The notes under the pieces are model-generated. The model was not told the origin of the DNA and did no database searches. It worked only from the letters and a program-made list of their open reading frames with translations. The position numbers and the translations under genes are program-made. Of a DNA stretch of 64,000 nucleotides, positions 1 through 64,000 are shown piece by piece. Source of the DNA: Chitinophagaceae bacterium (GTDB lineage Bacteria > Bacteroidota > Bacteroidia > Chitinophagales > Chitinophagaceae); the NCBI GenBank assembly GCA_004028765.1, contig SAIX01000109.1, forward strand, positions 1 through 64,000, written 5' to 3'. Position 1 is the first letter of the stretch. Every line of letters begins with the position of its first letter.

Positions 1-2049
1 TAAAGTGTAAGTACCTGCCGAGTTAACAGTGATAGATGAGGTAGTTGATCCGCCGGGAGCCCAGCTGTAAGTCAACCCATCTTCAGAATTTGAATTCAGT
101 GTTACAGAGCTTCCTGTACAGATTGTCGTAGAACCGTTTGCAAGGATACCCACACCAGGGTTGCCGCTTACAAATATGTTGGTAGTAGCGGTACATCCGC
201 CATTCGTTGTATAAGTGATCGTTACATTACCTGCACTTGTGGCAGTTACTTTACCTGTATTATCTACCGTTGCCACTGCAGGGTTGGATGATACCCATGC
301 ATTGCTTGATGCACCTACACCAGTACCGCTTAACTGAACTGAACCACCAATACACATCGCTGATGGTGTACCGCTGATCACAGCCTGGGGATAGATCGTA
401 GCAGTTACTGCTGTTCTTGTTGCTGATACACAACCATCGAGGCTTACCGTTTCAGCATAGAAAGTTCCACTGACATTTGTATTCAGTGTATTGCCAACAG
501 CAAGCTGAGTTCCACCTGTTGACGCATCAAACCAGCGAACGGTTCCACCGCCGCTGGCAGTCGCTGTTAAATTAACCCCATTGGGCGAGCAGGCTGATGC
601 TGCCGTACCGGTTGGTGCATTCGGTGAAGCATATACTTTAATGGTCATGCTGGCAGTAGTTGCACACTGACCGGCATTTGGTGTAAATGTATACGTAGTC
701 GTTGCCGTATTATTGATGGCAGGCGACCATGTTCCAGTGATACCATTGTTTGAAGTAGTTGGTAATGCAGATAAAGTTGTGCCTGCACAAACAGGTGCTA
801 CCAGTGTAAACGTTGGAACAGTTTTGGCAGTAACAGTTATTGAAGTTGTTGATACACCCCCGCAAAGATCTGTATAGGTTACAGTAGCAGTTCCCCCACT
901 AATACCTGTTACCAGTCCGGATGCATCAATAGTTGCAATTGCTGTATTATCTACCGACCATGTACCACCCGTATGTATATTGGAAAGCTGGGTGGTGCTG
1001 CCAACACAAACAGTAGTGGTTCCTGTGATAGGTTGCGGTGCGGTAACATAAGCTGAACAAGTTCCGCTAACCGTTCCTGCAACCCAGTTGGAAGTAGTTC
1101 CGTTTAAGGCAAAAGTATTACTCAGTGTTGCATCATTGCCATTACCCGATGCATCAACTGCAGTATTAATACCGGCATTATTTGCGTTGATATAACCGGC
1201 ATTAAGTTTGTAATACGCCTGTAAGCCTGTTTGTGGCAGGGTAAGTTCACAATGCCTGTAATGATCCAGTTCCGCAGTACAAAGCGCACGACTCCAGATA
1301 CGGATCTCATCCATATCACCTTTAAATTTCACACTTTGGTTCTGGTCAGTGCCATTACATACGCTTGATCCAAATTCAAGATTGTTATTGTTATTGATAT
1401 TAGCGATAGTAGCATTACTGGTTGCTTCCAGTACACCATCTACATAAATATTTACATTGCCAGACTGGCGGGTAAGTGCCACATGGTGCCAGTTTCCATC
1501 ACTGATAAAAGTATGACCGATCAACGCTACATAATTGGTTCCTCCCGTATTTTCAGCCATTTCCATATTCAGTATCCCATTCACTAGCTGCAGTGAGAAG
1601 AAATTATCATATCCACACACATTTCTTTTGCTTGCAAGATATTCGACACTGTTGCTCAAACTTGTGCGAACGCTCATTTCAACAGTAAAATCACCTGTGC
1701 CGAAATTCCCTAATGTATTATTGTTTACAGTAACCTTATCGTCAACCCCATCAAAGTTCAAAGCAGTTGCCGGAACCAGGTTTGCAGAAACAGTAACTGT
1801 AACAGGCGTTCTCGGTGAAGTACAATTTGTTCCTGTTACATCAACATAATAAGTTGTGGTAGAGGTAAGCACAGGGGTTGTAAAAATCGCACCGGTATAA
1901 AAAGGGGTCCCACCACTTGCAACAGTATACCAATTATAAACAGGATTTGAAACAGAGGAACTGGCCGTCAGGGTAGCAGTTCCCCCACTATTGATACTTG
2001 CCTGTCCGGAAACGGTCGGAGCAGCTAAGTTAGAAGTAACGGTTACATA
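1..2049 (-). CDS. Large secreted adhesin-like protein, C-terminal part (LamG plus Ig-like modules), partial at left edge
   Basis: On the minus strand this frame has no stop from about position 2073 down to position 1, so it is coding and continues off the window. Translated in order it gives the end of a HYR-type strand (YVTVTS, about 2030-2049), an Ig-like module with NWYTVASGG (about 1800-2030), and a LamG/concanavalin-like domain with the hallmark DGNWHHVALTR near 1470-1500 (domain about 1250-1770). Further Ig-like modules follow, including two BIG2-like ones (WSVDNTAIATID near 920-965, WVSSNPAVATVD near 255-290). Such multidomain proteins are exported and often surface-bound in Bacteroidota. 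It has no start of its own. It is the direct continuation of the frame ending at 2043, displaced by one base. Adding one T to the TTT run near 2050 would restore the sequence CSF-YVTVT, which fits a normal HYR end. It is either a disrupted gene or a sequencing error. Confidence 0.8.
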
Positions 2050-3473
2050 AATGAACAGAATGCAACATTCCCATCACTGTCTACCGCCTTGAATGTATTT
2101 GTTGTAGTTCCAACCGGGAAAACAGATCCTGATGGCAAACCTGCAGTTTGCGTTACCGTTACGGTTGGAGTAGTTGTATAAGTAATAGTTACGGAGCCCT
2201 GATTGGTAGCTTGGGTACCAGAAGTAGAACCACCCTTTGCATTCACCTGGTTAGTGCCGCCGTTATAAGAACCACCTCCACCACCATAGCAGCCAGATGT
2301 AGTTCCGCCGGCAGTTATATTCCCGCGTGAGCCACCACCACCGCCATTGTATCCGCCACCGCCACCGCCAGCATTCACACCACTACCCCCTCCGCCGAAA
2401 CCGCCGGAAAAAGCATATGAATAGGTGGTCGGGGTCATATTTCCGGATGCAATTGCATTTGCGGGGCTTATGCCACCGGTACCGGTTGTGGTTTGAGGGC
2501 TGGTTAAAGCAGTACCCACGGTAGAAATCGCGTCATCACCATTAGCAGAAAATGCAGCCCCGCCAGCGCCGCCTGTTCCGCCGGTATTGGGAGTTCCGGC
2601 TGCACCTCCACCAGTACCTCTTTTACCACCTAGTGAAAAATTTGTCAGCTTTCCTCCATCACCTGATGAATAACCAAGCGAGGCCCCTGAACTAAAATAA
2701 GCTCCGTCGTTTGCATCAAGCGTAATATTCGCATCTGCCACAGTAGAACCCGTAGTGGTAAAAGAAGCGCCACCGCCACCGCCGGCCACCAATAATAATT
2801 TCGTTTTGTCAGAAAAACTTGCATCCCTGCTTATCCACGTAGCGCCACCACCGCCACCGCCATTGGTAGTTGCACCGCCGGGAGCACCCCTTTGCCCTAT
2901 GATATAATAGATTGTTTCACCAGGCGTAACAGCAAAATCGCCTTGCATTGAAGCGCCTTTACCACCCAGATTAGCACCCCTCGTTCCACCCGGCCCACCG
3001 ATTGCTTTAAATGTTACAGAAGTAACATTCGCCGGAACTGCAAAACTTTTTACAACACTTGTTGTATAATACTCTGTTGAAGAAAACGTAACCCCGGCGA
3101 CCGTTGCAGTGGGCGCTGTATAATTCACAACCTGACCGCAATAAGAAGGATCACTAGATACCGTAATAGCAGACGGGCAGTTGCTAAAAACTGGTCCTGC
3201 GAAAACAGGAACCGAAAGGTCGGCCTTTACTTCAGCTATTGAAATTTTTTCCCGGTTATCAGCCTGAACTGAAATATCAGCAGTCTGCGCTTTTTGTATC
3301 AGGAATTCTGCATCTGATTTGATTACCTGATGCGTTGCATCAGATTTCATCTTTTGATTCAAAGCCTTGTCGGCCAGGTGAAAGAAAGATGCATGATTGC
3401 TGCCGGAAAAGGCATTGATCAAGATCAAAGCAGATGAAACCACTAACAAGAGTTTCGGTAAAGCTTTTCTCAT
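2043..3473 (-). CDS. Adhesin-like protein, N-terminal part: signal peptide, HYR domain split by a glycine-rich domain; frameshifted
   Basis: About 476 residues. I chose the start at 3473 (MRKALPKLLLVVSSALIL) because it gives a classical signal peptide; the open frame extends further upstream but that part does not look like protein. Residues about 95-125 look like the first half of a HYR domain (NCPSAITVSSDP, YCGQVVNY). A glycine-rich domain follows (about 140-420) with many GGGGG runs and the spaced motif ATWISRDAS, resembling the Gly_rich (ALK/LTK-type) family. The second half of the HYR domain then resumes (TAGLPSGSVFPVGTTTNTF, about 440-460). The frame stops at CSFM exactly where a HYR domain would continue, and the continuation lies in the -1 frame in the feature at 1-2049. 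The two features are therefore one gene broken by a single-base change. No neighbour shares its strand closely, so it is probably transcribed alone. Confidence 0.75.
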   Translation of the reverse strand: MRKALPKLLLVVSSALILINAFSGSNHASFFHLADKALNQKMKSDATHQVIKSDAEFLIQKAQTADISVQADNREKISIAEVKADLSVPVFAGPVFSNCPSAITVSSDPSYCGQVVNYTAPTATVAGVTFSSTEYYTTSVVKSFAVPANVTSVTFKAIGGPGGTRGANLGGKGASMQGDFAVTPGETIYYIIGQRGAPGGATTNGGGGGGATWISRDASFSDKTKLLLVAGGGGGASFTTTGSTVADANITLDANDGAYFSSGASLGYSSGDGGKLTNFSLGGKRGTGGGAAGTPNTGGTGGAGGAAFSANGDDAISTVGTALTSPQTTTGTGGISPANAIASGNMTPTTYSYAFSGGFGGGGSGVNAGGGGGGYNGGGGGSRGNITAGGTTSGCYGGGGGSYNGGTNQVNAKGGSTSGTQATNQGSVTITYTTTPTVTVTQTAGLPSGSVFPVGTTTNTFKAVDSDGNVAFCSFM

Positions 3474-4180
3474 AAAAGCAGATTTTATCTTAATGATTTT
3501 GAGACAAACCGTTTTGATTTTCAAGGGAAAAATCAATAGAATTTTTCTTCCCGGAAAATCAACCAATCGCTGAAAGCCGCACCAGTAAAGGGATTCACAG
3601 ATTTGCAGATAAAGAATCTTACTACACAGAAACCGTGTTAACACGGTTATAAAATCGTTGAAAAGACCTGCCCCTTTATATGTCCAAAGTCACCATTTCA
3701 CTACAGAATTGGTTAAAACCTTTAACAATATTAACTATTTGTAGTGATAATCCTACAGTTTAAGCAGTTTTTAATAGAAAAACTGTCGTTTCTTGTCGTC
3801 TTATTACGACAAACTACTCCGTTTTATACCCGGGTTTCTGTTAATAGATTGAATGATAATAATTTATGCTACTCCTTAGAATGAATTCGATCAAAATAGA
3901 GCTGAAATTGAAAGGCAGGCCCCTGATCGCCCAAAACTGCCTTCCGGAAAACCGGCTTTCCCAATTAACAAAAAATTGGCCTCTTGCCTTGCAACTTCTG
4001 GCATGGCGAAAAACGCTTTTTTCATGCTTCCGGTAGGTGCATTTCACGCTTCAGCAGAAAGGGCATCATTCTGCTGAAAGATGTGCACGATCGGCAGCAC
4101 CACCAATGTATTTTGGCTATCGCTCAGGGAGGTTTCAGGATAGTTTAGCCTATTCTTTCAAACCATTAAACAGTCCGATT
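3474..4180. other. Intergenic region between divergent adhesin and PepSY-like genes
   Basis: About 700 bases that I cannot assign to a gene. It is AT-rich near 3660-3830 and includes an 18-bp perfect palindrome (3631-3648). It also has a TGTCGT/TGTCGT/ACGACA repeat cluster around 3783-3812. Open frames here have no family features. It presumably holds both divergent promoters, but I see no clean TAnnTTTG box. Confidence 0.5.
3631..3648. promoter_or_regulatory. Perfect 18-bp palindrome upstream of the adhesin gene
   Basis: AACCGTGTTAACACGGTT is its own reverse complement over all 18 bases. It lies about 160 bases upstream of the chosen adhesin start. Its size and symmetry suit a dimeric repressor or activator site. 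No regulator gene adjoins it, so the role is inference only. Confidence 0.35.
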
Positions 4181-4618
4181 ATGAAAAAGATGATGCTCAC
4201 TGCCTGCCTGATCATAGTATGTGCAGCAGGCTTTTCCGCCAATGTGAACGAAGAAGTTCTCAAAATTTTCTCAAAATCCTATCCCGATGCCAAAGCCATT
4301 TCCTGGACCGAACAGAAAAATGGCTATCTCGTATACTTTAACCGGAAAGATATCAGCTACCGCGTAGTGTACGATGACGATGGAAATGTTGTGTATTCGA
4401 TCAAATATTATGGCGAAGACAATCTCTCGCCACTGATCATAAATAAGATCAAAAAAGGATATCCTGATTATAAGATCCACAGTGTAGTGGAAAAATCAAG
4501 CGAAAGCAATGTCGAATACCATATCATCATCGAGGGCCAGAAAAAACTGGTCACGCTGAAGGCCGATCCCCTTGGCAATTATGAGATCGAAAGCAAATAC
4601 GACAAAGCGGATTCCTAA
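4181..4618 (+). CDS. PepSY-like (BLIP-like) exported small protein
   Basis: 145 residues starting at ATG 4181, where MKKMMLTACLIIVCAAGFSA gives a clear signal peptide; the open frame upstream is not protein-like. The mature part has two repeated units of the PepSY-like 'beta-lactamase-inhibitor-like' fold: a helix such as NEEVLKIFSKSYPDAKAISW, followed by strands (GYLVYFNRKDISYRVVYDDDG), then IINKIKKGYPDYKIHSV. This pattern, two copies of helix plus YPDAK/YPDYK and a beta sheet, is common in periplasmic proteins of Bacteroidota. The function of the family is not established; binding to an envelope partner is plausible. The gene stands alone with large gaps on both sides. Confidence 0.75.
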   Translation: MKKMMLTACLIIVCAAGFSANVNEEVLKIFSKSYPDAKAISWTEQKNGYLVYFNRKDISYRVVYDDDGNVVYSIKYYGEDNLSPLIINKIKKGYPDYKIHSVVEKSSESNVEYHIIIEGQKKLVTLKADPLGNYEIESKYDKADS

Positions 4619-5058
4619 AATCATCCGCCCGCACCAGTTTACCGTACTGGCCAGGCCATTTTCCAGGTCATATTCCGGCAGGTATCCAGAGCCTCCAGCA
4701 GGGTCGCATCCACGGCCCGGTTGGGGGTTTTGATTTTTTTACATCTATCCGGGGTGCTTTCATCGGTTTCTTTGATCGCAGAAGTGAAGCAGCCATATTT
4801 TTCTGCGGTCGAACAGTGCTTACATTACAACTGTCAGCAGTTATCGGGATCTGTATCTGCAAAACGGATATTCCTTGCCTGAGGTATTGTTTAGGCTTGA
4901 TCAGCCTGCATCAGCAAAGCATTTACTCCTTTTTGCGCATGTCTTTTTACCTAATAAGATACAGATCAGCGATATTATTTTTTTACTGCTTTGAGAATAT
5001 GCCGAAAGTAACCAGCAATACCGGTAGGTTGAATGAAAAAGTATATTCCAGCTGTGGG
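4619..5058. other. Intergenic region, no gene recognised
   Basis: About 440 bases between the PepSY-like gene (plus) and the DinB-fold gene (minus). Short open frames on both strands show no family resemblance. I see no clear terminator or repeat. It may include decayed coding sequence, but nothing is recognisable. Confidence 0.4.
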
Positions 5059-5601
5059 TCACATCGAATTCAAGTCCAACTTCGCTTCTCTTATCAGCGT
5101 TCGTATCTGCCCCCTGTGATTGACCTCATGGGTCAAAACATGAAACCATTTAAAATAGTTATTGATCTTTTTGTTTTCACCGAATCTTGATTCGTCTAAT
5201 AACCATGCATCGTCACGGATGGAAAGTTCGGTAAGTGTTATTTGCCTTACCTGTTCAAGTTTTTCCAGATAATAATGGATCGGGTGACCTTTTATTTCCT
5301 GGTTTGATTTACTGTCTAATGAAAAGTAATTCCCCCACGCATTTTTTTCTTCTGTGTTTACCTGGCGGTTATAAAAAGTTGCCGCCTGATAACCGATTTC
5401 AGCAGCGGCAATATGTAATAGCAACGAGCCGATCGAATTACTGTTTTTGTGAGGAAGGTATTCAAGCTCCTGTACGGTTAACTTTTCAACTGCCGAAATG
5501 GTACCATGTCTCACAAAATTGAGCATAGAAACAAGATGCGATACTTGCTCCGAGTAACCCGGGACAGCCCCGATAAAAAATAAATTTTCGATGCCTGTCA
5601 T
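5059..5601 (-). CDS. DinB-superfamily (DUF664-like) putative metal-dependent enzyme
   Basis: 180 residues, the normal size for a DinB/YfiT-like four-helix bundle. The three histidines that usually bind a metal are visible: HIAAAEIGY near residue 64 and HVLTHEVNHRGQI near residues 154-163, where the HxxxH spacing typical of the last helix appears. Members include thiol transferases and damage-inducible proteins of unknown substrate; the reaction here cannot be told from sequence. The gene follows mnmE on the same strand after about 130 bases and could be co-transcribed. The protein is presumably cytoplasmic, as no signal peptide is seen. Confidence 0.75.
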   Translation of the reverse strand: MTGIENLFFIGAVPGYSEQVSHLVSMLNFVRHGTISAVEKLTVQELEYLPHKNSNSIGSLLLHIAAAEIGYQAATFYNRQVNTEEKNAWGNYFSLDSKSNQEIKGHPIHYYLEKLEQVRQITLTELSIRDDAWLLDESRFGENKKINNYFKWFHVLTHEVNHRGQIRTLIREAKLDLNSM

Positions 5602-5733
5602 ATAAATTTTTGATTTGACTTACCGCTAAATTTTAAATGCAAAATAGAAAAGTATTGGCCATTATGCATACTTACTCCATCATGTTCCCTGCCGTGAGAA
5701 GGGTAAGAGGCGCAGCGAAATTGGTGGAGGATG

Positions 5734-7116
5734 TTATTTCCCGATACAAAACTTCGAAAAAATAAAATCCAGCTGGTCTTCATTTGTGATCTGCCCGGTA
5801 ATGGTACCGAGATAATGCAGGCATTGGCGGATATCAAGCGCGAGCAGGTCACCGGGGATATTGTTCTCGAGGCCCTGCTGCACTTCTTCCAATGAGCGAT
5901 CCAGTTTTTGCAGGGCTTCAAAATGGCGGGCATTGGTTACGATGGTGGATTCCATCACCACTTCTCCGCTCGTGGCAGTTTTTACTAATGCATTTTTTAA
6001 TGCATCGATATTCAGGTGGTCTTTCGCAGAAATAAAGATCACATTATCCACCGCAGAGAATGCATTCTGTTCCGCATCACTGCTCTTCTCCGATTTGTTC
6101 CCGATGAGCAGGTAGCGGATATTTTCTTTTTGAAATGCCGATATAACTGCATGGAGATCATCCGCCGTGGTTTGGTTCACATCAAACAGGTATACCACTA
6201 AATTGGCTTCGCGCATTTTGGCGAGACTTTTTTCCACTCCGATACTTTCGATTGTATCCTGTGTGTGTTCGCGGATACCTGCCGTATCAATCAGGCGGAA
6301 AAGGATACCGTTAATGTTGAGCACTTCTTCAATGGTATCGCGCGTGGTACCGGCAATATCACTAACGATGGCGCGGTTCTCATTCAGCAAGGTATTCAGC
6401 AAAGTGGATTTCCCCGCATTGGGTTTACCGATGATGGCCACCTGCACCCCGTTGCGGATCACATTACCCAATTGGAAAGAACTGAGCAGTTTGCCGGTGG
6501 CAGTGCGTAGCTGGACAATGAGGTCTTTGAATTCTTTTCTGTCGGCAAACGCCACATCTTCCTGTGAGAAATCGAGTTCGAGTTCGATCAATGCTGAGAA
6601 GCGGATGAGTTGCTCTCGTAAAACAGACAGGTCGGAAGAAAACCCGCCACGCATACTGTGCAAAGCGGTTTTGCGGCTGGCTTCTGTATTGCTCGCGATA
6701 AGATCGGCCACGGCTTCGGCCTGTGCAAGATCCAGCTTACCATTCAGGAAAGCACGTTGGGTAAACTCGCCGGGCTTTGCCATGCGCAGGCCTCTGGAAA
6801 GCAATACCTGAATAATATTTTCAATGATAAAAGGCGAACCGTGACAACTGATCTCGATCACGTCTTCGCCGGTATAAGAACGAGGGCCTTTGAATAGAGA
6901 GAGCACCACTTCATCAAGCTGCATGCCTTCATTAACAAGATACCCCACCTGTATAGTATGTGAAGCCTGCTGCAGGAGATTTTTGGAAGGGAACAATGCA
7001 TTGAGAACGGGAAAACTTTGCGGGCCGCTTACCCGTATCACACCAATGGCGCCGATACCCGGAGGCGTAGCCAATGCCACGATTGTATCATCCCATCCGC
7101 TGAGTGGTGTATGCAT
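5734..7116 (-). CDS. mnmE: tRNA uridine-5-carboxymethylaminomethyl(34) synthesis GTPase MnmE
   Basis: 460 residues, full length. MnmE with MnmG modifies the wobble uridine (U34) of certain tRNAs, using GTP, methylene-tetrahydrofolate and FAD. The N-terminal folate-binding domain begins DTIVALATPPGIGAIGVIR. The GTPase domain inserted in the helical region has the P-loop GKPNAGKS (230-237), the GTTRDT switch (256-261), DTAG (277-280) and NKSE. The protein ends in the diagnostic CIGK motif whose cysteine is essential in the family. A TAATTTTG promoter box lies 13 bases before the start (7130-7137). A DinB-fold gene follows downstream on the same strand. Confidence 0.97.
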   Translation of the reverse strand: MHTPLSGWDDTIVALATPPGIGAIGVIRVSGPQSFPVLNALFPSKNLLQQASHTIQVGYLVNEGMQLDEVVLSLFKGPRSYTGEDVIEISCHGSPFIIENIIQVLLSRGLRMAKPGEFTQRAFLNGKLDLAQAEAVADLIASNTEASRKTALHSMRGGFSSDLSVLREQLIRFSALIELELDFSQEDVAFADRKEFKDLIVQLRTATGKLLSSFQLGNVIRNGVQVAIIGKPNAGKSTLLNTLLNENRAIVSDIAGTTRDTIEEVLNINGILFRLIDTAGIREHTQDTIESIGVEKSLAKMREANLVVYLFDVNQTTADDLHAVISAFQKENIRYLLIGNKSEKSSDAEQNAFSAVDNVIFISAKDHLNIDALKNALVKTATSGEVVMESTIVTNARHFEALQKLDRSLEEVQQGLENNIPGDLLALDIRQCLHYLGTITGQITNEDQLDFIFSKFCIGK

Positions 7117-7129
7117 ATTTTGTTTTGCG

Positions 7130-7137
7130 CAAAATTA
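7130..7137 (-). promoter_or_regulatory. Bacteroidota -7 promoter box for mnmE
   Basis: On the minus strand the sequence TAATTTTG followed by C matches the Bacteroidota -7 consensus TAnnTTTG, 13 bases before the mnmE ATG. I could not find a good -33 TTTG at 19-21 bases, so the call rests on the -7 box and its position. Confidence 0.5.
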
Positions 7138-7150
7138 GAACAAAGGGGGG

Positions 7151-7248
7151 AATGGTGAATGGGCAGTGGTGAGTGGTGAATTCTATCATTCGCCGATCCG
7201 TTGATTCGTGAATGCAGAATTGTGAATGGGCAGTGGTGAATGGTGAAT
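7151..7248. repeat. Two copies of GTGAATGGGCAGTGGTGAATGG-like intergenic repeat (family A)
   Basis: Positions 7151-7181 and 7221-7248 hold near-identical words such as TGAATGGGCAGTGGTGA, about 70 bases apart and in the same orientation. The same word occurs at 8266, 15215, 24666, 48907 and 59255. It is not coding here. Confidence 0.8.
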
Positions 7249-7320
7249 ATTTTACAGTAAACTTTTTAACCCCTTTAACCCTTATAACTCCTTTGTACTG
7301 AAGATGCCAGTCCTAAATAA

Positions 7321-7355
7321 TGCAACAACCGGTAACCCGGCAACCGGCTGTTGCA
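7321..7355. terminator. Long hairpin downstream of the second tonB gene
   Basis: A 13-bp stem (7321-7333 with 7343-7355, one G-T pair on the minus-strand RNA) around a 9-base loop. It lies 26 bases past the tonB stop at 7381. No strong U-run follows in the minus direction, so it may stop transcription weakly or protect the 3' end. Confidence 0.5.
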
Positions 7356-7380
7356 TTGCGCTTTTACATCATAAAAAAAT

Positions 7381-8205
7381 CTATTGCTCCATTACCTGGA
7401 AAGTGATGTTTTGTTTCTGGCGGTACATTACATTTCTACCGTTTTGCACAGCAGGGTTCCATTTAGGGCCTTTCTGGATTACGCGAACAGCTTCTGCGGC
7501 GATACCATAGCCAGGATCGTTTTCGGCGCGTACATCGCTTACAAAACCGTTTTTATCCACGATAAAGGAAACCGTAACGGTATATCTCGCAGGCGGTGCA
7601 CCATTTTCAACCGGGATATCCTGGTTCAGGTTGCGCTGCAGAAATTTATTCCATGCGGCTTGTCCGCCGGGAAACACTGCCTGTTGCTGCACATCTATAA
7701 ATATTTCATCGATATCATTCTTTTTTACAGGAGCTTCTGCAACACCTGTGGCTTTTTCAACCGGTGGAGCAATCATATCCTCTCCTTTATCACCCTCCTG
7801 CCTGAAATTATCGAGGTGTGTATTCAGCATATCTTCAACGGGTTTTAATTCATCTTCTGGCTTTACTTTATCATCTTCAACGATCAAAGGCGGAGTGTCA
7901 TTAATCGTTTCCAGTTTGGGCAATGGTTTTTTTTCTTCTGGCTTTGGTAACTCCTGCTTTATTTCTTCTTTTTTAAAATTCTGTAATTCAACGGTGGTGG
8001 CCAATTCCATGGCAGTTGATTTTTTCCGCGCATTCGCGAGAAGAGAGGAGCCCACAAAAAGCAAACAGAGTACAAAAGTTCCCGTGATGGCATAACCGAT
8101 GCGGCGGTCGTAATTTTTGCGCAGTTCATATGCGCCATACGATTTGTTTTTTCCATCAAATAAAATGTCGAGGAATTCAGCAGTGAGAATGTTTTTCGTT
8201 TCCAT
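7381..8205 (-). CDS. tonB: Energy transducer TonB (second of two tandem paralogues)
   Basis: 274 residues. TonB links the inner-membrane ExbB/ExbD proton motor to outer-membrane receptors. It begins with a short cytoplasmic leader containing FLDILFDGKNKSYGAYELRK, a block typical of Bacteroidota TonB. One membrane helix follows (about 36-58). The periplasmic spacer is rich in Lys, Glu and Pro (about 75-150), and the TonB C-terminal domain (about 180-274) has FPGGQAAWNKFLQRNLN, YTVTVSFIVDKNG and GPKWNPAVQNGR. It is closely similar to the neighbour at 8391-9221, indicating tandem duplication. A perfect 25-bp inverted repeat and a terminator lie between the two, so this copy may be expressed separately from the exb operon. 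Confidence 0.93.
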   Translation of the reverse strand: METKNILTAEFLDILFDGKNKSYGAYELRKNYDRRIGYAITGTFVLCLLFVGSSLLANARKKSTAMELATTVELQNFKKEEIKQELPKPEEKKPLPKLETINDTPPLIVEDDKVKPEDELKPVEDMLNTHLDNFRQEGDKGEDMIAPPVEKATGVAEAPVKKNDIDEIFIDVQQQAVFPGGQAAWNKFLQRNLNQDIPVENGAPPARYTVTVSFIVDKNGFVSDVRAENDPGYGIAAEAVRVIQKGPKWNPAVQNGRNVMYRQKQNITFQVMEQ

Positions 8206-8265
8206 AGTAGTAAGTTTCTACTATGATGCTGTGTTTTGGTGAATCCACAGGCAGAACTGTTAAAG

Positions 8266-8338
8266 GTGAGTGGTGAATGGGCAATGGTGAATAAAAAATA
8301 TTCATTAAAAATCTCACCATTGCCCATTCACCACTCAC
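8266..8338. repeat. Family A perfect inverted repeat, 25-bp arms, between the two tonB genes
   Basis: Arms 8266-8290 and 8314-8338 are exact reverse complements; the left arm starts GTGAGTGGTGAATGGGCAAT. The 23-base spacer is AT-rich. It directly precedes the terminator at 8341-8371 and is the best-formed member of the family in the window. Confidence 0.95.
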
Positions 8339-8340
8339 AA

Positions 8341-8371
8341 AAAAAACTCCCGCTTTCGGCGGGAGTTTTTT
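8341..8371. terminator. Intrinsic terminator after the first tonB gene (bidirectional form)
   Basis: Stem CTCCCGC (8347-8353) pairs with GCGGGAG (8359-8365) around TTTCG. A-runs and T-runs on either side give a U-tract on both strands. It lies 20 bases past the tonB stop at 8391 in the minus direction. Confidence 0.9.
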
Positions 8372-8390
8372 AAAATTATCTCGAAGAATA

Positions 8391-9221
8391 TTATTCTTCT
8401 GATACTACGAAAGTGATGCTTTGTTTGTGACGGTAGATCACATTACGTCCATTCTGTACAGCAGGTTTCCATTTAGGGCCTTTCTGTATAACACGCACGG
8501 CTTCGTTTTTGGTACCGTAGCCAGGATCGTTCTCAGCCTGTACTTCACTGATGCTGCCGTCTTTCGAAACGATGAAAGATACGATCACCGTGTATTTTCC
8601 GGGAGGCGCACCGTTTTCAACAGGAAGGTCCCTGTTGAGATTACGCTCAAGGTATTTGCTCCATGCAGCGATACCGCCATTAAATTCAGCGGGGATCTGC
8701 ACTACGGTGAACACCTTATCATAATCTTCTTCCACTTTCGGGGCTTCCACCACACCGGTTCCTTTTTCAACGGGCGGTGCAACGATACCTTCGTCTTTCG
8801 CACCTTCCTGGTTGATGGTACCGATCTTGGTGTCTTCCAGTTTTTCCACTTCCTTGATCTCTTCATCAGGCTTCACTTCTTCATCCTTCACAATTTTCGG
8901 AGGGGTGAATTTAGTGATCTCCACTTTGGGTGGTTCCTGTTTCGGAGGCGGAGGCGGTGGTGGGGGTTCGGGTTTTTTGTCCTCCTTCTTCACATTCTCG
9001 AGCGACATATCTGCCACTACGATTGCGGCCTGTCCTTTTTTCGAGGAGTTGGCCACCAACGCACCGATCAGGCAAAGCAGACAGACAGCCACCATACCCC
9101 CGATGGCTATTTTGATACGCTTGTTATAGGTTTTGCGGAGGTCGTAAGCACCATAGTCCTTGTTCCTGCCGTCAAAAAGAATGTCAAGAATATCAGCGGA
9201 TAAAATTTTGTTTATCTCCAT
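8391..9221 (-). CDS. tonB: Energy transducer TonB (first of two tandem paralogues)
   Basis: 276 residues, with the same architecture as its neighbour: leader FDGRNKDYGAYDLRKTYN, one membrane helix (about 36-58), a Pro-rich spacer containing a run of eight prolines (near 89-96), acidic/lysine repeats, then the C-terminal receptor-binding domain (GIAAWSKYLERNLN, YTVIVSFIVSKDG, GPKWKPAVQNGR). It lies 48 bases after the second exbD gene on the same strand and is probably the last gene of the exbB-exbD-exbD-tonB transcript, because an intrinsic terminator follows. The polyproline stretch makes the spacer stiffer than in the paralogue, which may suit a different reach or receptor set; this is inference. 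Confidence 0.94.
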   Translation of the reverse strand: MEINKILSADILDILFDGRNKDYGAYDLRKTYNKRIKIAIGGMVAVCLLCLIGALVANSSKKGQAAIVVADMSLENVKKEDKKPEPPPPPPPPKQEPPKVEITKFTPPKIVKDEEVKPDEEIKEVEKLEDTKIGTINQEGAKDEGIVAPPVEKGTGVVEAPKVEEDYDKVFTVVQIPAEFNGGIAAWSKYLERNLNRDLPVENGAPPGKYTVIVSFIVSKDGSISEVQAENDPGYGTKNEAVRVIQKGPKWKPAVQNGRNVIYRHKQSITFVVSEE

Positions 9222-9269
9222 GATATAACTCTTTTGTAATTAAGATGCTTCAGGTGAAAAATTCCATAA

Positions 9270-9824
9270 TTATTTGGTAGCGGTTGCTGCTGCCATATCC
9301 TCGGATTTCTTCACCAGTTGGGTTTCGATATCGGTGATGTCCACCAATGCATAACGCGTGCACACATTGATCGTCATTTCATCCAGTATGTCCACCACAT
9401 TGCGATAGGTGCATTCCTCGGAAGGTTTCAGGATCACAACAAAATCCTTGATATCCTTCACGCGGCTCTTTTTATCGATGAGCACCTGGCGTATGTCGTG
9501 GAAGTTGGACGACTTGAAATTGGATGCCGTGTTATCCAGTTCCCCTTCGTAATAGAAAACATTGTTATCTCTTCCGAGGAGGATGGTGATTACGCCTGAC
9601 TGCTTCGCCTTGTTCTGGTCTTTTTCATTATCCGCATCCTTGGGCAGGATCAGCTTCATAGCTGTAGCCTGGCTCATGGTTGTGGTAAAAATGAAGAAGG
9701 TGATGAGCAGGAAGCCCAGGTCCACCATGGGCGTAAGGTCAACACGGGTAGAGAGTTTCTTCCCTTTCTTGACCCCGGGGCCTTTTTTATGGCCACCACC
9801 GCCCGAAGTATCCATTTCTGCCAT
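9270..9824 (-). CDS. exbD: Biopolymer transport protein ExbD (second)
   Basis: 184 residues. ExbD is the single-helix stator partner of ExbB that carries the proton-accepting aspartate. A Gly/Lys-rich cytoplasmic tail (GGGGHKKGPGVKKGKK) is followed by the membrane segment VDLTPMVDLGFLLITFFIF (about 28-47), where the conserved Asp of the TPMxD motif is present. The rest is a periplasmic domain with IxxILLGRDN and FVVILKPSEECTYRNVVDIL. It lies 33 bases after the other exbD. Two different ExbD proteins in one operon are common in Bacteroidota and may form a heterodimer. Confidence 0.92.
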   Translation of the reverse strand: MAEMDTSGGGGHKKGPGVKKGKKLSTRVDLTPMVDLGFLLITFFIFTTTMSQATAMKLILPKDADNEKDQNKAKQSGVITILLGRDNNVFYYEGELDNTASNFKSSNFHDIRQVLIDKKSRVKDIKDFVVILKPSEECTYRNVVDILDEMTINVCTRYALVDITDIETQLVKKSEDMAAATATK

Positions 9825-9857
9825 GGTCGGTAGAATTTAGTTTCGTTATCAATTGGT

Positions 9858-10511
9858 TTACTCCTCGCGTTTCTCGCCTGCCTGCGCTTTCTTCCACAGG
9901 TCGGTACCTACCGGAACGCCTTCCGGAGAGGTCACCATCTGGAACTTCAGGAATTCGTTCTTTTTGAAAGCGGTTACCACGCTTTTAAAAGCAGGAAACT
10001 TGGCCAGGTTATCCCCTTTGAGGAGAAGGTTTGGCTTTTTGCTGGTTGCTGCATAGGCAGCGCGTACCTGTGTCATCCACTCTGTCAGTTCATTGTTAGA
10101 AGTGTCTTTTACAGGTATACCGGGCAACAGGTTTCCTTTACGTTGGTCTTCCGGAAGGGCGATAAATGCTTTCAGTGCAGCAAACGGTGCACCAAAGAAG
10201 GGTGTTTTTTTGAATGCTTTTACATCCAGTCCCAGGTTCTTGGAGCCGTTCAGTGCGATAGCTACGTTTTCCTTGATTTCTTCATCATCCATTTCAAGGA
10301 ATACTTTTCCGTCTTTGTCAATTATTACCTGCACGATATCCTTGGTGGGGGCCACTTTGGCAGCCACGGATTTAGGGATCGTAACAGCGACCGCCTCAGA
10401 AGGCTTGAACTTCGTTGTTAAGATAAAGAATGACAACAACAGAAAGGCCACGTCGCACATCGCCGTCATGTCGATGCTTGTACTTTTCCTAGGTAATTTG
10501 GCTCTACCCAT
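9858..10511 (-). CDS. exbD: Biopolymer transport protein ExbD (first), with an enlarged periplasmic domain
   Basis: 217 residues, longer than the usual 135-180. The N-terminus has the ExbD helix with the key aspartate (SIDMTAMCDVAFLLLSFFIL, about 12-31). Compared with the next exbD, the periplasmic domain has an extra section of roughly 60-70 residues (about 95-165: KTPFFGAPFAALKAFIALPE and a TEWMTQVRAAY stretch) before the ending LLLKGDNLAKFPAFKSVV. The insertion contains aromatic and proline residues and is not low complexity. The gene follows exbB by 65 bases and precedes the second exbD by 33. The long form may be specific to this lineage. Confidence 0.88.
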   Translation of the reverse strand: MGRAKLPRKSTSIDMTAMCDVAFLLLSFFILTTKFKPSEAVAVTIPKSVAAKVAPTKDIVQVIIDKDGKVFLEMDDEEIKENVAIALNGSKNLGLDVKAFKKTPFFGAPFAALKAFIALPEDQRKGNLLPGIPVKDTSNNELTEWMTQVRAAYAATSKKPNLLLKGDNLAKFPAFKSVVTAFKKNEFLKFQMVTSPEGVPVGTDLWKKAQAGEKREE

Positions 10512-10576
10512 TGTTTTGTTTTTAAAGTTTCACAGTTATGATTCAAATCTTTGTCGATTCCATAAATAACCCGGGG

Positions 10577-11440
10577 TTATTTATAGTTGGCAGCAAAGCT
10601 TTGTGTTAAAGTGAAACCTGATTCGTCGATACCGAAAGTGATACCATCGATACGGGTAGTGAACACGTTATACATGATGATCGAGATAGCCGATGTACCG
10701 ATACCGAGTGCGGTATTGAACAGGGCCTCAGAGATACCTTTTGAGAGTTCGCGGGCAGCATCACCACCACCTTCATCACCGAGGGCAGAGAATGATTTGA
10801 TCATACCCATTACCGTACCCAGCAGACCCAACAGGGTGGCCACCGAAGCGATGGTAGAGAGGAACACGAGGTTTTTCTCAAGCATAGGCAGTTCCAGGGC
10901 AGTGGCTTCTTCCACTTCTTTCTGGATGTTCAGCACTTTCTGCTCGGTCACCAGTTCTGTATTGGTGATCATTTCCTTGTATTTTTTCAGTCCGGCTTTC
11001 ATTACATTACCTACTGAACCTTTTTGCTTATCGCAGGCTGCGATCGCTTTGTCCACTTCTTTGTTGGCGAGGTGGAACTGAACAGTGCGGACAAATTCCG
11101 CAATGCTTCCGGTACCGGCAGCTTTGCTGACAGTCATCAAACGCTCGATCACGAAAGTGAGTACAGTAAGGAAACAACCGATCAGGATCGGAACGATGAT
11201 ACCACCTTCGTACATTTTTGTCAAAGTACCTTTGGGTCCTTTATGCTGGGGCCAAAAACCACCGCTTGGATCAGGGGTAGTAAAGTTACTCGCAGCACCC
11301 AACACAAAGCGCCAGATACAATAACCGATGATGATACACAACAATGGCGCCAGCCATGAAATAGAATTACTGCTCCTCTTGGGTTGTGCAGAAGATGGGC
11401 TCTTTGCAGCAGCACCTGCAGTTGGTTTTGTCTCAGCCAT
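10577..11440 (-). CDS. exbB: MotA/TolQ/ExbB-family proton channel
   Basis: 287 residues. ExbB-type channels conduct protons and drive TonB. After an Ala/Pro/Ser-rich leader (about 1-25) there is a first membrane helix (SWLAPLLCIIIGYCIWRFV, about 28-46) not found in the three-helix E. coli protein. A second helix follows (GGIIVPILIGCFLTVLTFV, about 84-102), then a long cytoplasmic domain with KQKGSVGNVMKAGL. The two conserved channel helices come last (LLGLLGTVMGMIKSF, about 207-221, and LFNTALGIGTSAISIIMY, about 240-257). It is the first gene of the exbB-exbD-exbD-tonB operon. No confident promoter box was found in the AT-rich upstream region. Confidence 0.93.
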   Translation of the reverse strand: MAETKPTAGAAAKSPSSAQPKRSSNSISWLAPLLCIIIGYCIWRFVLGAASNFTTPDPSGGFWPQHKGPKGTLTKMYEGGIIVPILIGCFLTVLTFVIERLMTVSKAAGTGSIAEFVRTVQFHLANKEVDKAIAACDKQKGSVGNVMKAGLKKYKEMITNTELVTEQKVLNIQKEVEEATALELPMLEKNLVFLSTIASVATLLGLLGTVMGMIKSFSALGDEGGGDAARELSKGISEALFNTALGIGTSAISIIMYNVFTTRIDGITFGIDESGFTLTQSFAANYK

Positions 11441-11789
11441 GATTCAATTGATTTTTGGTTTTTGAAAAATTACAGTTGATTGAAAAATGTTTGTCCCGCA
11501 ATTCTACTGAAAAATGTTTTGAATTAGCAAAACATTATTGCAAAAAGTAAAATTTGGGGAGTACAAATTAAAAAATTAATACAAAGCCGCCAATTTAGTT
11601 TTTGCCTTTCCATTCAGGCTTTTCAGCGATTTTTAAGGGCTGCCAAGATAGGGTATTCCCTGTGACGGCTTTTAACTTTTCACCGGTAAAAAACCCCTCT
11701 TCACCATTCATACATACCCTTTTACAAAATGCAGGCAAATTGGCCTAGAGCCTTATCTTTAAAGCTCATTCTAAACAATTATACTGCTT
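11441..11789. other. AT-rich divergent intergenic region between exbB and the metalloprotease gene
   Basis: About 350 bases carrying the promoters of both operons. A TATCTTTA sequence (11754-11761) resembles a -7 box for the plus-strand metalloprotease, 28 bases before its start. On the minus strand several T-rich candidates exist but none is convincing. No open frame of interest. Confidence 0.5.
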
Positions 11790-14390
11790 ATGAAACAACA
11801 ACTGTTACTTGCTGCGCTTCTGGCCGGAACAATGGCTACTGCCCAGCAAAGAGACACAACCGCCCCAGCCGGTGGCGGAGGCAGGGCAGGTTTCGGCGCC
11901 AATTTCGGAGCGGCCGGAAATGCAGGTGCTGCCAGGACCGCCCCCCGTCCTTACCGCGAAGTGATCACTGATAAAGCCGTGTCGAAAAAAGGGATGTTCA
12001 CCGTACATAAGGTGGACGACAGGTATTATTTCGAGATACCCGATGCCATGCTTGGCCGCGAGATACTGGCTGTAACCCGTTATATTAAAGTTCCCGCAAA
12101 CAGCGGCGGACGCGGTGCTTACGGCGGAGAGATCGCCAACCAGCAATCACTCTTGTTTGAAAAAGGGCCGAGCAACAACATTTTCCTCCGCGTGGTAACA
12201 CTGGTAAATGCTGCCGATCCGAAAGATGAGATCTATAAAGCGGTCAGCAACTCAAACCTGAATGCAATCACAGCCGCGTTCCCCATCGCTGCCTTTTCAA
12301 AAGACAGTACGGGTACCGTGATCGAAGTGACCGATTTCTTTAAGGGAGATAACCAGGTGGTGAGCCTGAACAGCGGCGCAAAACGCAGTTTAAGCCTCGG
12401 ACCGATCGCTGCCGACAGGTCTTATATCCAGAAGATCGCCGCATACCCCATCAACATTGAAGTACGTTCAGTGAAAACCTTTACAGCCAATGCAGGTGGT
12501 GCAGGTGGTTTTGGTGCTGCGCCTACGCCCGGTGGCGGCGGTGCCAATATCCCGGCAGCCACGGCTGCAGGAGCTGTAACACTCGAAATGAACACTTCCT
12601 TGCTGCTGTTACCTAAAACACCGATGCAGCCGCGGATCGCTGATAAGCGCGTGGGTTTCTTCACTGAAGATTATACCCTGTTCAGCGACGACCAGCAGAA
12701 AGTGGAAGCAAAAGAATTTGCTGTTCGCTGGAGGCTTGAGCCCAAGGATGAAGATGTGGAAAAATGGAAAAGAGGTGAACTGGTGGAACCCAAGAAGCCT
12801 ATCGTTTACTACATCGATCCAGCTACACCCAAACAATGGCGCAAACACCTGATCCTTGGTGTGAACGACTGGCAGAAAGCTTTCGAGAAAGCCGGTTTCA
12901 AAAACGCCATCATGGCGAAAGAATGGCCTGAGAACGATACGACCATGAGTATGGAAGATGCCCGTTATTCAGTGATCCGTTATTTCGCATCAAGTACAGA
13001 GAATGCTTATGGCCCCAATGTACACGATCCACGCAGTGGCGAGATCCTTGAAAGCCATATCGGCTGGTACCACAATGTAATGAAGCTGGTACACGACTGG
13101 TATATGATACAAACCGCTGCCGTTGACCCAAGGGCGCGTAAAATGAAATTTGATGATGAACTGATGGGCGACCTGATCCGTTTTGTATCCTCACACGAAG
13201 TGGGGCATACGCTCGGCCTGCGTCACAACATGGGCAACAGCAGTAAAACACCTGTTGAAAAACTCCGTGACAAAGCCTGGGTGGAAGCCAATGGCCATAC
13301 CGGTTCTATCATGGACTATGCACGTTTTAACTATGTGGCGCAGCCGGAAGATAATATCAGCAAAGAAGGCCTCTATCCCCGTATCGGCGATTACGATAAA
13401 TGGGCCATGCGCTGGGGTTACGGATATATCCCGGGTGCCAATGAAGAAGAGCAGAAAAAGAACAGCAGCAAGATGATCACCGAAGCGCTGAAAGAAAATC
13501 CGCGCCATTGGTTCGGAACTTATGAAGGTGGCAACCAGAGCGATCCGCGCAGCCAGAGCGAAGACCTCAGTGACAACGCAGTTGTTGCGAGCGATTATGG
13601 TATCAAAAACCTGCAGCGTATCCTGGTGAAACTTCCTGAGTGGACCAAAGAGGAAGGCGACCTGAATGATAATATAGAGGAAATGTACGGGCAATTGCTG
13701 GGTCAGTGGCGCAGGTATATCGGCCATGTTACACGTAACATTGGCGGTGTATATGAAACATTCAAAACAGTTGACCAGGACGAGCCCGTATACGAGGTAA
13801 CTCCTAAAACCATGCAGAAAAGTGCCCTCGATTTCCTGAACCGCCAGGTATTCCGCACACCCACATGGCTGATCGATAAAAAGATCTGGAACAAGATCAA
13901 TGCACCCGGAACCAGTGACCCGCTTGCTTCTGCGCAGGAAGCTGCATTGAGTGGTGTGCTTTCTGCCGACAGGATGAACCGTATGCAGTATTGTGTGGAA
14001 CGTTTTGGTGCAGATAAAGCCTACAGTGCACTTGATATGATCAACGATTTGCAGAACGACCTCTTCAGCGAACTGAAATCAAACAAGCCGATTGATAACT
14101 ACCGGAGGATGCTGCAGAAGAGTTATGTAGACAAACTGGATGACCTGATCAACCCCAAAACAAATAACAGCGGCGCCGTTACCATTATTTTTGGCGGCGG
14201 TGGCGGGCGTACCAACCCGTATGCTTCAGGCCTTAACAGCCGCAGCGATGTATACAGCATTGCCCGTGCGCAGTTAACCCAGTTGCGTTCGCAGATTTCT
14301 GCTGCTGCTGCAACTGCTACAGACCGTATGAGCAAGATTCACTTACAGGATCTCGCTGATAAAATCAAAAAAGCATTGGATCCTAAATAA
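11790..14390 (+). CDS. Exported zinc-dependent metalloprotease (DUF5117/DUF4953 family)
   Basis: 866 residues. A signal peptide (MKQQLLLAALLAGTMATAQ) is followed by a Gly/Ala-rich stretch (about 25-50), a DUF5118/DUF5117-like region (about 50-320) and the catalytic DUF4953-type domain. The zinc site is HEVGHTLGLRH (469-479), the HExxHxxGxxH form of metzincin-like proteases, with SIMDYARFNY downstream acting as the methionine turn. Low-complexity Gly/Ala/Pro segments occur twice more (about 230-260 and near 790). The protease is probably periplasmic or outer-membrane associated; its substrate is unknown. It is monocistronic or followed by the CarboxypepD gene, with a strong terminator between them. 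Confidence 0.93.
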   Translation: MKQQLLLAALLAGTMATAQQRDTTAPAGGGGRAGFGANFGAAGNAGAARTAPRPYREVITDKAVSKKGMFTVHKVDDRYYFEIPDAMLGREILAVTRYIKVPANSGGRGAYGGEIANQQSLLFEKGPSNNIFLRVVTLVNAADPKDEIYKAVSNSNLNAITAAFPIAAFSKDSTGTVIEVTDFFKGDNQVVSLNSGAKRSLSLGPIAADRSYIQKIAAYPINIEVRSVKTFTANAGGAGGFGAAPTPGGGGANIPAATAAGAVTLEMNTSLLLLPKTPMQPRIADKRVGFFTEDYTLFSDDQQKVEAKEFAVRWRLEPKDEDVEKWKRGELVEPKKPIVYYIDPATPKQWRKHLILGVNDWQKAFEKAGFKNAIMAKEWPENDTTMSMEDARYSVIRYFASSTENAYGPNVHDPRSGEILESHIGWYHNVMKLVHDWYMIQTAAVDPRARKMKFDDELMGDLIRFVSSHEVGHTLGLRHNMGNSSKTPVEKLRDKAWVEANGHTGSIMDYARFNYVAQPEDNISKEGLYPRIGDYDKWAMRWGYGYIPGANEEEQKKNSSKMITEALKENPRHWFGTYEGGNQSDPRSQSEDLSDNAVVASDYGIKNLQRILVKLPEWTKEEGDLNDNIEEMYGQLLGQWRRYIGHVTRNIGGVYETFKTVDQDEPVYEVTPKTMQKSALDFLNRQVFRTPTWLIDKKIWNKINAPGTSDPLASAQEAALSGVLSADRMNRMQYCVERFGADKAYSALDMINDLQNDLFSELKSNKPIDNYRRMLQKSYVDKLDDLINPKTNNSGAVTIIFGGGGGRTNPYASGLNSRSDVYSIARAQLTQLRSQISAAAATATDRMSKIHLQDLADKIKKALDPK

Positions 14391-14414
14391 TTCTTTGCCT
14401 GATAAAGACCTGTT

Positions 14415-14447
14415 AAAAAGGCCCTGCCAGCTGGCAGGGCCTTTTTT
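14415..14447 (+). terminator. Intrinsic terminator after the metalloprotease gene
   Basis: An 11-bp perfect stem (GGCCCTGCCAG with CTGGCAGGGCC, 14420-14441) followed by six T. It begins 25 bases after the stop codon. Confidence 0.93.
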
Positions 14448-14474
14448 ATCGCAGCAATCCAAAAACGCTTGCTG

Positions 14475-14482
14475 TATTTTTG
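14475..14482 (+). promoter_or_regulatory. Bacteroidota -7 box (TATTTTTG) for the following gene
   Basis: TATTTTTG then C matches TAnnTTTG and lies 14 bases before the ATG at 14497, just after the preceding terminator. This position supports the ATG at 14497 over upstream starts. Confidence 0.6.
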
Positions 14483-14496
14483 CAGAAAGATCGTGT

Positions 14497-15213
14497 ATGA
14501 AATTTCTGCTGGTTGTTCTGATGATTTTACCGCTCAGTTTTTTACAGGCGCAGAAAAACAATGCCCGATGGGGACGGCTGCTCGACAGTGCCACGCATGA
14601 GCCCATCGTGTTTGGAAGCGTTACCAATTTATCGAGTAAGAAAACCGTTATGACCAGCACAAAAGGGATATTCCGGATAGAAGTTTCGGAAGATGAGTTG
14701 CTTTCTTTTGCAGCAGTAGGATACCATTTTGATACCATCTATTACAATAACCAGCACCTGCAGCAGGACACTCTTACACTGTACCTCTCGCCACTGGCGC
14801 ATAACCTGGGTAATGTTACGGTGTATGCAAAAGGGATGAGCCGTTACCAGTTAGACAGCATTGAACGGAGAAAGGATTTTTTACATGATATCGTAAGCTA
14901 CACGATACCTGCTATATCACAGGCCAACTCCGGTGCGGGGATCGCATTGAATATTGACCGTTTTTCAAAACATGAAAAAAACAAACGGAAAGCTTTTGCT
15001 TTTTTTGAAGCGAATGAAAAAGAAATGTATATCAATTACCGTTTCCCTTCCAGCCTTGTTACGGAATACAGCGGTTTAAAAGATGAAGTGTTACAGCAGT
15101 TCATGCAGCAATACCGGCCCACGGCAGAATGGTTGCGGAAAAATAAAACCGAAGAAGATATCAAGTATTATATCAATGATAAACTGAAGCTGTTCTTTAA
15201 GCGGGGATCCTGA
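14497..15213 (+). CDS. Exported protein with carboxypeptidase-regulatory-like domain
   Basis: 238 residues. The start at 14497 gives a signal peptide (MKFLLVVLMILPLSFLQAQ) and follows a promoter box; the frame upstream overlaps the terminator. Residues about 25-105 form a CarboxypepD_reg-like beta-sandwich (GRLLDSATHEPIVFGSVTN, TSTKGIFRIEV, LLSFAAVGYHFD), the domain often found at the N-terminus of TonB-dependent receptors, here standing free. The C-terminal half (about 115-238) is helical, charged and of unknown role. No receptor barrel follows, so this is not a truncated receptor in any obvious way. Its partner is unknown. Confidence 0.75.
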   Translation: MKFLLVVLMILPLSFLQAQKNNARWGRLLDSATHEPIVFGSVTNLSSKKTVMTSTKGIFRIEVSEDELLSFAAVGYHFDTIYYNNQHLQQDTLTLYLSPLAHNLGNVTVYAKGMSRYQLDSIERRKDFLHDIVSYTIPAISQANSGAGIALNIDRFSKHEKNKRKAFAFFEANEKEMYINYRFPSSLVTEYSGLKDEVLQQFMQQYRPTAEWLRKNKTEEDIKYYINDKLKLFFKRGS

Positions 15214-15214
15214 T

Positions 15215-15240
15215 TGGTGAGTGGGTAGTGGTGCGTTGGT
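15215..15240. repeat. Degenerate family A repeat
   Basis: TTGGTGAGTGGGTAGTGGTG immediately after the preceding stop codon resembles the GTGAGTGGTGAATGG word. No matching second arm is nearby. Confidence 0.5.
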
Positions 15241-15339
15241 ACAATTGTTTTATTTTTTGTATATTTTTTGCTATTAACGATTCACGTATCTACAACAACT
15301 ACCTTCTACTGCTGTTTCGATAGCACATTCCTTATTTCG

Positions 15340-15789
15340 TCAGGCCCCGAATTGCCTTAAATGATGGTCGCAATGTTTGTAAATAAACTGACCTAACTGT
15401 TCCTTTGTTAATTTGCCGAAAAACCAGTGTGTGAATTCTTCTGAATAAAACTGGCCATATCTTTCAATCAGGGATTTCCATTTCGTTTTCTCATTTTCCA
15501 GGTCATTGATCGTTTCCTTTACAATGAAGTGCCCCGAAGTAGGTGCATTTTTACTGATGGTGGAATTTTCATCTTTTAAAATTTCCCTGATCGCTTTACT
15601 ACCGAAAATACGGCCCAGCAATGATCGCCTGATTCTGATATTACCGTAATAATAATCTTCACAAATCGCGCAGTGACGTACCATTTGTGATACAGTCATT
15701 TGTCCCCAGGCAGGTTTATGGCCTGCTGTGAGCGAATCGATCCTTCTGATAATTTCAGCTCTTACACCTGGTTCAAATATCGATTTCAT
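15340..15789 (-). CDS. DUF1569 (DinB-like fold) protein
   Basis: 149 residues, full length for the family. Typical features are AGHKPAWGQMTVSQMVRHCA (about 22-41), with the first histidine, and the C-terminal pair in FIYKHCDHHLRQFG (about 134-147), giving a probable three-histidine metal site. The family has the DinB helical fold and no proven reaction. It begins 4 bases after the stop of the VOC gene and is surely co-transcribed with it and the AraC regulator upstream. Confidence 0.8.
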   Translation of the reverse strand: MKSIFEPGVRAEIIRRIDSLTAGHKPAWGQMTVSQMVRHCAICEDYYYGNIRIRRSLLGRIFGSKAIREILKDENSTISKNAPTSGHFIVKETINDLENEKTKWKSLIERYGQFYSEEFTHWFFGKLTKEQLGQFIYKHCDHHLRQFGA

Positions 15790-15792
15790 GGA

Positions 15793-16206
15793 TTACTCAT
15801 TTACTTCGGTAAGAGAAAACCAATTACCCGAATCGTCAACAAATAATGCTTCATACCCGTAGAACTCCTTTGTTGGAGGTTTTTTGAAAACAACTCCTTT
15901 TGCGGTTAATTCTTCATAAGTAGCTGCCAGGTTTTTACAGGTAAATACGGCCGCACCAAAAGTGCCTTTCCTGATAAGCGAAGTCATTGTCTGAACAGTT
16001 TCTTTATCGAACATCTGTCCCTCCGCCACCAGGAAAAGTGTGATTTCCAGTTCGGGTTGCTCGGGCGGTGTAACCGTTAACCATCTTACCCCCTCTCCCA
16101 TCGGCGCGTCTGTATGAACATGGAAGCCAAGTTTGTTTACATAAAAATCGTAAGCGCTTTTCTGGTTCAGCACATAAATACAGGTGTGCGTAATTTTCGT
16201 TATCAT
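15793..16206 (-). CDS. VOC-family (glyoxalase-like) protein
   Basis: 137 residues forming two beta-alpha-beta-beta-beta modules of the vicinal-oxygen-chelate fold. ITHTCIYVLNQKSAYDFYVNKLGF opens the first module, as in glyoxalase and extradiol enzymes. ELEITLFLVAEG closes it and EALFVDDSGNWFSLTEV ends the second. Candidate metal ligands are His8 and the late Glu; the substrate cannot be predicted. It is the middle gene of an araC-VOC-DUF1569 cluster. Such clusters often encode resistance or detoxification functions, which is inference here. Confidence 0.85.
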   Translation of the reverse strand: MITKITHTCIYVLNQKSAYDFYVNKLGFHVHTDAPMGEGVRWLTVTPPEQPELEITLFLVAEGQMFDKETVQTMTSLIRKGTFGAAVFTCKNLAATYEELTAKGVVFKKPPTKEFYGYEALFVDDSGNWFSLTEVNE

Positions 16207-16259
16207 ACTTTTTTTTGTAAATATGAAGCCGGGGACCTGATATAACCTCTTCGAAATTG

Positions 16260-16679
16260 CTATTTTGTCCAGCCCTGGTTTTCAGCAAAACAATTCGGAA
16301 CAAAAAGCAAAGGGTTTTGCAGCATTTTCGTTCTCCTTTCATTTTCCAGTTTTTGATAGCTGGAAGGAGTAAGCCCGGTAATTTTTTTAAACATCCCTGC
16401 AAAAGAGGTAGGGCTTTCCAGGCCAACCATACACCCAGATTGTAACACGGTATGCCCCTCTGCAAGCAGTTTTTTTGCATTTTCAATGCGTACCTTGATC
16501 AGGTAGTTTTTAGGGGTAAGCCTGTAAACAGATTTGAAAATCCTTATAAAATGGAATTTTGAAAAATGAGCCTGCTCTGAAATATTATTGAGGTCTAAGT
16601 TATCAGCAAAGTGGTTATCGATGTAAAGTTTTGCCTTCACAACTCTTCTGTACAGATAGATTTTTTCGTACTGTTCCAA
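16260..16679 (-). CDS. AraC-family DNA-binding regulator
   Basis: 139 residues, essentially only the AraC double helix-turn-helix (about 8-110). The first HTH has LDLNNISEQAHFSKFHFIRI and the second has LQSGCMVGLESPTSFAGMFK, followed by the signature ending TGLTPSSYQK. There is no sugar-binding or sensor domain, so it resembles MarA/SoxS-type small activators or regulators that read the state of a partner protein. It is first in the cluster with the VOC and DUF1569 genes (53-base gap) and may regulate them. The C-terminal tail of about 30 residues is unassigned. Confidence 0.88.
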   Translation of the reverse strand: MEQYEKIYLYRRVVKAKLYIDNHFADNLDLNNISEQAHFSKFHFIRIFKSVYRLTPKNYLIKVRIENAKKLLAEGHTVLQSGCMVGLESPTSFAGMFKKITGLTPSSYQKLENERRTKMLQNPLLFVPNCFAENQGWTK

Positions 16680-16753
16680 ATCCAGAAAGTTTTATTGCCA
16701 GGTTATGATGCGCTGCAATTTTCGATATGGCCTTGTTTGATCCGGACGAAAAA

Positions 16754-18031
16754 TCATTCATACCGCAACGCCACGATGGGGTTCAGGCGGGCTGCTTTCA
16801 TGGCAGGATAAATACCGGCTGCAAGGCCTACTACAGAGCAGATAACAATACCTATGATAACCCACATCCATGGAACCACAAAACCTGTTTTCAGAACGAT
16901 CGAGAAAAGATTCCCGACCAGCACGCCGAGAATGATACCGAATAATGCGCCCAGCAAACTGATGATCATACTTTCGAATAAAAACTGCTGACGCACATTA
17001 CGGCTTTTGCCGCCGATCGCTTTGATGAGCCCCACTTCTTTGGTACGTTCATTTACCGCTACGAGCATGATATTCATGAGACCGATGGCCGCGCCGATCA
17101 ATGTGATCAAACCTATCGCACCTGCCGAGCCTGTGATGCTGCTCAGGAAACCGATAAACAGTTCAGCGAATTTATCGCTTCGCTCGATTACGAAATTGAT
17201 CTCTTCCGTTGGTTCAAGTTTGCGTACGGCGCGGAACACGGACGTAGCTTCATCACCTGCCACATCCAGTTCATTCACGTTTCCCACCATTACACCTACG
17301 AGATACGAGGAGCTTGCATTCTGAAAATTGCGCACATTGGTATAAGAGGTAAGGAGCATATCGTCCTGGCGCATCATGGCGCTGGAGCCTTTGCTTTTCA
17401 ACAAACCAATTACCCGGTAAGGGATATTGCCGATACGGATAATTTTATCAATACATTTTTCCGGTCTGTCGCCAAACAGCTTCGCCGCCACATTACTTCC
17501 CATTAAACAAACATTGCGGCCGCTTTGCACGTCGAGACTGTTGAGGTTACGGCCCACATCAATGGTATAGCCATTTACGAGCAAATAGTTTTCATCCCCA
17601 CCCCATACCGTGATTTGCGGGTTGGTTTTTTTTTCTTCATAATGTATTTCCTGGTTACCCGGACCTCTCCGGTAAATACTCACCAATGCCCCGGGAAAAT
17701 TATAGTTGGCTTTAAAGAATTCTGCCTCTTCCTTCCGGATGGGTTTTCCGAGGTTTGATTTTTTTTCTTTCAGTCCGCGGCGTGTTTTGGTGACATCACC
17801 GTTCCTACCCCCGCCAAACCGCACACGCGATTCTTTAAAACGGATACTGAAAGCATTGGCGCCCATGGAGGAAAAACTTTCTTTCAGGCTCTGGTTCATC
17901 GCTTCAATAGCAGTGATGATGCCGATCAATGCCATGATCCCGAAGGCAATGATGGCGACTGTGATACCTGTGCGCAGTTTATTGCTGCGAACCGTGCGCC
18001 AGGCCAATGAAAGAGAATCGAGGGTCGTCAT
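16754..18031 (-). CDS. ABC transporter permease of the MacB/FtsX type
   Basis: 425 residues with four predicted membrane helices: one near the N-terminus (RTGITVAIIAFGIMALIGII, about 21-40), then a large periplasmic MacB_PCD domain (about 50-270), then the three-helix FtsX block (GAIGLITLIGAAIGLMNIML; SMIISLLGALFGIILGVLVG; VPWMWVIIGIVICSVVGLAA). The cytoplasmic motif NERTKEVGLIKAIGGK is typical. MacB-like transporters use mechanotransmission to move lipoproteins, peptides or toxins across the envelope. No ATPase or membrane-fusion gene is adjacent; the partner must lie elsewhere. It is 87 bases downstream of nuoN's stop on the same strand's far side, with its own start. Confidence 0.9.
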   Translation of the reverse strand: MTTLDSLSLAWRTVRSNKLRTGITVAIIAFGIMALIGIITAIEAMNQSLKESFSSMGANAFSIRFKESRVRFGGGRNGDVTKTRRGLKEKKSNLGKPIRKEEAEFFKANYNFPGALVSIYRRGPGNQEIHYEEKKTNPQITVWGGDENYLLVNGYTIDVGRNLNSLDVQSGRNVCLMGSNVAAKLFGDRPEKCIDKIIRIGNIPYRVIGLLKSKGSSAMMRQDDMLLTSYTNVRNFQNASSSYLVGVMVGNVNELDVAGDEATSVFRAVRKLEPTEEINFVIERSDKFAELFIGFLSSITGSAGAIGLITLIGAAIGLMNIMLVAVNERTKEVGLIKAIGGKSRNVRQQFLFESMIISLLGALFGIILGVLVGNLFSIVLKTGFVVPWMWVIIGIVICSVVGLAAGIYPAMKAARLNPIVALRYE

Positions 18032-18118
18032 GCGATAGAAATGCGGGTAATGTTCTGCTATAAAGATAGAGCAGATTCCCTCTTTTCCACCGGGGAGCAG
18101 GTATTTTGTGAGGAACGG

Positions 18119-19507
18119 TTAAAAATAGAAGAAGTTAAGCACGATGGTTGGGAAAATACCTACCAGGATAATGAGTACGGCGAGCGCCAGCATCCCGGTT
18201 TTAAAGGCAGGGGTCAGTTCCATCAGTTCGGCCTCCCCATCTTTGAAATACATGGCCTGTATCACCCTGAAATAATAATATGCACTTACTGCGGCGAACA
18301 AAACCGCTATTACCACAAGCCATAATGAACCCCCTGTTTTTACAACGGATGCAAGCATATAGTATTTGGCAAAGAAGCCAGCAGTAAGCGGGATACCGGC
18401 AAGTGATAACAAACATACTGCCATTGCGAATGCGAGCAGGGGCTGCGATTTTGCCAGGCCATTGAACCCATCAAAAGTATAATCCTTCATTTTGATAAGA
18501 ATGGCAAAAATGCCGATCGTAGCAAGGCTGTATGCAACCGAGTAAAGCAATATCCCTTCTTTGGCAAGGTCGTTTGCGCTGTACAATGCAAACAGCATGA
18601 AACCCGCCTGAGCAATGGATGAATAAGCGAGCATACGCTTTACACTCTGCTGGAATACCGCCGTGATATTACCTATGAGCAGTGTGCTGATGATCACGAA
18701 AGAGAGCAGGATACGCCAGGTAGGGCCCAGCATGGCTGTGTTGTTTTCATAGAGGCGGACAAAAGCGATAAAGCCTGCTGCTTTCACAATCGTTGCCATA
18801 AAAGAAGTAAACACGCCGGGGGCGCCATCATATACATCCGGGGTCCAGAAATGAAAAGGTGCGGCAGATACTTTGAAACACATTGAAACAAAAATGAGGA
18901 TTGCCCCTGCGATCTCCAGAAAAGAAGTTTTGGGAATCAGTCCGCCTGAACCGATCACGTTACTCTCGCCCATGGTAAAAGTTCCTGTTGCGCCATAGAT
19001 CAGTGTGATGCCCATCAGCATGATACCGGTGGAGAAAGAACCCATCAGGAAATATTTCAGTGAGGCTTCATTGCTTTTAAGATTGCGCTTATCGGCGCCG
19101 GTAAGGATATACAGAGGGATCGTCATGATCTCGATACCGAGGAACAACATCAGCAGTCCATTGAATCCAGAAAGGATAGAAACGCCGCAAAGCACAAAAA
19201 ATATCAATGCATAAAAATCGGCGGTACTCACACCGGTATGTTCAATTGTTTTACCGCTGAGCAGCACATATACCAGCGTGGCAAAAATGGCGATGCTGTT
19301 AAAATACATACCGAACTGTTCAAAATTGAACATGCCGCGTGTATCCACATGTATCACGAAAAGGCCGTAATGGTTCAGCAGGTTGGCCAGCAATAAAAGC
19401 AACAGCCCAACAGAAGCCACTGCTGTGTGTACAGATTTTTTCTGGCTGATGATGCCTGTGAACATCATTACCACACCCAGTAAAGCAGAAACTATGATCG
19501 CATTCAT
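18119..19507 (-). CDS. nuoN: NADH-quinone oxidoreductase subunit N
   Basis: 462 residues, about 14 membrane helices, full length. NuoN is one of three antiporter-like proton-pumping subunits of complex I. Visible signatures are the lysine-bearing helix regions ending KVSAAPFHFWTPDVYDGAPG (about 213-232) and KRMLAYSSIAQAGFM (about 293-307). It is the last gene of the nuo operon, 42 bases after nuoM. No strong terminator is seen after it. Confidence 0.96.
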   Translation of the reverse strand: MNAIIVSALLGVVMMFTGIISQKKSVHTAVASVGLLLLLLANLLNHYGLFVIHVDTRGMFNFEQFGMYFNSIAIFATLVYVLLSGKTIEHTGVSTADFYALIFFVLCGVSILSGFNGLLMLFLGIEIMTIPLYILTGADKRNLKSNEASLKYFLMGSFSTGIMLMGITLIYGATGTFTMGESNVIGSGGLIPKTSFLEIAGAILIFVSMCFKVSAAPFHFWTPDVYDGAPGVFTSFMATIVKAAGFIAFVRLYENNTAMLGPTWRILLSFVIISTLLIGNITAVFQQSVKRMLAYSSIAQAGFMLFALYSANDLAKEGILLYSVAYSLATIGIFAILIKMKDYTFDGFNGLAKSQPLLAFAMAVCLLSLAGIPLTAGFFAKYYMLASVVKTGGSLWLVVIAVLFAAVSAYYYFRVIQAMYFKDGEAELMELTPAFKTGMLALAVLIILVGIFPTIVLNFFYF

Positions 19508-19549
19508 AACACTTATCTTACGCCCTTTGAAAGGGCTGATTGTTTCAAA

Positions 19550-20980
19550 CTATTTTCCCAATACCGCGCTTACAGTATCATTTGTAAGATCGATCACCGG
19601 TTGCGGGTACACACCCAGCGCAATTACAATGATCACCAAAACCACCAACACCCATTTGATATTACCCCCGGTCTCGCTCGCATTTTCAGTAACGCTGCTG
19701 GTATTACCGTACAATACTTTCTGCACCATCAGCAGGGTATACACGGCTGCCAGTATCACGCTTACTCCCGCTACAGCAGTGATCAGGATATTATAATGAA
19801 AGAGGCCGTTGAACATAAGGAACTCACCGATGAATGCGTTGGTAAGCGGAAGGGCGATATTCGCGAACGACATTACCACGAATAAGATTGCCAGTACCGG
19901 TGCTTTCTGTGCAAGGCCACCCAGTTCACTGAACTTACGGGTGCCCAACTGCTGTTCAATGGCATCGGCCACGACCCATAACCCGATCACATTTACACCG
20001 TGGTTAAACATCTGGATCATCACCCCCTGTAAACCTGTTTTATTGGCGGCGAAAATGGCAGCACACATCAAACCGATATGTGCAATAGAAGAATAGGCGA
20101 TCAGTCTCTTAATATCATCCTGCCTGATCGCGATCAGCGATGCATACAACATACCCGTTACCGAAAGGATAATGATGATGTTCGCATTGCTTGCAGCGGC
20201 GGCGGGAAAAATGGGCAAGAGCCATCTTACCACCGCGAAGATGCCCATCTTCACCATGATACCGCTCATTACCATCGTAACAGCAGTAGGCGATTGCTCG
20301 TACGCATCGGGCTGCCAGGTATGAAAAGGAAATACAGGCATTTTGATCGCGAAAGCGATAAAGAATAACCAGAAAACAAAGCCCTGTTGTGCAGTGGAAA
20401 GTTTTAATTCATAAAACGACTGCAGTGAAAAACTATGTTGCGGGTTATTGAAATAGAGGTAAAGAATCCCCACCAGCATTAACAGCGAACCCAGGAATGT
20501 GTACACAAAAAATTTGAAGGTAACCGCGATCCTTTTTTCGCCACCCCAGGCAGAGCAAAGAAAATAAACGGGGATCAGCGCCAGTTCCCAGAAAAAATAA
20601 AACAACAAAGCATCTGTTGCCAGGAAAACCCCAAGCAACCCGGCTTCCGACAATAACAGTAACCCATAAAAACTTCCGGGATTGCGGTATTCATTTTTGC
20701 GGACTGCGACCAGTATCACCGGAAAGGAAATAGCTGTGAGCAATACCAGCATCTTCCCCATACCGTCAGCAGAAAACCGGAAACGGCTCCCGAATTCAGG
20801 TAACCAGTTGGCATCAAACGACAAATCAGCCGGTGAAAGAAAAAAGATGCCGGCCACTGCTGCAACCAGTGTAGCGATGGCAGCAAGCAATGCCCCTGTT
20901 CTGGCCGCAGCCGCTTTTTTTGAAAAGAAAAGCAGGATACCAGTCAGTACGGGAATCAATATGAGGGAAACAGAGATCAT
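19550..20980 (-). CDS. nuoM: NADH-quinone oxidoreductase subunit M
   Basis: 476 residues with about 14 membrane helices. The essential glutamate of helix 5 lies in LLFYFFWELALIPVYFL (about 125-141). The conserved KMPVFPFHTWQPDAYEQSP (about 213-231) and KRLIAYSSIAHIGL (about 290-303) are both present. This is an antiporter-like proton channel of complex I. It sits between nuoL and nuoN with short gaps (23 and 42 bases), consistent with one transcript. Confidence 0.97.
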   Translation of the reverse strand: MISVSLILIPVLTGILLFFSKKAAAARTGALLAAIATLVAAVAGIFFLSPADLSFDANWLPEFGSRFRFSADGMGKMLVLLTAISFPVILVAVRKNEYRNPGSFYGLLLLSEAGLLGVFLATDALLFYFFWELALIPVYFLCSAWGGEKRIAVTFKFFVYTFLGSLLMLVGILYLYFNNPQHSFSLQSFYELKLSTAQQGFVFWLFFIAFAIKMPVFPFHTWQPDAYEQSPTAVTMVMSGIMVKMGIFAVVRWLLPIFPAAAASNANIIIILSVTGMLYASLIAIRQDDIKRLIAYSSIAHIGLMCAAIFAANKTGLQGVMIQMFNHGVNVIGLWVVADAIEQQLGTRKFSELGGLAQKAPVLAILFVVMSFANIALPLTNAFIGEFLMFNGLFHYNILITAVAGVSVILAAVYTLLMVQKVLYGNTSSVTENASETGGNIKWVLVVLVIIVIALGVYPQPVIDLTNDTVSAVLGK

Positions 20981-21003
20981 AGATTTACTTTATCGCAATG
21001 CCT

Positions 21004-22929
21004 TTAAAATATTTTATTGAAGAACTGGTAAATCGTGGCATCATTGAACCATACCAGGAAAAACACCACCATCGCCAGTACCATGATCAGTATATAATTA
21101 CCTACCTGCCCGCTTTGCAGCAAGCGCATCTGGCGCGAACCATATCCCACCAGTTTGCCCACGCCATTTACCAGGCCATCGATACCGCTTTTTTCGATCA
21201 CTGATTTACAGAAGCCCGCAAAAGCATTCAGGGGTTTTACAATAACGGCATCATACAGTTCATCGATATACCATTTGTTTTCCAGCACTTTGCCGATGCC
21301 GGTTTCTTCTGCGCCTGTAACAACCCCGTCTTTTTTGAAATGTGTTACCGCAAAGAAGATAATACCCGCGATCAATAAAGTGGATACACCCATCATCAGG
21401 TATTCCTGTGAAGCTTCGAGATGATGCGCTTCCCCGAGTTTTGCCGAATCGGCGAAGATGGGTGAAAGAAAATGTTCAAGGCTATGTGCATTTGCTGCAA
21501 ATACTTCGGGTATCCCGATCCATCCGCCTGCTACTGATAATACAGCAAGAACGATGAGAGGGAAAGTCATTTGCCAGGGGCTTTCATGCAGGTGGTGTTC
21601 CTGCTCATGGGTTCCGCGGAATTTACCGAGGAATGTGAGCGTATACAAACGGAACATATAGAAAGCCGTCATCAACGCCCCTGCCACACCCGCAAAATAA
21701 TATACCGGGTTCTTTGCAAAAGTGGCTGTAAGGATCTCATCTTTAGAAAAGAAACCCGAGAAAGGCGGGATACCCGCTATCGCCAAACAAGCCAGCAGGA
21801 ATGTAAGGTGCGTTACTGGCATATATTTTTTCAATCCGCCCATTTTACGGATATCCTGTTCATGGTGCATGGCATGGATCACGGAACCGGCACCAAGGAA
21901 TAAAAGCGCTTTGAAAAATGCATGCGTCATCACATGAAACACTGCACCTGTGTAGGCACCAACGCCAAGACCAAGGAACATATATCCCAACTGGCTAACG
22001 GTTGAGTAAGCCAGTACTTTTTTGATATCATTCTGTTTTAAGGCAATTGTTGCAGCGAATATGGCCGTTGCCAGTCCAATCACGGCAACCAGTGTTTGTG
22101 TGGCTGGGGCAAGCGTATAAAGGATATTGCTGCGTGAGATCATATAGATACCTGCAGTAACCATTGTTGCGGCATGGATCAGTGCAGAAACCGGTGTGGG
22201 GCCTGCCATTGCATCGGGCAGCCATGTGTATAACGGGATCTGCGCACTCTTACCCATCGCTCCTACAAATAACAACATTGTGATGGCAGTAATATCGAAA
22301 GAACTGAGCCTGGAAACATTTGCAAAAACATCTCCATAATTTACCGTACCCAGTTTCAGCAATAACCAGAACACCGCCAGCAGGAAACCAAGATCGCCGA
22401 TACGGTTCATCACAAAAGCTTTTCTTGCGGCATAATTGTAATCATTGTTCTTAAACCAGAAGCCGATCAAGAGGTAAGAACAAAGCCCAACCCCTTCCCA
22501 GCCGATAAACATGATGACATAATTGGCGCCCAGTACCAGTAAGAGCATGGAGAAAACAAAGAGATTGAGATAGGCAAAGAAGCGCCCGAAATGTTCTTCG
22601 GTTTCCTCGTGCATGTACGCACTGGAATACAGGTGTATAAGGAAGCCGATACCGGTGATGATCAGTAAAAACAAGGCAGAAAGCTGATCGGCCTGGAATG
22701 CAAACGGGATGGTAAAACCATCGGCTTTGATAAAATCAAACAGGGTTACCACGGTGCCGCCATTGGCTTTCACGTCGAAAAATACCAATACACTTACGAT
22801 AAAAGAAGCCAGCACCGAACCACTGCCGATCATCCCGATCAGCGGTTTCGAGAGCGACTTCCTGCCCAGCCCGTTCACCAGGAAACCCAGCAGGGGAAAC
22901 AATGGAACCAAGTAAACTAATTTGCTCAT
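21004..22929 (-). CDS. nuoL: NADH-quinone oxidoreductase subunit L
   Basis: 641 residues. NuoL is the distal proton-pumping subunit with a long lateral helix at its C-terminus. The hallmarks are NYVIMFIGWEGVGLCSYLLI (helix 5 glutamate, about 126-145), KSAQIPLYTWLPDAMAGPTP (about 226-245), HAATMVTAGIYMISR and KKVLAYSTVSQLGYMFLG. The region after residue 480, with the amphipathic connection to the final helix, is present. It is 23 bases upstream of nuoM and 80 bases after nuoK. Confidence 0.97.
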   Translation of the reverse strand: MSKLVYLVPLFPLLGFLVNGLGRKSLSKPLIGMIGSGSVLASFIVSVLVFFDVKANGGTVVTLFDFIKADGFTIPFAFQADQLSALFLLIITGIGFLIHLYSSAYMHEETEEHFGRFFAYLNLFVFSMLLLVLGANYVIMFIGWEGVGLCSYLLIGFWFKNNDYNYAARKAFVMNRIGDLGFLLAVFWLLLKLGTVNYGDVFANVSRLSSFDITAITMLLFVGAMGKSAQIPLYTWLPDAMAGPTPVSALIHAATMVTAGIYMISRSNILYTLAPATQTLVAVIGLATAIFAATIALKQNDIKKVLAYSTVSQLGYMFLGLGVGAYTGAVFHVMTHAFFKALLFLGAGSVIHAMHHEQDIRKMGGLKKYMPVTHLTFLLACLAIAGIPPFSGFFSKDEILTATFAKNPVYYFAGVAGALMTAFYMFRLYTLTFLGKFRGTHEQEHHLHESPWQMTFPLIVLAVLSVAGGWIGIPEVFAANAHSLEHFLSPIFADSAKLGEAHHLEASQEYLMMGVSTLLIAGIIFFAVTHFKKDGVVTGAEETGIGKVLENKWYIDELYDAVIVKPLNAFAGFCKSVIEKSGIDGLVNGVGKLVGYGSRQMRLLQSGQVGNYILIMVLAMVVFFLVWFNDATIYQFFNKIF

Positions 22930-23009
22930 ACCTTATTTTACTTACTGCCCGGGATTTAATACTCAAAACTTAACCCTTGTCAAGCATTCAGTATTATGCA
23001 TCCGGCATT

Positions 23010-23345
23010 TTAATTTTTCAACCTGTTCAAAAAGTTAATATCCACCGAATGCGTGTTACGGTACATCATTACAATGATGGCGAGCCCCACACTTACTTCC
23101 GCTGCGGCCACAACCATAATAAAGAATACAAAGAGCTGCCCTTCAATTCCCGCAGTGGTTGCCGGGTTGTTACCAACCGAAGCCGCATGGTGCATCTTTG
23201 AAAAAGCCACCAGCAAAAGGTTCACTGCATTTAACATCAGTTCAATGCACATAAATACGATAATGGCATTGCGCCTGGTAAGCACCCCTACGATCCCGAT
23301 GCAAAACAGCGTCAGGCAAAGAAAAATATAATACTGTATCGGCAT
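23010..23345 (-). CDS. nuoK: NADH-quinone oxidoreductase subunit K
   Basis: 111 residues with three membrane helices, the usual length being about 100. The membrane glutamates of the proton path are present in [18 protein letters not shown] (first) and [19 protein letters not shown] (second). A short Ala/Thr-rich loop ([14 protein letters not shown]) between helices 2 and 3 is typical of Bacteroidota. It lies 91 bases downstream of nuoJ. Confidence 0.96.
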
Positions 23346-23436
23346 TTTTTTACACTTGCTGCGAACGCCTGCGGCGAACGCATCTTTTAAAAATTATGTT
23401 TCTCCAGCCGCGGTAAGTTTCCGCAGCAGGACTGTT

Positions 23437-23937
23437 TTATTTTTTACCGATCACCACCGCACCCACCATCGCACTCAGGAACAATACACTCGTAATTTCA
23501 AACGGCACTACATAATCGCTGAACAGTGCATGCCCCAGGTTTTTGATCAGCCCGATGTTTCCTTCGGCCATCATCGCTTTTTTACCACCCATTTCCACAG
23601 CCTGGCGAACCAGCGATATCAGCATCATCAGCAAACAACCGCCCGATACCACGCCTGCCAGTTTCATCCAGATATGTTTGCGCGGCTCTGTTTCTGCGTT
23701 CAGGTTCATCAGCATGATCACAAAAAGAAATAACACCATAATGGCCCCTGCATATACAATCAGGTTTACTATGGCGAGAAACTGTGCGTTCAGCAAAACA
23801 TAATGCCCGGATATCGCGAAGAACACCGCGATCAGCCACAATACACTATGTACCGGGTTGCGGCTCAACAGTACCATGATGGCGCTGAAAATGGCCAGCG
23901 CACTCAGGAAGTAAAATAATATCTGTATCGTACCCAT
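23437..23937 (-). CDS. nuoJ: NADH-quinone oxidoreductase subunit J
   Basis: 166 residues with five membrane helices. The helix 3 pi-bulge region important for coupling appears as LAIVNLIVYAGAIMVLFLFVI. NuoJ sits between NuoH and NuoK in the membrane arm. An inverted repeat of 13-bp arms (23954-23988) separates it from nuoI and overlaps the end of nuoI. Confidence 0.95.
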   Translation of the reverse strand: MGTIQILFYFLSALAIFSAIMVLLSRNPVHSVLWLIAVFFAISGHYVLLNAQFLAIVNLIVYAGAIMVLFLFVIMLMNLNAETEPRKHIWMKLAGVVSGGCLLMMLISLVRQAVEMGGKKAMMAEGNIGLIKNLGHALFSDYVVPFEITSVLFLSAMVGAVVIGKK

Positions 23938-23953
23938 ATTCGTAATTAAAAAT

Positions 23954-23988
23954 TGATAATTAAGAATGAAGAATTTTCTTAATTATCA
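23954..23988. repeat. Inverted repeat, 13-bp arms, at the nuoI-nuoJ junction (family D)
   Basis: TGATAATTAAGAA (23954-23966) and TTCTTAATTATCA (23976-23988) are exact reverse complements. The right arm covers the nuoI stop and its last codons. A similar word lies near 32135-32170, between nuoA and nuoB. Confidence 0.85.
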
Positions 23989-24560
23989 GCTGTTGTTGGT
24001 TCGTTCCTGCCTTTTGCTTTTTCATATCCTTCCGGGTCGGTTTTCGGATCCGGTATCAGCAAATCGGGTTTCCCATAAATAAATCCTTTGCGTGTAAAGT
24101 TAGCCGGCGCAAATGTTTCACTTAAATAAATGGCATCTTTCGGGCAGGCTTCTTCACACAAACCGCAAAAAATACAGCGCAGCATATTGATCTCATATTT
24201 GGCTGCATATTTTTCTTCGCGGTATTTGTTTTCTTCGCCGGGCAAACGTTCTGCTGCTTCCATGGTAATGGCTTCTGCCGGGCAGGCCACTGCACACAAT
24301 CCGCAGGCCGTGCATTTTTCACGCCCTTCTTCATCACGGTTCAATACATGCAATCCGCGGAACACCGGGCTGAAAGGCCGTTTCTGTTCCGGGTATTGTA
24401 TGGTTGGCTGCTTTTTAAAAATATGGCTGAACGTAATGGCCATCCCTTTAAAAATAGCAGGCAGGTACAGGCTCTCCATAAAACTCATGGGCTTCCTGTT
24501 CACTTCTTTCGCTCGGTTGGTTAATGCTTGCATGTTTTTATTCTTGTTCACCGGCATCAC
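23979..24560 (-). CDS. nuoI: NADH-quinone oxidoreductase subunit I (8Fe ferredoxin)
   Basis: 193 residues from 24560; a start at 24533 (MQALTNRAKE) is equally plausible. It carries Fe-S clusters N6a and N6b, which pass electrons toward NuoB. Two CxxCxxCxxxCP motifs are visible, CTACGLCAVACP (about 82-93) and CIFCGLCEEACP (about 129-140). The N-terminal amphipathic section (LYLPAIFKGMAITFSHIF) anchors it to the membrane arm. The C-terminal tail of about 30 residues is Pro/Asp/Lys-rich, and its last residues are encoded by the family D repeat. Confidence 0.96.
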   Translation of the reverse strand: MMPVNKNKNMQALTNRAKEVNRKPMSFMESLYLPAIFKGMAITFSHIFKKQPTIQYPEQKRPFSPVFRGLHVLNRDEEGREKCTACGLCAVACPAEAITMEAAERLPGEENKYREEKYAAKYEINMLRCIFCGLCEEACPKDAIYLSETFAPANFTRKGFIYGKPDLLIPDPKTDPEGYEKAKGRNEPTTADN

Positions 24561-24665
24561 CGGTTAACTGTTTTTAGTTTTTAGTTTTTCAGCTCCACCA
24601 CGCTCCTCATCGTCCCTTGTGTCACTCACTTGTACTGCAGCAAGGGCTTCAGCAACCGGTGAATT

Positions 24666-24730
24666 GTGAGTGGTGAGTGGTGAGTAATTTTTGAATGCAA
24701 TACCACGCACAACTCACCATTCACCACTCC
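24666..24730. repeat. Family A imperfect inverted repeat between nuoH and nuoI
   Basis: Left arm GTGAGTGGTGAGTGGTGAG (24666-24684) faces CTCACCATTCACCACTCC (24713-24730). The right arm ends directly before the nuoH stop codon. It fills much of the 170-base gap. Confidence 0.8.
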
Positions 24731-25798
24731 CTATTTCCCCAGCCACAAAATCACTGCGCCGGTTATCAGCATATTCACCAATGCCAGCGGTATCAGTTTT
24801 TTCCATCCCAGGTTCATCAGCTGGTCATACCGGAAACGCGGTATCGTCCAGCGGATCCACATAAATACAAAGATGAATATTGCGATCTTCACCAGCAACA
24901 TCAATACACCCAGTAATGCCACCACATTCTGCGACAATACATTTGTTGCCACAAGATGCTGCTCATCTACAAACGGGATATCAAATCCGCCAAAATACAG
25001 GGAAGCCATTACAGCACTGCTCATGATCATATTCACGTATTCGGCAAAAAGATAAAAACCCAGTTTCATCGATGAATATTCCTGGTGGTAACCAAAGTTG
25101 AGTTCATTCTCTGCTTCCGGAAGATCGAAAGGTGTACGGTTACATTCTGCCATCGCACAGATAAAAAAGATCAGGAAGCCCAATGGCTGGTAAGCAATAT
25201 TCCACAACCTTCCCGCTTCCATCTGCTGGTCAACGATCGTACGCAAACTCAGTGAGCCCGATAACATCAGTACCGCGATCAATGCCATACCCATCGCCAG
25301 TTCATAACTGATCGCCTGCGATGCGCCGCGCAAAGCAGCCATCAGTGAAAATTTATTGTTCGATGCCCAGCCACCGATCATGATGCCATAAACACCCAGA
25401 CTTACCACACCAAAAATGTAGAGGATGCCAATATTAATGTCCGCCACCTGCAGGTCAATGGTCCTGTCGAACAGTTCCACATGGCTGCTCCAGGGTATTA
25501 CGGCGCAGGTCATTAATGCGGCTGTCATGGCCAAACCGGGACCGAGAATGAACAGGAATTTATTCGCTGTATTCGGGATGATCTCTTCTTTCATGATCAA
25601 CTTCAACCCATCTGCAAATGGCTGAAACAATCCAAAGGGGCCTGCGCGGTTGGGTCCGGGCCTGTCCTGTAAAACAGCCGCAACCTTTCTTTCCGCAAAA
25701 GTGGTATACAATGCAATACCGAGGCTCGCGAATACGATGATCGCGATCAGCACCAGTTTTTCGATGAGCAAAATCCAGTCAATAGAAAGTAATGTCAT
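24731..25798 (-). CDS. nuoH: NADH-quinone oxidoreductase subunit H
   Basis: 355 residues with about eight membrane helices. NuoH forms the quinone entry channel with NuoB and NuoD. Signatures include ERKVAAVLQDRPGPNRAGPFGLFQ (about 31-54; arginine-rich loop) and the glutamate-rich loop FFICAMAECNRTPFDLPEAE (about 214-233) followed by NFGYHQEYSS. It starts 10 bases after the end of nuoG on the same strand. Confidence 0.97.
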   Translation of the reverse strand: MTLLSIDWILLIEKLVLIAIIVFASLGIALYTTFAERKVAAVLQDRPGPNRAGPFGLFQPFADGLKLIMKEEIIPNTANKFLFILGPGLAMTAALMTCAVIPWSSHVELFDRTIDLQVADINIGILYIFGVVSLGVYGIMIGGWASNNKFSLMAALRGASQAISYELAMGMALIAVLMLSGSLSLRTIVDQQMEAGRLWNIAYQPLGFLIFFICAMAECNRTPFDLPEAENELNFGYHQEYSSMKLGFYLFAEYVNMIMSSAVMASLYFGGFDIPFVDEQHLVATNVLSQNVVALLGVLMLLVKIAIFIFVFMWIRWTIPRFRYDQLMNLGWKKLIPLALVNMLITGAVILWLGK

Positions 25799-25808
25799 TG
25801 TATCGCTG

Positions 25809-26927
25809 TTAATCTTTCTTCGTATTAAAATCGGTTGAATGCGCCGGGCCTTCTATGAGGCTCAGGTGTACTTCGGGTTTATTCACTTCACTCACACTAT
25901 GAATATCCATCAGCAGTTTGGGGCTTCGCCCTGCATGCACTGCCGAAAAAGTTTCATGCGGTTTTGTAGTGCCGATCTTTCCAGCATAATGCCCCTGAGA
26001 AATCACAGACTGGCGGCTGATCAGTCTTGGCCCTTCAATCACCCAATCGCTGGTTTTCTTTTTCTCAAAGCGGCAGGTATTACAGATCCAGGCGGTTTTA
26101 CCATCTTCGGTATTTTCCACTTCGCCCCATTCATCTTTTCTCGCGGTTACGCGGAACACTTCATCCCCGCGGTTCCAGAGTGTTACTTTGCCACAGCAGT
26201 TGGGGCAATCGCGGTGTGCATCCATCGGTTTTAAAAACCATACACGGTTTTTGAAACGGAAAGTTTTATCAGTCAGCGCACCTACCGGGCAAACATCGAT
26301 CACGTTACCGATAAAATCATTCTCCAGACTTTTCTCAATATGTGTTGCGATCTCTGCATGGTCGCCACGGTCGAGCACCCCATGTTCCCTTTTCTGTGTA
26401 AGCTGATCGGCCGTGAACACACAACGGTAACAAAGAATACAACGCGTCATGTGCAACTGGATATAAGGGCCGAGATCATGTTTCTTAAAGGTTCTCCGCT
26501 GGAATTCATAACGGGTACCTTCCGCGCCATGCTCATAGCTCAGATCCTGCAGGTGGCATTCACCGGCCTGGTCGCAAATGGGGCAATCGAGCGGGTGATT
26601 CAACAATAAAAATTCAACAACGCCCGCACGTGCATCGAGCACTTTGGGACTGGTAATATTTTTTACTTCCATGCCATCCATCACCGTGGTGCGGCAGGAA
26701 GCCACGAGTTTGGGCATGGGGCGCGGATCTTTTTCAGAGCCCTTGCTCACTTCCACCAGGCAGGTACGGCATTTACCGCCGCTGCCCTGCAGTTTGCTAT
26801 AATAGCACATTGCCGGGGGCGCTACATCGCCGCCGATCTTACGCGCCGCATTCAGGATCGTGGTACCAGCGGGTACTTCGACCGTGATATTATCGATGGT
26901 TACTTTGAATAATGGAGTATCCGACAT
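25809..26927 (-). CDS. nuoG: NADH-quinone oxidoreductase subunit G, short form lacking the molybdopterin domain
   Basis: 372 residues; classical NuoG has 700-900. The Fe-S half is intact: a ferredoxin domain (about 5-90) with CYYSKLQGSGGKCRTC, then the His/Cys ligated cluster site HPLDCPICDQAGEC (about 111-124), then CILCYRCV and CPVGAL for an additional 4Fe-4S cluster. A small cysteine pair domain follows (CPNCCGK, about 242-248, and CNTC near 284). The large molybdopterin-like domain that should follow is absent; instead there is a tail of about 85 residues with no clear family. Short NuoG proteins are known in Bacteroidota, so this is probably normal, not truncated. A four-helix-bundle gene separates it from nuoF. 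Confidence 0.93.
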   Translation of the reverse strand: MSDTPLFKVTIDNITVEVPAGTTILNAARKIGGDVAPPAMCYYSKLQGSGGKCRTCLVEVSKGSEKDPRPMPKLVASCRTTVMDGMEVKNITSPKVLDARAGVVEFLLLNHPLDCPICDQAGECHLQDLSYEHGAEGTRYEFQRRTFKKHDLGPYIQLHMTRCILCYRCVFTADQLTQKREHGVLDRGDHAEIATHIEKSLENDFIGNVIDVCPVGALTDKTFRFKNRVWFLKPMDAHRDCPNCCGKVTLWNRGDEVFRVTARKDEWGEVENTEDGKTAWICNTCRFEKKKTSDWVIEGPRLISRQSVISQGHYAGKIGTTKPHETFSAVHAGRSPKLLMDIHSVSEVNKPEVHLSLIEGPAHSTDFNTKKD

Positions 26928-26964
26928 AAGTCAAAATTCAAAATTAAAAAGTCAAAATTCAAAA
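26928..26964. repeat. Family B repeat abutting the stop of the four-helix-bundle gene
   Basis: Contains GTCAAAATTCAAAA twice (26930-26943 and 26951-26964), in direct repeat. It starts right after the nuoG start codon and ends 2 bases before the stop codon of the four-helix-bundle gene. Confidence 0.85.
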
Positions 26965-26966
26965 CA

Positions 26967-27350
26967 CTACTTTGCCTTCACAATGATCGAAGCGATGATT
27001 TTTGAAAGTTCATCAGCTTCTTGAATCAATTCATGCATTTTATCTTTCGAAATATCCTGTGTATCCCTGATGAGACAAAGCCAGTATTTCGTTTCATTGG
27101 CTGATTTAAGCGCGATTGCCAGGAAATTTATCCAGTCTTTTTTTGAACTTCCTGCTTTTCCTTCAACAAGATTCGCTCCAATGGAAGTTGCACTTCTTAT
27201 CAACTGATCAAATAAAGAACTATATACTTTCTCAACCTTACTGTTCCCGATAAAACCGATCACATCCTTCGCAAAAAAATAAGCCCGGTGCCTGATGTTA
27301 TATGGTTTCCCTTCTTCGCTCAATTCAAAACTGTCAAATTCATCATTCAT
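26967..27350 (-). CDS. Four-helix-bundle protein (S23/IVP, bAvd-like family) inside the nuo operon
   Basis: 127 residues, the full length of the 23S rRNA intervening-sequence/four-helix-bundle family. Family features are YFFAKDVIGFIGN, SLFDQLIRSATSIGANLVEGKAGSS (the usual R-A-x-S-I-xx-N-xx-EG signature near 50-72), DWINFLAIALKSANETKYWL and a final helix LIQEADELSKIIASIIVK. The family includes proteins encoded in 23S rRNA intervening sequences and Avd of diversity-generating retroelements, but no reverse transcriptase or variable repeat is present here. It replaces the normal nuoG-nuoF junction. It is exactly bounded on both sides by TCAAAA/TTTTGA-rich repeats, which suggests arrival as a small mobile cassette. 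Its role in this operon is unknown. Confidence 0.9.
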   Translation of the reverse strand: MNDEFDSFELSEEGKPYNIRHRAYFFAKDVIGFIGNSKVEKVYSSLFDQLIRSATSIGANLVEGKAGSSKKDWINFLAIALKSANETKYWLCLIRDTQDISKDKMHELIQEADELSKIIASIIVKAK

Positions 27351-27382
27351 TTTTTGACTTTTGAATTTAAACTTTTGAATTT
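27350..27382. repeat. Family B repeat abutting the start of the four-helix-bundle gene
   Basis: TTTTTTGACTTTTGAATTT, then ACTTTTGAATTT. It is inverted relative to 26928-26964. It begins at the start codon of the four-helix-bundle gene and ends 4 bases before the nuoF stop. Confidence 0.85.
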
Positions 27383-27386
27383 CTGC

Positions 27387-28745
27387 CTACCCCGCTACCG
27401 GCACATGAATCGGGTCTGCATAATGTGCCAAACCGTAATTTCTTTCCTGTGCCTCTTTCGCGTTTGTTACATGCCATTCAAATTCATCCCTGAAATGACG
27501 GATGGCTGCAGCAACCGGCCAGGCAGCGGCGTCACCTAAAGGACAAATCGTATTCCCTTCAATTTTTCGCTGTATATCCCATAACAGGTCGATATCACTC
27601 AACTTACCTTCTCCCTTATCAAGCCTGTATAATAATTTTTCCATCCATCCTGTTCCTTCACGGCAGGGGGAACATTGTCCGCAACTTTCGTGGCGGTAAA
27701 AACGTGCGAGGGTATAAGTGTTTTTAACAATACACTGGTCTTCATCAAACACAATAAAACCACCCGAACCCATCATGGAGCCTGTGGCAAAACCACCATC
27801 GCTCAAACTCTCATAGTTCATGTAACGGGTTTCCCCTTTGGCAGTCTTTAATAAAAGATTGGCGGGGAGAATGGGCACTGATGAACCACCCGGTATACAG
27901 GCTTTCAGTTTTTTGCCATTGGCGATACCTCCGCAGTATTCATCGCTGTAAATAAATTCTTCCACCGAAATGGTCATGTCAATTTCATACACACCCGGTT
28001 TATTGATATTACCGCAGGCAGAAATCAGTTTGGTTCCTGTTGATTTGCCCACACCGATCTTTGCATATTCTTCACCACCCATATTGATGATCGGAACTAC
28101 AGCTGCGAGGGTTTCCACATTGTTCACTACGGTTGGCCGCTGCCATACACCCTGTATCGCCGGGAATGGAGGTTTGATACGCGGGTTACCGCGTTTGCCT
28201 TCGAGTGATTCGATAAGCGCGGTTTCTTCTCCGCAGATATAGGCACCGGCGCCGCGTTGTACATAGATCTCGCAATCAAACCCACTGCCTAAAATATTTT
28301 TGCCAAGAAAGCCATTGTTTTTTGCTTCGGTAATGGCCTGTTCCAGGATATCAACGATCCAGGCATATTCCCCGCGGATATAGATATAGGTAGCGTTACT
28401 GCCCAATGCAAAGGATGAAACGATCAATCCTTCGATCAGCAAGTGCGGGATAAATTCCATCAGGTAACGGTCTTTAAAAGTACCCGGCTCACTTTCATCT
28501 GCATTGCAAACGAGGTGACGCGGCACTCCTTCCGGCTTGGCAATAAAACTCCATTTCATACCCGCAGGGAAACCTGCACCGCCACGGCCCCGCAGTCCGC
28601 TTTTCTTCACTTCTTCCACAATGGCTTCGGGGCTCATTGTTTTCAATGCTTTCTCCACACTGCGGTAACCGCCTTCGCGGCGGTAGGTATCAAAATATCG
28701 GATACCTTCTACATGTGCTTTCTCTAATAATAATTTTACACCCAT
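27387..28745 (-). CDS. nuoF: NADH-quinone oxidoreductase subunit F (NADH-binding)
   Basis: 452 residues. NuoF binds NADH and FMN and holds cluster N3. The FMN/NADH signatures GLRGRGGAGFPAGMKW (about 50-65) and the glycine-rich GAGAYICGEETALIESLEG (about 166-184) are present. The cluster ligands are SCGQCSPCREGTGW (about 354-367) and the later CPLG near 407. It follows a small membrane ORF (28792-28971) downstream of nuoE and precedes the four-helix-bundle gene. Confidence 0.97.
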   Translation of the reverse strand: MGVKLLLEKAHVEGIRYFDTYRREGGYRSVEKALKTMSPEAIVEEVKKSGLRGRGGAGFPAGMKWSFIAKPEGVPRHLVCNADESEPGTFKDRYLMEFIPHLLIEGLIVSSFALGSNATYIYIRGEYAWIVDILEQAITEAKNNGFLGKNILGSGFDCEIYVQRGAGAYICGEETALIESLEGKRGNPRIKPPFPAIQGVWQRPTVVNNVETLAAVVPIINMGGEEYAKIGVGKSTGTKLISACGNINKPGVYEIDMTISVEEFIYSDEYCGGIANGKKLKACIPGGSSVPILPANLLLKTAKGETRYMNYESLSDGGFATGSMMGSGGFIVFDEDQCIVKNTYTLARFYRHESCGQCSPCREGTGWMEKLLYRLDKGEGKLSDIDLLWDIQRKIEGNTICPLGDAAAWPVAAAIRHFRDEFEWHVTNAKEAQERNYGLAHYADPIHVPVAG

Positions 28746-28749
28746 AGTA

Positions 28750-28782
28750 CCAATTAGCGGATCAGCGGATCGGCTGATGACG
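28750..28782. repeat. Family C word (AGCGGATCAGCGGATC) upstream of nuoF
   Basis: A short stretch of AGCGGATC-type direct repeats between the nuoF start and the small membrane ORF. It resembles the longer inverted element at 47371-47450. No second arm is clear. Confidence 0.45.
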
Positions 28783-28791
28783 CATTTAGAT

Positions 28792-28971
28792 TTAGAATAA
28801 CCGGTTATTCACTTTATAATTCTCTCTGTGTGCGATAAACTGTTTGACCAGAAGGTAAACAAACAAAATCATCCAGAATCTCATCATATCCTGTCCCCAT
28901 CTGTTGATCATACATCCCAGTACCCCTAAAACGCAAATATCATTATAGATCAGTTGGGTCCTGGTTTGCAT
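28792..28971 (-). CDS. Small membrane protein between nuoE and nuoF
   Basis: 59 residues starting with ATG 3 bases after the nuoE stop, so translation is probably coupled. The sequence begins MQTRTQLIYNDICVLGVLGC and has one hydrophobic helix (RFWMILFVYLLVKQFI, about 31-46) with a basic C-terminal tail (AHRENYKVNNRLF). It resembles no family I know. The position in the complex I operon suggests an accessory or assembly role, but a chance frame cannot be excluded. The nuoF start lies about 47 bases further on, in a region with GCGGATC-like repeats. Confidence 0.5.
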   Translation of the reverse strand: MQTRTQLIYNDICVLGVLGCMINRWGQDMMRFWMILFVYLLVKQFIAHRENYKVNNRLF

Positions 28972-28974
28972 TGT

Positions 28975-29484
28975 TTAGTTATTTGCTGCTGCGTTTTTTC
29001 TGCACTCGTCTATGATCGAATCCACTTTATCTTTTGTCAGGTGCTCGCGATAATGCTTCCCTAACTGCATCATCGGCGCATAGCCACAGGCACCGAGGCA
29101 TTCCACCGTTTTCAGTGTAAACAACCCGTCTGCAGTGGTTTCGCCGGGTTTGATGCCCAGCTTCTCTTTGATATAAGCCACAATATCATCGCTGCCGCGT
29201 AACATGCAGGGGCCTGTCTGGCAAACTTCAAACATGTATTTTCCAACCGGTTTCAGGTTGTACATGCTGTAAAAAGTAGCCACTTCATATACTTCTATCG
29301 GCGTGATGTTCAGCAGTTCAGCTACATAGTCCATTGTTTCGTTGCTTAACCATCCGCCAAATGAATCCTGCGCCAGGTGCAGTACCGGCAAGAGCGCACT
29401 TTTTTGTTTCCCTTCCGGGTAACGTGCCACCAACCGGTTAAACTCGGCCTGTTGTGTTTCGTTAAACTTCACCATACTGTTCAA
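28975..29484 (-). CDS. nuoE: NADH-quinone oxidoreductase subunit E
   Basis: 169 residues, thioredoxin-like fold with the N1a 2Fe-2S cluster. The four ligands are Cys88, Cys93, Cys129 and Cys133 (CQTGPC and CLGAC). The helical N-terminal part has LLPVLHLAQDSFGGWLS. NuoE works with NuoF in the NADH dehydrogenase module. A downstream ATG (29475, MVKFNE) is an alternative start. A strong inverted repeat (29480-29550) fills the whole gap to nuoD. Confidence 0.96.
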   Translation of the reverse strand: MNSMVKFNETQQAEFNRLVARYPEGKQKSALLPVLHLAQDSFGGWLSNETMDYVAELLNITPIEVYEVATFYSMYNLKPVGKYMFEVCQTGPCMLRGSDDIVAYIKEKLGIKPGETTADGLFTLKTVECLGACGYAPMMQLGKHYREHLTKDKVDSIIDECRKNAAANN

Positions 29485-29550
29485 AATTCAAGAGTCAAAA
29501 TGCAAAAGTCAAAACCCATTTTTAATTTTTGACTTTTGCATTTTTAATTT
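29480..29550. repeat. Family B inverted repeat filling the nuoD-nuoE gap, perfect 18-bp arms
   Basis: Arms 29497-29514 and 29527-29544 are exact reverse complements (right arm TTTTGACTTTTGCATTTT), with a 12-base spacer. The same 18-mer is found exactly at 57777-57794. The repeat reaches to 1 base before the nuoD stop codon. Confidence 0.92.
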
Positions 29551-29551
29551 C

Positions 29552-30781
29552 TTATGCGTCCATCTCTCCTGCGATCAGGTTCAAACTGCTCATCGTAACA
29601 ATTGCATCGCTCAGCATGCCGCCTTTTACCAGTTCGGGATAGGCCTGGTAATAAATAAAACAGGGCCTGCGGAAATGCAGGCGGAAAGGCGCCCTGCCCC
29701 CGTCGCTGATCAGGTAGAAACCCAACTCCCCGTTACCGCCTTCCACGGAATGGTATACTTCTCCTTTCGGCATATCCACTTCTCCCATGATGATCTTGAA
29801 ATGCCAGATCAGCGCTTCCATTTTGGTGTACACATCTTCTTTCTTCGGGAGATAATATTCCGGAACATCCGCATGGTACACATCTGCTTCGGTTCCTTTC
29901 ATGTCCTGGATTTTATGGTATGCCTGCTGGATCAGGCTGAGGCTCTGCCACATTTCTTCATTGCGTACGAGGAAGCGGTCGTAATTATCGCCGGTTTTTC
30001 CTACGGGGATCGTAAAATCAAAATCCTGGTAGCTGCTGTAAGGCGCATGTATGCGCACGTCATAATCCACGCCTGCTGCGCGCAGGTTGGGGCCAGTAAA
30101 GCCATAATTCAATGCACGCTCCGCACTGATGCCGCCGGTGCCCATGGTGCGCTCCATGAAAATGCGGTTGCGTGCAAAGAGGTTTTCAAACTCTTTCAGC
30201 ACTTTGGGATATTCCGTCAGGAATTTTTCGATTTTCTTAAATGCTGTATCTGTGAAATTCCTTTCAAAGCCGCCAATACGCCCAATATTAGTAGTAAGGC
30301 GGGACCCACATACTTCTTCATATATTTCATAAATTAATTCACGGTACTGCATCACATACAGGAATCCGGTATACGCGCCGGTATCCACACCTACAATCGA
30401 ATTACAGATGAGGTGATCGGCGATGCGGGCCAGCTCCATAATAATGATGCGCAGGTAATCCACCCTTTTCGGTGTTTGCACACCCAGCAGTTTTTCGCAG
30501 GTATGGTGCCAGCCCATATTGTTGATGGGGCTGCTGCAGTAATTCAGCCTGTCTGTTAACGGGGTGATCTGGTACAAAGGCCTTCGTTCAGCAATCTTCT
30601 CAAATGCACGGTGAATATAGCCCACAGTGGAATCTGCCGAAACCACGCGCTCGCCATCCAGTTCCATAATGTTCTGGAATACGCCATGCGTGGCAGGGTG
30701 CGTAGGGCCCATGTTCAGCGTGGTCGTCTGCTTCTCAATCGAGCCTTCTGGTAATTTAATATGGTGGTGCTGTTCTGTCAT
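29552..30781 (-). CDS. nuoD: NADH-quinone oxidoreductase subunit D
   Basis: 409 residues, the 49-kDa-type quinone-site subunit, not fused to NuoC. Signatures: LNMGPTHPATHGVFQNIMEL (about 22-41), LTDRLNYCSSPINNMGW (about 76-92), GGFERNFTD and the C-terminal GGRAPFRLHFRRPCF. The quinone-ligand His in THPATHG is present. It is separated from nuoC by a 185-base gap holding AT-rich, repeat-like DNA. Confidence 0.97.
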   Translation of the reverse strand: MTEQHHHIKLPEGSIEKQTTTLNMGPTHPATHGVFQNIMELDGERVVSADSTVGYIHRAFEKIAERRPLYQITPLTDRLNYCSSPINNMGWHHTCEKLLGVQTPKRVDYLRIIIMELARIADHLICNSIVGVDTGAYTGFLYVMQYRELIYEIYEEVCGSRLTTNIGRIGGFERNFTDTAFKKIEKFLTEYPKVLKEFENLFARNRIFMERTMGTGGISAERALNYGFTGPNLRAAGVDYDVRIHAPYSSYQDFDFTIPVGKTGDNYDRFLVRNEEMWQSLSLIQQAYHKIQDMKGTEADVYHADVPEYYLPKKEDVYTKMEALIWHFKIIMGEVDMPKGEVYHSVEGGNGELGFYLISDGGRAPFRLHFRRPCFIYYQAYPELVKGGMLSDAIVTMSSLNLIAGEMDA

Positions 30782-30966
30782 TATCGTATCAGCTATATAT
30801 CTTTAATCAACTTCGTTTTGCCTGTTAGTTTTGTATTCGCAGGTTACCGATCTCCTCATCTTTTTTTATATCCTTTTTCATCCGCCAATCCGATCATTCA
30901 TCCATTCAATAATCGTTTTTCCTTCTTCAGTTTCCAGTTCCTCAGTTCTGCTGTCCGGTATTTACT

Positions 30967-31479
30967 CTACCCTCTTCCAAACATCTCATCATCTTTATCG
31001 ATCCTTGTCTGGTCTTCCAGCGGATATTCTTTCCGCAGCGGGAAATAATCCATCTCATCCACATTCAGTATACGTTTCAGGTTGGGGTGGCCCACAAAAT
31101 TCACCCCGAAAAAATCATAGGTTTCCCTTTCCATCCAGTTAGCGCTGCTGAACAAACTGGTGGCTGTGTAAACATCCGGCGTTTGAATACCCGTGAACAC
31201 TTTCATCCGCAAACGGATATTTTCAGAAAGGTTATGCAGGTGATACACCACCGCCAGTTCACGACCGGGCTGATCGGGATAGTTCACCGCGCAGAGATCG
31301 GTCAGGAAGTGAAAACCCAGTTCCGCATCATCATATAGGAACTGCATTACTTTCAGGTTGTTTTCTTTGGCTGTTTCAAAACTGAGCAGGCCATAGGGTT
31401 CTTCAAAACCATAAACTGCTTCTCCGAATTTTTCAGTCAGTTTTTGTTGTATGCGTTCGTTGCTTAGCGCCATATTCAT
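30967..31479 (-). CDS. nuoC: NADH-quinone oxidoreductase subunit C
   Basis: 170 residues, the 30-kDa-type subunit. Its signature is ERETYDFFGVNFVGHPNLKR (about 125-144) followed by YPLRKEYPLED-like residues near the C-terminus. Two in-frame ATGs exist; GGGGGA lies 6 bases before the second (31473), which favours MALSNERIQ as the real start. It helps dock the peripheral arm of complex I. Confidence 0.95.
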   Translation of the reverse strand: MNMALSNERIQQKLTEKFGEAVYGFEEPYGLLSFETAKENNLKVMQFLYDDAELGFHFLTDLCAVNYPDQPGRELAVVYHLHNLSENIRLRMKVFTGIQTPDVYTATSLFSSANWMERETYDFFGVNFVGHPNLKRILNVDEMDYFPLRKEYPLEDQTRIDKDDEMFGRG

Positions 31480-31543
31480 TCCCCCGAACGGGGTTGGTTA
31501 CATTTGATGATAAAAATCAACTGCCGGTTTCTTAACTGCGGTA

Positions 31544-32131
31544 CTATTCTATGCCATAACTGTTCATCAGTGCTTTGTACTGCTCACTGTTTCTTCTTCG
31601 GATACTTTCCTGCCCAACCAGTTCCTGTACTTTCATAAAACCATCGAGGATGGCTTCGGGCCTGGGCGGACAGCCGGGCACGTATACATCCACGGGTATT
31701 ACCTGGTCGATGCCCTGTAACACGCTGTAGCTGTCGAACACACCGCCGCTGGATGCACAGGCACCAACGGCAATCACCCAGCGTGGCTCGGCCATCTGCA
31801 GGTAAACCTGGCGTAAAACGGGGCCCATTTTTTTTGCGATGGTTCCCATCACCATCAGTAAGTCGCATTGGCGGGGTGAAAAGCCCACCCTTTCGGAACC
31901 AAAACGGGAAAGATCATAATGCGAGCCCATGGTGGCCATAAATTCGATACCACAGCAGGATGTCGCAAAAGGCAGGGGCCACATCGAATTTTTGCGGGCC
32001 AGCCCCACCACATCACTTAACCGGGTAGTAAAAAAACCTTCGCCCGGGTAACCCTGGGGCGCTTCCACGGTTGCCACCGCCTCCTGTATCATACCCTCTT
32101 TCGGGTGAATATTAAACCGTACCGGACGCAT
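31544..32131 (-). CDS. nuoB: NADH-quinone oxidoreductase subunit B
   Basis: 195 residues. NuoB carries the terminal N2 cluster that reduces quinone. The tandem cysteines Cys59-Cys60 (TSCCGIEF) and Cys125 and Cys154 (GACASSGG, PGCPPRPE) are all present. It starts about 120 bases after nuoA's stop; that gap contains AATTAAGAATTAATAATTA-type repeats. Confidence 0.97.
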   Translation of the reverse strand: MRPVRFNIHPKEGMIQEAVATVEAPQGYPGEGFFTTRLSDVVGLARKNSMWPLPFATSCCGIEFMATMGSHYDLSRFGSERVGFSPRQCDLLMVMGTIAKKMGPVLRQVYLQMAEPRWVIAVGACASSGGVFDSYSVLQGIDQVIPVDVYVPGCPPRPEAILDGFMKVQELVGQESIRRRNSEQYKALMNSYGIE

Positions 32132-32134
32132 ATC

Positions 32135-32170
32135 AGAATTAAGAATTAATAATTATGAATTAAGGATTAA
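32135..32170. repeat. Family D AT-rich word between nuoA and nuoB
   Basis: AGAATTAAGAATTAATAATT followed by ATGAATTAAGGATTA. It shares the TTAAGAAT core with the repeat at 23954-23988. It lies 4 bases upstream of the nuoB start codon. Confidence 0.55.
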
Positions 32171-32251
32171 AGATGCTACCTGGATTTAACAACGGGCGGG
32201 GGTTTAAGTTCGGCCGCGGTTGTTTATGCACGGGTTTTCATCTTTACGATA

Positions 32252-32653
32252 TCAATCTTCCCAGTTCAAAGCTCCTTTCTTGATGATATATATAAAGCCA
32301 ACAAGAAAAAACGCGGTGAACATCAGTACTGCACCAAATCCGCTCCAGCCCAGGTCGCGGAAGTTCACCGCGTAGGGATAGAAGAAGATCACTTCCACAT
32401 CAAATAAAACAAACAGGATCGCCACCAGGAAATACTTGATGGCCATTGGCTGGCGGGCATTGCCATGTGTTTCGATACCGCTGGCAAAAGTTTCCAGTTT
32501 ATCGCTGGTTTTGCGTTTGGGACCCAGCCAGGCAGAAACACCGATCATAGTGGCTACAAAACCCGCCGCGAAAATCAGTTGAACCCCGATTGGAAAATAA
32601 TTGGCTGCTGAATTGGATGCACTCGCGTCTGCTAACAGGTTAAGCCAGCTCAT
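32252..32653 (-). CDS. nuoA: NADH-quinone oxidoreductase subunit A
   Basis: 133 residues with three membrane helices, the first gene of the nuo operon. The family block KYFLVAILFVLFDVEVIFFYPYAV (about 75-98), with the Asp/Glu pair in helix 2, is present. The N-terminal ANYFPIGVQLIFAAGFVAT helix precedes the loop with KRKTSDKLETFASGIE, containing the switch segment (a Gly-Ile-Glu in place of the usual Cys region). A promoter box lies 20 bases before its start. Confidence 0.96.
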   Translation of the reverse strand: MSWLNLLADASASNSAANYFPIGVQLIFAAGFVATMIGVSAWLGPKRKTSDKLETFASGIETHGNARQPMAIKYFLVAILFVLFDVEVIFFYPYAVNFRDLGWSGFGAVLMFTAFFLVGFIYIIKKGALNWED

Positions 32654-32673
32654 GTGATACTTTTAATTGGGTG

Positions 32674-32681
32674 CAAAAATA
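32674..32681 (-). promoter_or_regulatory. Probable promoter of the nuo operon (-7 box TATTTTTG)
   Basis: On the minus strand TATTTTTG followed by CAC matches TAnnTTTG. It lies 20 bases before the nuoA ATG and directly after the terminator of the upstream TPR gene, so transcription of nuo most likely starts here. The -33 box is not clear. Confidence 0.65.
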
Positions 32682-32702
32682 CACTTGTGGCGGATATAAA
32701 TG

Positions 32703-32732
32703 AAAAACTCCCCGTTCCCGGGGAGTTTTTTC
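32703..32732. terminator. Intrinsic terminator between the TPR gene and nuoA
   Basis: Stem AAAAACTCCCCG with CGGGGAGTTTTT around TTCC, with U-tracts on both strands. It lies 11 bases past the TPR stop and isolates the nuo operon from upstream transcription. Confidence 0.93.
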
Positions 32733-32742
32733 AGGTATTTTT

Positions 32743-34563
32743 TTATTTGCCTTTACCGGAGGTTGCGGCTCCGCCCGTTCCTTTTTTACCCTGAACAGGG
32801 GGATTTGAGTAATATTCTATTCTTTTCAGAATATCTGCTTTAATCGGTGCGGCATACTTGTTATTATCATCAGCCGGATCGGGGTATAAAGCCATCATCT
32901 GATCCAATATACCCACCACTTTTTGTGCAACACCCAGGTATTCGTCTACCTTGGCTGTTTTTTTACCATCACTGGTTATTTTGAAATCAGGGTCATTTTT
33001 AATTGAGACCATCTCTTTGGTGGTAGAAAGCAGGATATAATAGAGGTTACGGAAAATGTCTATTTTATATTTTTCCTTATCAATGGTTGTATAAATGGAA
33101 TCCAGGTACATCAGGTTTTTAGCAGCCGCCCCGGTTGTATCCGGATCTGCAGCCAGCGAAGCCCTTTTGAAAAACGAATAAGGCTGTGGCTTATCCGGGA
33201 ATGCCTGCATGTATTTTTTGGCAAGTTCTAAAGTTTGTCCATAATCCTTTGCTGAAAAAGCTGCATTGGTAAGGCGGTAGTAGTCTGCCTCACCCATGGT
33301 TCCGCCCTTCAGTGTTATCACTTTCTGCATCCATTCCACCTGTTTGCCGAATTTCTTCGCCTTTGCAAAAATATCAGCCAGCTGGTTGGCATACTTAATC
33401 TTATTCTGTTTGGAAGTATCTGAACCTATGGCGCGCTGAAGATATTTCTCCGCATCATTTTCGCTTCCCGGGAACTTTGAATACACTGTAGCGAGCAGGT
33501 CATAATCGCCCGGAACTGTTTTTTCAGCAGGCATACTTTCAAAATACTTGGCAAGATAATTTTTGGATTGAACCGAATCTCCCACCCTGTCGTAGTTCAA
33601 TGCATACAGAATATTCAGTTTGGGCAACACCTGCATGCCCACTGCCGCATCCAGTGCTTTTACTTTGTTCAGCGATTCTGTATAATTTCCGGAGCGGAAA
33701 AGATAATCGGCCATTACCAGGTCCAGAATCGGGTCTTTATCCGCATTGGCAATGTATTTATCAAGGTATTCCTTTGCTTTGTTTACATCCCTTGTTGAGT
33801 AATACTCATAGTAGTTATAATATACCGGCGGATAAGCGGGATCTGCAGCTATACATTTCGTAAAATTATCTTCGAAAAGATCTTTGTTATTCTGGCTCTG
33901 GTAAATTTTACCGATCCGGTAAAATGCTTTTGCATTTTTTGGGTCGCGGTTCAATGCTTCCTGGTAGGCTTTTACCGCTTCCCCACCATTTTCGCCGCCC
34001 ATTTTCAGGTAGTTGATCCCAAGGTTGATCAGGATATCAGGGTTGGTGAGATCGATCGTTGCCGCCTGTTTCAGTTTATCCACTGCATAGGCATGGTCGC
34101 CCAGGTTGCTGCTCACTTCTGCATTCACGCGGCCGATCGCATTCAGGATATCGGCACTGGGTTTGCCTTTGTTTTTTCCTTTTGTTTCAGTTGTGGAAGT
34201 GATGGCCTGTTCAAATTTCTGCTTCACGGCATTCATGTCTTCTTTTTCCAGGATACCGATATGGCCCATACCCACCAGCAACCATGCATCGCTGCCCACT
34301 TCCTGCAGCCCCTTCTGGTACAGCGCTTTTGCTGCCTGTACCTGTTCCTTGGTGGGATCGCCGCCATCCGTTGCCAGCAGCGCCTGTCCTAACCAGAAAA
34401 TCGCCTGCGGATCTTTCGGGTTGGCATCATACACTTTCTGTAATGCTTCTTTTGCACTCTTGTTCTTTTCATAATTCAGGAATTTGATACCCGCAGAAAT
34501 CTGCGCCATCAAACACTGTGCAGCAAGCATTGCTGTTACCATCAGAGAAACGGTCTTCTTCAT
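32743..34563 (-). CDS. Exported tetratricopeptide-repeat protein
   Basis: 606 residues. A signal peptide (MKKTVSLMVTAMLAAQCLMA) is followed by TPR units through most of the length. The clearest are AKALYQKGLQEVGSDAWLLV (about 80), NPDILINLGINYLKMG (about 173-188), AVKAYQEALNRDPKNAKAFYRIGKIY (about 197-222) and DKPQPYSFFKRA later. It ends with a Gly/Lys/Thr-rich tail. TPR proteins of this type act as scaffolds in the periplasm. It is the last gene of a three-gene run (small membrane protein, PstS-like lipoprotein, TPR) and ends at a strong terminator. In other Bacteroidota a similar TPR gene is found with exb/tonB genes (recalled, not checked), so a link to TonB energization is possible. Confidence 0.85.
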   Translation of the reverse strand: MKKTVSLMVTAMLAAQCLMAQISAGIKFLNYEKNKSAKEALQKVYDANPKDPQAIFWLGQALLATDGGDPTKEQVQAAKALYQKGLQEVGSDAWLLVGMGHIGILEKEDMNAVKQKFEQAITSTTETKGKNKGKPSADILNAIGRVNAEVSSNLGDHAYAVDKLKQAATIDLTNPDILINLGINYLKMGGENGGEAVKAYQEALNRDPKNAKAFYRIGKIYQSQNNKDLFEDNFTKCIAADPAYPPVYYNYYEYYSTRDVNKAKEYLDKYIANADKDPILDLVMADYLFRSGNYTESLNKVKALDAAVGMQVLPKLNILYALNYDRVGDSVQSKNYLAKYFESMPAEKTVPGDYDLLATVYSKFPGSENDAEKYLQRAIGSDTSKQNKIKYANQLADIFAKAKKFGKQVEWMQKVITLKGGTMGEADYYRLTNAAFSAKDYGQTLELAKKYMQAFPDKPQPYSFFKRASLAADPDTTGAAAKNLMYLDSIYTTIDKEKYKIDIFRNLYYILLSTTKEMVSIKNDPDFKITSDGKKTAKVDEYLGVAQKVVGILDQMMALYPDPADDNNKYAAPIKADILKRIEYYSNPPVQGKKGTGGAATSGKGK

Positions 34564-34598
34564 TGTTCGTTTTTTATAATTAGGATGTCTAACGCGTT

Positions 34599-35522
34599 TT
34601 ATTCTTCCTTGATCTTCCCGAGCCTGTTGTTAAAACCCATTTTTGCTGGTACGAGAAACGATCTCCGGAATATCAGTTGTCCCCGTTCCAGGCTCATAAA
34701 ATTCATGAACCCGGTTCCAAGGCCAGCGGCATTTTCTTTCAATACATAATACAAGGGCCGTGCCAGCGGATACTCCCCGTAAGATAAGGAAGCCTGCGAT
34801 GGTTTGGCGAACACATCTTTCTCCTCGCATTTCACACACTCAATCAATGCCGTCCTTATTTTTTTCATCCGGGCCACCTGTTTGGGGTCGTAACTGTCGG
34901 CCACCCAACTCAACCCGACAAATCCGATCACATTCGGGTTTTCGGATACGGTTTCCAGCACTTTCTCACTTCCGTCGGCTGCCACAACATTCTTCCCGAA
35001 AGCTGCACCCCTCGCCACACTGTCCTGCAGGTATCGCACGGTACTGGTAGCGTTCTTTCCATCCATTACGGCCGTTACCGGGTTTTTACCGGTCAGGATA
35101 TCTTTCAGTTGTGCTATGGTGAACACACTGTCTTTCGCCTGCCGGTTCACCACCACCACTACGGCATCATAGGCCAGTATCCCATATTGCGGTTTGTAGC
35201 CGAGGCTCTGCTCAAAGATCTTTGACTGCTCATCTGTTAACCCTTTGGCAACGATGATCAGCCGGGTACTGTCGGATTGCAGATCCCTGAAACAGGCTGC
35301 TTCCGACTGATAGGATACACGGATCGTGGTATTGGGAAAAGAAGAATGATGTACCAGCAGTTGTTCCTGGATCACAGGTTGAAAGCTTTCATCCACGCTG
35401 ATATGGATATTCCCTTTTACGGGTGTGTCCCTGTCGTCCGCTTTTTTCCCGGTACCACTGCAATAGGTAAAGAACAAACACAGAAATCCCATTCCCACAT
35501 ATATCGCTCTCTTTTTCATCAT
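34599..35522 (-). CDS. PstS-like substrate-binding lipoprotein
   Basis: 307 residues from the start at 35522 (MMKKRAIYVG), chosen because it gives a lipoprotein signal peptide ending FFTYCSG, with Cys as the lipidation site, preceded by AGAAAG. An earlier in-frame ATG would overlap the upstream gene. The mature part resembles the phosphate-binding (PBP-like) fold: GNIHISVDESFQPVIQEQLL, LGYKPQYGILAYDAVVVVVNR, then FTIAQLKDILTGK and the serine-rich VRYLQDSVARGAAFG. No pst permease or ATPase genes are adjacent, so it is unlikely to serve a standard phosphate transporter. It starts 4 bases after the stop of a small membrane protein gene and is followed by the TPR gene. Confidence 0.82.
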   Translation of the reverse strand: MMKKRAIYVGMGFLCLFFTYCSGTGKKADDRDTPVKGNIHISVDESFQPVIQEQLLVHHSSFPNTTIRVSYQSEAACFRDLQSDSTRLIIVAKGLTDEQSKIFEQSLGYKPQYGILAYDAVVVVVNRQAKDSVFTIAQLKDILTGKNPVTAVMDGKNATSTVRYLQDSVARGAAFGKNVVAADGSEKVLETVSENPNVIGFVGLSWVADSYDPKQVARMKKIRTALIECVKCEEKDVFAKPSQASLSYGEYPLARPLYYVLKENAAGLGTGFMNFMSLERGQLIFRRSFLVPAKMGFNNRLGKIKEE

Positions 35523-35526
35523 CTTT

Positions 35527-35772
35527 CTAATCACGTTGAAAGCCCCGGTACGCACGAAAACCTCCATACAATAAACAAAGACCCCCGAAAAAATACCTGA
35601 AAAACTCGTTGTCTTTACCCGCCAGTTGTTCAATGCCGAGTTTATCCGCAAAAAGCATGATCACCGACATACCCAGCAGCAAAATCGCTATCGTAAAATC
35701 GTAGGCCATGCGCATTACGCGGTAACTTTTCCGCTCGCGCGACCTGAAACCGTTCTCCATGTTACTTTCCAT
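35527..35772 (-). CDS. Small two-helix membrane protein
   Basis: 81 residues with two predicted membrane helices (FTIAILLLGMSVIMLFADKLG, roughly 26-43, and FFRYFFGGLCLLYGGFRAY, roughly 57-75) joined by a short polar loop. The ends are basic and no family name can be given. It is the first gene of the run with the PstS-like lipoprotein and the TPR protein. Its 4-base gap to the next gene implies translation coupling, suggesting the three products work together at the inner membrane. Confidence 0.75.
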   Translation of the reverse strand: MESNMENGFRSRERKSYRVMRMAYDFTIAILLLGMSVIMLFADKLGIEQLAGKDNEFFRYFFGGLCLLYGGFRAYRGFQRD

Positions 35773-35957
35773 AAAACCGGGATGGGCAATTTAGGTAATA
35801 ATTTTATTCAGGTACACTATTTATGACCGACAATTTGCAGGATTTTACCGGTCAATACCGGTAAGATGCGGGTTTCCTAACCTTTCCATAACACAACTAA
35901 TGAACGTTAGCCAAATTAACAGGTTCTTCACGCAAATAACCGTTACCCGCACCACCC

Positions 35958-35965
35958 TATCTTTG
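35958..35965 (+). promoter_or_regulatory. -7 box TATCTTTG abutting the start of the phosphatase gene
   Basis: TATCTTTG then CGGCG and the ATG at 35971, only 5 bases later. The transcript is therefore probably leaderless. The same TATCTTTGCGGC sequence precedes rlmN. Confidence 0.7.
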
Positions 35966-35970
35966 CGGCG

Positions 35971-36432
35971 ATGAAGATCCTGATGGTATGTTTGGGAAAT
36001 ATCTGCCGCAGCCCGCTTGCAGAAGGTATTTTACAGGCGAAAGCAGCCAGGGCTTCCCTGAACTGGGAGGTCGACAGTGCAGGAACCAATGGTTACCATA
36101 TCGGTGAAGCACCACACAGGTTATCGCAGAAAGTGGCGAAGCAGAATGGAATCGATATCAGCAAACAACGATGCCGGAGATTTGTGAAAGAGGATATGGA
36201 GCGGTTCGACAGGATCATTGTAATGGATGAAGAAAATCTTTCTGAAGTAAAACGGATCTCGGGCAAAGCGTTCCGTCCGGAAAAAACCGATCTCATCCTG
36301 AACTTCCTGTATCCCGGCGAAAACCGCGAAGTGCCCGATCCCTGGTATGGAACAGAAGATGGCTATCATGCAGTTTTTGCCTTGCTCGATAAAGCCTGTG
36401 ATAAAATCATTGAGGCATTCGGCAAGCATTGA
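35971..36432 (+). CDS. Low-molecular-weight protein-tyrosine phosphatase
   Basis: 153 residues, full length. The catalytic loop C-x5-R with Ser is VCLGNICRS (Cys7, Arg13) near the N-terminus. The general acid Asp lies in the conserved DPWYG motif (about 125-129). The enzyme is cytoplasmic and dephosphorylates tyrosine phosphate or arginine phosphate; the substrate is unknown. It is followed by a family B repeat and hisS. No kinase or polysaccharide genes are adjacent. Confidence 0.94.
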   Translation: MKILMVCLGNICRSPLAEGILQAKAARASLNWEVDSAGTNGYHIGEAPHRLSQKVAKQNGIDISKQRCRRFVKEDMERFDRIIVMDEENLSEVKRISGKAFRPEKTDLILNFLYPGENREVPDPWYGTEDGYHAVFALLDKACDKIIEAFGKH

Positions 36433-36440
36433 TCGGCCAT

Positions 36441-36480
36441 GAATTTTTACTTTTGAATTTTTACTTTTGAATTTTGAACC
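36441..36480. repeat. Family B direct repeat before hisS
   Basis: AATTTTTACTTTTG occurs twice, followed by AATTTTGAACC. It fills the gap between the phosphatase stop and hisS. Confidence 0.75.
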
Positions 36481-36487
36481 AACGCTA

Positions 36488-37858
36488 ATGAGCAAACCCG
36501 GTTTACCCCAAGGCACAAGAGACTTCAGCGCGGCTGTGGTGCAAAAGAGGAATTATATTTTTCATACCATCCGTTCTGTGTTTGAGCTGTATGGCTTTCA
36601 GCCGCTCGAAACGCCGGCTATGGAAAACCTCGATACGCTGATGGGCAAATACGGCGAGGAAGGGGATAAGCTGATCTTTAAAATTCTGAACAACGGCCTC
36701 GATAATCCCGCAAAAAGAGAACAGGCAAAAGAAGATTTTGAAAAAATATTATCTGGAAAAAATACAAAAGGTATTACTGAACGCGCATTGCGTTACGATC
36801 TCACCATTCCCTTTGCCAGATATGTGGCCATGAACCACGGACAACTGGCTATGCCTTTTAAACGCTACCAGATGCAGCCGGTGTGGCGTGCCGACAGGCC
36901 GCAGAAAGGCCGTTACCGCGAGTTTTACCAATGTGATGCCGATGTGGTAGGAAGCAAATCACTGCTGAATGAAGTGGAACTTGCAAATATCTATGCAACC
37001 GTTTTTCAGCAACTGGGTATTGATGTGGAGATCAGGATCAACAGCCGGAAAATACTGGCAGCATTGGCAGAGATCTGCGGTGGTGCAGATAAAATGGTTG
37101 ACATCACCGTTGCTATTGATAAACTGGATAAGATCGGCATTGAAAAAGTAAAGGAAGAACTTGTTACCAGGGGATTGCAATCTTCACAGATAGAAACGAT
37201 TGAAAAATATCTTTTGATTGATGGCAGCAACGAAGAAAAACTAACTTCACTCAAACAACTCATCGGTACAAATGAACCCGGGTTAAATGGCATCGAAGAA
37301 ATCGAATACCTGCTAACCTATTCACGCACCACGCACCACTCACCACTCACCATCGATTTCACCCTTGCCCGCGGACTCAACTATTACACAGGCATCATCT
37401 TTGAAGTGAAAGCAAAAAATGTACAGATGGGAAGTATCGGTGGTGGCGGCAGGTACGATGACCTTACCGGTTTATTTGGTGTGCCCAATGTTCCGGGTGT
37501 GGGGATCAGCTTCGGGGTTGACAGGATCTATGATGTGATGGAAGAACTGCAGTTATTTCCTGCAGCGGTTGAAGCCGGTACCAAAGTATTGTTCTTTAAT
37601 CTTGGCGATGCCGAAAGCCGCAAAGCATATTCATTGATGCAGCAATTGCGAAGCAAAGGCATTGCTTCGGAGCTATACCACGAGAACAGTAAGTTCGACA
37701 AACAATTCAAATACGCAGAGAAAAAACAGATACCGTATGTGGTGATCCTCGGCAGCGAAGAACTGGCGAAGGGTACCTGCACGGTTAAACATCTCGCCAC
37801 AGGTGAACAGCAGACACTTGCACAGGAAGCATTGAGCCAATTTTCTTTTTCCAGCTGA
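36488..37858 (+). CDS. hisS: Histidine-tRNA ligase
   Basis: 456 residues. The start at 36488 (MSKPGLPQGTRDF) is the conserved N-terminus; the frame upstream lies in repeat DNA. Motif 1 (LETPAMENLDTL), motif 2 (RYQMQPVWRADRPQKGRYREFYQ) and the HisA/HisB motifs LARGLNYYTG and GGGGRYDDL are complete, followed by the anticodon-binding domain (about 365-456). Unusually, the segment just before LARGLNYYTG reads SRTTHHSPLT, encoded by a family A repeat word (37323-37353). This stretch normally contains an ordinary helix or linker sequence in related enzymes. The gene is probably functional because all catalytic motifs are intact. Confidence 0.95.
   Translation: MSKPGLPQGTRDFSAAVVQKRNYIFHTIRSVFELYGFQPLETPAMENLDTLMGKYGEEGDKLIFKILNNGLDNPAKREQAKEDFEKILSGKNTKGITERALRYDLTIPFARYVAMNHGQLAMPFKRYQMQPVWRADRPQKGRYREFYQCDADVVGSKSLLNEVELANIYATVFQQLGIDVEIRINSRKILAALAEICGGADKMVDITVAIDKLDKIGIEKVKEELVTRGLQSSQIETIEKYLLIDGSNEEKLTSLKQLIGTNEPGLNGIEEIEYLLTYSRTTHHSPLTIDFTLARGLNYYTGIIFEVKAKNVQMGSIGGGGRYDDLTGLFGVPNVPGVGISFGVDRIYDVMEELQLFPAAVEAGTKVLFFNLGDAESRKAYSLMQQLRSKGIASELYHENSKFDKQFKYAEKKQIPYVVILGSEELAKGTCTVKHLATGEQQTLAQEALSQFSFSS
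37323..37353. repeat. Family A repeat inside the hisS coding region
   Basis: ACGCACCACGCACCACTCAC followed by CACTCACCAT. Its core CACCACTCACCACTCAC is the exact reverse complement of part of the element at 24666-24684. It is in frame and encodes SRTTHHSPLT. Confidence 0.85.
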
Positions 37859-37909
37859 TCCTTATTTCACAGTTGGCATAGTTTTTTCATGGATGCATAA
37901 AACCATGCC

Positions 37910-38320
37910 ATGAAAAACGCTGCCATGACCATAAGTTGTTGTTTGCTGATACTGCTTGTTTCCTGTAGCCGCAAACTGCATACACGGAATGAAGGCAGTA
38001 AAAAGGAAACTGCCACCGCCGCATGGAACAGCCCATTGATTGTGATCAGCGAATCAGGCAGCATTCTTACACCCAAAGAAAAACTGCCACCCGAAATTGC
38101 AAACCGGGTTGATCTGTTATCGATCGCGAGAGCTTATACACCTGTGCAGCGGCAAAATCTTATTTATCGTTTTAAAATGGTGCCACCCCGGGTTCTCTTC
38201 ATTCCTGATTCGATGAAAAAATCTTCTGCAAAAGGTGATTATTGTGTTTTCAAGGGAAAATTCTGGTACTGGAAAAAAGAAGACGGGTTGTTTTATCTCG
38301 ATGCAACTTATTATCAATAA
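37910..38320 (+). CDS. Small putative lipoprotein of unknown function
   Basis: 136 residues. The signal peptide ends with the lipobox LLVSC (Cys near residue 19), so the protein is probably a lipoprotein. The mature part has no recognised family; it ends with a compact beta-like segment GDYCVFKGKFWYWKKEDGLF. It lies 50 bases after hisS on the same strand and ends at a bidirectional terminator shared with the next convergent gene. Confidence 0.65.
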   Translation: MKNAAMTISCCLLILLVSCSRKLHTRNEGSKKETATAAWNSPLIVISESGSILTPKEKLPPEIANRVDLLSIARAYTPVQRQNLIYRFKMVPPRVLFIPDSMKKSSAKGDYCVFKGKFWYWKKEDGLFYLDATYYQ

Positions 38321-38349
38321 AAAAGCCAGGATGCGATCCCGGCTTTTTG
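38319..38349. terminator. Bidirectional terminator between convergent genes
   Basis: AAAAAGCC-A-GGA pairs with TCC-C-GGCTTTTT (one mismatch) around a short loop. U-tracts form in both directions. It lies between the lipoprotein gene (plus) and the DUF3471-like gene (minus). Confidence 0.85.
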
Positions 38350-38370
38350 TGAAGGCAAGCAATCAATAAA

Positions 38371-38775
38371 CTATTTTACCTGTGGGGATCCTGCCGGATA
38401 CAACCGGTACATTTTGCATTTCAAAACAGCCAGTGCTTCGGATGCTTCTTTGGTTCCTTCGAGCTGGTAACCCATGGCATCAATACTTACACCGATAATT
38501 TTTTTATCCGCATTGCGGTTAAACTTAGCCGTTCCCTGGAACTGAACAATGATATAAAGGTCTTCCTCTTTTTTTTCCAGGTTGGAGCTGCCGGCGGTGG
38601 AAGTCATTGTCAACGCACCATTATCCAAAGCAACGGTAACGTCCGGCACCACACTGCCCTCCGGGAATTTATATCGCCCAACATATTGCTGCAGGGTACT
38701 ATCGCTCACCTGTGCAGCCTGCGCTGCGAATACCATACCGATCACAAAAAATGAGAGGAGCATTATTTTTTTCAT
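38371..38775 (-). CDS. Small exported protein with a DUF3471-like domain
   Basis: 134 residues from the start at 38775 (MKKIMLLSFFVIG), which yields a signal peptide cut near AAQAAQ. The mature part, beginning STLQQYVGRYKFPEG, resembles DUF3471, a small beta-barrel often attached to the C-terminus of beta-lactamase-like or peptidase proteins; here it is alone. It contains ALDNGALTMTST and ITGVS/IGVSIDAMGYQLEG strands. No function is known. It converges on the preceding lipoprotein gene. Confidence 0.65.
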   Translation of the reverse strand: MKKIMLLSFFVIGMVFAAQAAQVSDSTLQQYVGRYKFPEGSVVPDVTVALDNGALTMTSTAGSSNLEKKEEDLYIIVQFQGTAKFNRNADKKIIGVSIDAMGYQLEGTKEASEALAVLKCKMYRLYPAGSPQVK

Positions 38776-38874
38776 ACACCAGGGTTTATACAGGAAAAAT
38801 AGCATTATTTATGAATACGGATAAAACTCACCGATTAAAAATTGCTTATCCTGCTGCCTTTCATTTGTACCGTA

Positions 38875-40071
38875 TCAGGAAATTCCCTCGTATACCACTG
38901 CAGCACCCTGCCCTACCCCTACACACATTGTGGCAAGGCCGTATTTTGAATTCCGGCGGTTCATTTCGTGCAGTAATGTGGTGGAAATGCGGACACCACT
39001 GCAGCCCAACGGGTGACCAATCGCAATCGATCCGCCATTCACATTCACTTTTGCCGGGTCCAGTTCCAGTTCTTTTATACAAGCCAGGCTTTGAGAAGCA
39101 AAGGCTTCATTCAGTTCCACCAGGTCAAGCGCATGGCTTGTGATGCCTGCTCGTTTCAATGCTTTGGAAGATGCAGGTACCGGGCCCATTCCCATGATCG
39201 CCGGATCCACACCCGCAACGGCCATGCTCACCACCCGGGCCATTGGCTGCAGGTTAAACTGTTTTACGGCTTCTTCACTTGCCAGTAACATGGCTGCCGC
39301 ACCATCATTGATTCCGGACGAATTGCCTGCAGTCACTGTCCCGTCTTTTGCAAATGCCGGTTTTAGTGTGGCTAGTTTTTCCAGTGAGGTTTGCCTCGGA
39401 TGTTCATCTTCATTGAACCAGGTGATAAGCCTGTCGTTGATCATTTCGATCGCGGTGATCTCCTGCTCCCATTTGCCTGCTTCCCGCGCTGCAGCATATT
39501 TTTCCTGCGAGGCCAGTGCAAAACGGTCCTGTTCCTCCCGGCTGATGTTCCATTCGCGTGCCACATTCTCGGCTGTTTCACCCATACTGTACGGATGATA
39601 CATTTCTGCCAGTTTTTTATTGGTAAAGCGCCACCCGATCGTAGTATCGAACGTTTCTATTTTCCGGCTGAAAGCACCTTCACTTTTGGCTGTTACAAAG
39701 GGGGCGCGTGTCATGCTCTCCACACCACAGGCCACATACAACATTCCTTCACCACATTGAATTGCCCTGGCTGCATCCATTACAGCCTGCAATCCGCTTG
39801 CACACAAACGGTTTACTGTATTGCCCGCAACACTTACCGGGAGGCCTGCAAGCAAAGCAGCCATCCTTGCCACATTGCGGTTATCCTCTCCCGCCTGGTT
39901 GGCAGCGCCTGCAATCACATCTTCAATAGCAGAGGGATCCACCTGTTCATTCCGGCTGAGCAATGCGGTGATGGTATGTGCGAGAAGATCGTCCGGACGG
40001 ATAGAACTTAATCTGCCTCCATAACGTCCAATGGGTGTACGAACAGCATCAATGATATAACAGGTTTGCAT
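38875..40071 (-). CDS. Thiolase, probably 3-oxoadipyl-CoA thiolase (acetyl-CoA acyltransferase)
   Basis: 398 residues from 40071 (MQTCYIIDAVRTPIGRYGG), the standard thiolase beginning. The catalytic Cys90 lies in NRLCASG, the late His is in GHPLGCSG and the second Cys in TMCVGVGQGAA. The sequence TTIGWRFTN (about 155) and the SMTRAPFVTAKS block are characteristic of beta-ketoadipyl-CoA thiolases (PcaF/PaaJ), which cleave 3-oxoadipyl-CoA to succinyl-CoA and acetyl-CoA. No other aromatic-degradation genes are adjacent, so general acetyl-CoA acetyltransferase activity remains possible. It is divergently placed from rlmN. Confidence 0.9.
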   Translation of the reverse strand: MQTCYIIDAVRTPIGRYGGRLSSIRPDDLLAHTITALLSRNEQVDPSAIEDVIAGAANQAGEDNRNVARMAALLAGLPVSVAGNTVNRLCASGLQAVMDAARAIQCGEGMLYVACGVESMTRAPFVTAKSEGAFSRKIETFDTTIGWRFTNKKLAEMYHPYSMGETAENVAREWNISREEQDRFALASQEKYAAAREAGKWEQEITAIEMINDRLITWFNEDEHPRQTSLEKLATLKPAFAKDGTVTAGNSSGINDGAAAMLLASEEAVKQFNLQPMARVVSMAVAGVDPAIMGMGPVPASSKALKRAGITSHALDLVELNEAFASQSLACIKELELDPAKVNVNGGSIAIGHPLGCSGVRISTTLLHEMNRRNSKYGLATMCVGVGQGAAVVYEGIS

Positions 40072-40143
40072 GGAAATATTTTTCGGTTTGCTGGCGCAAG
40101 ATAGAGTTTGTGCCACAATAATTGCCTTCCGCAGGATAGATGG

Positions 40144-40151
40144 TATCTTTG
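40144..40151 (+). promoter_or_regulatory. -7 box TATCTTTG abutting rlmN
   Basis: TATCTTTGCGGC followed directly by ATG at 40156, 4 bases after the box. It predicts a leaderless transcript and fixes the rlmN start at 40156 rather than at the upstream in-frame ATG. Confidence 0.75.
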
Positions 40152-40155
40152 CGGC

Positions 40156-41202
40156 ATGAATGAGGCAGCACCGAACATACGGCACCAGACAGTTTCCGAT
40201 CTTGAAGCATATTTTTTATCAATCGGCGATAAGAAATTCCGTGCCCGCCAGGTATATGAATGGATCTGGCAGAAACAGGCACATGATTTTGATGCGATGA
40301 CCAACCTCAGCAAAGAACTGCGCCAGAAATTATCTGCTGATTTCAGTTTGCCCGCTTTGCGCGTGGATGCCACCCAGTTCAGTGCCGACGGTACGATCAA
40401 AAGCCGTTTCAAAACTTTTGATAATCACCTTGTGGAAGGCGTGCTGATCCCCACCGATGAAAGAAAAACCGCCTGCGTATCCTCGCAGATCGGTTGCAGC
40501 CTCAGTTGTAAATTCTGCGCCACCGGGTATATGGACCGCAAACGCAACCTTACCTATGATGAAATTTATGACCAGGTGGTACTCATTAACCAGCAGAGCG
40601 AAAACACTTACCAGAAAAAACTGAGCAATATTGTTTTTATGGGCATGGGTGAACCGTTGATGAATTACAGCAATGTGCTCAAAGCCATTGAACGCATCAG
40701 CGCAGAAGATGGTTTGTTTATGAGCCCCAAACGCATCACCGTATCCACTGCAGGCGTTGCCAAGCAGATCAAAAAACTGGGGGATGACCAGGTTCGTTTC
40801 AAACTCGCCCTCTCATTGCATGCGCCAACCGATGAGAAACGGAACCAGATCATGCCCATCAATGAAAGCAATAACATTAAGGTACTGATTGAGGCGCTGA
40901 ATTATTTTTACAAGCAAACCGGTAATGAGATCACACTGGAATATATCCTTTTCCGCGACCTGAACGATTCGGAAAAAGATGCACAGGACCTTACCCGCAT
41001 TTACCGCCAGGTACCGGCCGATCTCATTAATATCATCGAATACAACCCCATCGATGCATTTCTTTTTAATAAACCAACGGAAGAAGGTATCCAGCGTTTT
41101 ATGGGTATCCTCGAAGCCAATAAAGTAAATGCCCGCCTCCGCCGCAGCCGCGGAAAAGACATTGATGCAGCCTGCGGCCAGTTGGCGAATAAAACCAAGT
41201 AA
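40156..41202 (+). CDS. rlmN: 23S rRNA (adenine2503-C2)-methyltransferase RlmN
   Basis: 348 residues. RlmN is a radical-SAM enzyme that methylates A2503 of 23S rRNA and A37 of some tRNAs. The cluster motif CxxxCxxC is Cys114, Cys118, Cys121 (GCSLSCKFCATG). The family blocks GMGEPLMNY, ITVSTAGVAKQI and LALSLHAPTDEKRNQIMP are present, and the C-terminal Cys in the AACGQL motif is the methyl-carrying cysteine. It is divergent from the thiolase gene and has its own promoter. Confidence 0.96.
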   Translation: MNEAAPNIRHQTVSDLEAYFLSIGDKKFRARQVYEWIWQKQAHDFDAMTNLSKELRQKLSADFSLPALRVDATQFSADGTIKSRFKTFDNHLVEGVLIPTDERKTACVSSQIGCSLSCKFCATGYMDRKRNLTYDEIYDQVVLINQQSENTYQKKLSNIVFMGMGEPLMNYSNVLKAIERISAEDGLFMSPKRITVSTAGVAKQIKKLGDDQVRFKLALSLHAPTDEKRNQIMPINESNNIKVLIEALNYFYKQTGNEITLEYILFRDLNDSEKDAQDLTRIYRQVPADLINIIEYNPIDAFLFNKPTEEGIQRFMGILEANKVNARLRRSRGKDIDAACGQLANKTK

Positions 41203-41225
41203 CAAATACCGAATACCGATTAAAT

Positions 41226-41276
41226 GAATAACGAATCATGAAGCAGCCCCATTTCGGTGGGTGGCATTCGTTATTC
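41226..41276. repeat. Inverted repeat GAATAACGAAT / ATTCGTTATTC between rlmN and a pseudouridine synthase gene
   Basis: Arms 41226-41236 and 41266-41276 are exact reverse complements (11 bp) with a 29-base spacer. It lies just upstream of a promoter box. Confidence 0.7.
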
Positions 41277-41282
41277 TTATCC

Positions 41283-41290
41283 TATCTTTG
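41283..41290 (+). promoter_or_regulatory. -7 box TATCTTTG for the pseudouridine synthase gene
   Basis: TATCTTTG then TAC; 32 bases before the ATG at 41323. It matches TAnnTTTG. Confidence 0.55.
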
Positions 41291-41322
41291 TACTCCTGTT
41301 GTAAAACAGTAAATTACTACAC

Positions 41323-42426
41323 ATGACCAAACGCACCGACAATTTCGCGAAGTTCGCGAACCAGAAAAAGGGCAGCGCCATCAAAGAAGCGTTCCGCCAG
41401 GAAAAAAAACGAGTAAAGCAGGAAGCCCGCGCGGCGGGAGAAGAAATGAGACAGCGCAAGCTCGACAAGATGCGCGGCATTGTGCGTGAGGAAGAACCCA
41501 AAACAAAAAAGCAGGGTTTCACCAAACAGGATACAAGGAACAAAAAGAAGGGAGCCGCCCCGCAAAAATCAACCGGCGAAAACCGTAAACCATTTTCTGA
41601 TACGCGAAAAAAAGAGGGCACGCATAGCAGGTCCGGTGTTAAACAGGAATCCACTCCTCACTCCAAACTCCCAACTCCAGACTCTCTTGGCCAGATGCCC
41701 TTGAATAAATTCATCGCCCATGCCGGCGTTTGTGCACGCAGGGAAGCAGCTGAAATGGTGAAGCAGGGATTGGTTACCGTAAACGGTGATAAAGTATTTG
41801 AACCCGGCTATAAAGTAAACGGCCGCGATAAAGTAACCGTAAAAGGCAAGCAGGTATTCCTGCAAAAAAATTCAGTGTACATTTTACTGAATAAACCCAA
41901 GGATTATATCACCACCGCCAACGATCCGCAAGGAAGGAAAACCGTTCTCGACCTTATCAAGCAGGCAACAACCGAAAGGGTGTACCCTGTTGGCCGCCTC
42001 GACAGAAATACAACCGGCGTATTGCTGCTTACCAATGATGGGGAACTGGCACAAAAACTCACGCACCCATCATTCGAGATCAAAAAAATATACGAAGTAA
42101 CCCTTGACAAACCCGTAGCCAAAAAAGACCTCGATGCCATCCTGGAAGGCGTTACACTGGAAGATGGTTTTGTGAAAGCCGATGCGGCGGGATATGCTGA
42201 TCCGAAAAATAAATCGGTGGTGGGTGTGGAGATCCACAGCGGCCGCAACCGCATCGTTCGACGCATATTCGAGCACCTGGGATATGACGTAAAAGGCCTC
42301 GACCGCGTAATGTTCGCGAACCTTACCAAGAAAAATGTGGAAAGGGGCAGATGGCGTTTCCTGCAGGAAAAAGAAGTGCGCCTGCTCAAATTCATGAACC
42401 AGTCGTTCGTGAGAAAACAGAAATAA
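41323..42426 (+). CDS. Pseudouridine synthase of the RsuA/RluB type with a long basic N-terminal extension
   Basis: 367 residues. The first 125 or so are Lys/Arg/Glu-rich and probably disordered, as in other Bacteroidota members. An S4 RNA-binding domain follows (NKFIAHAGVCARREAAEMVK, about 127-190), then the synthase domain with the catalytic aspartate in GRLDRNTTG (about 226-234). RIVRRIFEHLGYDV (about 307-320) is also typical. It isomerises a uridine in 23S or 16S rRNA; RluB, RluE or RsuA specificity cannot be decided. The extension contains STPHSKLPTPDSL, encoded by CTCC-repeat DNA. It is 58 bases before another pseudouridine synthase gene. Confidence 0.9.
   Translation: MTKRTDNFAKFANQKKGSAIKEAFRQEKKRVKQEARAAGEEMRQRKLDKMRGIVREEEPKTKKQGFTKQDTRNKKKGAAPQKSTGENRKPFSDTRKKEGTHSRSGVKQESTPHSKLPTPDSLGQMPLNKFIAHAGVCARREAAEMVKQGLVTVNGDKVFEPGYKVNGRDKVTVKGKQVFLQKNSVYILLNKPKDYITTANDPQGRKTVLDLIKQATTERVYPVGRLDRNTTGVLLLTNDGELAQKLTHPSFEIKKIYEVTLDKPVAKKDLDAILEGVTLEDGFVKADAAGYADPKNKSVVGVEIHSGRNRIVRRIFEHLGYDVKGLDRVMFANLTKKNVERGRWRFLQEKEVRLLKFMNQSFVRKQK
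41651..41686. repeat. ACTCC-type word inside the pseudouridine synthase gene
   Basis: ACTCCTCACTCCAAACTCCC followed by AACTCCAGACTC. It is in frame and encodes a Pro/Ser/Thr stretch of the disordered extension. Confidence 0.6.
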
Positions 42427-42484
42427 ATTTTTCTGCCCGATTCTTCAACCGAATAACCTCACAGGATTATAGTAACCCGATACC

Positions 42485-43186
42485 ATGCGCCCTGAAATTA
42501 TTTTTGAGAATGATGCATTCGTTGCCGTGAATAAACCTTCGGGCTTATTAAGTATCCCCGACAGGGCGGGGCAGGAAATATCACTGAAAGATATCCTCAA
42601 ACAGAAATACGGGGAAATTTATACCGTTCACCGCCTCGATAAAGATACCAGCGGACTCATCCTTTTCGCGAAAACAGAAGAAGCACACAAAGCATTGTCG
42701 CAGTTGTTCGAAGGGCGCGATATGGAAAAATATTATGTGGGCCTGGTATACGGAAATATGTTCACCCCCTCCGGAAGTATTGATGCACCGATTGCGCAGC
42801 ATCCCGGAAAAGAGAACCGGATGATGACGCATGCGAAAGGCAAACCTTCACTAACCGATTATGAAGTGCTCGAAGGGTTCCGTCTTTTTTCATGGGTACG
42901 GTTCCGCATCCATACGGGCCGCACACACCAGATCCGGGTGCATATGCATCATATCGGGCACCCGATTGTTTGTGATGCAGTTTACGGGGAAGGCAAACCC
43001 GTTTTCTTATCAGCGCTGAAAAGAAATTTTAAATTATCAAAATCCGCAGAAGAAGAAAGACCTATTCTTTCCAGGCTGGCACTGCATTCGGAGAAACTGG
43101 TTTTTTCACTCAATGAGGAAACCTATCAGCTCGAAGCACCTTTACCAAAAGATTTGAAAGCCGTATTACAGCAGTTACGCAAATAA
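42485..43186 (+). CDS. RluA-family RNA pseudouridine synthase
   Basis: 233 residues. The catalytic motif HRLDKDTSGLILFAK (about 54-68) and the start PEIIFENDAFVAVNKPSGLL are characteristic of the RluA class. HTGRTHQIRVHMHHIGHPI (about 140-158) completes the active site. There is no S4 domain, so it is closest to RluA/RluC-minimal or TruC-like enzymes. It probably modifies 23S rRNA or tRNA. It follows the RsuA-like gene on the same strand. Confidence 0.92.
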   Translation: MRPEIIFENDAFVAVNKPSGLLSIPDRAGQEISLKDILKQKYGEIYTVHRLDKDTSGLILFAKTEEAHKALSQLFEGRDMEKYYVGLVYGNMFTPSGSIDAPIAQHPGKENRMMTHAKGKPSLTDYEVLEGFRLFSWVRFRIHTGRTHQIRVHMHHIGHPIVCDAVYGEGKPVFLSALKRNFKLSKSAEEERPILSRLALHSEKLVFSLNEETYQLEAPLPKDLKAVLQQLRK

Positions 43187-43207
43187 ATGATTTCGCCTGT
43201 TCGTATT

Positions 43208-44482
43208 TCATTGCTTGTACACGGTTCCGTTCTTCATCACAAACTTCACCCTTCCCATTGCATTCACATCTTTCACAGGATCACCATCCACTGCAATGAT
43301 ATCGGCCAGTTTATCTTTTTCAATCAGGCCGATCCTGTCATCCCCCAAAAGATCGGATGCACTCAGCGTAGCAGCGCGTATGGCTTCGAGTATGGGCATA
43401 CCGGCTTCGGTCATATAAATAAATTCCATCCAGTTTTTACCGTGCGCATATACGCCTGCATCGGTGCCAAATGCAATTTTCACACCGGCTTTATAGGCTT
43501 TCGCAAAAGTGGCCTGTATATAATTGCCCACCACCAATGCTTTTGCGCGGACGATCTCGGGATAATAACCGGGCTTTTTTGCGGAATCAGCAGATGATTT
43601 CCCGGCGATAATTGTTGGCACCAGGTAAGTGCCCCTTTCTTTCATCAGCTCCATCACTTCCTCGCTCATATACGTGCCATGTTCAATCGAATTCACGCCA
43701 CCGAGTACGGCACGTTTCATCCCTTCCGCGCCATGTGCATGCGCCGCAACTTTAAAACCATAATCCCTGGCAGTGGCAACGATCGCTTTTACTTCTTCGA
43801 GTGTGAACTGCGCCCCGCTGCCATCTTTTGCCATGCTCAATACACCACCCGTTGCGGTGATCTTGATCAGGTCCGACCCTTCCTTATAACGCTGCCTTAC
43901 CGCTTTGGCACAATCATCCACACCATTTACCACACCTTCTTTCGGGCCGGGATCGCCCATCAGGTCTTTTCGGTAATTATTCGTGGGGTCTGCATGTCCG
44001 CCGGTTGTTGCAATGGCTTTTCCTGCAGTGTATACACGCGGGCCCTTTACCCAGTCTTTATTGATCGCATTACGAAGAGAAATATTTGCACCTGTACCAC
44101 CCAGGTCGCGCACAGAAGTAAAACCGGCCATCAAAGTTTTTTCTGCAAACACCACCGACTGAAAAGCAAAATCAGTCGTATTCCAGGTAAACCCGTTCAG
44201 GTAATTATTGGGATTGGTTTCACTTTCGAGGTGCACATGCATATCAATGAGGCCGGGCATCGCTGTCTGACTTTTCAGGTTGATGATCTTATCTGCAGCT
44301 GTACCCGCAGCATATCCTTTCTGCACATCAGTGATCTTATTGTTTTCAATGATCACCGACATTTCTTTCAATACCTGTAAATTTTTTACATCGATCAGCT
44401 GACCGCAATGCAGGATGGTTTTTTGTGCGGGCGCTGCAGATATGCAACATACTGCCAGCAGTGAAAAAAAGATTTTTCGCAT
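43208..44482 (-). CDS. Exported amidohydrolase / metal-dependent hydrolase
   Basis: 424 residues. A signal peptide (MRKIFFSLLAVCCISAAPAQ) precedes an amidohydrolase fold. Metal-ligand motifs are MPGLIDMHVHLE (about 73-84), the lysine-bearing IKITATGGV (about 205-213), AAHAHGAEGM, SIEHGTYMS and the catalytic Asp in FGTDAGVYAHG (about 340-350). The closest subgroup is imidazolonepropionase-like dipeptidases of the Xaa-Pro type, which act on small peptides or cyclic amides. It converges on the RluA gene and is the only gene in its transcript. Confidence 0.9.
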   Translation of the reverse strand: MRKIFFSLLAVCCISAAPAQKTILHCGQLIDVKNLQVLKEMSVIIENNKITDVQKGYAAGTAADKIINLKSQTAMPGLIDMHVHLESETNPNNYLNGFTWNTTDFAFQSVVFAEKTLMAGFTSVRDLGGTGANISLRNAINKDWVKGPRVYTAGKAIATTGGHADPTNNYRKDLMGDPGPKEGVVNGVDDCAKAVRQRYKEGSDLIKITATGGVLSMAKDGSGAQFTLEEVKAIVATARDYGFKVAAHAHGAEGMKRAVLGGVNSIEHGTYMSEEVMELMKERGTYLVPTIIAGKSSADSAKKPGYYPEIVRAKALVVGNYIQATFAKAYKAGVKIAFGTDAGVYAHGKNWMEFIYMTEAGMPILEAIRAATLSASDLLGDDRIGLIEKDKLADIIAVDGDPVKDVNAMGRVKFVMKNGTVYKQ

Positions 44483-44666
44483 GAACAGATAATTTTCAGA
44501 AAGATAAAGAACTTGCCTGAGTTATCTGTCTTTTAATACCGGCCGCTGTTTTACATGGCATCTTCGTTGCCTCGCAAGCTCTTCAGCTGCATATTTTCAT
44601 GGCGGCAGGAATTGCACCGCTTTTTCTCGAAAAAAAAGACGACCAAAATTATCGGGTAGCGCAAAC

Positions 44667-44690
44667 AAAAAGCCCCGGTAACCCGGGGCC
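44667..44690 (-). terminator. Intrinsic terminator after the peroxiredoxin gene
   Basis: Stem GCCCCGG (44672-44678) with CCGGGGC (44683-44689), with A5 on the left giving a U-tract in the minus direction. It lies 28 bases past the peroxiredoxin stop. Confidence 0.85.
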
Positions 44691-44717
44691 TCTCAAAAAA
44701 CCAAAAAATACGATTGC

Positions 44718-45353
44718 TTATTTATTGGGTTGCGGGGTATAACGCAGGTAAGGCTTCACCACTTTTACCCCTTTCGGGAATTTTTTGATCGCATCTTCCG
44801 TACTCACTGCCGGTACCACGATCACATCTTCTCCTTCTTTCCAGTCGGCAGGTGTGGCTACACTGAATCCTGCGGTTAACTGCAGTGAATCGATCACCCG
44901 TAAAACCTCTACAAAGTTGCGGCCCGTGGAAGCGGGATAGGTGATCATCAGTTTTACTTTTTTATCCGGGCCAATCACAAATAAAGAACGAACCGTAAAT
45001 GTTTCCGAAGCATTCGGGTGGATCATTCCATAAGCATTCGCAATGCTTTTGTCTTCATCGGCCACAATGGGGAAACCAACACTTACCTGCTGTGTTTCGT
45101 TGATATCATTTACCCAGCCCAGGTGCTTATCCAGCGGATCAACACTAAGTGCAAGCACTTTTACATTCCGTTTGGCAAACTCTGATTGCAAGGCCGCGGT
45201 TTTACCCAGTTCGGTGGTACATACCGGTGTATAATCGGCAGGGTGAGAGAACAATACACCCCATCCGTCTCCTAAATATTCATAAAAATCAATTTCGCCG
45301 GCAGTGGTTTGTGCCTTGAAGTTGGGAGCGATATCCCCTAAACGTAAACTCAT
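44718..45353 (-). CDS. 1-Cys peroxiredoxin (Prx6 type)
   Basis: 211 residues, the Prx6 length. The peroxidatic Cys45 lies in HPADYTPVCTTELG, and no resolving cysteine is visible elsewhere. The C-terminal dimerisation domain (about 150-205) with LTAGFSVATPADWKEGEDV is typical. It reduces hydroperoxides; the electron donor is unknown. It has a -7 box TATATTTG just upstream and a strong terminator downstream, so it is monocistronic. Confidence 0.94.
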   Translation of the reverse strand: MSLRLGDIAPNFKAQTTAGEIDFYEYLGDGWGVLFSHPADYTPVCTTELGKTAALQSEFAKRNVKVLALSVDPLDKHLGWVNDINETQQVSVGFPIVADEDKSIANAYGMIHPNASETFTVRSLFVIGPDKKVKLMITYPASTGRNFVEVLRVIDSLQLTAGFSVATPADWKEGEDVIVVPAVSTEDAIKKFPKGVKVVKPYLRYTPQPNK

Positions 45354-45372
45354 GGTAAAAGATTTTGAGTGT

Positions 45373-45380
45373 CAAATATA
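45373..45380 (-). promoter_or_regulatory. -7 box TATATTTG for the peroxiredoxin gene
   Basis: TATATTTG on the minus strand, 19 bases before the ATG. It matches TAnnTTTG; no clear -33 box was found. Confidence 0.6.
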
Positions 45381-45457
45381 ATGGTTTCTTTATTTTCCTA
45401 TTAATTTTATAGACTATTTATTTGTTTCGCAATCCGGAAACAAATAACTGTAAGTTT

Positions 45458-46627
45458 TCAGGAACTGTCTTTCCGAAAAGTAACTGTTCTCGCTTTTTTT
45501 ACAGCCGCTTTCCCGAATGTATTTTTCACATCATCGATGGCTTTATACAGTTTGTTCTTTTTTGCTGCATCATCAAAAAGGCTTCCCTGAATGGCATGGT
45601 TGGTAAGTTCGCTCAACCGCACCCCGAGCAGGCGAACAGGTTTGCCTTTCCGGTATAGTTTGTGAAACAGGTCGATGGCAACCGGTATCAGTTCATCATC
45701 CCGCATCGTATAATCGATCGTGGTTTGCCGGGAAGTGGTTTCAAAATCCGGGTAACGTATTTTTACGGCAATACAACCTGCCAGCTTTTCATCCTGTCGC
45801 AATTCGTAAGCAATTTTTTCCGTCATGCGCACCAGTTCGCTCAGCAGGAATTTTTCATCACTGGTATTTTCTTCAAAGGTATTTTCTGTTGAAATGGATT
45901 TGGCTTCATGATAAGCATGCACTTCGCTGTGATGGATCCCCTGCGATTTCTGCCAGAGATCCACACCGTATTTCCCGATCTGTTTTTCGAGCAGTTCCAC
46001 AGGTGTTTCACTAAGGTCGCGGATGGTTTTAATGCCCATGGATAAGAGTTTCTGGTACAGGTGTTCTCCCACCCCCGAAAATTTATTTACCGGCAAAGGG
46101 GCCAGGAAAGCTTTTTCCATACCCGGCCTTACAAATAAATAGCCATTGGGCTTGGCCTCGTCCGTTGCGATCTTGGCCACCATTTTATTGCTTGCAAGGC
46201 CAAATGAGATTGGCAATTGTGTTTCGCGGATGATCTCTTCCCGCAGGTCGATCGTCCATTGATAGGGATCAAAATATTTATCCATCCCCGTAAGGTCAAT
46301 ATAAAATTCATCGATCGATGCTTTTTCAAACAAAGGCGCTTTGGCCGCAATGATATCCGTAACCCAACGCGAATAGCGGCTGTACTCACCCCTGGTACCC
46401 CGAACCAAAATCGCATGCGGGCAAAGCTTCATTGCCGTTTTCATCGGCATGGCACTGTGCACACCAAATTTGCGTGCCTCATAACTGCAGGTGGTAACCA
46501 CGCCCCTGTCGCGCGAGCCGCCAACAATCACGGCTTTCCCGCGCAGCGACGGGTCGTTCAGCATCTCCACACTCACAAAAAAAGAGTCAAGGTCAAAATG
46601 GGCAATATAACGCTGCTGTCCGTTCAT
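45458..46627 (-). CDS. dinB: DNA polymerase IV (Y family)
   Basis: 389 residues. Translesion polymerase. The first metal-binding carboxylate is Asp12 in HFDLDSFF; the second pair is Asp106-Glu107 in ASIDEFYID. CSYEARKFGVHSAMP (about 47-61) is the finger-domain signature. The C-terminal region has a beta-clamp-binding-like motif QGSLFD (about 357-362). No LexA-like operator was recognised. It is followed by the peroxiredoxin gene and preceded by a DinB-fold (unrelated) gene. Confidence 0.95.
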   Translation of the reverse strand: MNGQQRYIAHFDLDSFFVSVEMLNDPSLRGKAVIVGGSRDRGVVTTCSYEARKFGVHSAMPMKTAMKLCPHAILVRGTRGEYSRYSRWVTDIIAAKAPLFEKASIDEFYIDLTGMDKYFDPYQWTIDLREEIIRETQLPISFGLASNKMVAKIATDEAKPNGYLFVRPGMEKAFLAPLPVNKFSGVGEHLYQKLLSMGIKTIRDLSETPVELLEKQIGKYGVDLWQKSQGIHHSEVHAYHEAKSISTENTFEENTSDEKFLLSELVRMTEKIAYELRQDEKLAGCIAVKIRYPDFETTSRQTTIDYTMRDDELIPVAIDLFHKLYRKGKPVRLLGVRLSELTNHAIQGSLFDDAAKKNKLYKAIDDVKNTFGKAAVKKARTVTFRKDSS

Positions 46628-46740
46628 CCCATGAAAGTTAGCAAAGATTTATCGTTGGTGCCTTGTATAAATCACCCTTTTATGTGAGAGGCAAAACCGG
46701 CAGGGGCCTTTATTTTCGGCGGCAGGAATAAAATAGAATT

Positions 46741-47367
46741 ATGCCACAATATCATTCACAACAACTCATTGGTTTCCTCAGCGAACAAACCGAACAATAC
46801 CTCCACATTGCCATTAGCCGTTGGCAGATGATCGCTTCGCAACAGTTCTCGTACAAACCGGCACCTGATAAATGGAGCGCTGCACAATGCCTGCTGCACC
46901 TGAACAGTTATGGTGAATACTACCTCCCCGCCATCGAAAAAGCAATTGAAACCGCAGGTCGCCATTCAACAAAAGCAGCAATATTTCACTCCGGATGGCT
47001 CGGGAATTATTTTACAGAAATGATGCTGCCCGGTGAAGACGGTATGCCTGCCAAAAAAATGTCGGCCATGAAAGGGCATATCCCACAAGTTGATGCTGAC
47101 AGTTTTGAAGTGATCGCTGCTTTTATCGACCAGCAGGAAAAATTGTTGGCACTCCTGCAAAAAGCGAGAGAGGTTGATTTGGGTAAAATTCGTGTACCTA
47201 TTTCAATCGCAAAATTTATCCGGCTGAAGCTGGGCGATGTATTCCTCTTTCTCATCGCACATAACCACCGGCATATCCTGCAGGCCGAGCGTACACTCAC
47301 ACAGGCTGGCGTGGCAGGATTCCCGATAGGAAAGTTCGGGCTGAAAAGTCTGCAGGTTGCCCGGTAA
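46741..47367 (+). CDS. DinB-superfamily protein
   Basis: 208 residues. Despite the name it is unrelated to the polymerase next door; the family name comes from a Bacillus damage-inducible gene. Features include YKPAPDKWSAAQCLLHL (about 38-54; first histidine) and the C-terminal HNHRHILQAERTL (about 180-192) with the HxxH pair. It is longer than the 150-180 residue average because of an insertion (about 70-130: TEMMLPGEDGMPAKKMSAMK). It is probably a metal-dependent transferase or hydrolase of unknown substrate. Confidence 0.8.
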   Translation: MPQYHSQQLIGFLSEQTEQYLHIAISRWQMIASQQFSYKPAPDKWSAAQCLLHLNSYGEYYLPAIEKAIETAGRHSTKAAIFHSGWLGNYFTEMMLPGEDGMPAKKMSAMKGHIPQVDADSFEVIAAFIDQQEKLLALLQKAREVDLGKIRVPISIAKFIRLKLGDVFLFLIAHNHRHILQAERTLTQAGVAGFPIGKFGLKSLQVAR

Positions 47368-47370
47368 TAA

Positions 47371-47450
47371 TGGATTAGCGAATTAACGGATTGCGGATTG
47401 TTCCTGCATAATTCATCGATCCGATAATCCGCAAATCCGTCAATCCGCAA
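47371..47450. repeat. Family C inverted repeat (GCGGATT/AATCCGC)
   Basis: Left part ATTAGCGAATTAACGGATTG then CGGATTG; right part ATCCGCAAATCCGTCAATCC then GCAA. TTGCGGATTG (47391-47400) and CAATCCGCAA (47441-47450) are exact reverse complements. It starts 3 bases after the DinB-fold gene's stop. Confidence 0.85.
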
Positions 47451-47485
47451 TAAAGTTTTAGTAACACGCAAAAAAATATCCCGGC

Positions 47486-48004
47486 TTACCGGTAAATATC
47501 AAGCAACCCATCAGGAAGAATAACATACACTTTTTTTCCTTTGTGATCGATCTTATCAAGTGTTTCTTCGTGCAGCGGTATTAATGCTTCTTTTCCATCC
47601 AGCGTGATCCGTAGAAGAACCTGGTGCGGCTGTTCAATCACTTCTTCAATAGGGCCGAGGTGCTCTTCCTCGTCCGTGATTAATTCAAAACCCAGTAATG
47701 AGATCGGCGCTGTTTTACCGGCCAGTTTCCTGAAATCATCTTCCAGCAGCCATACATTTTTGCTGCTGAGGCGGGCGGCGGTTTCCCGGGTATTTACGCC
47801 TTCTAGTTTTACATAGGTTTCTTCTGTATCCTTTGCTTTGGACTGCTCCACAAAATAAGGGAGATAAGATCCTTTATGTTCTTCGATAAACAGGGCTTCG
47901 ATATCTTTCAAAGCCGTTTTTTTTCCGAGCGCATGTTTCAGGATCAGTTCGCCCTGCAAACCAAACGCCGCAACCATACGGCCGATATGGATATATTCTT
48001 TCAT
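47486..48004 (-). CDS. rimM: 16S rRNA maturation protein RimM
   Basis: 172 residues. RimM binds ribosomal protein S19 in the 30S subunit. It begins IHIGRMVAAFGLQGELILKH, the conserved N-terminal beta barrel, and its C-terminal PRC-barrel has LLGFELITDEEEHLGPIEEV and the ending KIDHKGKKVYVILPDGLLDIY. It follows rpsP on the same strand with a 30-base palindrome between them. trmD, which often completes this operon, lies about 14 kb away at 61650. Confidence 0.95.
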   Translation of the reverse strand: MKEYIHIGRMVAAFGLQGELILKHALGKKTALKDIEALFIEEHKGSYLPYFVEQSKAKDTEETYVKLEGVNTRETAARLSSKNVWLLEDDFRKLAGKTAPISLLGFELITDEEEHLGPIEEVIEQPHQVLLRITLDGKEALIPLHEETLDKIDHKGKKVYVILPDGLLDIYR

Positions 48005-48062
48005 GCGCTTCTATTCAAAAATAAATTTCAAGGCCCGGAATTTTTACCAGCTTTTTAATAAT

Positions 48063-48092
48063 AGTAAAGCCCGAACATGTTCGGGCTTTACT
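48063..48092. terminator. Perfect 30-base palindrome between rpsP and rimM
   Basis: AGTAAAGCCCGAACA is followed directly by its reverse complement. The hairpin lacks a long U-tract. It could attenuate readthrough into rimM and so set the S16 to RimM ratio, or protect the rpsP end. Confidence 0.6.
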
Positions 48093-48115
48093 GGAATATT
48101 GTGTAATCGGACTGA

Positions 48116-48586
48116 TTACGCTTCGGCGGGTGCTTCCGCAGCACCTTCAGAAGATTCCTCCTGCTTAGCTTCCACTTTTTTTACAACCGGAACATAAGCT
48201 TTACGGGCCCTCTGTTTTTTCCTGTGCTCATCAGAACGACGGGTAATGTTGGCTTCGTGCTCTTCGTGCCAGGCCTGGAATTTGGTCATGGCAACAGCGT
48301 GGTCAAACAATCCCAAACCAACACCTCTCAGCAGGTGTTTCAGGTACAATACTCCCTTGAAAGAGAGGATTCGGCGTACAGTATCGGTGGGCTGGGCACC
48401 TTTGTTCAGCCATTCCAGCGCTTTCTGACGATCAAGCTGAATGGTTGCGGGTACTGTAAGCGGGTTGTAAGTTCCAACTTTCTGGATAAACTTACCATCT
48501 CTTGGTGCGCGGGCATCGGCCACTACAATAAAGTAGAAAGGACGTTTTTTGCTGCCGTGACGCTGCAATCTCATTTTTACTGCCAT
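48116..48586 (-). CDS. rpsP: 30S ribosomal protein S16
   Basis: 156 residues from the start at 48586 ([19 protein letters not shown]); an upstream in-frame start lies in the leader. The S16 core covers about 1-85 ([31 protein letters not shown]). The C-terminal extension of about 70 residues, Lys/Arg/Glu/Ala-rich and ending in AEAPAEA, is typical of Bacteroidota S16. It has a good -33/-7 promoter upstream and leads the rpsP-rimM transcript. Confidence 0.95.
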
Positions 48587-48649
48587 GTTAAATAGACATT
48601 TAAAGGCGTTAAACAATTTGGTTTAATCCGGCTAAGACTAACCGGGCGA

Positions 48650-48681
48650 CAAATGTAAAGCGAAACCCCGGTTTTTCCAAA
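48650..48681 (-). promoter_or_regulatory. Promoter of rpsP: -33 TTTG and -7 TACATTTG, 20-base spacing
   Basis: On the minus strand TTTG (48681-48678) is followed by exactly 20 bases and TACATTTG (48657-48650). This matches the Bacteroidota consensus TTTG-N19to21-TAnnTTTG, the best complete promoter found in the window. It predicts a leader of about 60 bases before the rpsP start. Confidence 0.85.
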
Positions 48682-48820
48682 GTAGAATCGGTATTTGGGC
48701 ATTTTTTACCTGTAAACCAGCGAATTAGTGAATGGATGGATTACGGATTTGCAGATTAAAATCTGTACTGCGAATCCATTCTTCTCTTCTTTCTTGAATA
48801 TGCTCCTATACACCACCCCG

Positions 48821-48861
48821 GTATCGGCTTCGCCGATACATCCCCTCCTCCCGAGGAGGGG
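48821..48861. repeat. Double-hairpin REP-like element
   Basis: GTATCGGC-TTC-GCCGATAC (48821-48839) and CCCCTCCTC-CC-GAGGAGGGG (48842-48861) follow each other with 2 bases between. The pair resembles bacterial REP-like elements. It lies downstream of ffh in the ffh direction and upstream of rpsP. Confidence 0.7.
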
Positions 48862-48906
48862 ACTCATTGGTTATCGATAACTATGATTTATAAATTAAAA
48901 ATTGCG

Positions 48907-48929
48907 TACTCACCACTGCCCATTCACCT
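48907..48929. repeat. Family A word near the end of ffh
   Basis: ACTCACCACTGCCCATTCACC matches the reverse complement of the family A core. A single copy without a second arm. Confidence 0.6.
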
Positions 48930-48994
48930 TTTCTGTTCTCCTGTTTACTTTAACATTCTTTATTCCTTGTTCGATATTCTGTTGTTCAAAATCC

Positions 48995-50317
48995 CTATCT
49001 CCGCATCCCCGGGAACTTTCCACCCATCGGCATATTGTTCATCATCTTCATCATCTGTTTCATCTGGTCGAACTGTTTCATGAATGCATTCACTTCATTC
49101 ATATCTTTTCCGGCGCCTTTGGCAATGCGTTGTTTGCGGGAAGGATTGATGGAATCCGGGTTTGCCCTTTCATATGGCGTCATCGAACTGATGATCGCTT
49201 CTATTCCTTTAAATGCATCATCTTTTATATCCACATCTTTAATGGCTTTGCCCACTCCCGGTATCATTCCCATCAGGTCTTTCAGGTTACCCATTTTTTT
49301 GATCTGTTGTAACTGGTCAAGAAAATCCTGGAAATCGAACTGGTTCTTGCGGATCTTTTTCTCGAGACGCTTTGCTTCGGCTTCATCATACTGTGCCTGT
49401 GCTTTTTCTACGAGACTGGTAATATCTCCCATGCCCAGTATCCGCTGCGCCATACGGTCGGGATAGAACACATCGAGTGTATCCATCTTCTCACCGCTGC
49501 TTACAAATTTGATCGGCTTCTGAACCGTGTATTTGATCGACAATGCCGCACCACCCCTTGTATCGCCATCGAGTTTGGTGAGTACCACACCTGTAAAATC
49601 CAGCCGGTCGTTAAAGGCTTTGGCTGTATTCACTGCATCCTGCCCTGTCATTGAATCCACCACGAATAATATCTCTGCAGGATTAACAGCTGACTTAATA
49701 TCTGCCACTTCGGTCATCATTGCCTCATCGATGGCCAAACGGCCTGCTGTATCGATGATCACTACATTTTTATTTTTTGCCTTCGCTTCTTTGATCGCAT
49801 TCTGTGCAATGGCAACTGCATTTTTGTTTTCGCGTTCGCTGTAAATATCCACGCCCACCTGCTCCGCCAGCACGGTTAACTGGTCTATCGCCGCAGGCCG
49901 ATAAATATCCGCTGCGACCACCAGTACCGATTTGGCTTTTTTTGTTTTCAGGTAATTGGCCAGTTTACCGGTGAAAGTGGTTTTACCGCTACCCTGTAAA
50001 CCCGCCACCAGTATCACTGCAGGGTTGCCGGTTATATGGAACTGGGCTTCTGTGCCACCCATCAGTTCTGCCAGTTCATCCTGTACGATCTTTACCATCA
50101 ATTGCCCCGGGCTGATCGCATTGATCACTTTTTCACCGAGGGCTTTGTCTTTTACCTTATCGGTGAATTCTTTGGCGATCTTGAAATTCACATCGGCATC
50201 GATCAATGCACGGCGGATATCTTTTACTGTATTGGCAATGTTAAGGTCATTGATGCGCGCCTGCCCTTTGAGGTTCTTAAACGCCGATTCGAGTTTCTCA
50301 CTGAGTGAATTGAACAT
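48995..50317 (-). CDS. ffh: Signal recognition particle protein Ffh
   Basis: 440 residues. Ffh binds signal peptides on nascent chains and, with the SRP RNA and FtsY, directs them to the membrane. The N domain (about 1-95) is followed by the NG GTPase with P-loop GLQGSGKTTFTGKLA (about 106-120), DTAGRLAIDEAMM, and TKLDGDTRGGAAL. The methionine-rich M domain (about 330-440) ends in MPMGGKFPGMRR. The whole protein is intact. It is not clearly linked to its neighbours. Confidence 0.97.
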   Translation of the reverse strand: MFNSLSEKLESAFKNLKGQARINDLNIANTVKDIRRALIDADVNFKIAKEFTDKVKDKALGEKVINAISPGQLMVKIVQDELAELMGGTEAQFHITGNPAVILVAGLQGSGKTTFTGKLANYLKTKKAKSVLVVAADIYRPAAIDQLTVLAEQVGVDIYSERENKNAVAIAQNAIKEAKAKNKNVVIIDTAGRLAIDEAMMTEVADIKSAVNPAEILFVVDSMTGQDAVNTAKAFNDRLDFTGVVLTKLDGDTRGGAALSIKYTVQKPIKFVSSGEKMDTLDVFYPDRMAQRILGMGDITSLVEKAQAQYDEAEAKRLEKKIRKNQFDFQDFLDQLQQIKKMGNLKDLMGMIPGVGKAIKDVDIKDDAFKGIEAIISSMTPYERANPDSINPSRKQRIAKGAGKDMNEVNAFMKQFDQMKQMMKMMNNMPMGGKFPGMRR

Positions 50318-50363
50318 AAGTCACAAATTTCTGGTCACAATAATGGGAAAAGCAGGGCTTTCC

Positions 50364-50483
50364 CTAAAGGACTGCAAATATAGAGTGAAGCCGGGAAAAG
50401 CGGTTAAGTAGAAGACTTCTACGGTTTTCTGCAAGTATTTCCTGAACAATTTGCACTTTATCCTCTTTAGATGTTTGTGACAT
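50364..50483 (-). CDS. Possible 39-residue open frame upstream of ffh
   Basis: Begins MSQTSKEDKVQIVQEILAEN and runs to a stop at 50364. The residue composition is protein-like, with charged residues arranged as an amphipathic helix. No family is known and no ribosome site is clear. It may be a chance frame. Confidence 0.2.
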   Translation of the reverse strand: MSQTSKEDKVQIVQEILAENRRSLLLNRFSRLHSIFAVL

Positions 50484-50536
50484 AAAAAATGATTTAATTT
50501 TAAAAGCCTTCTTCAAAGCGTATTAAAAAGTCAATT

Positions 50537-51007
50537 ATGGCAGCAATGAATTTAAAAATCAATGGTAAAAAATACGAGGTGACGGTCGATCCCAATACAC
50601 CCCTGTTATGGGTTTTGCGCGATCACCTGAACTTAATCGGCACCAAATTCGGATGTGGCGTTGGTGCCTGTGGCGCCTGCACCGTTCATCTAAATGGCCA
50701 GGCTACAAGGTCTTGCCTGTTACCGGTTTCTGCGATAGGTGCCATGGAAATTACTACGATAGAAGGAATTGTTCCGGAAGACGGCAAATTACACCCAGTT
50801 CAGAAAGCATGGCTGGAATTGGATGTTGCACAGTGCGGCTATTGCCAAACGGGCCAGATCATGTCGGCCATTTCGTTATTAAAAAGCAAACCCGCTCCAA
50901 CGGATGAAGAAATTGAAACTGCCATGACAGGAAATCTCTGCCGTTGCGGAACATATACCAGGATAAAAGCCGCCATTCACCAGGCAGCAAAATCAGCAAC
51001 CAAATAA
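50537..51007 (+). CDS. (2Fe-2S)-binding subunit of a molybdenum hydroxylase (isoquinoline 1-oxidoreductase type)
   Basis: 156 residues, first of a two-gene operon. Two Fe-S clusters: the plant-type motif CGVGACGACTVHLNGQATRSC (Cys near 41, 46, 49, 61) and the helical domain motif CGYCQTGQIM with CRCG (about 99-104 and 137-140). It transfers electrons from the Mo site of the partner subunit to an external acceptor. The small subunit has no signal peptide, whereas the large one has a Tat signal. It ends 9 bases before the partner's start. Confidence 0.9.
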   Translation: MAAMNLKINGKKYEVTVDPNTPLLWVLRDHLNLIGTKFGCGVGACGACTVHLNGQATRSCLLPVSAIGAMEITTIEGIVPEDGKLHPVQKAWLELDVAQCGYCQTGQIMSAISLLKSKPAPTDEEIETAMTGNLCRCGTYTRIKAAIHQAAKSATK

Positions 51008-51016
51008 ATTTTACCA

Positions 51017-53266
51017 ATGGAAAACCTACAGAATAATTATAGCAGGCGTTCATTTCTGAAGATCTCTTCTCTCTCGGGCGGGGGGATGATGATCGGTTTC
51101 AGCTGGCTGGCTAACCTCGTGCCTGGCAAAGTATTGGCGGAAACAGGCGCTGCTGAAGACTGGGTAAAAATTACCGGATTTATTGAGATCAGGCCGGATA
51201 ACCAGATCAAATTGTTTTGCCCCAATCCCGAATTCGGTACAAATGTGATGACATCTCTTCCGATGATGATTGCCGAAGAGCTGGAAGTGGATTGGGAAAA
51301 AGTAATCGTGCAGCAGGCCGATTATGATACACCACGTTTTAAAAGCCAGTTTACAGGAGGAAGTATGGCAATGGCCATGACATGGACGCCGTTACGAACG
51401 GCTGGTGCCACCGCAAGAATGATGTTGCTGCAGGCCGCCGCAAATGAATGGAATGTGCCCGTGTCTGAATTGAAGGCATCAAAAGGAATGGTTGTGCATA
51501 GTTCAGGAACTAAAACTGCAACCTATGGTCAGCTCGCTTCTGCCGCATCCAGGCTTCCGCAACCTGAAAAAGTAACACTTAAAAAAGCAGAAGAATTTTC
51601 ACTGATCGGCACCCCGCAAAAAAACAAGGTTGGCAAAAATATTGTTACCGGAGATTCTTTATTTACGATCGACTACAAACACGAAGGCATGCTGATCGCA
51701 ATGGTGATACATCCTCCTGCCTTCGGCATGACTTTACGGTCATTTGATGCTACAGAGGCATTAAAAATGCCCGGTATTAAAGCCGTGTTTGATATCGAGG
51801 TATATAAGAACGGCTACCAAAGAGCAGCATTTGATACCAGGGCCTTTAATAAATTGGTAGCTGTAGTGGGCAATTCTACCTGGGAAGTAATGAATGCAAG
51901 AAAAAAAGTAGTTGCCCAGTGGGAATTAACCCCTGAATACAAAGAAACCGTAATGGGATGGGGAGGAATCAAGGAAGAGTTGGTGCCTGCAGGATTGGAA
52001 AGCTCGGATGACCATATCCTGAAAATGAAAGAAATGCAGAAAAAACCGGCGAAAGTATTAAGAAAAGACGGTGATCCGGAAGCTGCATTTAAAAGCGCGA
52101 AAAAAATAATAGAAAGAACGTATTCGGCGCCATTCTTATCACATAACCCGATGGAGCCGATCAGTTGCTTCGCACATATTACCGACGAGAAAGCCTTTTT
52201 TGCCGCACCCATCCAGATCCCTGAACTGATGAAGCAGAACATCATCGCCAACCTCGGGATACCGGCAGACAAAATTGAAATGACACTTACCAGGATGGGC
52301 GGCGGTTTTGGCAGAAGGGCTTATGGGCACTACATTATTGAAGCGGGTCATATTTCAAAGAAGATGAAAGCCCCGGTTAAACTGATCTACACAAGGGAGG
52401 ATGATATGACAAATGGTGTGTACCGCCCCATGTATATGGTAACTTATAAAGCGGCCCTGGATGAAAAAAACAATGTAACCGCACTGCATATCAAAGGAGG
52501 AGGTATCCCCGAAGGATCGGTACATGAAAACCGTTTCCCCGCAGGTGTATTTGAAAATTATCTCGCCGAAGGCTGGGAAACCCCTTCCAATATTACCGTT
52601 GGGGCTTTCCGGGCACCCGGTTCCAACTTCATAGCCTCTGCCGAACAGAGCTTCCTCGATGAACTGGCCGAAATTGCTGGCAAAGACCCTATTGATTACA
52701 GAATTGAATTGTTGAAAAAAGCAAAAGCCAATCCTGTTGGAAAGAACAATGAATATGATGCAGACAGGTATATCGGTGTACTGGAACTGGTAAAAGAAAA
52801 ATCACAATGGTCAAAAACAAATAGTAAAATCGCCCGCAGAGGAGTTGCCGCCTATTTTTGTCATAATTCATACGCCGCCCATGTTGTGGATGTAACTGTT
52901 AAAAACGGGCAGCCGGTGGTGGAGCGTGTTGTATCTGCAATGGATTGCGGTCTTGTTGTAAATCCCGAAGGTGCAAAGAATATGGTGGAAGGCGCTGTGA
53001 TAGATGGGATCGGTAATGCCCTGTTTGGCGGGATGCGTTTTGATAAAGGGGTACCGGTTCAAAAAAACCTGAACCAATACAGGATCATCAGGCACAGAGA
53101 AGCGCCTAAAAAGATCGAAGTTCATTTTGTAAAAAATACGATCAACCCAACGGGCCTGGGCGAGCCTCCTTTCCCGCCGGTTTTTGCTGCATTGGCAAAT
53201 GCGCTGTATAAAGCAACCGGTAAACGGTTCTATAACCAGCCTTTCATAAATGATATAAAAGGATAA
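51017..53266 (+). CDS. Molybdopterin-binding subunit of a xanthine-dehydrogenase-family hydroxylase, Tat-exported
   Basis: 749 residues, similar in type to IorB of isoquinoline oxidoreductase, and to aldehyde/xanthine dehydrogenase family subunits. The N-terminus NYSRRSFLKISSLSGGGMM is a Tat signal (twin Arg near 9-10). The protein contains FRAPGSNFIASAEQSFLDEL (about 533-552) and a late GLGEPPFPPVF segment with the catalytic-type Glu (about 713-723) where the family has the active base. GGGFGRRAYGH (about 427-437) is the molybdopterin-dithiolate contact. It forms a dimer with the Fe-S subunit. No FAD subunit gene follows, so a cytochrome or quinone must be the acceptor. Confidence 0.9.
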   Translation: MENLQNNYSRRSFLKISSLSGGGMMIGFSWLANLVPGKVLAETGAAEDWVKITGFIEIRPDNQIKLFCPNPEFGTNVMTSLPMMIAEELEVDWEKVIVQQADYDTPRFKSQFTGGSMAMAMTWTPLRTAGATARMMLLQAAANEWNVPVSELKASKGMVVHSSGTKTATYGQLASAASRLPQPEKVTLKKAEEFSLIGTPQKNKVGKNIVTGDSLFTIDYKHEGMLIAMVIHPPAFGMTLRSFDATEALKMPGIKAVFDIEVYKNGYQRAAFDTRAFNKLVAVVGNSTWEVMNARKKVVAQWELTPEYKETVMGWGGIKEELVPAGLESSDDHILKMKEMQKKPAKVLRKDGDPEAAFKSAKKIIERTYSAPFLSHNPMEPISCFAHITDEKAFFAAPIQIPELMKQNIIANLGIPADKIEMTLTRMGGGFGRRAYGHYIIEAGHISKKMKAPVKLIYTREDDMTNGVYRPMYMVTYKAALDEKNNVTALHIKGGGIPEGSVHENRFPAGVFENYLAEGWETPSNITVGAFRAPGSNFIASAEQSFLDELAEIAGKDPIDYRIELLKKAKANPVGKNNEYDADRYIGVLELVKEKSQWSKTNSKIARRGVAAYFCHNSYAAHVVDVTVKNGQPVVERVVSAMDCGLVVNPEGAKNMVEGAVIDGIGNALFGGMRFDKGVPVQKNLNQYRIIRHREAPKKIEVHFVKNTINPTGLGEPPFPPVFAALANALYKATGKRFYNQPFINDIKG

Positions 53267-53392
53267 ATGCATCTGAGAAGAACCCGGTCCTTATTCCTGG
53301 TATTGGGTCATTAGGTGCGAATCATTGGTTACTGTACCGATGATCATGATTGAAACGGTTCAGAACAAAGCGACATACAATTTTGAATGATT

Positions 53393-54259
53393 TTACCCCA
53401 GGTAAAACCGCAGATGTTTGCTCCGGTTGGTGCTGCGCAGTTTGGTGATGGCTTTGTCTTTGATCTGGCGGACCCTTTCTCTCGTAAGGTGAAAACGTTC
53501 ACCGATGTCTTCAAGACTTAAAGGATGATCCACCCCAATGCCAAAGAAATAACAGAGCACATCTTTCTGCCTTTCGGTAAGTGTGCGCAGGCTCCTTTCG
53601 ATTTCAGTCCTGAGCGATTCGTAGTGCTCCAGTTTTTCATCCGTTTTTTCCGCATTCGGATTTTCCATCAGGTCCAGCAAAGTGCCATCTTCCCCATCTG
53701 CCAGCGGGGTATCCATGCTTACATGCCTGAAACCCACACTCATGGTGGAATTGATTTCTTCAACACCGATCTCCAGTAAAGTGGCGAGTTCTTCCGGCGT
53801 TGGTTCACGCTCAAATTCCTGTTCCAGTTGCTGGTATGCCTTGCTGATGCGGTTGGTCAGGCCCACTTTATTTAATGGCAGGCGAACGATACGGCTTTGT
53901 TCGGCGAGTGATTGCAGGATACTTTGCCGTATCCACCACACAGCATATGAAATAAATTTAAAACCCCTTGTTTCATCAAAACGAAGCGCTGCCTTGATCA
54001 ACCCGAGGTTTCCTTCATTGATAAGATCGGGAAGGGTGAGCCCCTGGTTCTGGTATTGTTTTGCCACAGAAACCACAAACCTGAGATTGGCTTTCACCAA
54101 CCGGTCGAGTGCCCGCTGATCGCCTTGGCGGATACGCATAGCCAATTGTACTTCTTCTTCGGGAGTGATCAGATCAACCTTGCCGATTTCCTGCAAATAT
54201 TTTTCAAGGCTCTGCGATTCGCGGTTGGTAATGGATTTGGTTATTTTGAGCTGGCGCAT
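53393..54259 (-). CDS. rpoD: Primary RNA polymerase sigma factor (RpoD/SigA)
   Basis: 288 residues from 54259 ([15 protein letters not shown]), the canonical Bacteroidota beginning; the frame continues upstream but that sequence is not conserved. Region 1.2 ([20 protein letters not shown]) leads to region 2 with [20 protein letters not shown] and [14 protein letters not shown] (2.3-2.4). Region 3 follows, then region 4 with [21 protein letters not shown]. This class recognises the TAnnTTTG/-33 promoters found in this window. The long region 1.1 of proteobacterial RpoD is absent, as is usual for this phylum. Confidence 0.97.
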
Positions 54260-54559
54260 ACTCATAATACACAGTTTTGAATGTATAAGGTTGTGGTTGC
54301 TAAACGGGGTTTGCCGGATCATCCGGATAAAATACTACGCCTCAAAAACCGCTACATAGCAATTTAAGGATTTTCTGAATCAAGTCAAAAAAAATGTTTT
54401 TTACAAAGAACTGATAAACAGGTGTTTAAACATGAATTTTTCAGCTGGTACCCCATAGGCCCGAAGATTGAATCTGCGTTGCCAAAAAAACATTTGGAAG
54501 CGTAGGATAATTTAATATTATTGCAAGCCTACGGAAGAAAGTAGGTTAAAGAGATCGTA
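54260..54559. other. Divergent intergenic region between the sigma factor and START-like genes
   Basis: About 300 bases of AT-rich DNA. CGTAGG (about 54502) and CCTACG (about 54530) form a weak stem around TAATATTATTGC, which could be the promoter of the START-like gene. No open frame stands out. Confidence 0.4.
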
Positions 54560-54943
54560 ATGAGTAAGAAGCAATTATTTACGCTGGAGTTCCCGGTCAG
54601 ATGTTCTCCAACGATTTTGTACGAATTTCTTGCCACGCCGGCGGGTTTGCAGGAATGGTTCGCGGATAAAGTGGATGAGTGGGAAAACACATACAGTTTT
54701 TCCTGGAACGGGGGAAGCCCGGATAAAGCTGACCTGATTGAAAAAGAAGAAGACAAATTCATACGCTTCCGCTGGCTGCACAGCGAGAAAAACGAATATT
54801 TCGAATTCCGGATCGAAAAAACAGAGATATCCAATCAGACCATCCTGGTGATTAAGGACTTTGCCGAAAAGAATGAAGTGAAAGACCAGAGCCGTTTATG
54901 GGAATACCAGGTGAAAGATCTTTTTCACCGTTTGGGTGCCTGA
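54560..54943 (+). CDS. START-like (SRPBCC) domain protein
   Basis: 127 residues, full length for the START-like family common in Bacteroidota. The helix-grip fold begins FPVRCSPTILYEFLATPAGLQEWFADKV (about 10-37), then strands such as FIRFRWLHSEKNEYFEFRI and TILVIKDFAEKNEV. AHSA1-type proteins of this kind bind hydrophobic ligands; no function is assigned here. Its stop codon TGA (54941-54943) is directly followed by the convergent stop of the next gene, forming TGATCA. Confidence 0.85.
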   Translation: MSKKQLFTLEFPVRCSPTILYEFLATPAGLQEWFADKVDEWENTYSFSWNGGSPDKADLIEKEEDKFIRFRWLHSEKNEYFEFRIEKTEISNQTILVIKDFAEKNEVKDQSRLWEYQVKDLFHRLGA

Positions 54944-55543
54944 TCAGGCCCGCAGCATCACAACGATTTCCCGGAAAGCGGTTTCAAAAAAATGCGGCAA
55001 CTGTTCCCATTGTTGCAGCGGTATTTTGCGTGCCAGTTTTATATAAGGCAGATCAGTAAAAGCCATATTGCTCAAGCCAGATAACAATTGATAATTGTTT
55101 TCTTCAAAATGATGTTGCCAGGGGTCTGCCGCGATACCGAGGTACCAGTTTTGCCTGTTTTCATTTGCCGAAAAATATCTTTCCAAGGCCGGCGCCATCG
55201 CCTTCTGTGAAAAACCTGATAACAGCAGGGTGATACTGCAAAAATTTCCCCACCAGAAAAAACTTCGGATGGCAAAACAATCGTCTTTCGTAAAAAGTCT
55301 CGGCTGATCCAGCATTACCCAGGGAAGGCCAAGGTATTGTTCGCCCCTCGCGATCTTGGGCGAGCCCGCAGAAGGGAAACCGGTTTGTTTTTCAAGCGGC
55401 GCATATATTTCCTTATACGATTCGCTGAGTACCCCGAACAAAGCATACACTTTATCGATCACCGCATTCTTTGTTAAAATAAAAGAGGCATCGGTTACCA
55501 GTTCCAGTTCCTTTGGTGAAAGCGTTACTTTTGCAGGGCTCAT
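54944..55543 (-). CDS. Conserved-looking hypothetical protein
   Basis: 199 residues, no recognised family. It is rich in aromatic residues in the middle (FAIRSFFWWGNFCSIT, about 90-105) and has YLGIAADPWQHHFEEN (about 133-148). It has no signal peptide or membrane helices. Codon and residue use look like a real gene. It is convergent with the START-like gene (stops touching) and divergent from the LptF/G-like gene with only 23 bases between the two starts, so promoter regions overlap. Confidence 0.6.
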   Translation of the reverse strand: MSPAKVTLSPKELELVTDASFILTKNAVIDKVYALFGVLSESYKEIYAPLEKQTGFPSAGSPKIARGEQYLGLPWVMLDQPRLFTKDDCFAIRSFFWWGNFCSITLLLSGFSQKAMAPALERYFSANENRQNWYLGIAADPWQHHFEENNYQLLSGLSNMAFTDLPYIKLARKIPLQQWEQLPHFFETAFREIVVMLRA

Positions 55544-55566
55544 ACCAACAATATTAAGAAGGACAA

Positions 55567-57009
55567 GTGATAAAAAAACTGGACATACTGATTCTGCGCT
55601 CTTTTATCGGTCCTTTTTTTGCTGCACTGTTTATTTCACTCTTTGTACTCACCATGCAGTTTTTCTGGCTGTATATCGATGACATCGTTGGGAAAGGGCT
55701 TGATATCGTGACATTGCTGAAACTCGTGGGGCTGGTAACCTTATTCGGTGTGCCCATGGCTTTACCGCTGGCCTTGCTGTTTTCATCGATCATGACTTTC
55801 GGCAACCTCGGTGAAACCTTTGAACTCGTTGCCATTAAAGCAGCGGGTATCCCCCTGCTTCGTTTTATGCGGCCACTTACCATCACTGCCATTGTAATCA
55901 GTGGTTTCGCTTTCTTATTCGCCAATAATATCAACCCTGTTGTTCAGCTCAAGCTCTCTTCGCTCAAATATGATATCATCGTTTCCAAACCTGCATTCGA
56001 TATCAAGGAGGGTATTTTTTATGATAAGATCGAAGGTTATGTGATCAAACTGGGGAAGAAAGAAAAAAACGACAGCATCATCCACAACGTAGTCATTTTT
56101 GAAAAGAAACCTGGTTTGCAGGATAACCTTTTGATGGCGCAGAACGGTGTGATGCGGATCACCAAAGACAAAAAATTTCTCGAGTTCATTTTACAGAATG
56201 GCTGGCGCTTCGAGGAAAAAGGGGCACGCAACACCACCAATACAGAGTTTACCCGGATGGGGTTTAAAGAATATAAAAAAGTATTTGACCTGCGCAGTTT
56301 TCAACTGAATAAATCGGGCGACAGTTCTTTTTATGATCCCAAGATGTTAAGTCTGCGCCAGTTAAACGGCGCGATCGATTCACTCACGCATCTCGACAGT
56401 TTCTATTTTAAAAGATCCCAGCGGGAAGTAACGCCTTATCTCCGTTTCACCAAATACATGGATACCGGCTGGGTGATGAATGATACCGTGCCCATCCGGA
56501 AATTAAAAAAACTGGATGATATTATTGCAGATTCGATGCGGCAACAGGTAACCGATGCGGCCATCAGCCAGTTACAAAGTGCCAAATCCAATATCGGTGT
56601 GCTGGCATCCGACCAGGTGGAAAAGATCAAATCGCTCCGCCTGCATGAAATTGAATGGCACAGGAAATTTACCTTATCCGCAGCCTGCCTGGTTTTGTTC
56701 CTGATCGGTGCGCCGCTTGGCTCTATCATCCGCAAGGGGGGGCTCGGTACGCCGCTCGTATTCGCGATCATTTTCTTTGTAACCTTTCACCTCTTCAACA
56801 CTTTCGGTGAGAAATTTGTCAAATCTGAGCAGGCCAGTCCTTTAGGGGGTATGTGGCTATCCACACTTGTGCTGTTACCGATCGGTGCATTCCTTACATA
56901 CAAAGCCATGCGCGATTCCCAATTGTTTAACCAGGAATTCTATTACCGCTCCTTTAAAAAGTTGCGCGGATTTTTGGTTACTTTTAAATCCTCAAAAAAA
57001 TCATCCTAA
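55567..57009 (+). CDS. LptF/LptG-family lipopolysaccharide export permease
   Basis: 480 residues starting with GTG at 55567, preceded by AAGAAGGACAA. The YjgP/YjgQ family moves lipopolysaccharide from the inner membrane toward LptA with the LptB ATPase. The N-terminus LDILILRSFIGPFFAALFISLFVLTMQFFWLYIDD gives the first helix, and helices near 50-75 and 100-125 follow. The periplasmic beta domain spans about 130-370 with a long loop. Three C-terminal helices follow (AACLVLFLIGAPLGSIIRKGG, about 375-395, and later). It is longer than E. coli LptF because of the periplasmic region. Whether it is the F or G subunit is undecided. Confidence 0.93.
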   Translation: MIKKLDILILRSFIGPFFAALFISLFVLTMQFFWLYIDDIVGKGLDIVTLLKLVGLVTLFGVPMALPLALLFSSIMTFGNLGETFELVAIKAAGIPLLRFMRPLTITAIVISGFAFLFANNINPVVQLKLSSLKYDIIVSKPAFDIKEGIFYDKIEGYVIKLGKKEKNDSIIHNVVIFEKKPGLQDNLLMAQNGVMRITKDKKFLEFILQNGWRFEEKGARNTTNTEFTRMGFKEYKKVFDLRSFQLNKSGDSSFYDPKMLSLRQLNGAIDSLTHLDSFYFKRSQREVTPYLRFTKYMDTGWVMNDTVPIRKLKKLDDIIADSMRQQVTDAAISQLQSAKSNIGVLASDQVEKIKSLRLHEIEWHRKFTLSAACLVLFLIGAPLGSIIRKGGLGTPLVFAIIFFVTFHLFNTFGEKFVKSEQASPLGGMWLSTLVLLPIGAFLTYKAMRDSQLFNQEFYYRSFKKLRGFLVTFKSSKKSS

Positions 57010-57019
57010 ATCCTTTTTT

Positions 57020-57745
57020 ATGGCAACGTACAACAAAAGCCGCCGCGCATTTATTAAAACCACCGGACTGGCTGCAGGTATCGGTATCACCGGTATCCCT
57101 TCGCTTGTAAAAGCCATGCCATTAACGGCAGGCAATGCATTTTCGCAACAGCCTTTGCCTTACGATTACAAAGGGCTCGAACCTGTGATCGATGCCATGA
57201 CAATGGAAATCCATTACAGCAAACACGCTGCCACCTATGCCAAAAACCTTGCAGATGCATGCGCTGCTGAAAAAGTGGACATCAACAATGCGAAGCTCGA
57301 AGATGTGCTGCGCAATGCATCAAAATATTCTGCCAAGATGCGTAATAACGGAGGCGGCCATTATAACCATGAACTGTTCTGGCAATGCATGAAACCCGGA
57401 ACTGCCACAAAACCCGAAGGCAAACTCGCTGCAGCGATTGATCAGAGTTTTGGTTCTTTCGAGGCATTTAAAACGCAGTTTTCGGATGCAGGTAAAAACC
57501 GTTTTGGCAGTGGCTGGGCATGGCTCGTTGTTACCACCGATAAAAAACTGGTGACAGGTTCTACCCCCAACCAGGACAATCCGCTGATGGATGTAAGCGA
57601 TTTAAAAGGAATGCCTTTATTGGGACTGGATGTTTGGGAACACGCTTATTATCTCAAATACCAGAACAAACGCCCCGATTATATCAATAACTGGTGGAAT
57701 GTAGTGAACTGGGATTTTGTACAAAAACGTTTTGAGCAGGCATAA
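57020..57745 (+). CDS. Fe/Mn superoxide dismutase with a Tat signal peptide
   Basis: 241 residues from ATG 57020, giving a twin-arginine signal SRRAFIKTTGLAAGIGITG (Arg 8-9). The upstream frame overlaps the permease gene. Metal ligands are visible as IHYSKHAATYAKNL (His near 59-65), GGGHYNHELFWQCM (His near 108), and DVWEHAYYLKY (Asp and His near 202-206). The fold is complete, ending NNWWNVVNWDFVQKRF. Most Fe/Mn SODs are cytoplasmic, so this is a periplasmic variant that would protect the envelope. It is 11 bases after the permease on the same strand and may be co-transcribed. Confidence 0.95.
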   Translation: MATYNKSRRAFIKTTGLAAGIGITGIPSLVKAMPLTAGNAFSQQPLPYDYKGLEPVIDAMTMEIHYSKHAATYAKNLADACAAEKVDINNAKLEDVLRNASKYSAKMRNNGGGHYNHELFWQCMKPGTATKPEGKLAAAIDQSFGSFEAFKTQFSDAGKNRFGSGWAWLVVTTDKKLVTGSTPNQDNPLMDVSDLKGMPLLGLDVWEHAYYLKYQNKRPDYINNWWNVVNWDFVQKRFEQA

Positions 57746-57773
57746 CATATCCGAACTGCAAAAGCGAAGTGAA

Positions 57774-57809
57774 GATTTTGACTTTTGCATTTTGACTTTT
57801 TATTTGAAC
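57774..57809. repeat. Family B repeat between sod and osmC
   Basis: TTTTGACTTTTGCATTTT at 57777-57794 is identical to the arm at 29527-29544. It is followed by TGACTTTTTATTTGAAC and reaches the osmC start codon. Confidence 0.85.
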
Positions 57810-57810
57810 T

Positions 57811-58221
57811 ATGAAAACGATCACGAATTGGGTTGACGCCCTGGCTTTTGATGCAACCGCTGATACAGGGCATACAGTAAGGATTGACACAAGTGTGGAA
57901 GGTGGCGGACTCGGCAGCGGAATGAATCCAAAAAAAATGGTGTTGGGTGCATTAAGCGGTTGCAGCGGTATGGATGTGGTGGAGATGCTGAAAAAAATGC
58001 GCGTACCCTTCAGCAAATTTGAAATAGAAGCAGAAGCAGAGCAAACCACTGAACACCCGAAAGTTTTTACACATATCAATATGGTATACCGGATTGATGC
58101 GAAACCGGAAGACCTTGATAAGATAGAAAGGGCCGTATCATTGTCGCAGGAGAAGTATTGCGGGGTATCTGCCATGCTCGCAAAACATTGCCCGATCCAT
58201 TATACCATTGAGCTGATCTGA
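57811..58221 (+). CDS. OsmC-family protein
   Basis: 136 residues. OsmC/Ohr proteins reduce organic hydroperoxides with two active cysteines. Cys54 in ALSGCSGMDVVEMLKKM (about 50-66) and Cys112-like in QEKYCGVSAML (about 106-116) are the likely pair, with the YCGVSAML sequence characteristic of the OsmC group rather than Ohr. The start lies 2 bases after a family B repeat. It probably acts with the upstream SOD against oxidative stress, though on a separate compartment. Confidence 0.88.
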   Translation: MKTITNWVDALAFDATADTGHTVRIDTSVEGGGLGSGMNPKKMVLGALSGCSGMDVVEMLKKMRVPFSKFEIEAEAEQTTEHPKVFTHINMVYRIDAKPEDLDKIERAVSLSQEKYCGVSAMLAKHCPIHYTIELI

Positions 58222-58261
58222 TTATAAAGAAGCAACTCTTTTTCTTTCGCAAAAAAACAGT

Positions 58262-59245
58262 TTGGAACCAGCAAAACAAAATTACCGTGTACAGTTATGG
58301 ATCACGATCCTGGGTGTATTGCTGTTCTTGGCAAAGATTGTTGCTTATCAATTCACCCATTCGCTTGCCATATTAACGGATGCACTGGAAAGCGTGGTGA
58401 ATGTACTCGCAGGTTTTATCGGTTTGTATAGTTTGTATGTGGCAGCCAAACCCCGCGATGCTGATCATCCTTATGGTCATGGTAAAGCGGAGTTTGTATC
58501 TGCGGCTATTGAAGGTGGATTAATCGTAGCTGCGGGTATCATGATCATTTATGAAACTGTGCTGAACCTTGTTCAGCAAAGCCCTTTACAGCAACTTGAC
58601 ACCGGTTTATGGCTGGTAGGTATTACCGCCATCGTAAATTTTGCTGCCGGTATGCTCTGTATCCGGATCGGTAAAAAAAACAAATCGCTCGCATTGCAGG
58701 CAAGCGGTAAACATTTACAGACAGATACCTACTCTACCATCGGTATCATTGCGGGCATCGTGCTCATCATATTCACAAAATTATACTGGCTGGATAAGCT
58801 GATCGCACTGGGCATGAGTGTATTTGTGATCTATAACGGCTACCGCATCATCCGTTCTTCCCTTGCAGGTATTATGGACGAAGCAGACATGCAATTACTC
58901 AAAGCCTTTATCAAGGTATTGAATGAGAACCGCCGGGTAAACTGGATTGATCTGCATAACCTGCGCGTGATCAAGTATGGCGCTTTATTGCATGTGGATT
59001 GTCATCTTACCGTACCCTGGTACCTCAATGTACATGAGGCCCACCGGGAAATCGATCAATTGGCCGACCTGATCAAAAACCGCTTCGGTAACAGTATCGA
59101 ATTATTTGTTCATACCGATGGTTGCCTGCCGTTCAGCTGTAGTATCTGCACCAAAACCGATTGCGATAAAAGAGAGCAGCCCATGAAAGAAAAACTGGAA
59201 TGGACGATGGAGAATATTGTTTCGAACAGGAAACACCAGGCATGA
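58262..59245 (+). CDS. Cation diffusion facilitator (CDF) transporter
   Basis: 327 residues beginning with a TTG codon (58262); no in-frame ATG exists before or within the first membrane helix, so TTG must be the start. Six membrane helices carry the CDF sites HSLAILTDALESVVNVLAG (about 35-53) and DADHPYGHGKAEFV (about 61-74). The cytoplasmic domain (about 205-290) has HVDCHLTVPWYLNVHEAHREID, and the tail contains CLPFSCSICTKTDC (about 291-304), a cysteine cluster that could sense or bind zinc or another metal. It exports Zn2+, Mn2+ or Fe2+. It ends in a family A repeat. Confidence 0.9.
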   Translation: MEPAKQNYRVQLWITILGVLLFLAKIVAYQFTHSLAILTDALESVVNVLAGFIGLYSLYVAAKPRDADHPYGHGKAEFVSAAIEGGLIVAAGIMIIYETVLNLVQQSPLQQLDTGLWLVGITAIVNFAAGMLCIRIGKKNKSLALQASGKHLQTDTYSTIGIIAGIVLIIFTKLYWLDKLIALGMSVFVIYNGYRIIRSSLAGIMDEADMQLLKAFIKVLNENRRVNWIDLHNLRVIKYGALLHVDCHLTVPWYLNVHEAHREIDQLADLIKNRFGNSIELFVHTDGCLPFSCSICTKTDCDKREQPMKEKLEWTMENIVSNRKHQA

Positions 59246-59254
59246 GGCAGCACA

Positions 59255-59312
59255 GGTGAGTGGTGAATGGTGAATGGTGAGTAAAAATTTTGAGATACTT
59301 ACCACTCACCAG
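59255..59312. repeat. Family A imperfect inverted repeat before the M20 peptidase gene
   Basis: GGTGAGTGGTGAATGGTGAA then TGGTGAG (59255-59281) faces TACCACTCACCAG (59300-59312). The short right arm pairs with the left end. It fills the gap to the peptidase. Confidence 0.75.
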
Positions 59313-59365
59313 CCTAACGCTGATTGACGATTTCCTGCTTACCTTTACCCGATAAAACAATACAC

Positions 59366-60736
59366 ATGCAGGCTTGGAAAGAATACCAGGAACAACACAA
59401 AGAAAGATTTTTGGAAGAATTGCTGGAGCTTTTACGCATCCCCAGTGTAAGCGCAAGAAGTGAACACAAAGAAGATATGATCCGCTGTGCGGAAGCCGTA
59501 AAGCAGCGCCTCATCGAAGCAGGTGCAGACACCGTAACGGTATATCCTACAGCCGGGCACCCGGTTGTATATGGAGAAAAGATCATCGATCCGGCAAAAC
59601 CCACTGTACTGGTATATGGCCATTATGATGTGCAACCTGCAGACCCGCTGGAACTCTGGCATAGCGGGCCTTTTGAACCCGTGATAAAAGACGGAAGAAT
59701 TTATGCACGCGGTTCTGCCGATGACAAAGGCCAGTTTTATATGCATGTAAAAGCCATGGAAACCATGGTGAAAACAGGATCGATGCCTGGCAATATCAAA
59801 TTTATTATTGAAGGAGAGGAAGAAGTGGGCAGCCCCAACCTCGCAACATTTGTAAAAGAACATAAGGAATTGCTCAAAGCAGATGTGATCCTCATCAGTG
59901 ATACAGCCATGTTGAGTATGGAGAACCCATCCATCGATATCGGCGTTCGCGGATTAAGTTATATTGAAGTGGAAGTAACCGGCCCCAGCCGCGACCTGCA
60001 CAGCGGTGTGTATGGTGGTGCAGTGGCAAACCCCATCACCATGCTCGCAAAAATGATCGCTGGCTGCCACGATACAAACAACCATATCACCATACCCGGT
60101 TTTTATGATGATGTACTGGATTGCAGTGCAGAAGAAAGAGCGAAAATGGCACAGGCTCCTTTCAGCGAAGCGGAATATAAATCTGATCTTGGCGTTACAG
60201 AATTGTGGGGTGAAAAAGGATACAGCACCAACGAACGCACCGGTATACGCCCCACACTCGAGGTAAACGGAATATGGGGCGGCTATACAGGTGAAGGTGC
60301 CAAAACAGTATTGCCATCAAAAGCATTTGCAAAAATCTCGTGCAGGCTCGTGCCCAACCAGTCTTCCAAAAAAATCACGGAAAAAATCCTGGACTATTTT
60401 AAAAGTATTGCACCTGCAGGTGTCACTGTAAAAGCAGAAGAGCATCATGGCGGTGAGCCTTATATGACACCGATCGATTCATCGGCTTATCAAGCGGCTG
60501 CAAAAGCCATCGCTACTACTTTTGGTAAAGAGCCCATCCCTGTGAGGGGCGGCGGCAGTATCCCTATCTGCGCTTTGTTTGAAAAAGAGTTGGGATTAAA
60601 GATCGTATTTATGGGTTTTGGTCTCGACAGTGATAACCTGCACAGCCCGAATGAAAAATATGATCTTTATAATTTTTATAAAGGCATTGAAACGATACCT
60701 TATTTCCACCAGTATTTTTCAGAGGCAGGGAAATAA
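59366..60736 (+). CDS. M20-family metallopeptidase (dipeptidase)
   Basis: 456 residues from 59366 (MQAWKEYQEQHKERF), the natural start; the frame upstream lies in repeat DNA. The zinc ligands are in VYGHYDVQPADP (about 86-97; His, Asp), GSADDKGQFYMH (Asp) and EGEEEVGSPN (catalytic Glu pair, about 148-157). The lid/dimerisation domain spans about 185-320 (HSGVYGGAVANP, RPTLEVNGIWGGYTGEGAKTV). The C-terminal histidine lies in LHSPNEKYDLYNFYK. Such enzymes remove amino acids from dipeptides in the cytoplasm. No signal peptide is seen. Confidence 0.93.
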   Translation: MQAWKEYQEQHKERFLEELLELLRIPSVSARSEHKEDMIRCAEAVKQRLIEAGADTVTVYPTAGHPVVYGEKIIDPAKPTVLVYGHYDVQPADPLELWHSGPFEPVIKDGRIYARGSADDKGQFYMHVKAMETMVKTGSMPGNIKFIIEGEEEVGSPNLATFVKEHKELLKADVILISDTAMLSMENPSIDIGVRGLSYIEVEVTGPSRDLHSGVYGGAVANPITMLAKMIAGCHDTNNHITIPGFYDDVLDCSAEERAKMAQAPFSEAEYKSDLGVTELWGEKGYSTNERTGIRPTLEVNGIWGGYTGEGAKTVLPSKAFAKISCRLVPNQSSKKITEKILDYFKSIAPAGVTVKAEEHHGGEPYMTPIDSSAYQAAAKAIATTFGKEPIPVRGGGSIPICALFEKELGLKIVFMGFGLDSDNLHSPNEKYDLYNFYKGIETIPYFHQYFSEAGK

Positions 60737-60828
60737 ATATTTGTGCGATTGACAGGATGATCGTGTGACCTGTTCCGGCGGCGGTTACCGCCTTAGATTA
60801 TCCATCAACTATTCAAAACATACCCGGC

Positions 60829-61218
60829 ATGTCTGACGCGAAAGAAAAACTACGCATCGATAAATATCTCTGGGCCATCCGTTTGTTTAAAACAAGGAGC
60901 CAGGCAGGAGATGCCATTGATAAAGGAAAAGTAAAACTGAGCGGTGTTTCAATCAAAGCCTCCCGTATTGTTGCCCTTGGTGATGAATATGAAGTAAAAA
61001 CAGAGAGCCGCAAATGGGTGATAAAAGTTACCGGATTGCTGCATAACCGTGTTCAATATTCAGAAGCTGTTAAATACTATCTCGATCTCACACCCGTTGA
61101 AGAACTGGACCGGTTAAAATTTGAAGCAGCTGCTTTTCATACAGGTAAACGCCTCAGTAAAATTGGCCGCCCTACCAAAAGGGAAAGACGCGACCTTGAA
61201 GATTTTATGAATATCTGA
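60829..61218 (+). CDS. S4-domain RNA-binding protein (Hsp15-like)
   Basis: 129 residues. The S4 domain at the N-terminus (LRIDKYLWAIRLFKTRSQAGDAIDKGKVKLSG, about 8-39) matches ribosome-associated heat shock protein 15, which rescues stalled 50S subunits with attached nascent chains. The basic C-terminal half (HTGKRLSKIGRPTKRERRDLE) suits rRNA binding. It is 8 bases before the TonB-C-like gene on the same strand. Confidence 0.88.
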   Translation: MSDAKEKLRIDKYLWAIRLFKTRSQAGDAIDKGKVKLSGVSIKASRIVALGDEYEVKTESRKWVIKVTGLLHNRVQYSEAVKYYLDLTPVEELDRLKFEAAAFHTGKRLSKIGRPTKRERRDLEDFMNI

Positions 61219-61226
61219 TACAGACT

Positions 61227-61619
61227 ATGCAAAAGTGGAGAAGATATATCCTGTTATTGTTTGCCCTGTTAAGCGTTCATGCTTCTTTTTCGCAGAATAC
61301 AATACCGGCAAGGTTTCCCGGCGGTGATACTGCCTGGAACAAATACCTCGATTCGTCTTTCAATAACCGCAGTATCGCCGCACAGATGACAGCCAAAGAT
61401 TTTGAACGTTTTGGCAAAACACAGAAAGTGACGTACTCCTTCCTTATACTGACCGATGGGAGTATCGGTTCAATCATCATTGATGGTCAATGCAGCCAGG
61501 CAGTGCGCAATGAAATCAACCGCATATTAAAAACAGCCCCGAAATGGTCGCCCGCCATTTTGAACGGGCAACCCAGCACTTTCCGGAAACGGCAAACTTC
61601 CACTTTCGTTTTCGAATAA
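61227..61619 (+). CDS. Free-standing TonB C-terminal-domain protein with a signal peptide
   Basis: 130 residues. A signal peptide (RRYILLLFALLSVHASFSQ) is followed directly by a TonB C-terminal-like domain: ARFPGGDTAWNKYLDSSFNN (about 28-47), VTYSFLILTDGSIGSI (about 69-84), and TAPKWSPAILNGQPSTFRKR. This matches the C-terminal part of the two TonB proteins at 7381-9221 (FPGGxAAWxKxLxxNLN). It lacks a membrane anchor and Pro spacer, so it cannot transmit energy as TonB does. It may bind receptor TonB boxes competitively or work with another protein in the periplasm. It follows the S4 gene by 8 bases. Confidence 0.8.
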   Translation: MQKWRRYILLLFALLSVHASFSQNTIPARFPGGDTAWNKYLDSSFNNRSIAAQMTAKDFERFGKTQKVTYSFLILTDGSIGSIIIDGQCSQAVRNEINRILKTAPKWSPAILNGQPSTFRKRQTSTFVFE

Positions 61620-61637
61620 GAGCTGCCAACAGATTAG

Positions 61638-61645
61638 TATGTTTG
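61638..61645 (+). promoter_or_regulatory. -7 box TATGTTTG abutting trmD
   Basis: TATGTTTG then CAGG and ATG at 61650, 4 bases later. The arrangement matches those of rlmN and the phosphatase gene and predicts a leaderless trmD transcript. Confidence 0.65.
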
Positions 61646-61649
61646 CAGG

Positions 61650-62327
61650 ATGAAGATCGATATTCTCACCGTTGTTCCCGACCTGTTAACAAGCCCTTTC
61701 AGCCACAGCATCCTGAAGCGTGCGCATGATAAGGGCCTGCTTACCGTGAGGGTTCATAATCTTCGCAAATGGGCCATCAACAAACACATGCAGGTGGATG
61801 ACTATCCTTTTGGTGGTGGCGCCGGTATGGTATTGATGCCCGAGCCCCTCGCGAATGCGATTGATGAATTGCAGCAGGAAGGAAAATATGATGAGATCAT
61901 TTACATGACCCCCGATGGTGAACGCTTTAACCAGAAAGCCGCTAACCAGCTATCCCTGAAAGAAAACCTGCTGATCATCTGCGGCCATTACAAAGGCATT
62001 GATGAAAGGATACGGCAGCGGTATGTTACACGAGAGATATCCATTGGTGATTATGTACTCAGCGGCGGCGAGCTTGCTGCAGCAGTGGTGGTGGATGCGA
62101 TCGGCAGACTGATACCTGGTGTACTGAGTGATGAAACTTCTGCATTGTTTGATTCTTTCCAGGATAATCTGCTGGCCCCGCCTGTTTATACAAGGCCTGC
62201 GGATTTTCGTGGTGATAAAGTTCCCGATATCCTTACACAGGGCGATCCTAAAAAAGTGGAAGACTGGCGGCATGAACAATCGCTGACCAGGACAAAAGAA
62301 AGGAGACCGGATTTATTGGAAGAATAG
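61650..62327 (+). CDS. trmD: tRNA (guanine37-N1)-methyltransferase TrmD
   Basis: 225 residues. TrmD methylates G37 next to the anticodon, preventing frameshifts. The trefoil-knot SAM-binding elements are visible as [16 protein letters not shown] (about 90-105), [33 protein letters not shown] (about 109-141). The C-terminal [17 protein letters not shown] (about 171-187) is conserved. In many bacteria it sits with rpsP and rimM, but here those genes are about 14 kb away on the other strand. Confidence 0.96.
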
Positions 62328-62492
62328 CAATCCTGCTACGCAAATCTCCATTGGTATTATTTTTTTGTAAAAAGGGCTGATCCTTGTTACCTTTATAAGA
62401 CAAGCTACAGCACACCCCCACTGTAAAAGTCGTATAAGATTGTGCAATAGGTTACCTTGATCTCAACCCGGTTCATAAACATTCCATTCTCA

Positions 62493-63230
62493 ATGAAAGC
62501 AACTCTTGTTATTTTTCTCATTGGCATCCTGCTGGGCTGGTGTGGCTGTACCAAATCATCCCCCGATATAACGGGCAATGAAAACAGGATCGACACTTTT
62601 ATCCTGAACAATTATACGAACGATGTTTTAGAACTTTATGTAAGGGAAATTTACAGCGACAGTACGCATAAAAATTATAATGATCCGGTACTTGACAGTA
62701 CTGAAACCAATAAAATACTCCGGATCATACAGGCAGTGTATGCAAGCCAATCGCCGCAGCGGGATACCGTTTTTACGATCCGGAAAATTCATACCTATTT
62801 CTGTACGCTCTCCAAATGGGTTGTACTTGGTGTAAATCCGAATGCGCCTGAAATCCAAAAATTAGCTTCGCTTATTATTCCTACCGGGAATACCGACCTT
62901 GATAAAATTTTAAACACCTACCAGTTTGATAAGGTTGATTCGGCATATGGTTATCCTGGATTTCCCTTTCTGAGCCTTCGTACACCCCGGTTCTATAATT
63001 TACAGCCTGCTAAAAAACAATTTCAAAAAATCCCATCCATCCGTTCTGTAGAAATCAATAGTTGCGTTGGGGATGGCAGTAATATTTTTCTTATACGAAA
63101 CAATGATAGTGCGAGGATCCGTTTTTCCTATGGCTCGGGCGACTGCCCTTCCGGCTGTACCTTCCGGAGAACCTGGGAATTTAAAGTAGTAAATAACAAA
63201 GCAGAATTTGTAAAAGTTACCGAGCCGTAG
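62493..63230 (+). CDS. Lipoprotein of unknown function
   Basis: 245 residues from 62493 (MKATLVIFLIGILLGW), which gives a lipoprotein signal ending GWCGC, lipidated on the second cysteine most likely. The mature part is of no known family; it contains NNYTNDVLELYVREIYSD, ITIRKIHTYFC-like strands and a final VKVTEP. The last 19 coding bases (63211-63229) are repeated exactly at 63331-63349, outside the gene, next to a hairpin. It is convergent with comM. Confidence 0.65.
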   Translation: MKATLVIFLIGILLGWCGCTKSSPDITGNENRIDTFILNNYTNDVLELYVREIYSDSTHKNYNDPVLDSTETNKILRIIQAVYASQSPQRDTVFTIRKIHTYFCTLSKWVVLGVNPNAPEIQKLASLIIPTGNTDLDKILNTYQFDKVDSAYGYPGFPFLSLRTPRFYNLQPAKKQFQKIPSIRSVEINSCVGDGSNIFLIRNNDSARIRFSYGSGDCPSGCTFRRTWEFKVVNNKAEFVKVTEP

Positions 63231-63413
63231 CACTGAATTTTGCACCGTTGTTGGTCGCCTGAGGTAACTATATATCTGTTAGACCATGACCAACAAGGGC
63301 TGGAATCGACTAACATAGGCTGGGGACTTATAAAAGTTACCGAGCCGTAACGCTATTTTATTGATTCGCTGATATACTCTCTGTGCCGTTGTTGGTCGCC
63401 TGACCAACAACGG
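63211..63413. repeat. Tandem duplication of a gene 3' end with hairpins
   Basis: TAAAAGTTACCGAGCCGTA occurs at 63211-63229 (end of the lipoprotein gene) and 63331-63349. CCGTTGTTGGTCGCCTGA follows each copy (63245-63262 and 63386-63403). The second copy closes into a perfect 12-bp hairpin (63386-63413); the first forms a similar stem with one mismatch and a 31-base loop (63245-63299). Confidence 0.85.
63386..63413. terminator. Hairpin with perfect 12-bp stem downstream of the lipoprotein gene
   Basis: CCGTTGTTGGTC-GCCT-GACCAACAACGG. The stem is strong but the following sequence (TAGCTTTA) has only a weak U-rich part. It could end transcription from the plus strand. Confidence 0.6.
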
Positions 63414-63511
63414 TAGCTTTACAGAGCGGCATGCATTTTAATTGCTTTGCTGATATCCTTCCGGCTAAAATCCTTTGACTTCATCATTCGCTATTCATTA
63501 TCCGATATACG

Positions 63512-64000
63512 TTACCCCGCCCATCCTTCCCTGTCGAGCGAGCGGTATTGTATCGCTTCAGCCAGGTGTTCCGGTTTTATCTCCTCACTTTGCGCAAGGT
63601 CTGCAATTGTGCGGCTCACTTTTAAGATCCTGTCATAAGCCCTTGCACTCAGGTTCAACCGTTCCATCGCTTTCTTTAACAGGTTTTCCCCGATTGTATT
63701 GATCACACAGATTTCCCTGAGCAGCTTGCTGCCGATTTGTGCGTTGCTGTATACGCCCAACTGGTTTTCATATCGCCGCCCCTGTAATTCCCTTGCCCTG
63801 ATCACCCTTTCACGGATCGTGGCAGAATCTTCTGTAACCTGCTGACTGCTGAGTTCATTATAGGAAACCGGTGTTACTTCCACATGCAGGTCGATCCTGT
63901 CGAGCAGCGGGCCGGAAACTTTATTGAGGTATTTCTGAACAGCGCCGGGTGGACAGGTACATTCTTTATCGGGGTGATTATAAAATCCGCAGGCGCATGG
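63512..64000 (-). CDS. ComM/YifB-type magnesium-chelatase-like ATPase, 3' part (partial)
   Basis: The last 162 codons of the gene, running off the right edge in frame. From the edge it reads PCACGFYNHPDKECTC, then VSGPLLDRIDLHVEV (the conserved arginine finger region GPLLDRID), then the C-terminal helical domain RARELQGRRYENQLGVYSNA and LSARAYDRILKVSRTIADL. The cysteine-rich segment GxCxCGFYxxPxxxCxCxP is typical of YifB. ComM is a hexameric helicase promoting branch migration during natural transformation in some bacteria. The gene is convergent with the lipoprotein gene. Confidence 0.9.
   Translation of the reverse strand, partial: PCACGFYNHPDKECTCPPGAVQKYLNKVSGPLLDRIDLHVEVTPVSYNELSSQQVTEDSATIRERVIRARELQGRRYENQLGVYSNAQIGSKLLREICVINTIGENLLKKAMERLNLSARAYDRILKVSRTIADLAQSEEIKPEHLAEAIQYRSLDREGWAG

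Follow-up and report, generated by a model that had tools for sequence, protein, structure and literature searches.

Why does a gene for a small four-helix-bundle protein of the S23 family lie between nuoF and nuoG in a Chitinophagaceae bacterium, with inverted copies of one repeat pressed against its two ends? The locus belongs to a stretch of 64,000 nucleotides (contig SAIX01000109.1 of assembly GCA_004028765.1), which we call the window. An initial annotation, made from sequence alone, had inferred that the gene and its flanks may form a small mobile cassette, and the analysis presented here supports that inference and extends it far beyond the window. In the reading that we favour, to which we would assign a probability of roughly 0.72, the gene with its arms is a single representative of a family of small, selfish, mobile cassettes that end in heptamer arrays and have non-autonomous derivatives. 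The anatomy of the cassette, its recurrence in many lineages, empty sites, one split open reading frame, gene-less copies and the joint divergence of protein and arm words are shown below.

Results

One gene between two inverted heptamer arrays

The S23 gene occupies positions 26967 to 27350 on the minus strand and encodes 127 aa. Profile searches match its product to TIGR02436 (E 7.3e-27) and PF05635 (E 1.1e-23), and the solved structures 2rld and 2gsc are relatives of the S23 family by match to profile A1, a family alignment. The flanking genes, which we take to be nuoF (27387 to 28745, upstream) and nuoG (25809 to 26927, downstream), were named from a reading of the sequence, and tblastn finds the nuoF copies of relatives; all three genes are on the minus strand in the order nuoF, S23 gene, nuoG. 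The 5'-side arm, a heptamer array at 27351 to 27382, directly abuts the S23 start codon (0 bp) and lies 4 bp from the nuoF stop codon, and the 3'-side arm, an inverted heptamer array at 26930 to 26964 (lag-7 score 15), lies 2 bp away from both the S23 stop codon and the start codon of nuoG. Both arms are built of TTTTGAN-type words in mutually inverted orientation, with an inverted-repeat score of 18.5; under the same scoring, with nearly the same flanks, a score of 18 was reached by 4 of 429 control ORFs. The initial annotation had placed the gene between nuoF and nuoG with inverted repeats 0–2 bases from its start and stop codons, and this held, coordinates included; it had given no strand.

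No complete ORF of at least 80 aa besides the S23 gene lies between the arms, so that S23 is the sole gene of the cassette and there is no transposase inside it; nuclease and reverse transcriptase (RT) genes are likewise absent from it. Folded as RNA, the whole window element is not unusually stable (z -0.36).

A feature absent from the initial annotation is that the repeat words form arrays with a 7-bp period. Taking all words together, eight lag-7 arrays in the window score at least 10, against none in five of five Markov resamples. Lags 4, 5, 8, 10, 12 and 13 give no array, lag 6 gives five, lag 9 two, lags 11 and 15 one each, and lag 14, a harmonic of 7, gives seven. Three gene-less sites of the same words had been listed before, and all exist: the site between nuoE and nuoD (29481 to 29548) is a hairpin with both arms and an 18-bp stem (RNA fold of 29478-29550, z -4.99), and those at 36441 to 36480 (word search and lag-7 list) and 57774 to 57809 (word search; too irregular for the lag-7 list) are single arms. 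Other gene-less arrays in the window use other words, namely GGTGAGT at 24659 to 24685, which is on the lag-7 list and has an inverted partner on its right (RNA fold of 24640-24720, z only -1.77), and AATTAAG at 32135 to 32174, whose best match among the arms of resident S23 genes is L075, at 0.53. The TCAAAA word that had been taken as the signature of the element must be replaced in that role by the inverted heptamer array itself, the words of which vary among cassettes.

Inverted arms frame S23 genes in many lineages

In a scan of public genomes we collected 80 named S23 loci, in 79 of which 82 S23 ORFs were found; 81 of these (78 loci) were scored by the best ungapped match between the 250 bp upstream and the reverse complement of the 250 bp downstream. 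Controls were 429 other ORFs on the same contigs. A score of at least 12 was reached by 72 of the 81 S23 ORFs but only 30 of the 429 controls, a score of at least 16 by 59 versus 8, and a score of at least 20 by 46 versus 3; we give the thresholds as a series, the cut-off of 12 having been adopted after the results were seen. The titles of arm-positive records name Bacteroidetes, Brocadiaceae, Pirellulaceae, Cyanobacteria, Verrucomicrobia, Clostridia and Oscillospiraceae, as well as Sulfuricurvum, Chitinispirillaceae, Propionigenium, Thermodesulfovibrionia, Acidobacteria and Bdellovibrio, many of the records being metagenome bins.

The same cut-off was met by 19 of 30 genes of a second S23 subfamily (A3), for which there were only three controls, and by 51 of 67 genes of order-level relatives including the source genome (98 matches listed and 71 loci profiled, with three weak ones, L036-L038, unfound and two of 69 hits duplicates, leaving 67). 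Arms were present on all 12 plasmid copies fetched (scores 14.5-34.5), which had been chosen for spread from 52 rows and include two that are near-identical. Neither relatives nor plasmids had controls of their own, and both are read against the 429 controls of the named loci. An inverted repeat scoring at least 12 was lacking in 9/81 named, 16/67 relatives' and 11/30 second-subfamily genes.

In the source genome a protein search detects 8 S23 genes and the Pfam profile 11; the flanks of all 11 are inverted (scores 13.0-30.0), with arm words as different as AATTAAG, AGTTAAA, GTTCATG, TCGTGAA and GGTCTTT. The closest other resident protein is only 38% identical to that of the window; with no two similar copies present, no recent jump is visible in this genome. 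The expectation that other four-helix-bundle genes bear such flanks is supported by the resident, named and plasmid counts alike, and the finding that would have sunk the cassette idea, repeats with no tie to this gene family elsewhere, was not obtained.

Arm words diverge together with the protein

The 7-bp period is a property of the arms in both subfamilies. Across 69 arms of the first (A2), identity is 0.76 at lag 7 and 0.79 at lag 14, with no other tested lag above 0.39; across 16 arms of the second (A3) the values are 0.52 and 0.59, with the others at 0.37 or less. Phase alignment of 72 A2 arms gives the skeleton NNN-A-[AG]-T-[TG] (NNN-A-R-T-K), with 3.62 bits against at most 0.54 in shuffled arms, and 19 phase-aligned A3 arms have a weaker A-G core of 2.02 bits against at most 0.89.

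Over 130 cassettes, protein distance and arm-word distance are correlated (Mantel r 0.48), as they still are once locus GC and arm composition have been removed (partial 0.43). The correlation is 0.22 (partial 0.16) within relatives alone and 0.50 (partial 0.32) within the first subfamily, and in none of these tests did any of 999 permutations reach as high a value. Arm class equals protein class in 36 of 51 relatives' cassettes (Fisher p 0.006), both subfamilies being present in mixed genomes. What this correlation means can only be inferred: it may be that S23 recognizes its arms, but plain co-inheritance of gene and arms would also fit.

Empty sites, a split reading frame and lost target DNA

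Of 60 genomes, 47 have a NuoG match, and the 30 loci returned gave the window and 27 relatives with a readable nuoF-nuoG junction; two loci (L065, L067) on contigs without nuoF are uncounted, and the label 'empty_?' that both bear in the tree is a default and not a result. At 22 of the 27 same-genus junctions there is neither gene nor heptamer array, only a spacer of 13-63 bp. Had all relatives carried the gene without flanks the cassette idea would have failed, and this is not so; the empty site that it called for is found, yet it is not base-exact, because the native spacer has been replaced.

The remaining junctions are occupied in different ways. Three (G013, G027, G035) hold gene-less TTTTGAN arrays, one (G033) holds a hairpin of a different word (CACGCAAAGGCGCAAAG), and one (G031; L040 798-1500) holds a nucleotidyltransferase (PF01909) and a HEPN (PF05168) gene, around which no heptamer arms were seen. 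The junction hairpin of L041/G033 resembles the arms, made of an 8-9-bp word, of the GxxExxY type described below. In a tree of nuoF and nuoG, G000 is the tip that bears the copy with the gene; the gene is missing from G036 and G033, which form the sister clade, and from G010, the branch after that. The gene-less arrays of G027 and G035 and that of G013 are on separate branches far from G000; G013 has no S23 gene, and G027 and G035 have one each. As different inserts fall on separate branches, the junction has been struck several times, and it is possible that it is an insertion hot spot. The gene itself is patchy in the genus, with at least one S23 gene in 9 of 36 other genomes, several of which are incomplete.

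Beyond this junction, four loci have empty sites in relatives. An S23 cassette between cas10 and cmr3 in Picosynechococcus 7003 is absent in 7002; one between cas2 and cas1 in Nostoc TCL26-01 and Anabaena 7122 is absent in Nostoc UHCC 0870 and N. edaphicum; one at a pair of HlyD-type adaptor and ABC transporter genes in Calothrix 7716 is missing from two Calothrix NIES-4105 plasmids; and in Nostoc C057 a cassette splits the ORF of a DNA cytosine methyltransferase on plasmid p057_G (L350), while the ORF runs uninterrupted on p057_N (L347), another plasmid of this strain; the split form is also present on plasmids from two further strains (L348, L338). The uninterrupted ORF encodes 252 aa and covers positions 3-168 of the 324 of the PF00145 profile; spanning only the first half, it may have been shortened or decayed before the insertion.

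Where the edges can be aligned, insertion has removed target bases, which corrects the earlier expectation of an exact empty site. At the methyltransferase, homology to L347 ends at base 1172 and restarts at 1501, so that 328 bp of the target were lost; arm sequence has taken the place of about 62 bp on the cas1 side of the cas2-cas1 site; and the cas10-cmr3 pair differs in its 12-bp spacer and in the end of cas10. The spacers of the HlyD-ABC pair and of nuoF-nuoG cannot be aligned base by base. No target-site duplication was seen at the methyltransferase, cas2-cas1 or cas10-cmr3 junctions.

UHCC 0870 has a copy of the L338 cassette, at 88% identity, surrounded by different genes (L349), and the L338 arms alone recur in Nostoc plasmids at up to 12 places per record; in one case (H114) the arm pair spans only 235 bp, which is too short for an S23 gene. 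In L349 a second repeat, GCGTTAGCGGAGCGGGACGTTAGTCC, is present in both arms in inverted orientation (1420-1545 and 1880-2040). The ratio dN/dS of S23 is 0.07-0.10 for L338, L348 and L350 versus L349 and 0.23 for L337 versus L343, and S23 is under purifying selection in these two comparisons of more diverged pairs; near-identical pairs gave 0.40 and 0.53, with too few changes to weigh. The S23 genes at cas2-cas1 (L337) and cas10-cmr3 (L340) carry inverted arms, and the L337 cassette is antisense to both cas2 and cas1.

Gene-less arrays share the vocabulary of resident S23 genes

We sampled 464 kb of the source genome (the window plus 20 stretches) and found 25 noncoding arrays away from S23, one of which proved to be beside an S23 gene across a stretch boundary, leaving 24 for a vocabulary test; the two arms of one hairpin may have been counted as two arrays. 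An inverted partner within 350 bp is present for 11 of the 25, against 1 of 125 random draws. Measured against resident S23 arms (11 genes), the 24 arrays have a mean word match of 0.65; 200 random sets drawn from 44 S23 genes of other genomes gave a mean of 0.44 and a best value of 0.64. In one tally 17 of the 24 arrays reach a match of 50% or more, and in another 8 of the 24 lack a half-or-more match to any single resident S23 gene; two of the 24 match none. The earlier suggestion that gene-less repeats are remnants or non-autonomous relatives is thus supported by the shared vocabulary, if not for those last two.

There are more gene-less arrays than S23 genes in these 464 kb. With the score cut-off at 13, 14 noncoding arrays were counted in a 400-kb sample of the source genome, including one next to an S23 gene. 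Other genomes of the genus yielded two arrays in 200 kb (G010, no S23 gene), none in 200 kb (G017, one S23 gene) and none in 100 kb each (G034 and G009, no S23 genes). Two genomes from outside the family, which have 5-6 S23 genes, yielded 0 and 1 arrays per 100 kb, the one being at a contig end, so the spread of gene-less copies is not universal. Folded as RNA, two of three gene-less hairpins are strongly stable (z -4.99 and -6.51) and the third is less so (-1.77).

Two further observations concern single stretches of this genome. In L193 (17782-17816) the word of one array drifts along its length from AGTTAAA to AGTTAGG, AGTCTGG and AGTTTGG, which looks as though words might evolve through duplication and mutation. 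L194 (10227-10255 and 10381-10409) and L200 (7134-7161 and 7294-7336) have gene-less inverted pairs of an 8-bp repeat of the GGTTTATT type, about 125-130 bp apart.

Candidate partners and other cargo

An RT as obligate partner of S23 was rejected: RT genes were detected in 10 of 60 genomes and S23 genes in 30. The single RT match of the source genome is on contig C12 and the window on C109, so that the adjacent RT expected of the Avd protein of a diversity-generating retroelement (DGR) is missing. At one place (G051:C24, L028) two S23 genes lie beside an RT gene, with arm scores of 10.5 and 11.0, below 12.

A Y1 (RAYT) transposase as regular partner was also rejected, as, of 19 Y1 loci, a single one lies between heptamer arms and one more has a heptamer hairpin on one side (L287 was left out of this test). 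Y1 genes occur in 22 of 60 genomes, with the one match of the source genome on contig C3; G033 has six S23 genes and no Y1 match. Ten of the 19 Y1 loci do score at least 12, mostly through REP-like palindromes, and inverted repeats per se are therefore not specific to S23. The framed Y1 gene is in L290 (G056:C2:177000-179800; score 28.5), and L283 (G036:C147) has a Y1 gene with a heptamer hairpin upstream.

There is little support for S23 as a phage or defence gene: it is in no PHROG family (2 proteins) and no PADLOC family (3 proteins), and tblastn with one query matched two phage records.

GxxExxY genes (PF13366) as a second cargo of heptamer arms were rejected too. Their flanks have inverted repeats scoring at least 12 in 15 of 29 cases (12 of 27 with tighter flanks; L268 was left out), with a weak period of 8-9 (0.39, 0.35) and not 7 (0.27), which makes them a separate lead from S23 cassettes. 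Arms of 8-9-bp words such as CGCAAAGR are seen in L263, L276, L255, L259, L270, L148 and L154, the last two being high-scoring control ORFs that encode cassette-like GxxExxY/PF13366 proteins.

Discussion

The layout established here is a heptamer array, one S23 gene and an inverted heptamer array. In the model that we propose, such a cassette would insert into intergenic sites, and at times into a gene, taking the place of some target DNA, and would leave or spawn gene-less derivatives consisting of two arms around a short loop or of a single arm. An S23 oligomer is predicted to bind the heptamer units of its own arms, as RNA or as single-stranded or hairpin DNA, for which there are no binding data, and the paired arms, a stem in RNA or single-stranded DNA, would be the mobile form. 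To our knowledge no catalysis by an S23 four-helix bundle has been described; the catalytic step may be borrowed from the host or from a trans-acting enzyme, with host enzymes completing the insertion. That the cassette holds no enzyme and that target sites have deletions both argue against ordinary transposition. Several results also weigh against the model: some S23 genes have no inverted repeat of at least 12, inverted repeats frame Y1 genes too, the whole window element is not an especially stable RNA, arrays are present in genomes where S23 is scarce or was not detected (two in 200 kb of G010, and at the junction of G013, both without an S23 gene) and scarce in two S23-bearing genomes of other families, some gene-less arrays lack a resident match, no recent jump is visible here, arm and protein class agree only in part, and the split methyltransferase ORF may have been decayed beforehand.

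Relation to known elements

The closest known system is the 23S rRNA intervening sequence (IVS). The IVS of Coxiella burnetii is a selfish element that encodes S23p and is excised by RNase III; upstream of its S23p gene there are heptameric repeats in variable number, older proposals of IVS mobility have been recounted, and the S23 protein of Xanthomonas is a toroidal homopentamer (PMC4990558). Like an IVS, the window cassette has a gene of this family between inverted ends that form a stem, and terminal sequences able to pair are present both here (18.5) and at the 72 of 81 named loci. It differs in that it lies in an intergenic site of an operon and not in rRNA, in that its arms vary by cassette, and in that no RNA excision has been shown. 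The window gene is outside the 23S rRNA gene, and a 16-base 23S motif, taken from general knowledge, matched none of the 278 loci examined. We consider it likely, as part of the main reading, that S23 cassettes and 23S rRNA intervening sequences are relatives, agreeing in gene and inverted ends though not in rRNA location; on this view the latter would be elements of this same type that became trapped in helices of rRNA.

The family is also reported to be homologous, through PF05635, to the Avd proteins of DGRs (PMC10053308); the initial annotation had named both 23S intervening sequences and DGRs as places where it is found. The difference is that the window cassette has no RT partner and that the single RT-adjacent S23 pair is below the arm threshold.

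REP/REPIN sequences and their RAYT genes comprise one protein gene framed by repeats and many gene-less copies of the repeats. S23 cassettes likewise have one framed gene and gene-less repeat copies, and the latter share the repeat of the gene-bearing copy as in REP systems, but the repeats are heptamer arrays rather than REP hairpins, and the gene framed in the window is PF05635 and not Y1. MITEs and NEMIS-type elements are short gene-less inverted-repeat insertions between genes that share their ends with a larger gene-bearing element. The gene-less S23 derivatives resemble them as short intergenic inverted repeats with the ends of a gene-bearing cassette; however, unlike MITEs and insertion sequences, S23 cassettes have no transposase parent and no target duplication was seen.

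Heptamer repeats have been reported before, as TAACTGA in Beggiatoaceae and cyanobacteria, where no transfer mechanism was evident (PMC4679880), as GGGAATC in Xanthomonas and GGGGA(T/C)T in Nostoc (PMC4692102), and as heptanucleotide families in Geobacter metallireducens (PMC2700814). These too are tandem intergenic 7-mers, sometimes in inverted pairs, but the roles proposed for them were translational, quadruplex-related or global regulatory. Read on its complementary strand, the arm of one of our Nostocales cassettes (L180) gives the TAACTGA word. By term search 'helix bundle' is absent from all three papers and 'S23' from PMC2700814, and in the open-access literature that we searched (top-ranked results, no preprints) S23 genes outside rRNA joined to inverted heptamer arms were not found.

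It is tempting to go further and regard these cassettes as a separate class of mobile element, whose sole protein would be a four-helix-bundle oligomer without catalytic activity, able to read a heptamer code of a fixed four-base core and three variable bases per unit, and which would move as paired-arm RNA or single-stranded DNA with the help of host enzymes. Most bacterial heptamer repeats, including the TAACTGA repeats of cyanobacteria and Beggiatoa, would then be gene-less offspring, and a parallel class with a GxxExxY nuclease-fold gene would use arms of 8-9-bp repeats. We lean against this bolder version, though it has a real chance.

Alternative explanations

The main rival puts the heptamer arrays first: slippage-prone tandem repeats would spread by themselves, and S23 would be a passenger moved by homologous recombination. 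In its favour are the gene-less arrays at nuoF-nuoG in three genomes, on two branches away from G000, the stepwise drift of words in the L193 array at 17782, and the excess of gene-less arrays over S23 genes in the 464 kb. Against it, matched inverted arms frame S23 far more than other genes, the skeleton differs by protein subfamily and arm distance tracks protein distance, arrays are few in the sampled same-genus genomes with 0-1 S23 genes, and neutral slippage explains neither the inverted pairing nor the conserved A-R-T-K core. We regard this rival as unlikely.

There is much less room for the proposal that nothing moves and that S23 is a resident gene with a regulatory RNA hairpin, through which RNase III or S23 itself would control expression of S23 or of the operon. 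The strong RNA stability of two of the three gene-less hairpins (z -4.99 and -6.51, the third at -1.77) speaks for it, as does the cutting by RNase III of 23S rRNA intervening sequences that carry the same gene (PMC4990558). Against it stand the 22 of 27 relatives without the cassette, the split methyltransferase ORF, the antisense orientation of L337 to cas2 and cas1, and the lack of special RNA stability in the whole window element.

It is also improbable that S23 is a stand-alone Avd moved by a DGR reverse transcriptase: the homology of PF05635 and Avd (PMC10053308) and the two S23 genes beside an RT in G051:C24 suggest it, but RTs occur in 10/60 genomes against 30/60 for S23, that RT-adjacent pair scores below 12, and the RT of the source genome is off the window contig. 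REP-like mobilization of the arrays by a host RAYT-type Y1 transposase is likewise improbable, since, despite Y1 genes in 22/60 genomes including the source, the framed L290 and the upstream hairpin of L283, 17 of 19 Y1 loci have no heptamer array, several have REP-like palindromes instead, and G033 has six S23 genes without any Y1.

Implications

The legend of a published analysis of CRISPR adaptation associations contains a '23S rRNA IVP' entry (PMC10910872), which S23 cassettes in cas operons might explain; for the annotation of S23 genes found there, a hitchhiking mobile cassette is a simpler reading. More broadly, bacterial heptamer repeats, each of which had been given its own local explanation, are here tied to one gene family, and the matched inverted pairs that accompany S23 in many lineages raise a testable question, namely whether S23 proteins bind and spread heptamer repeats. 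The cassette family offers a common origin for the heptamer repeats of many bacterial genomes and, if this is true, the intervening sequences of 23S rRNA would gain a wider family.
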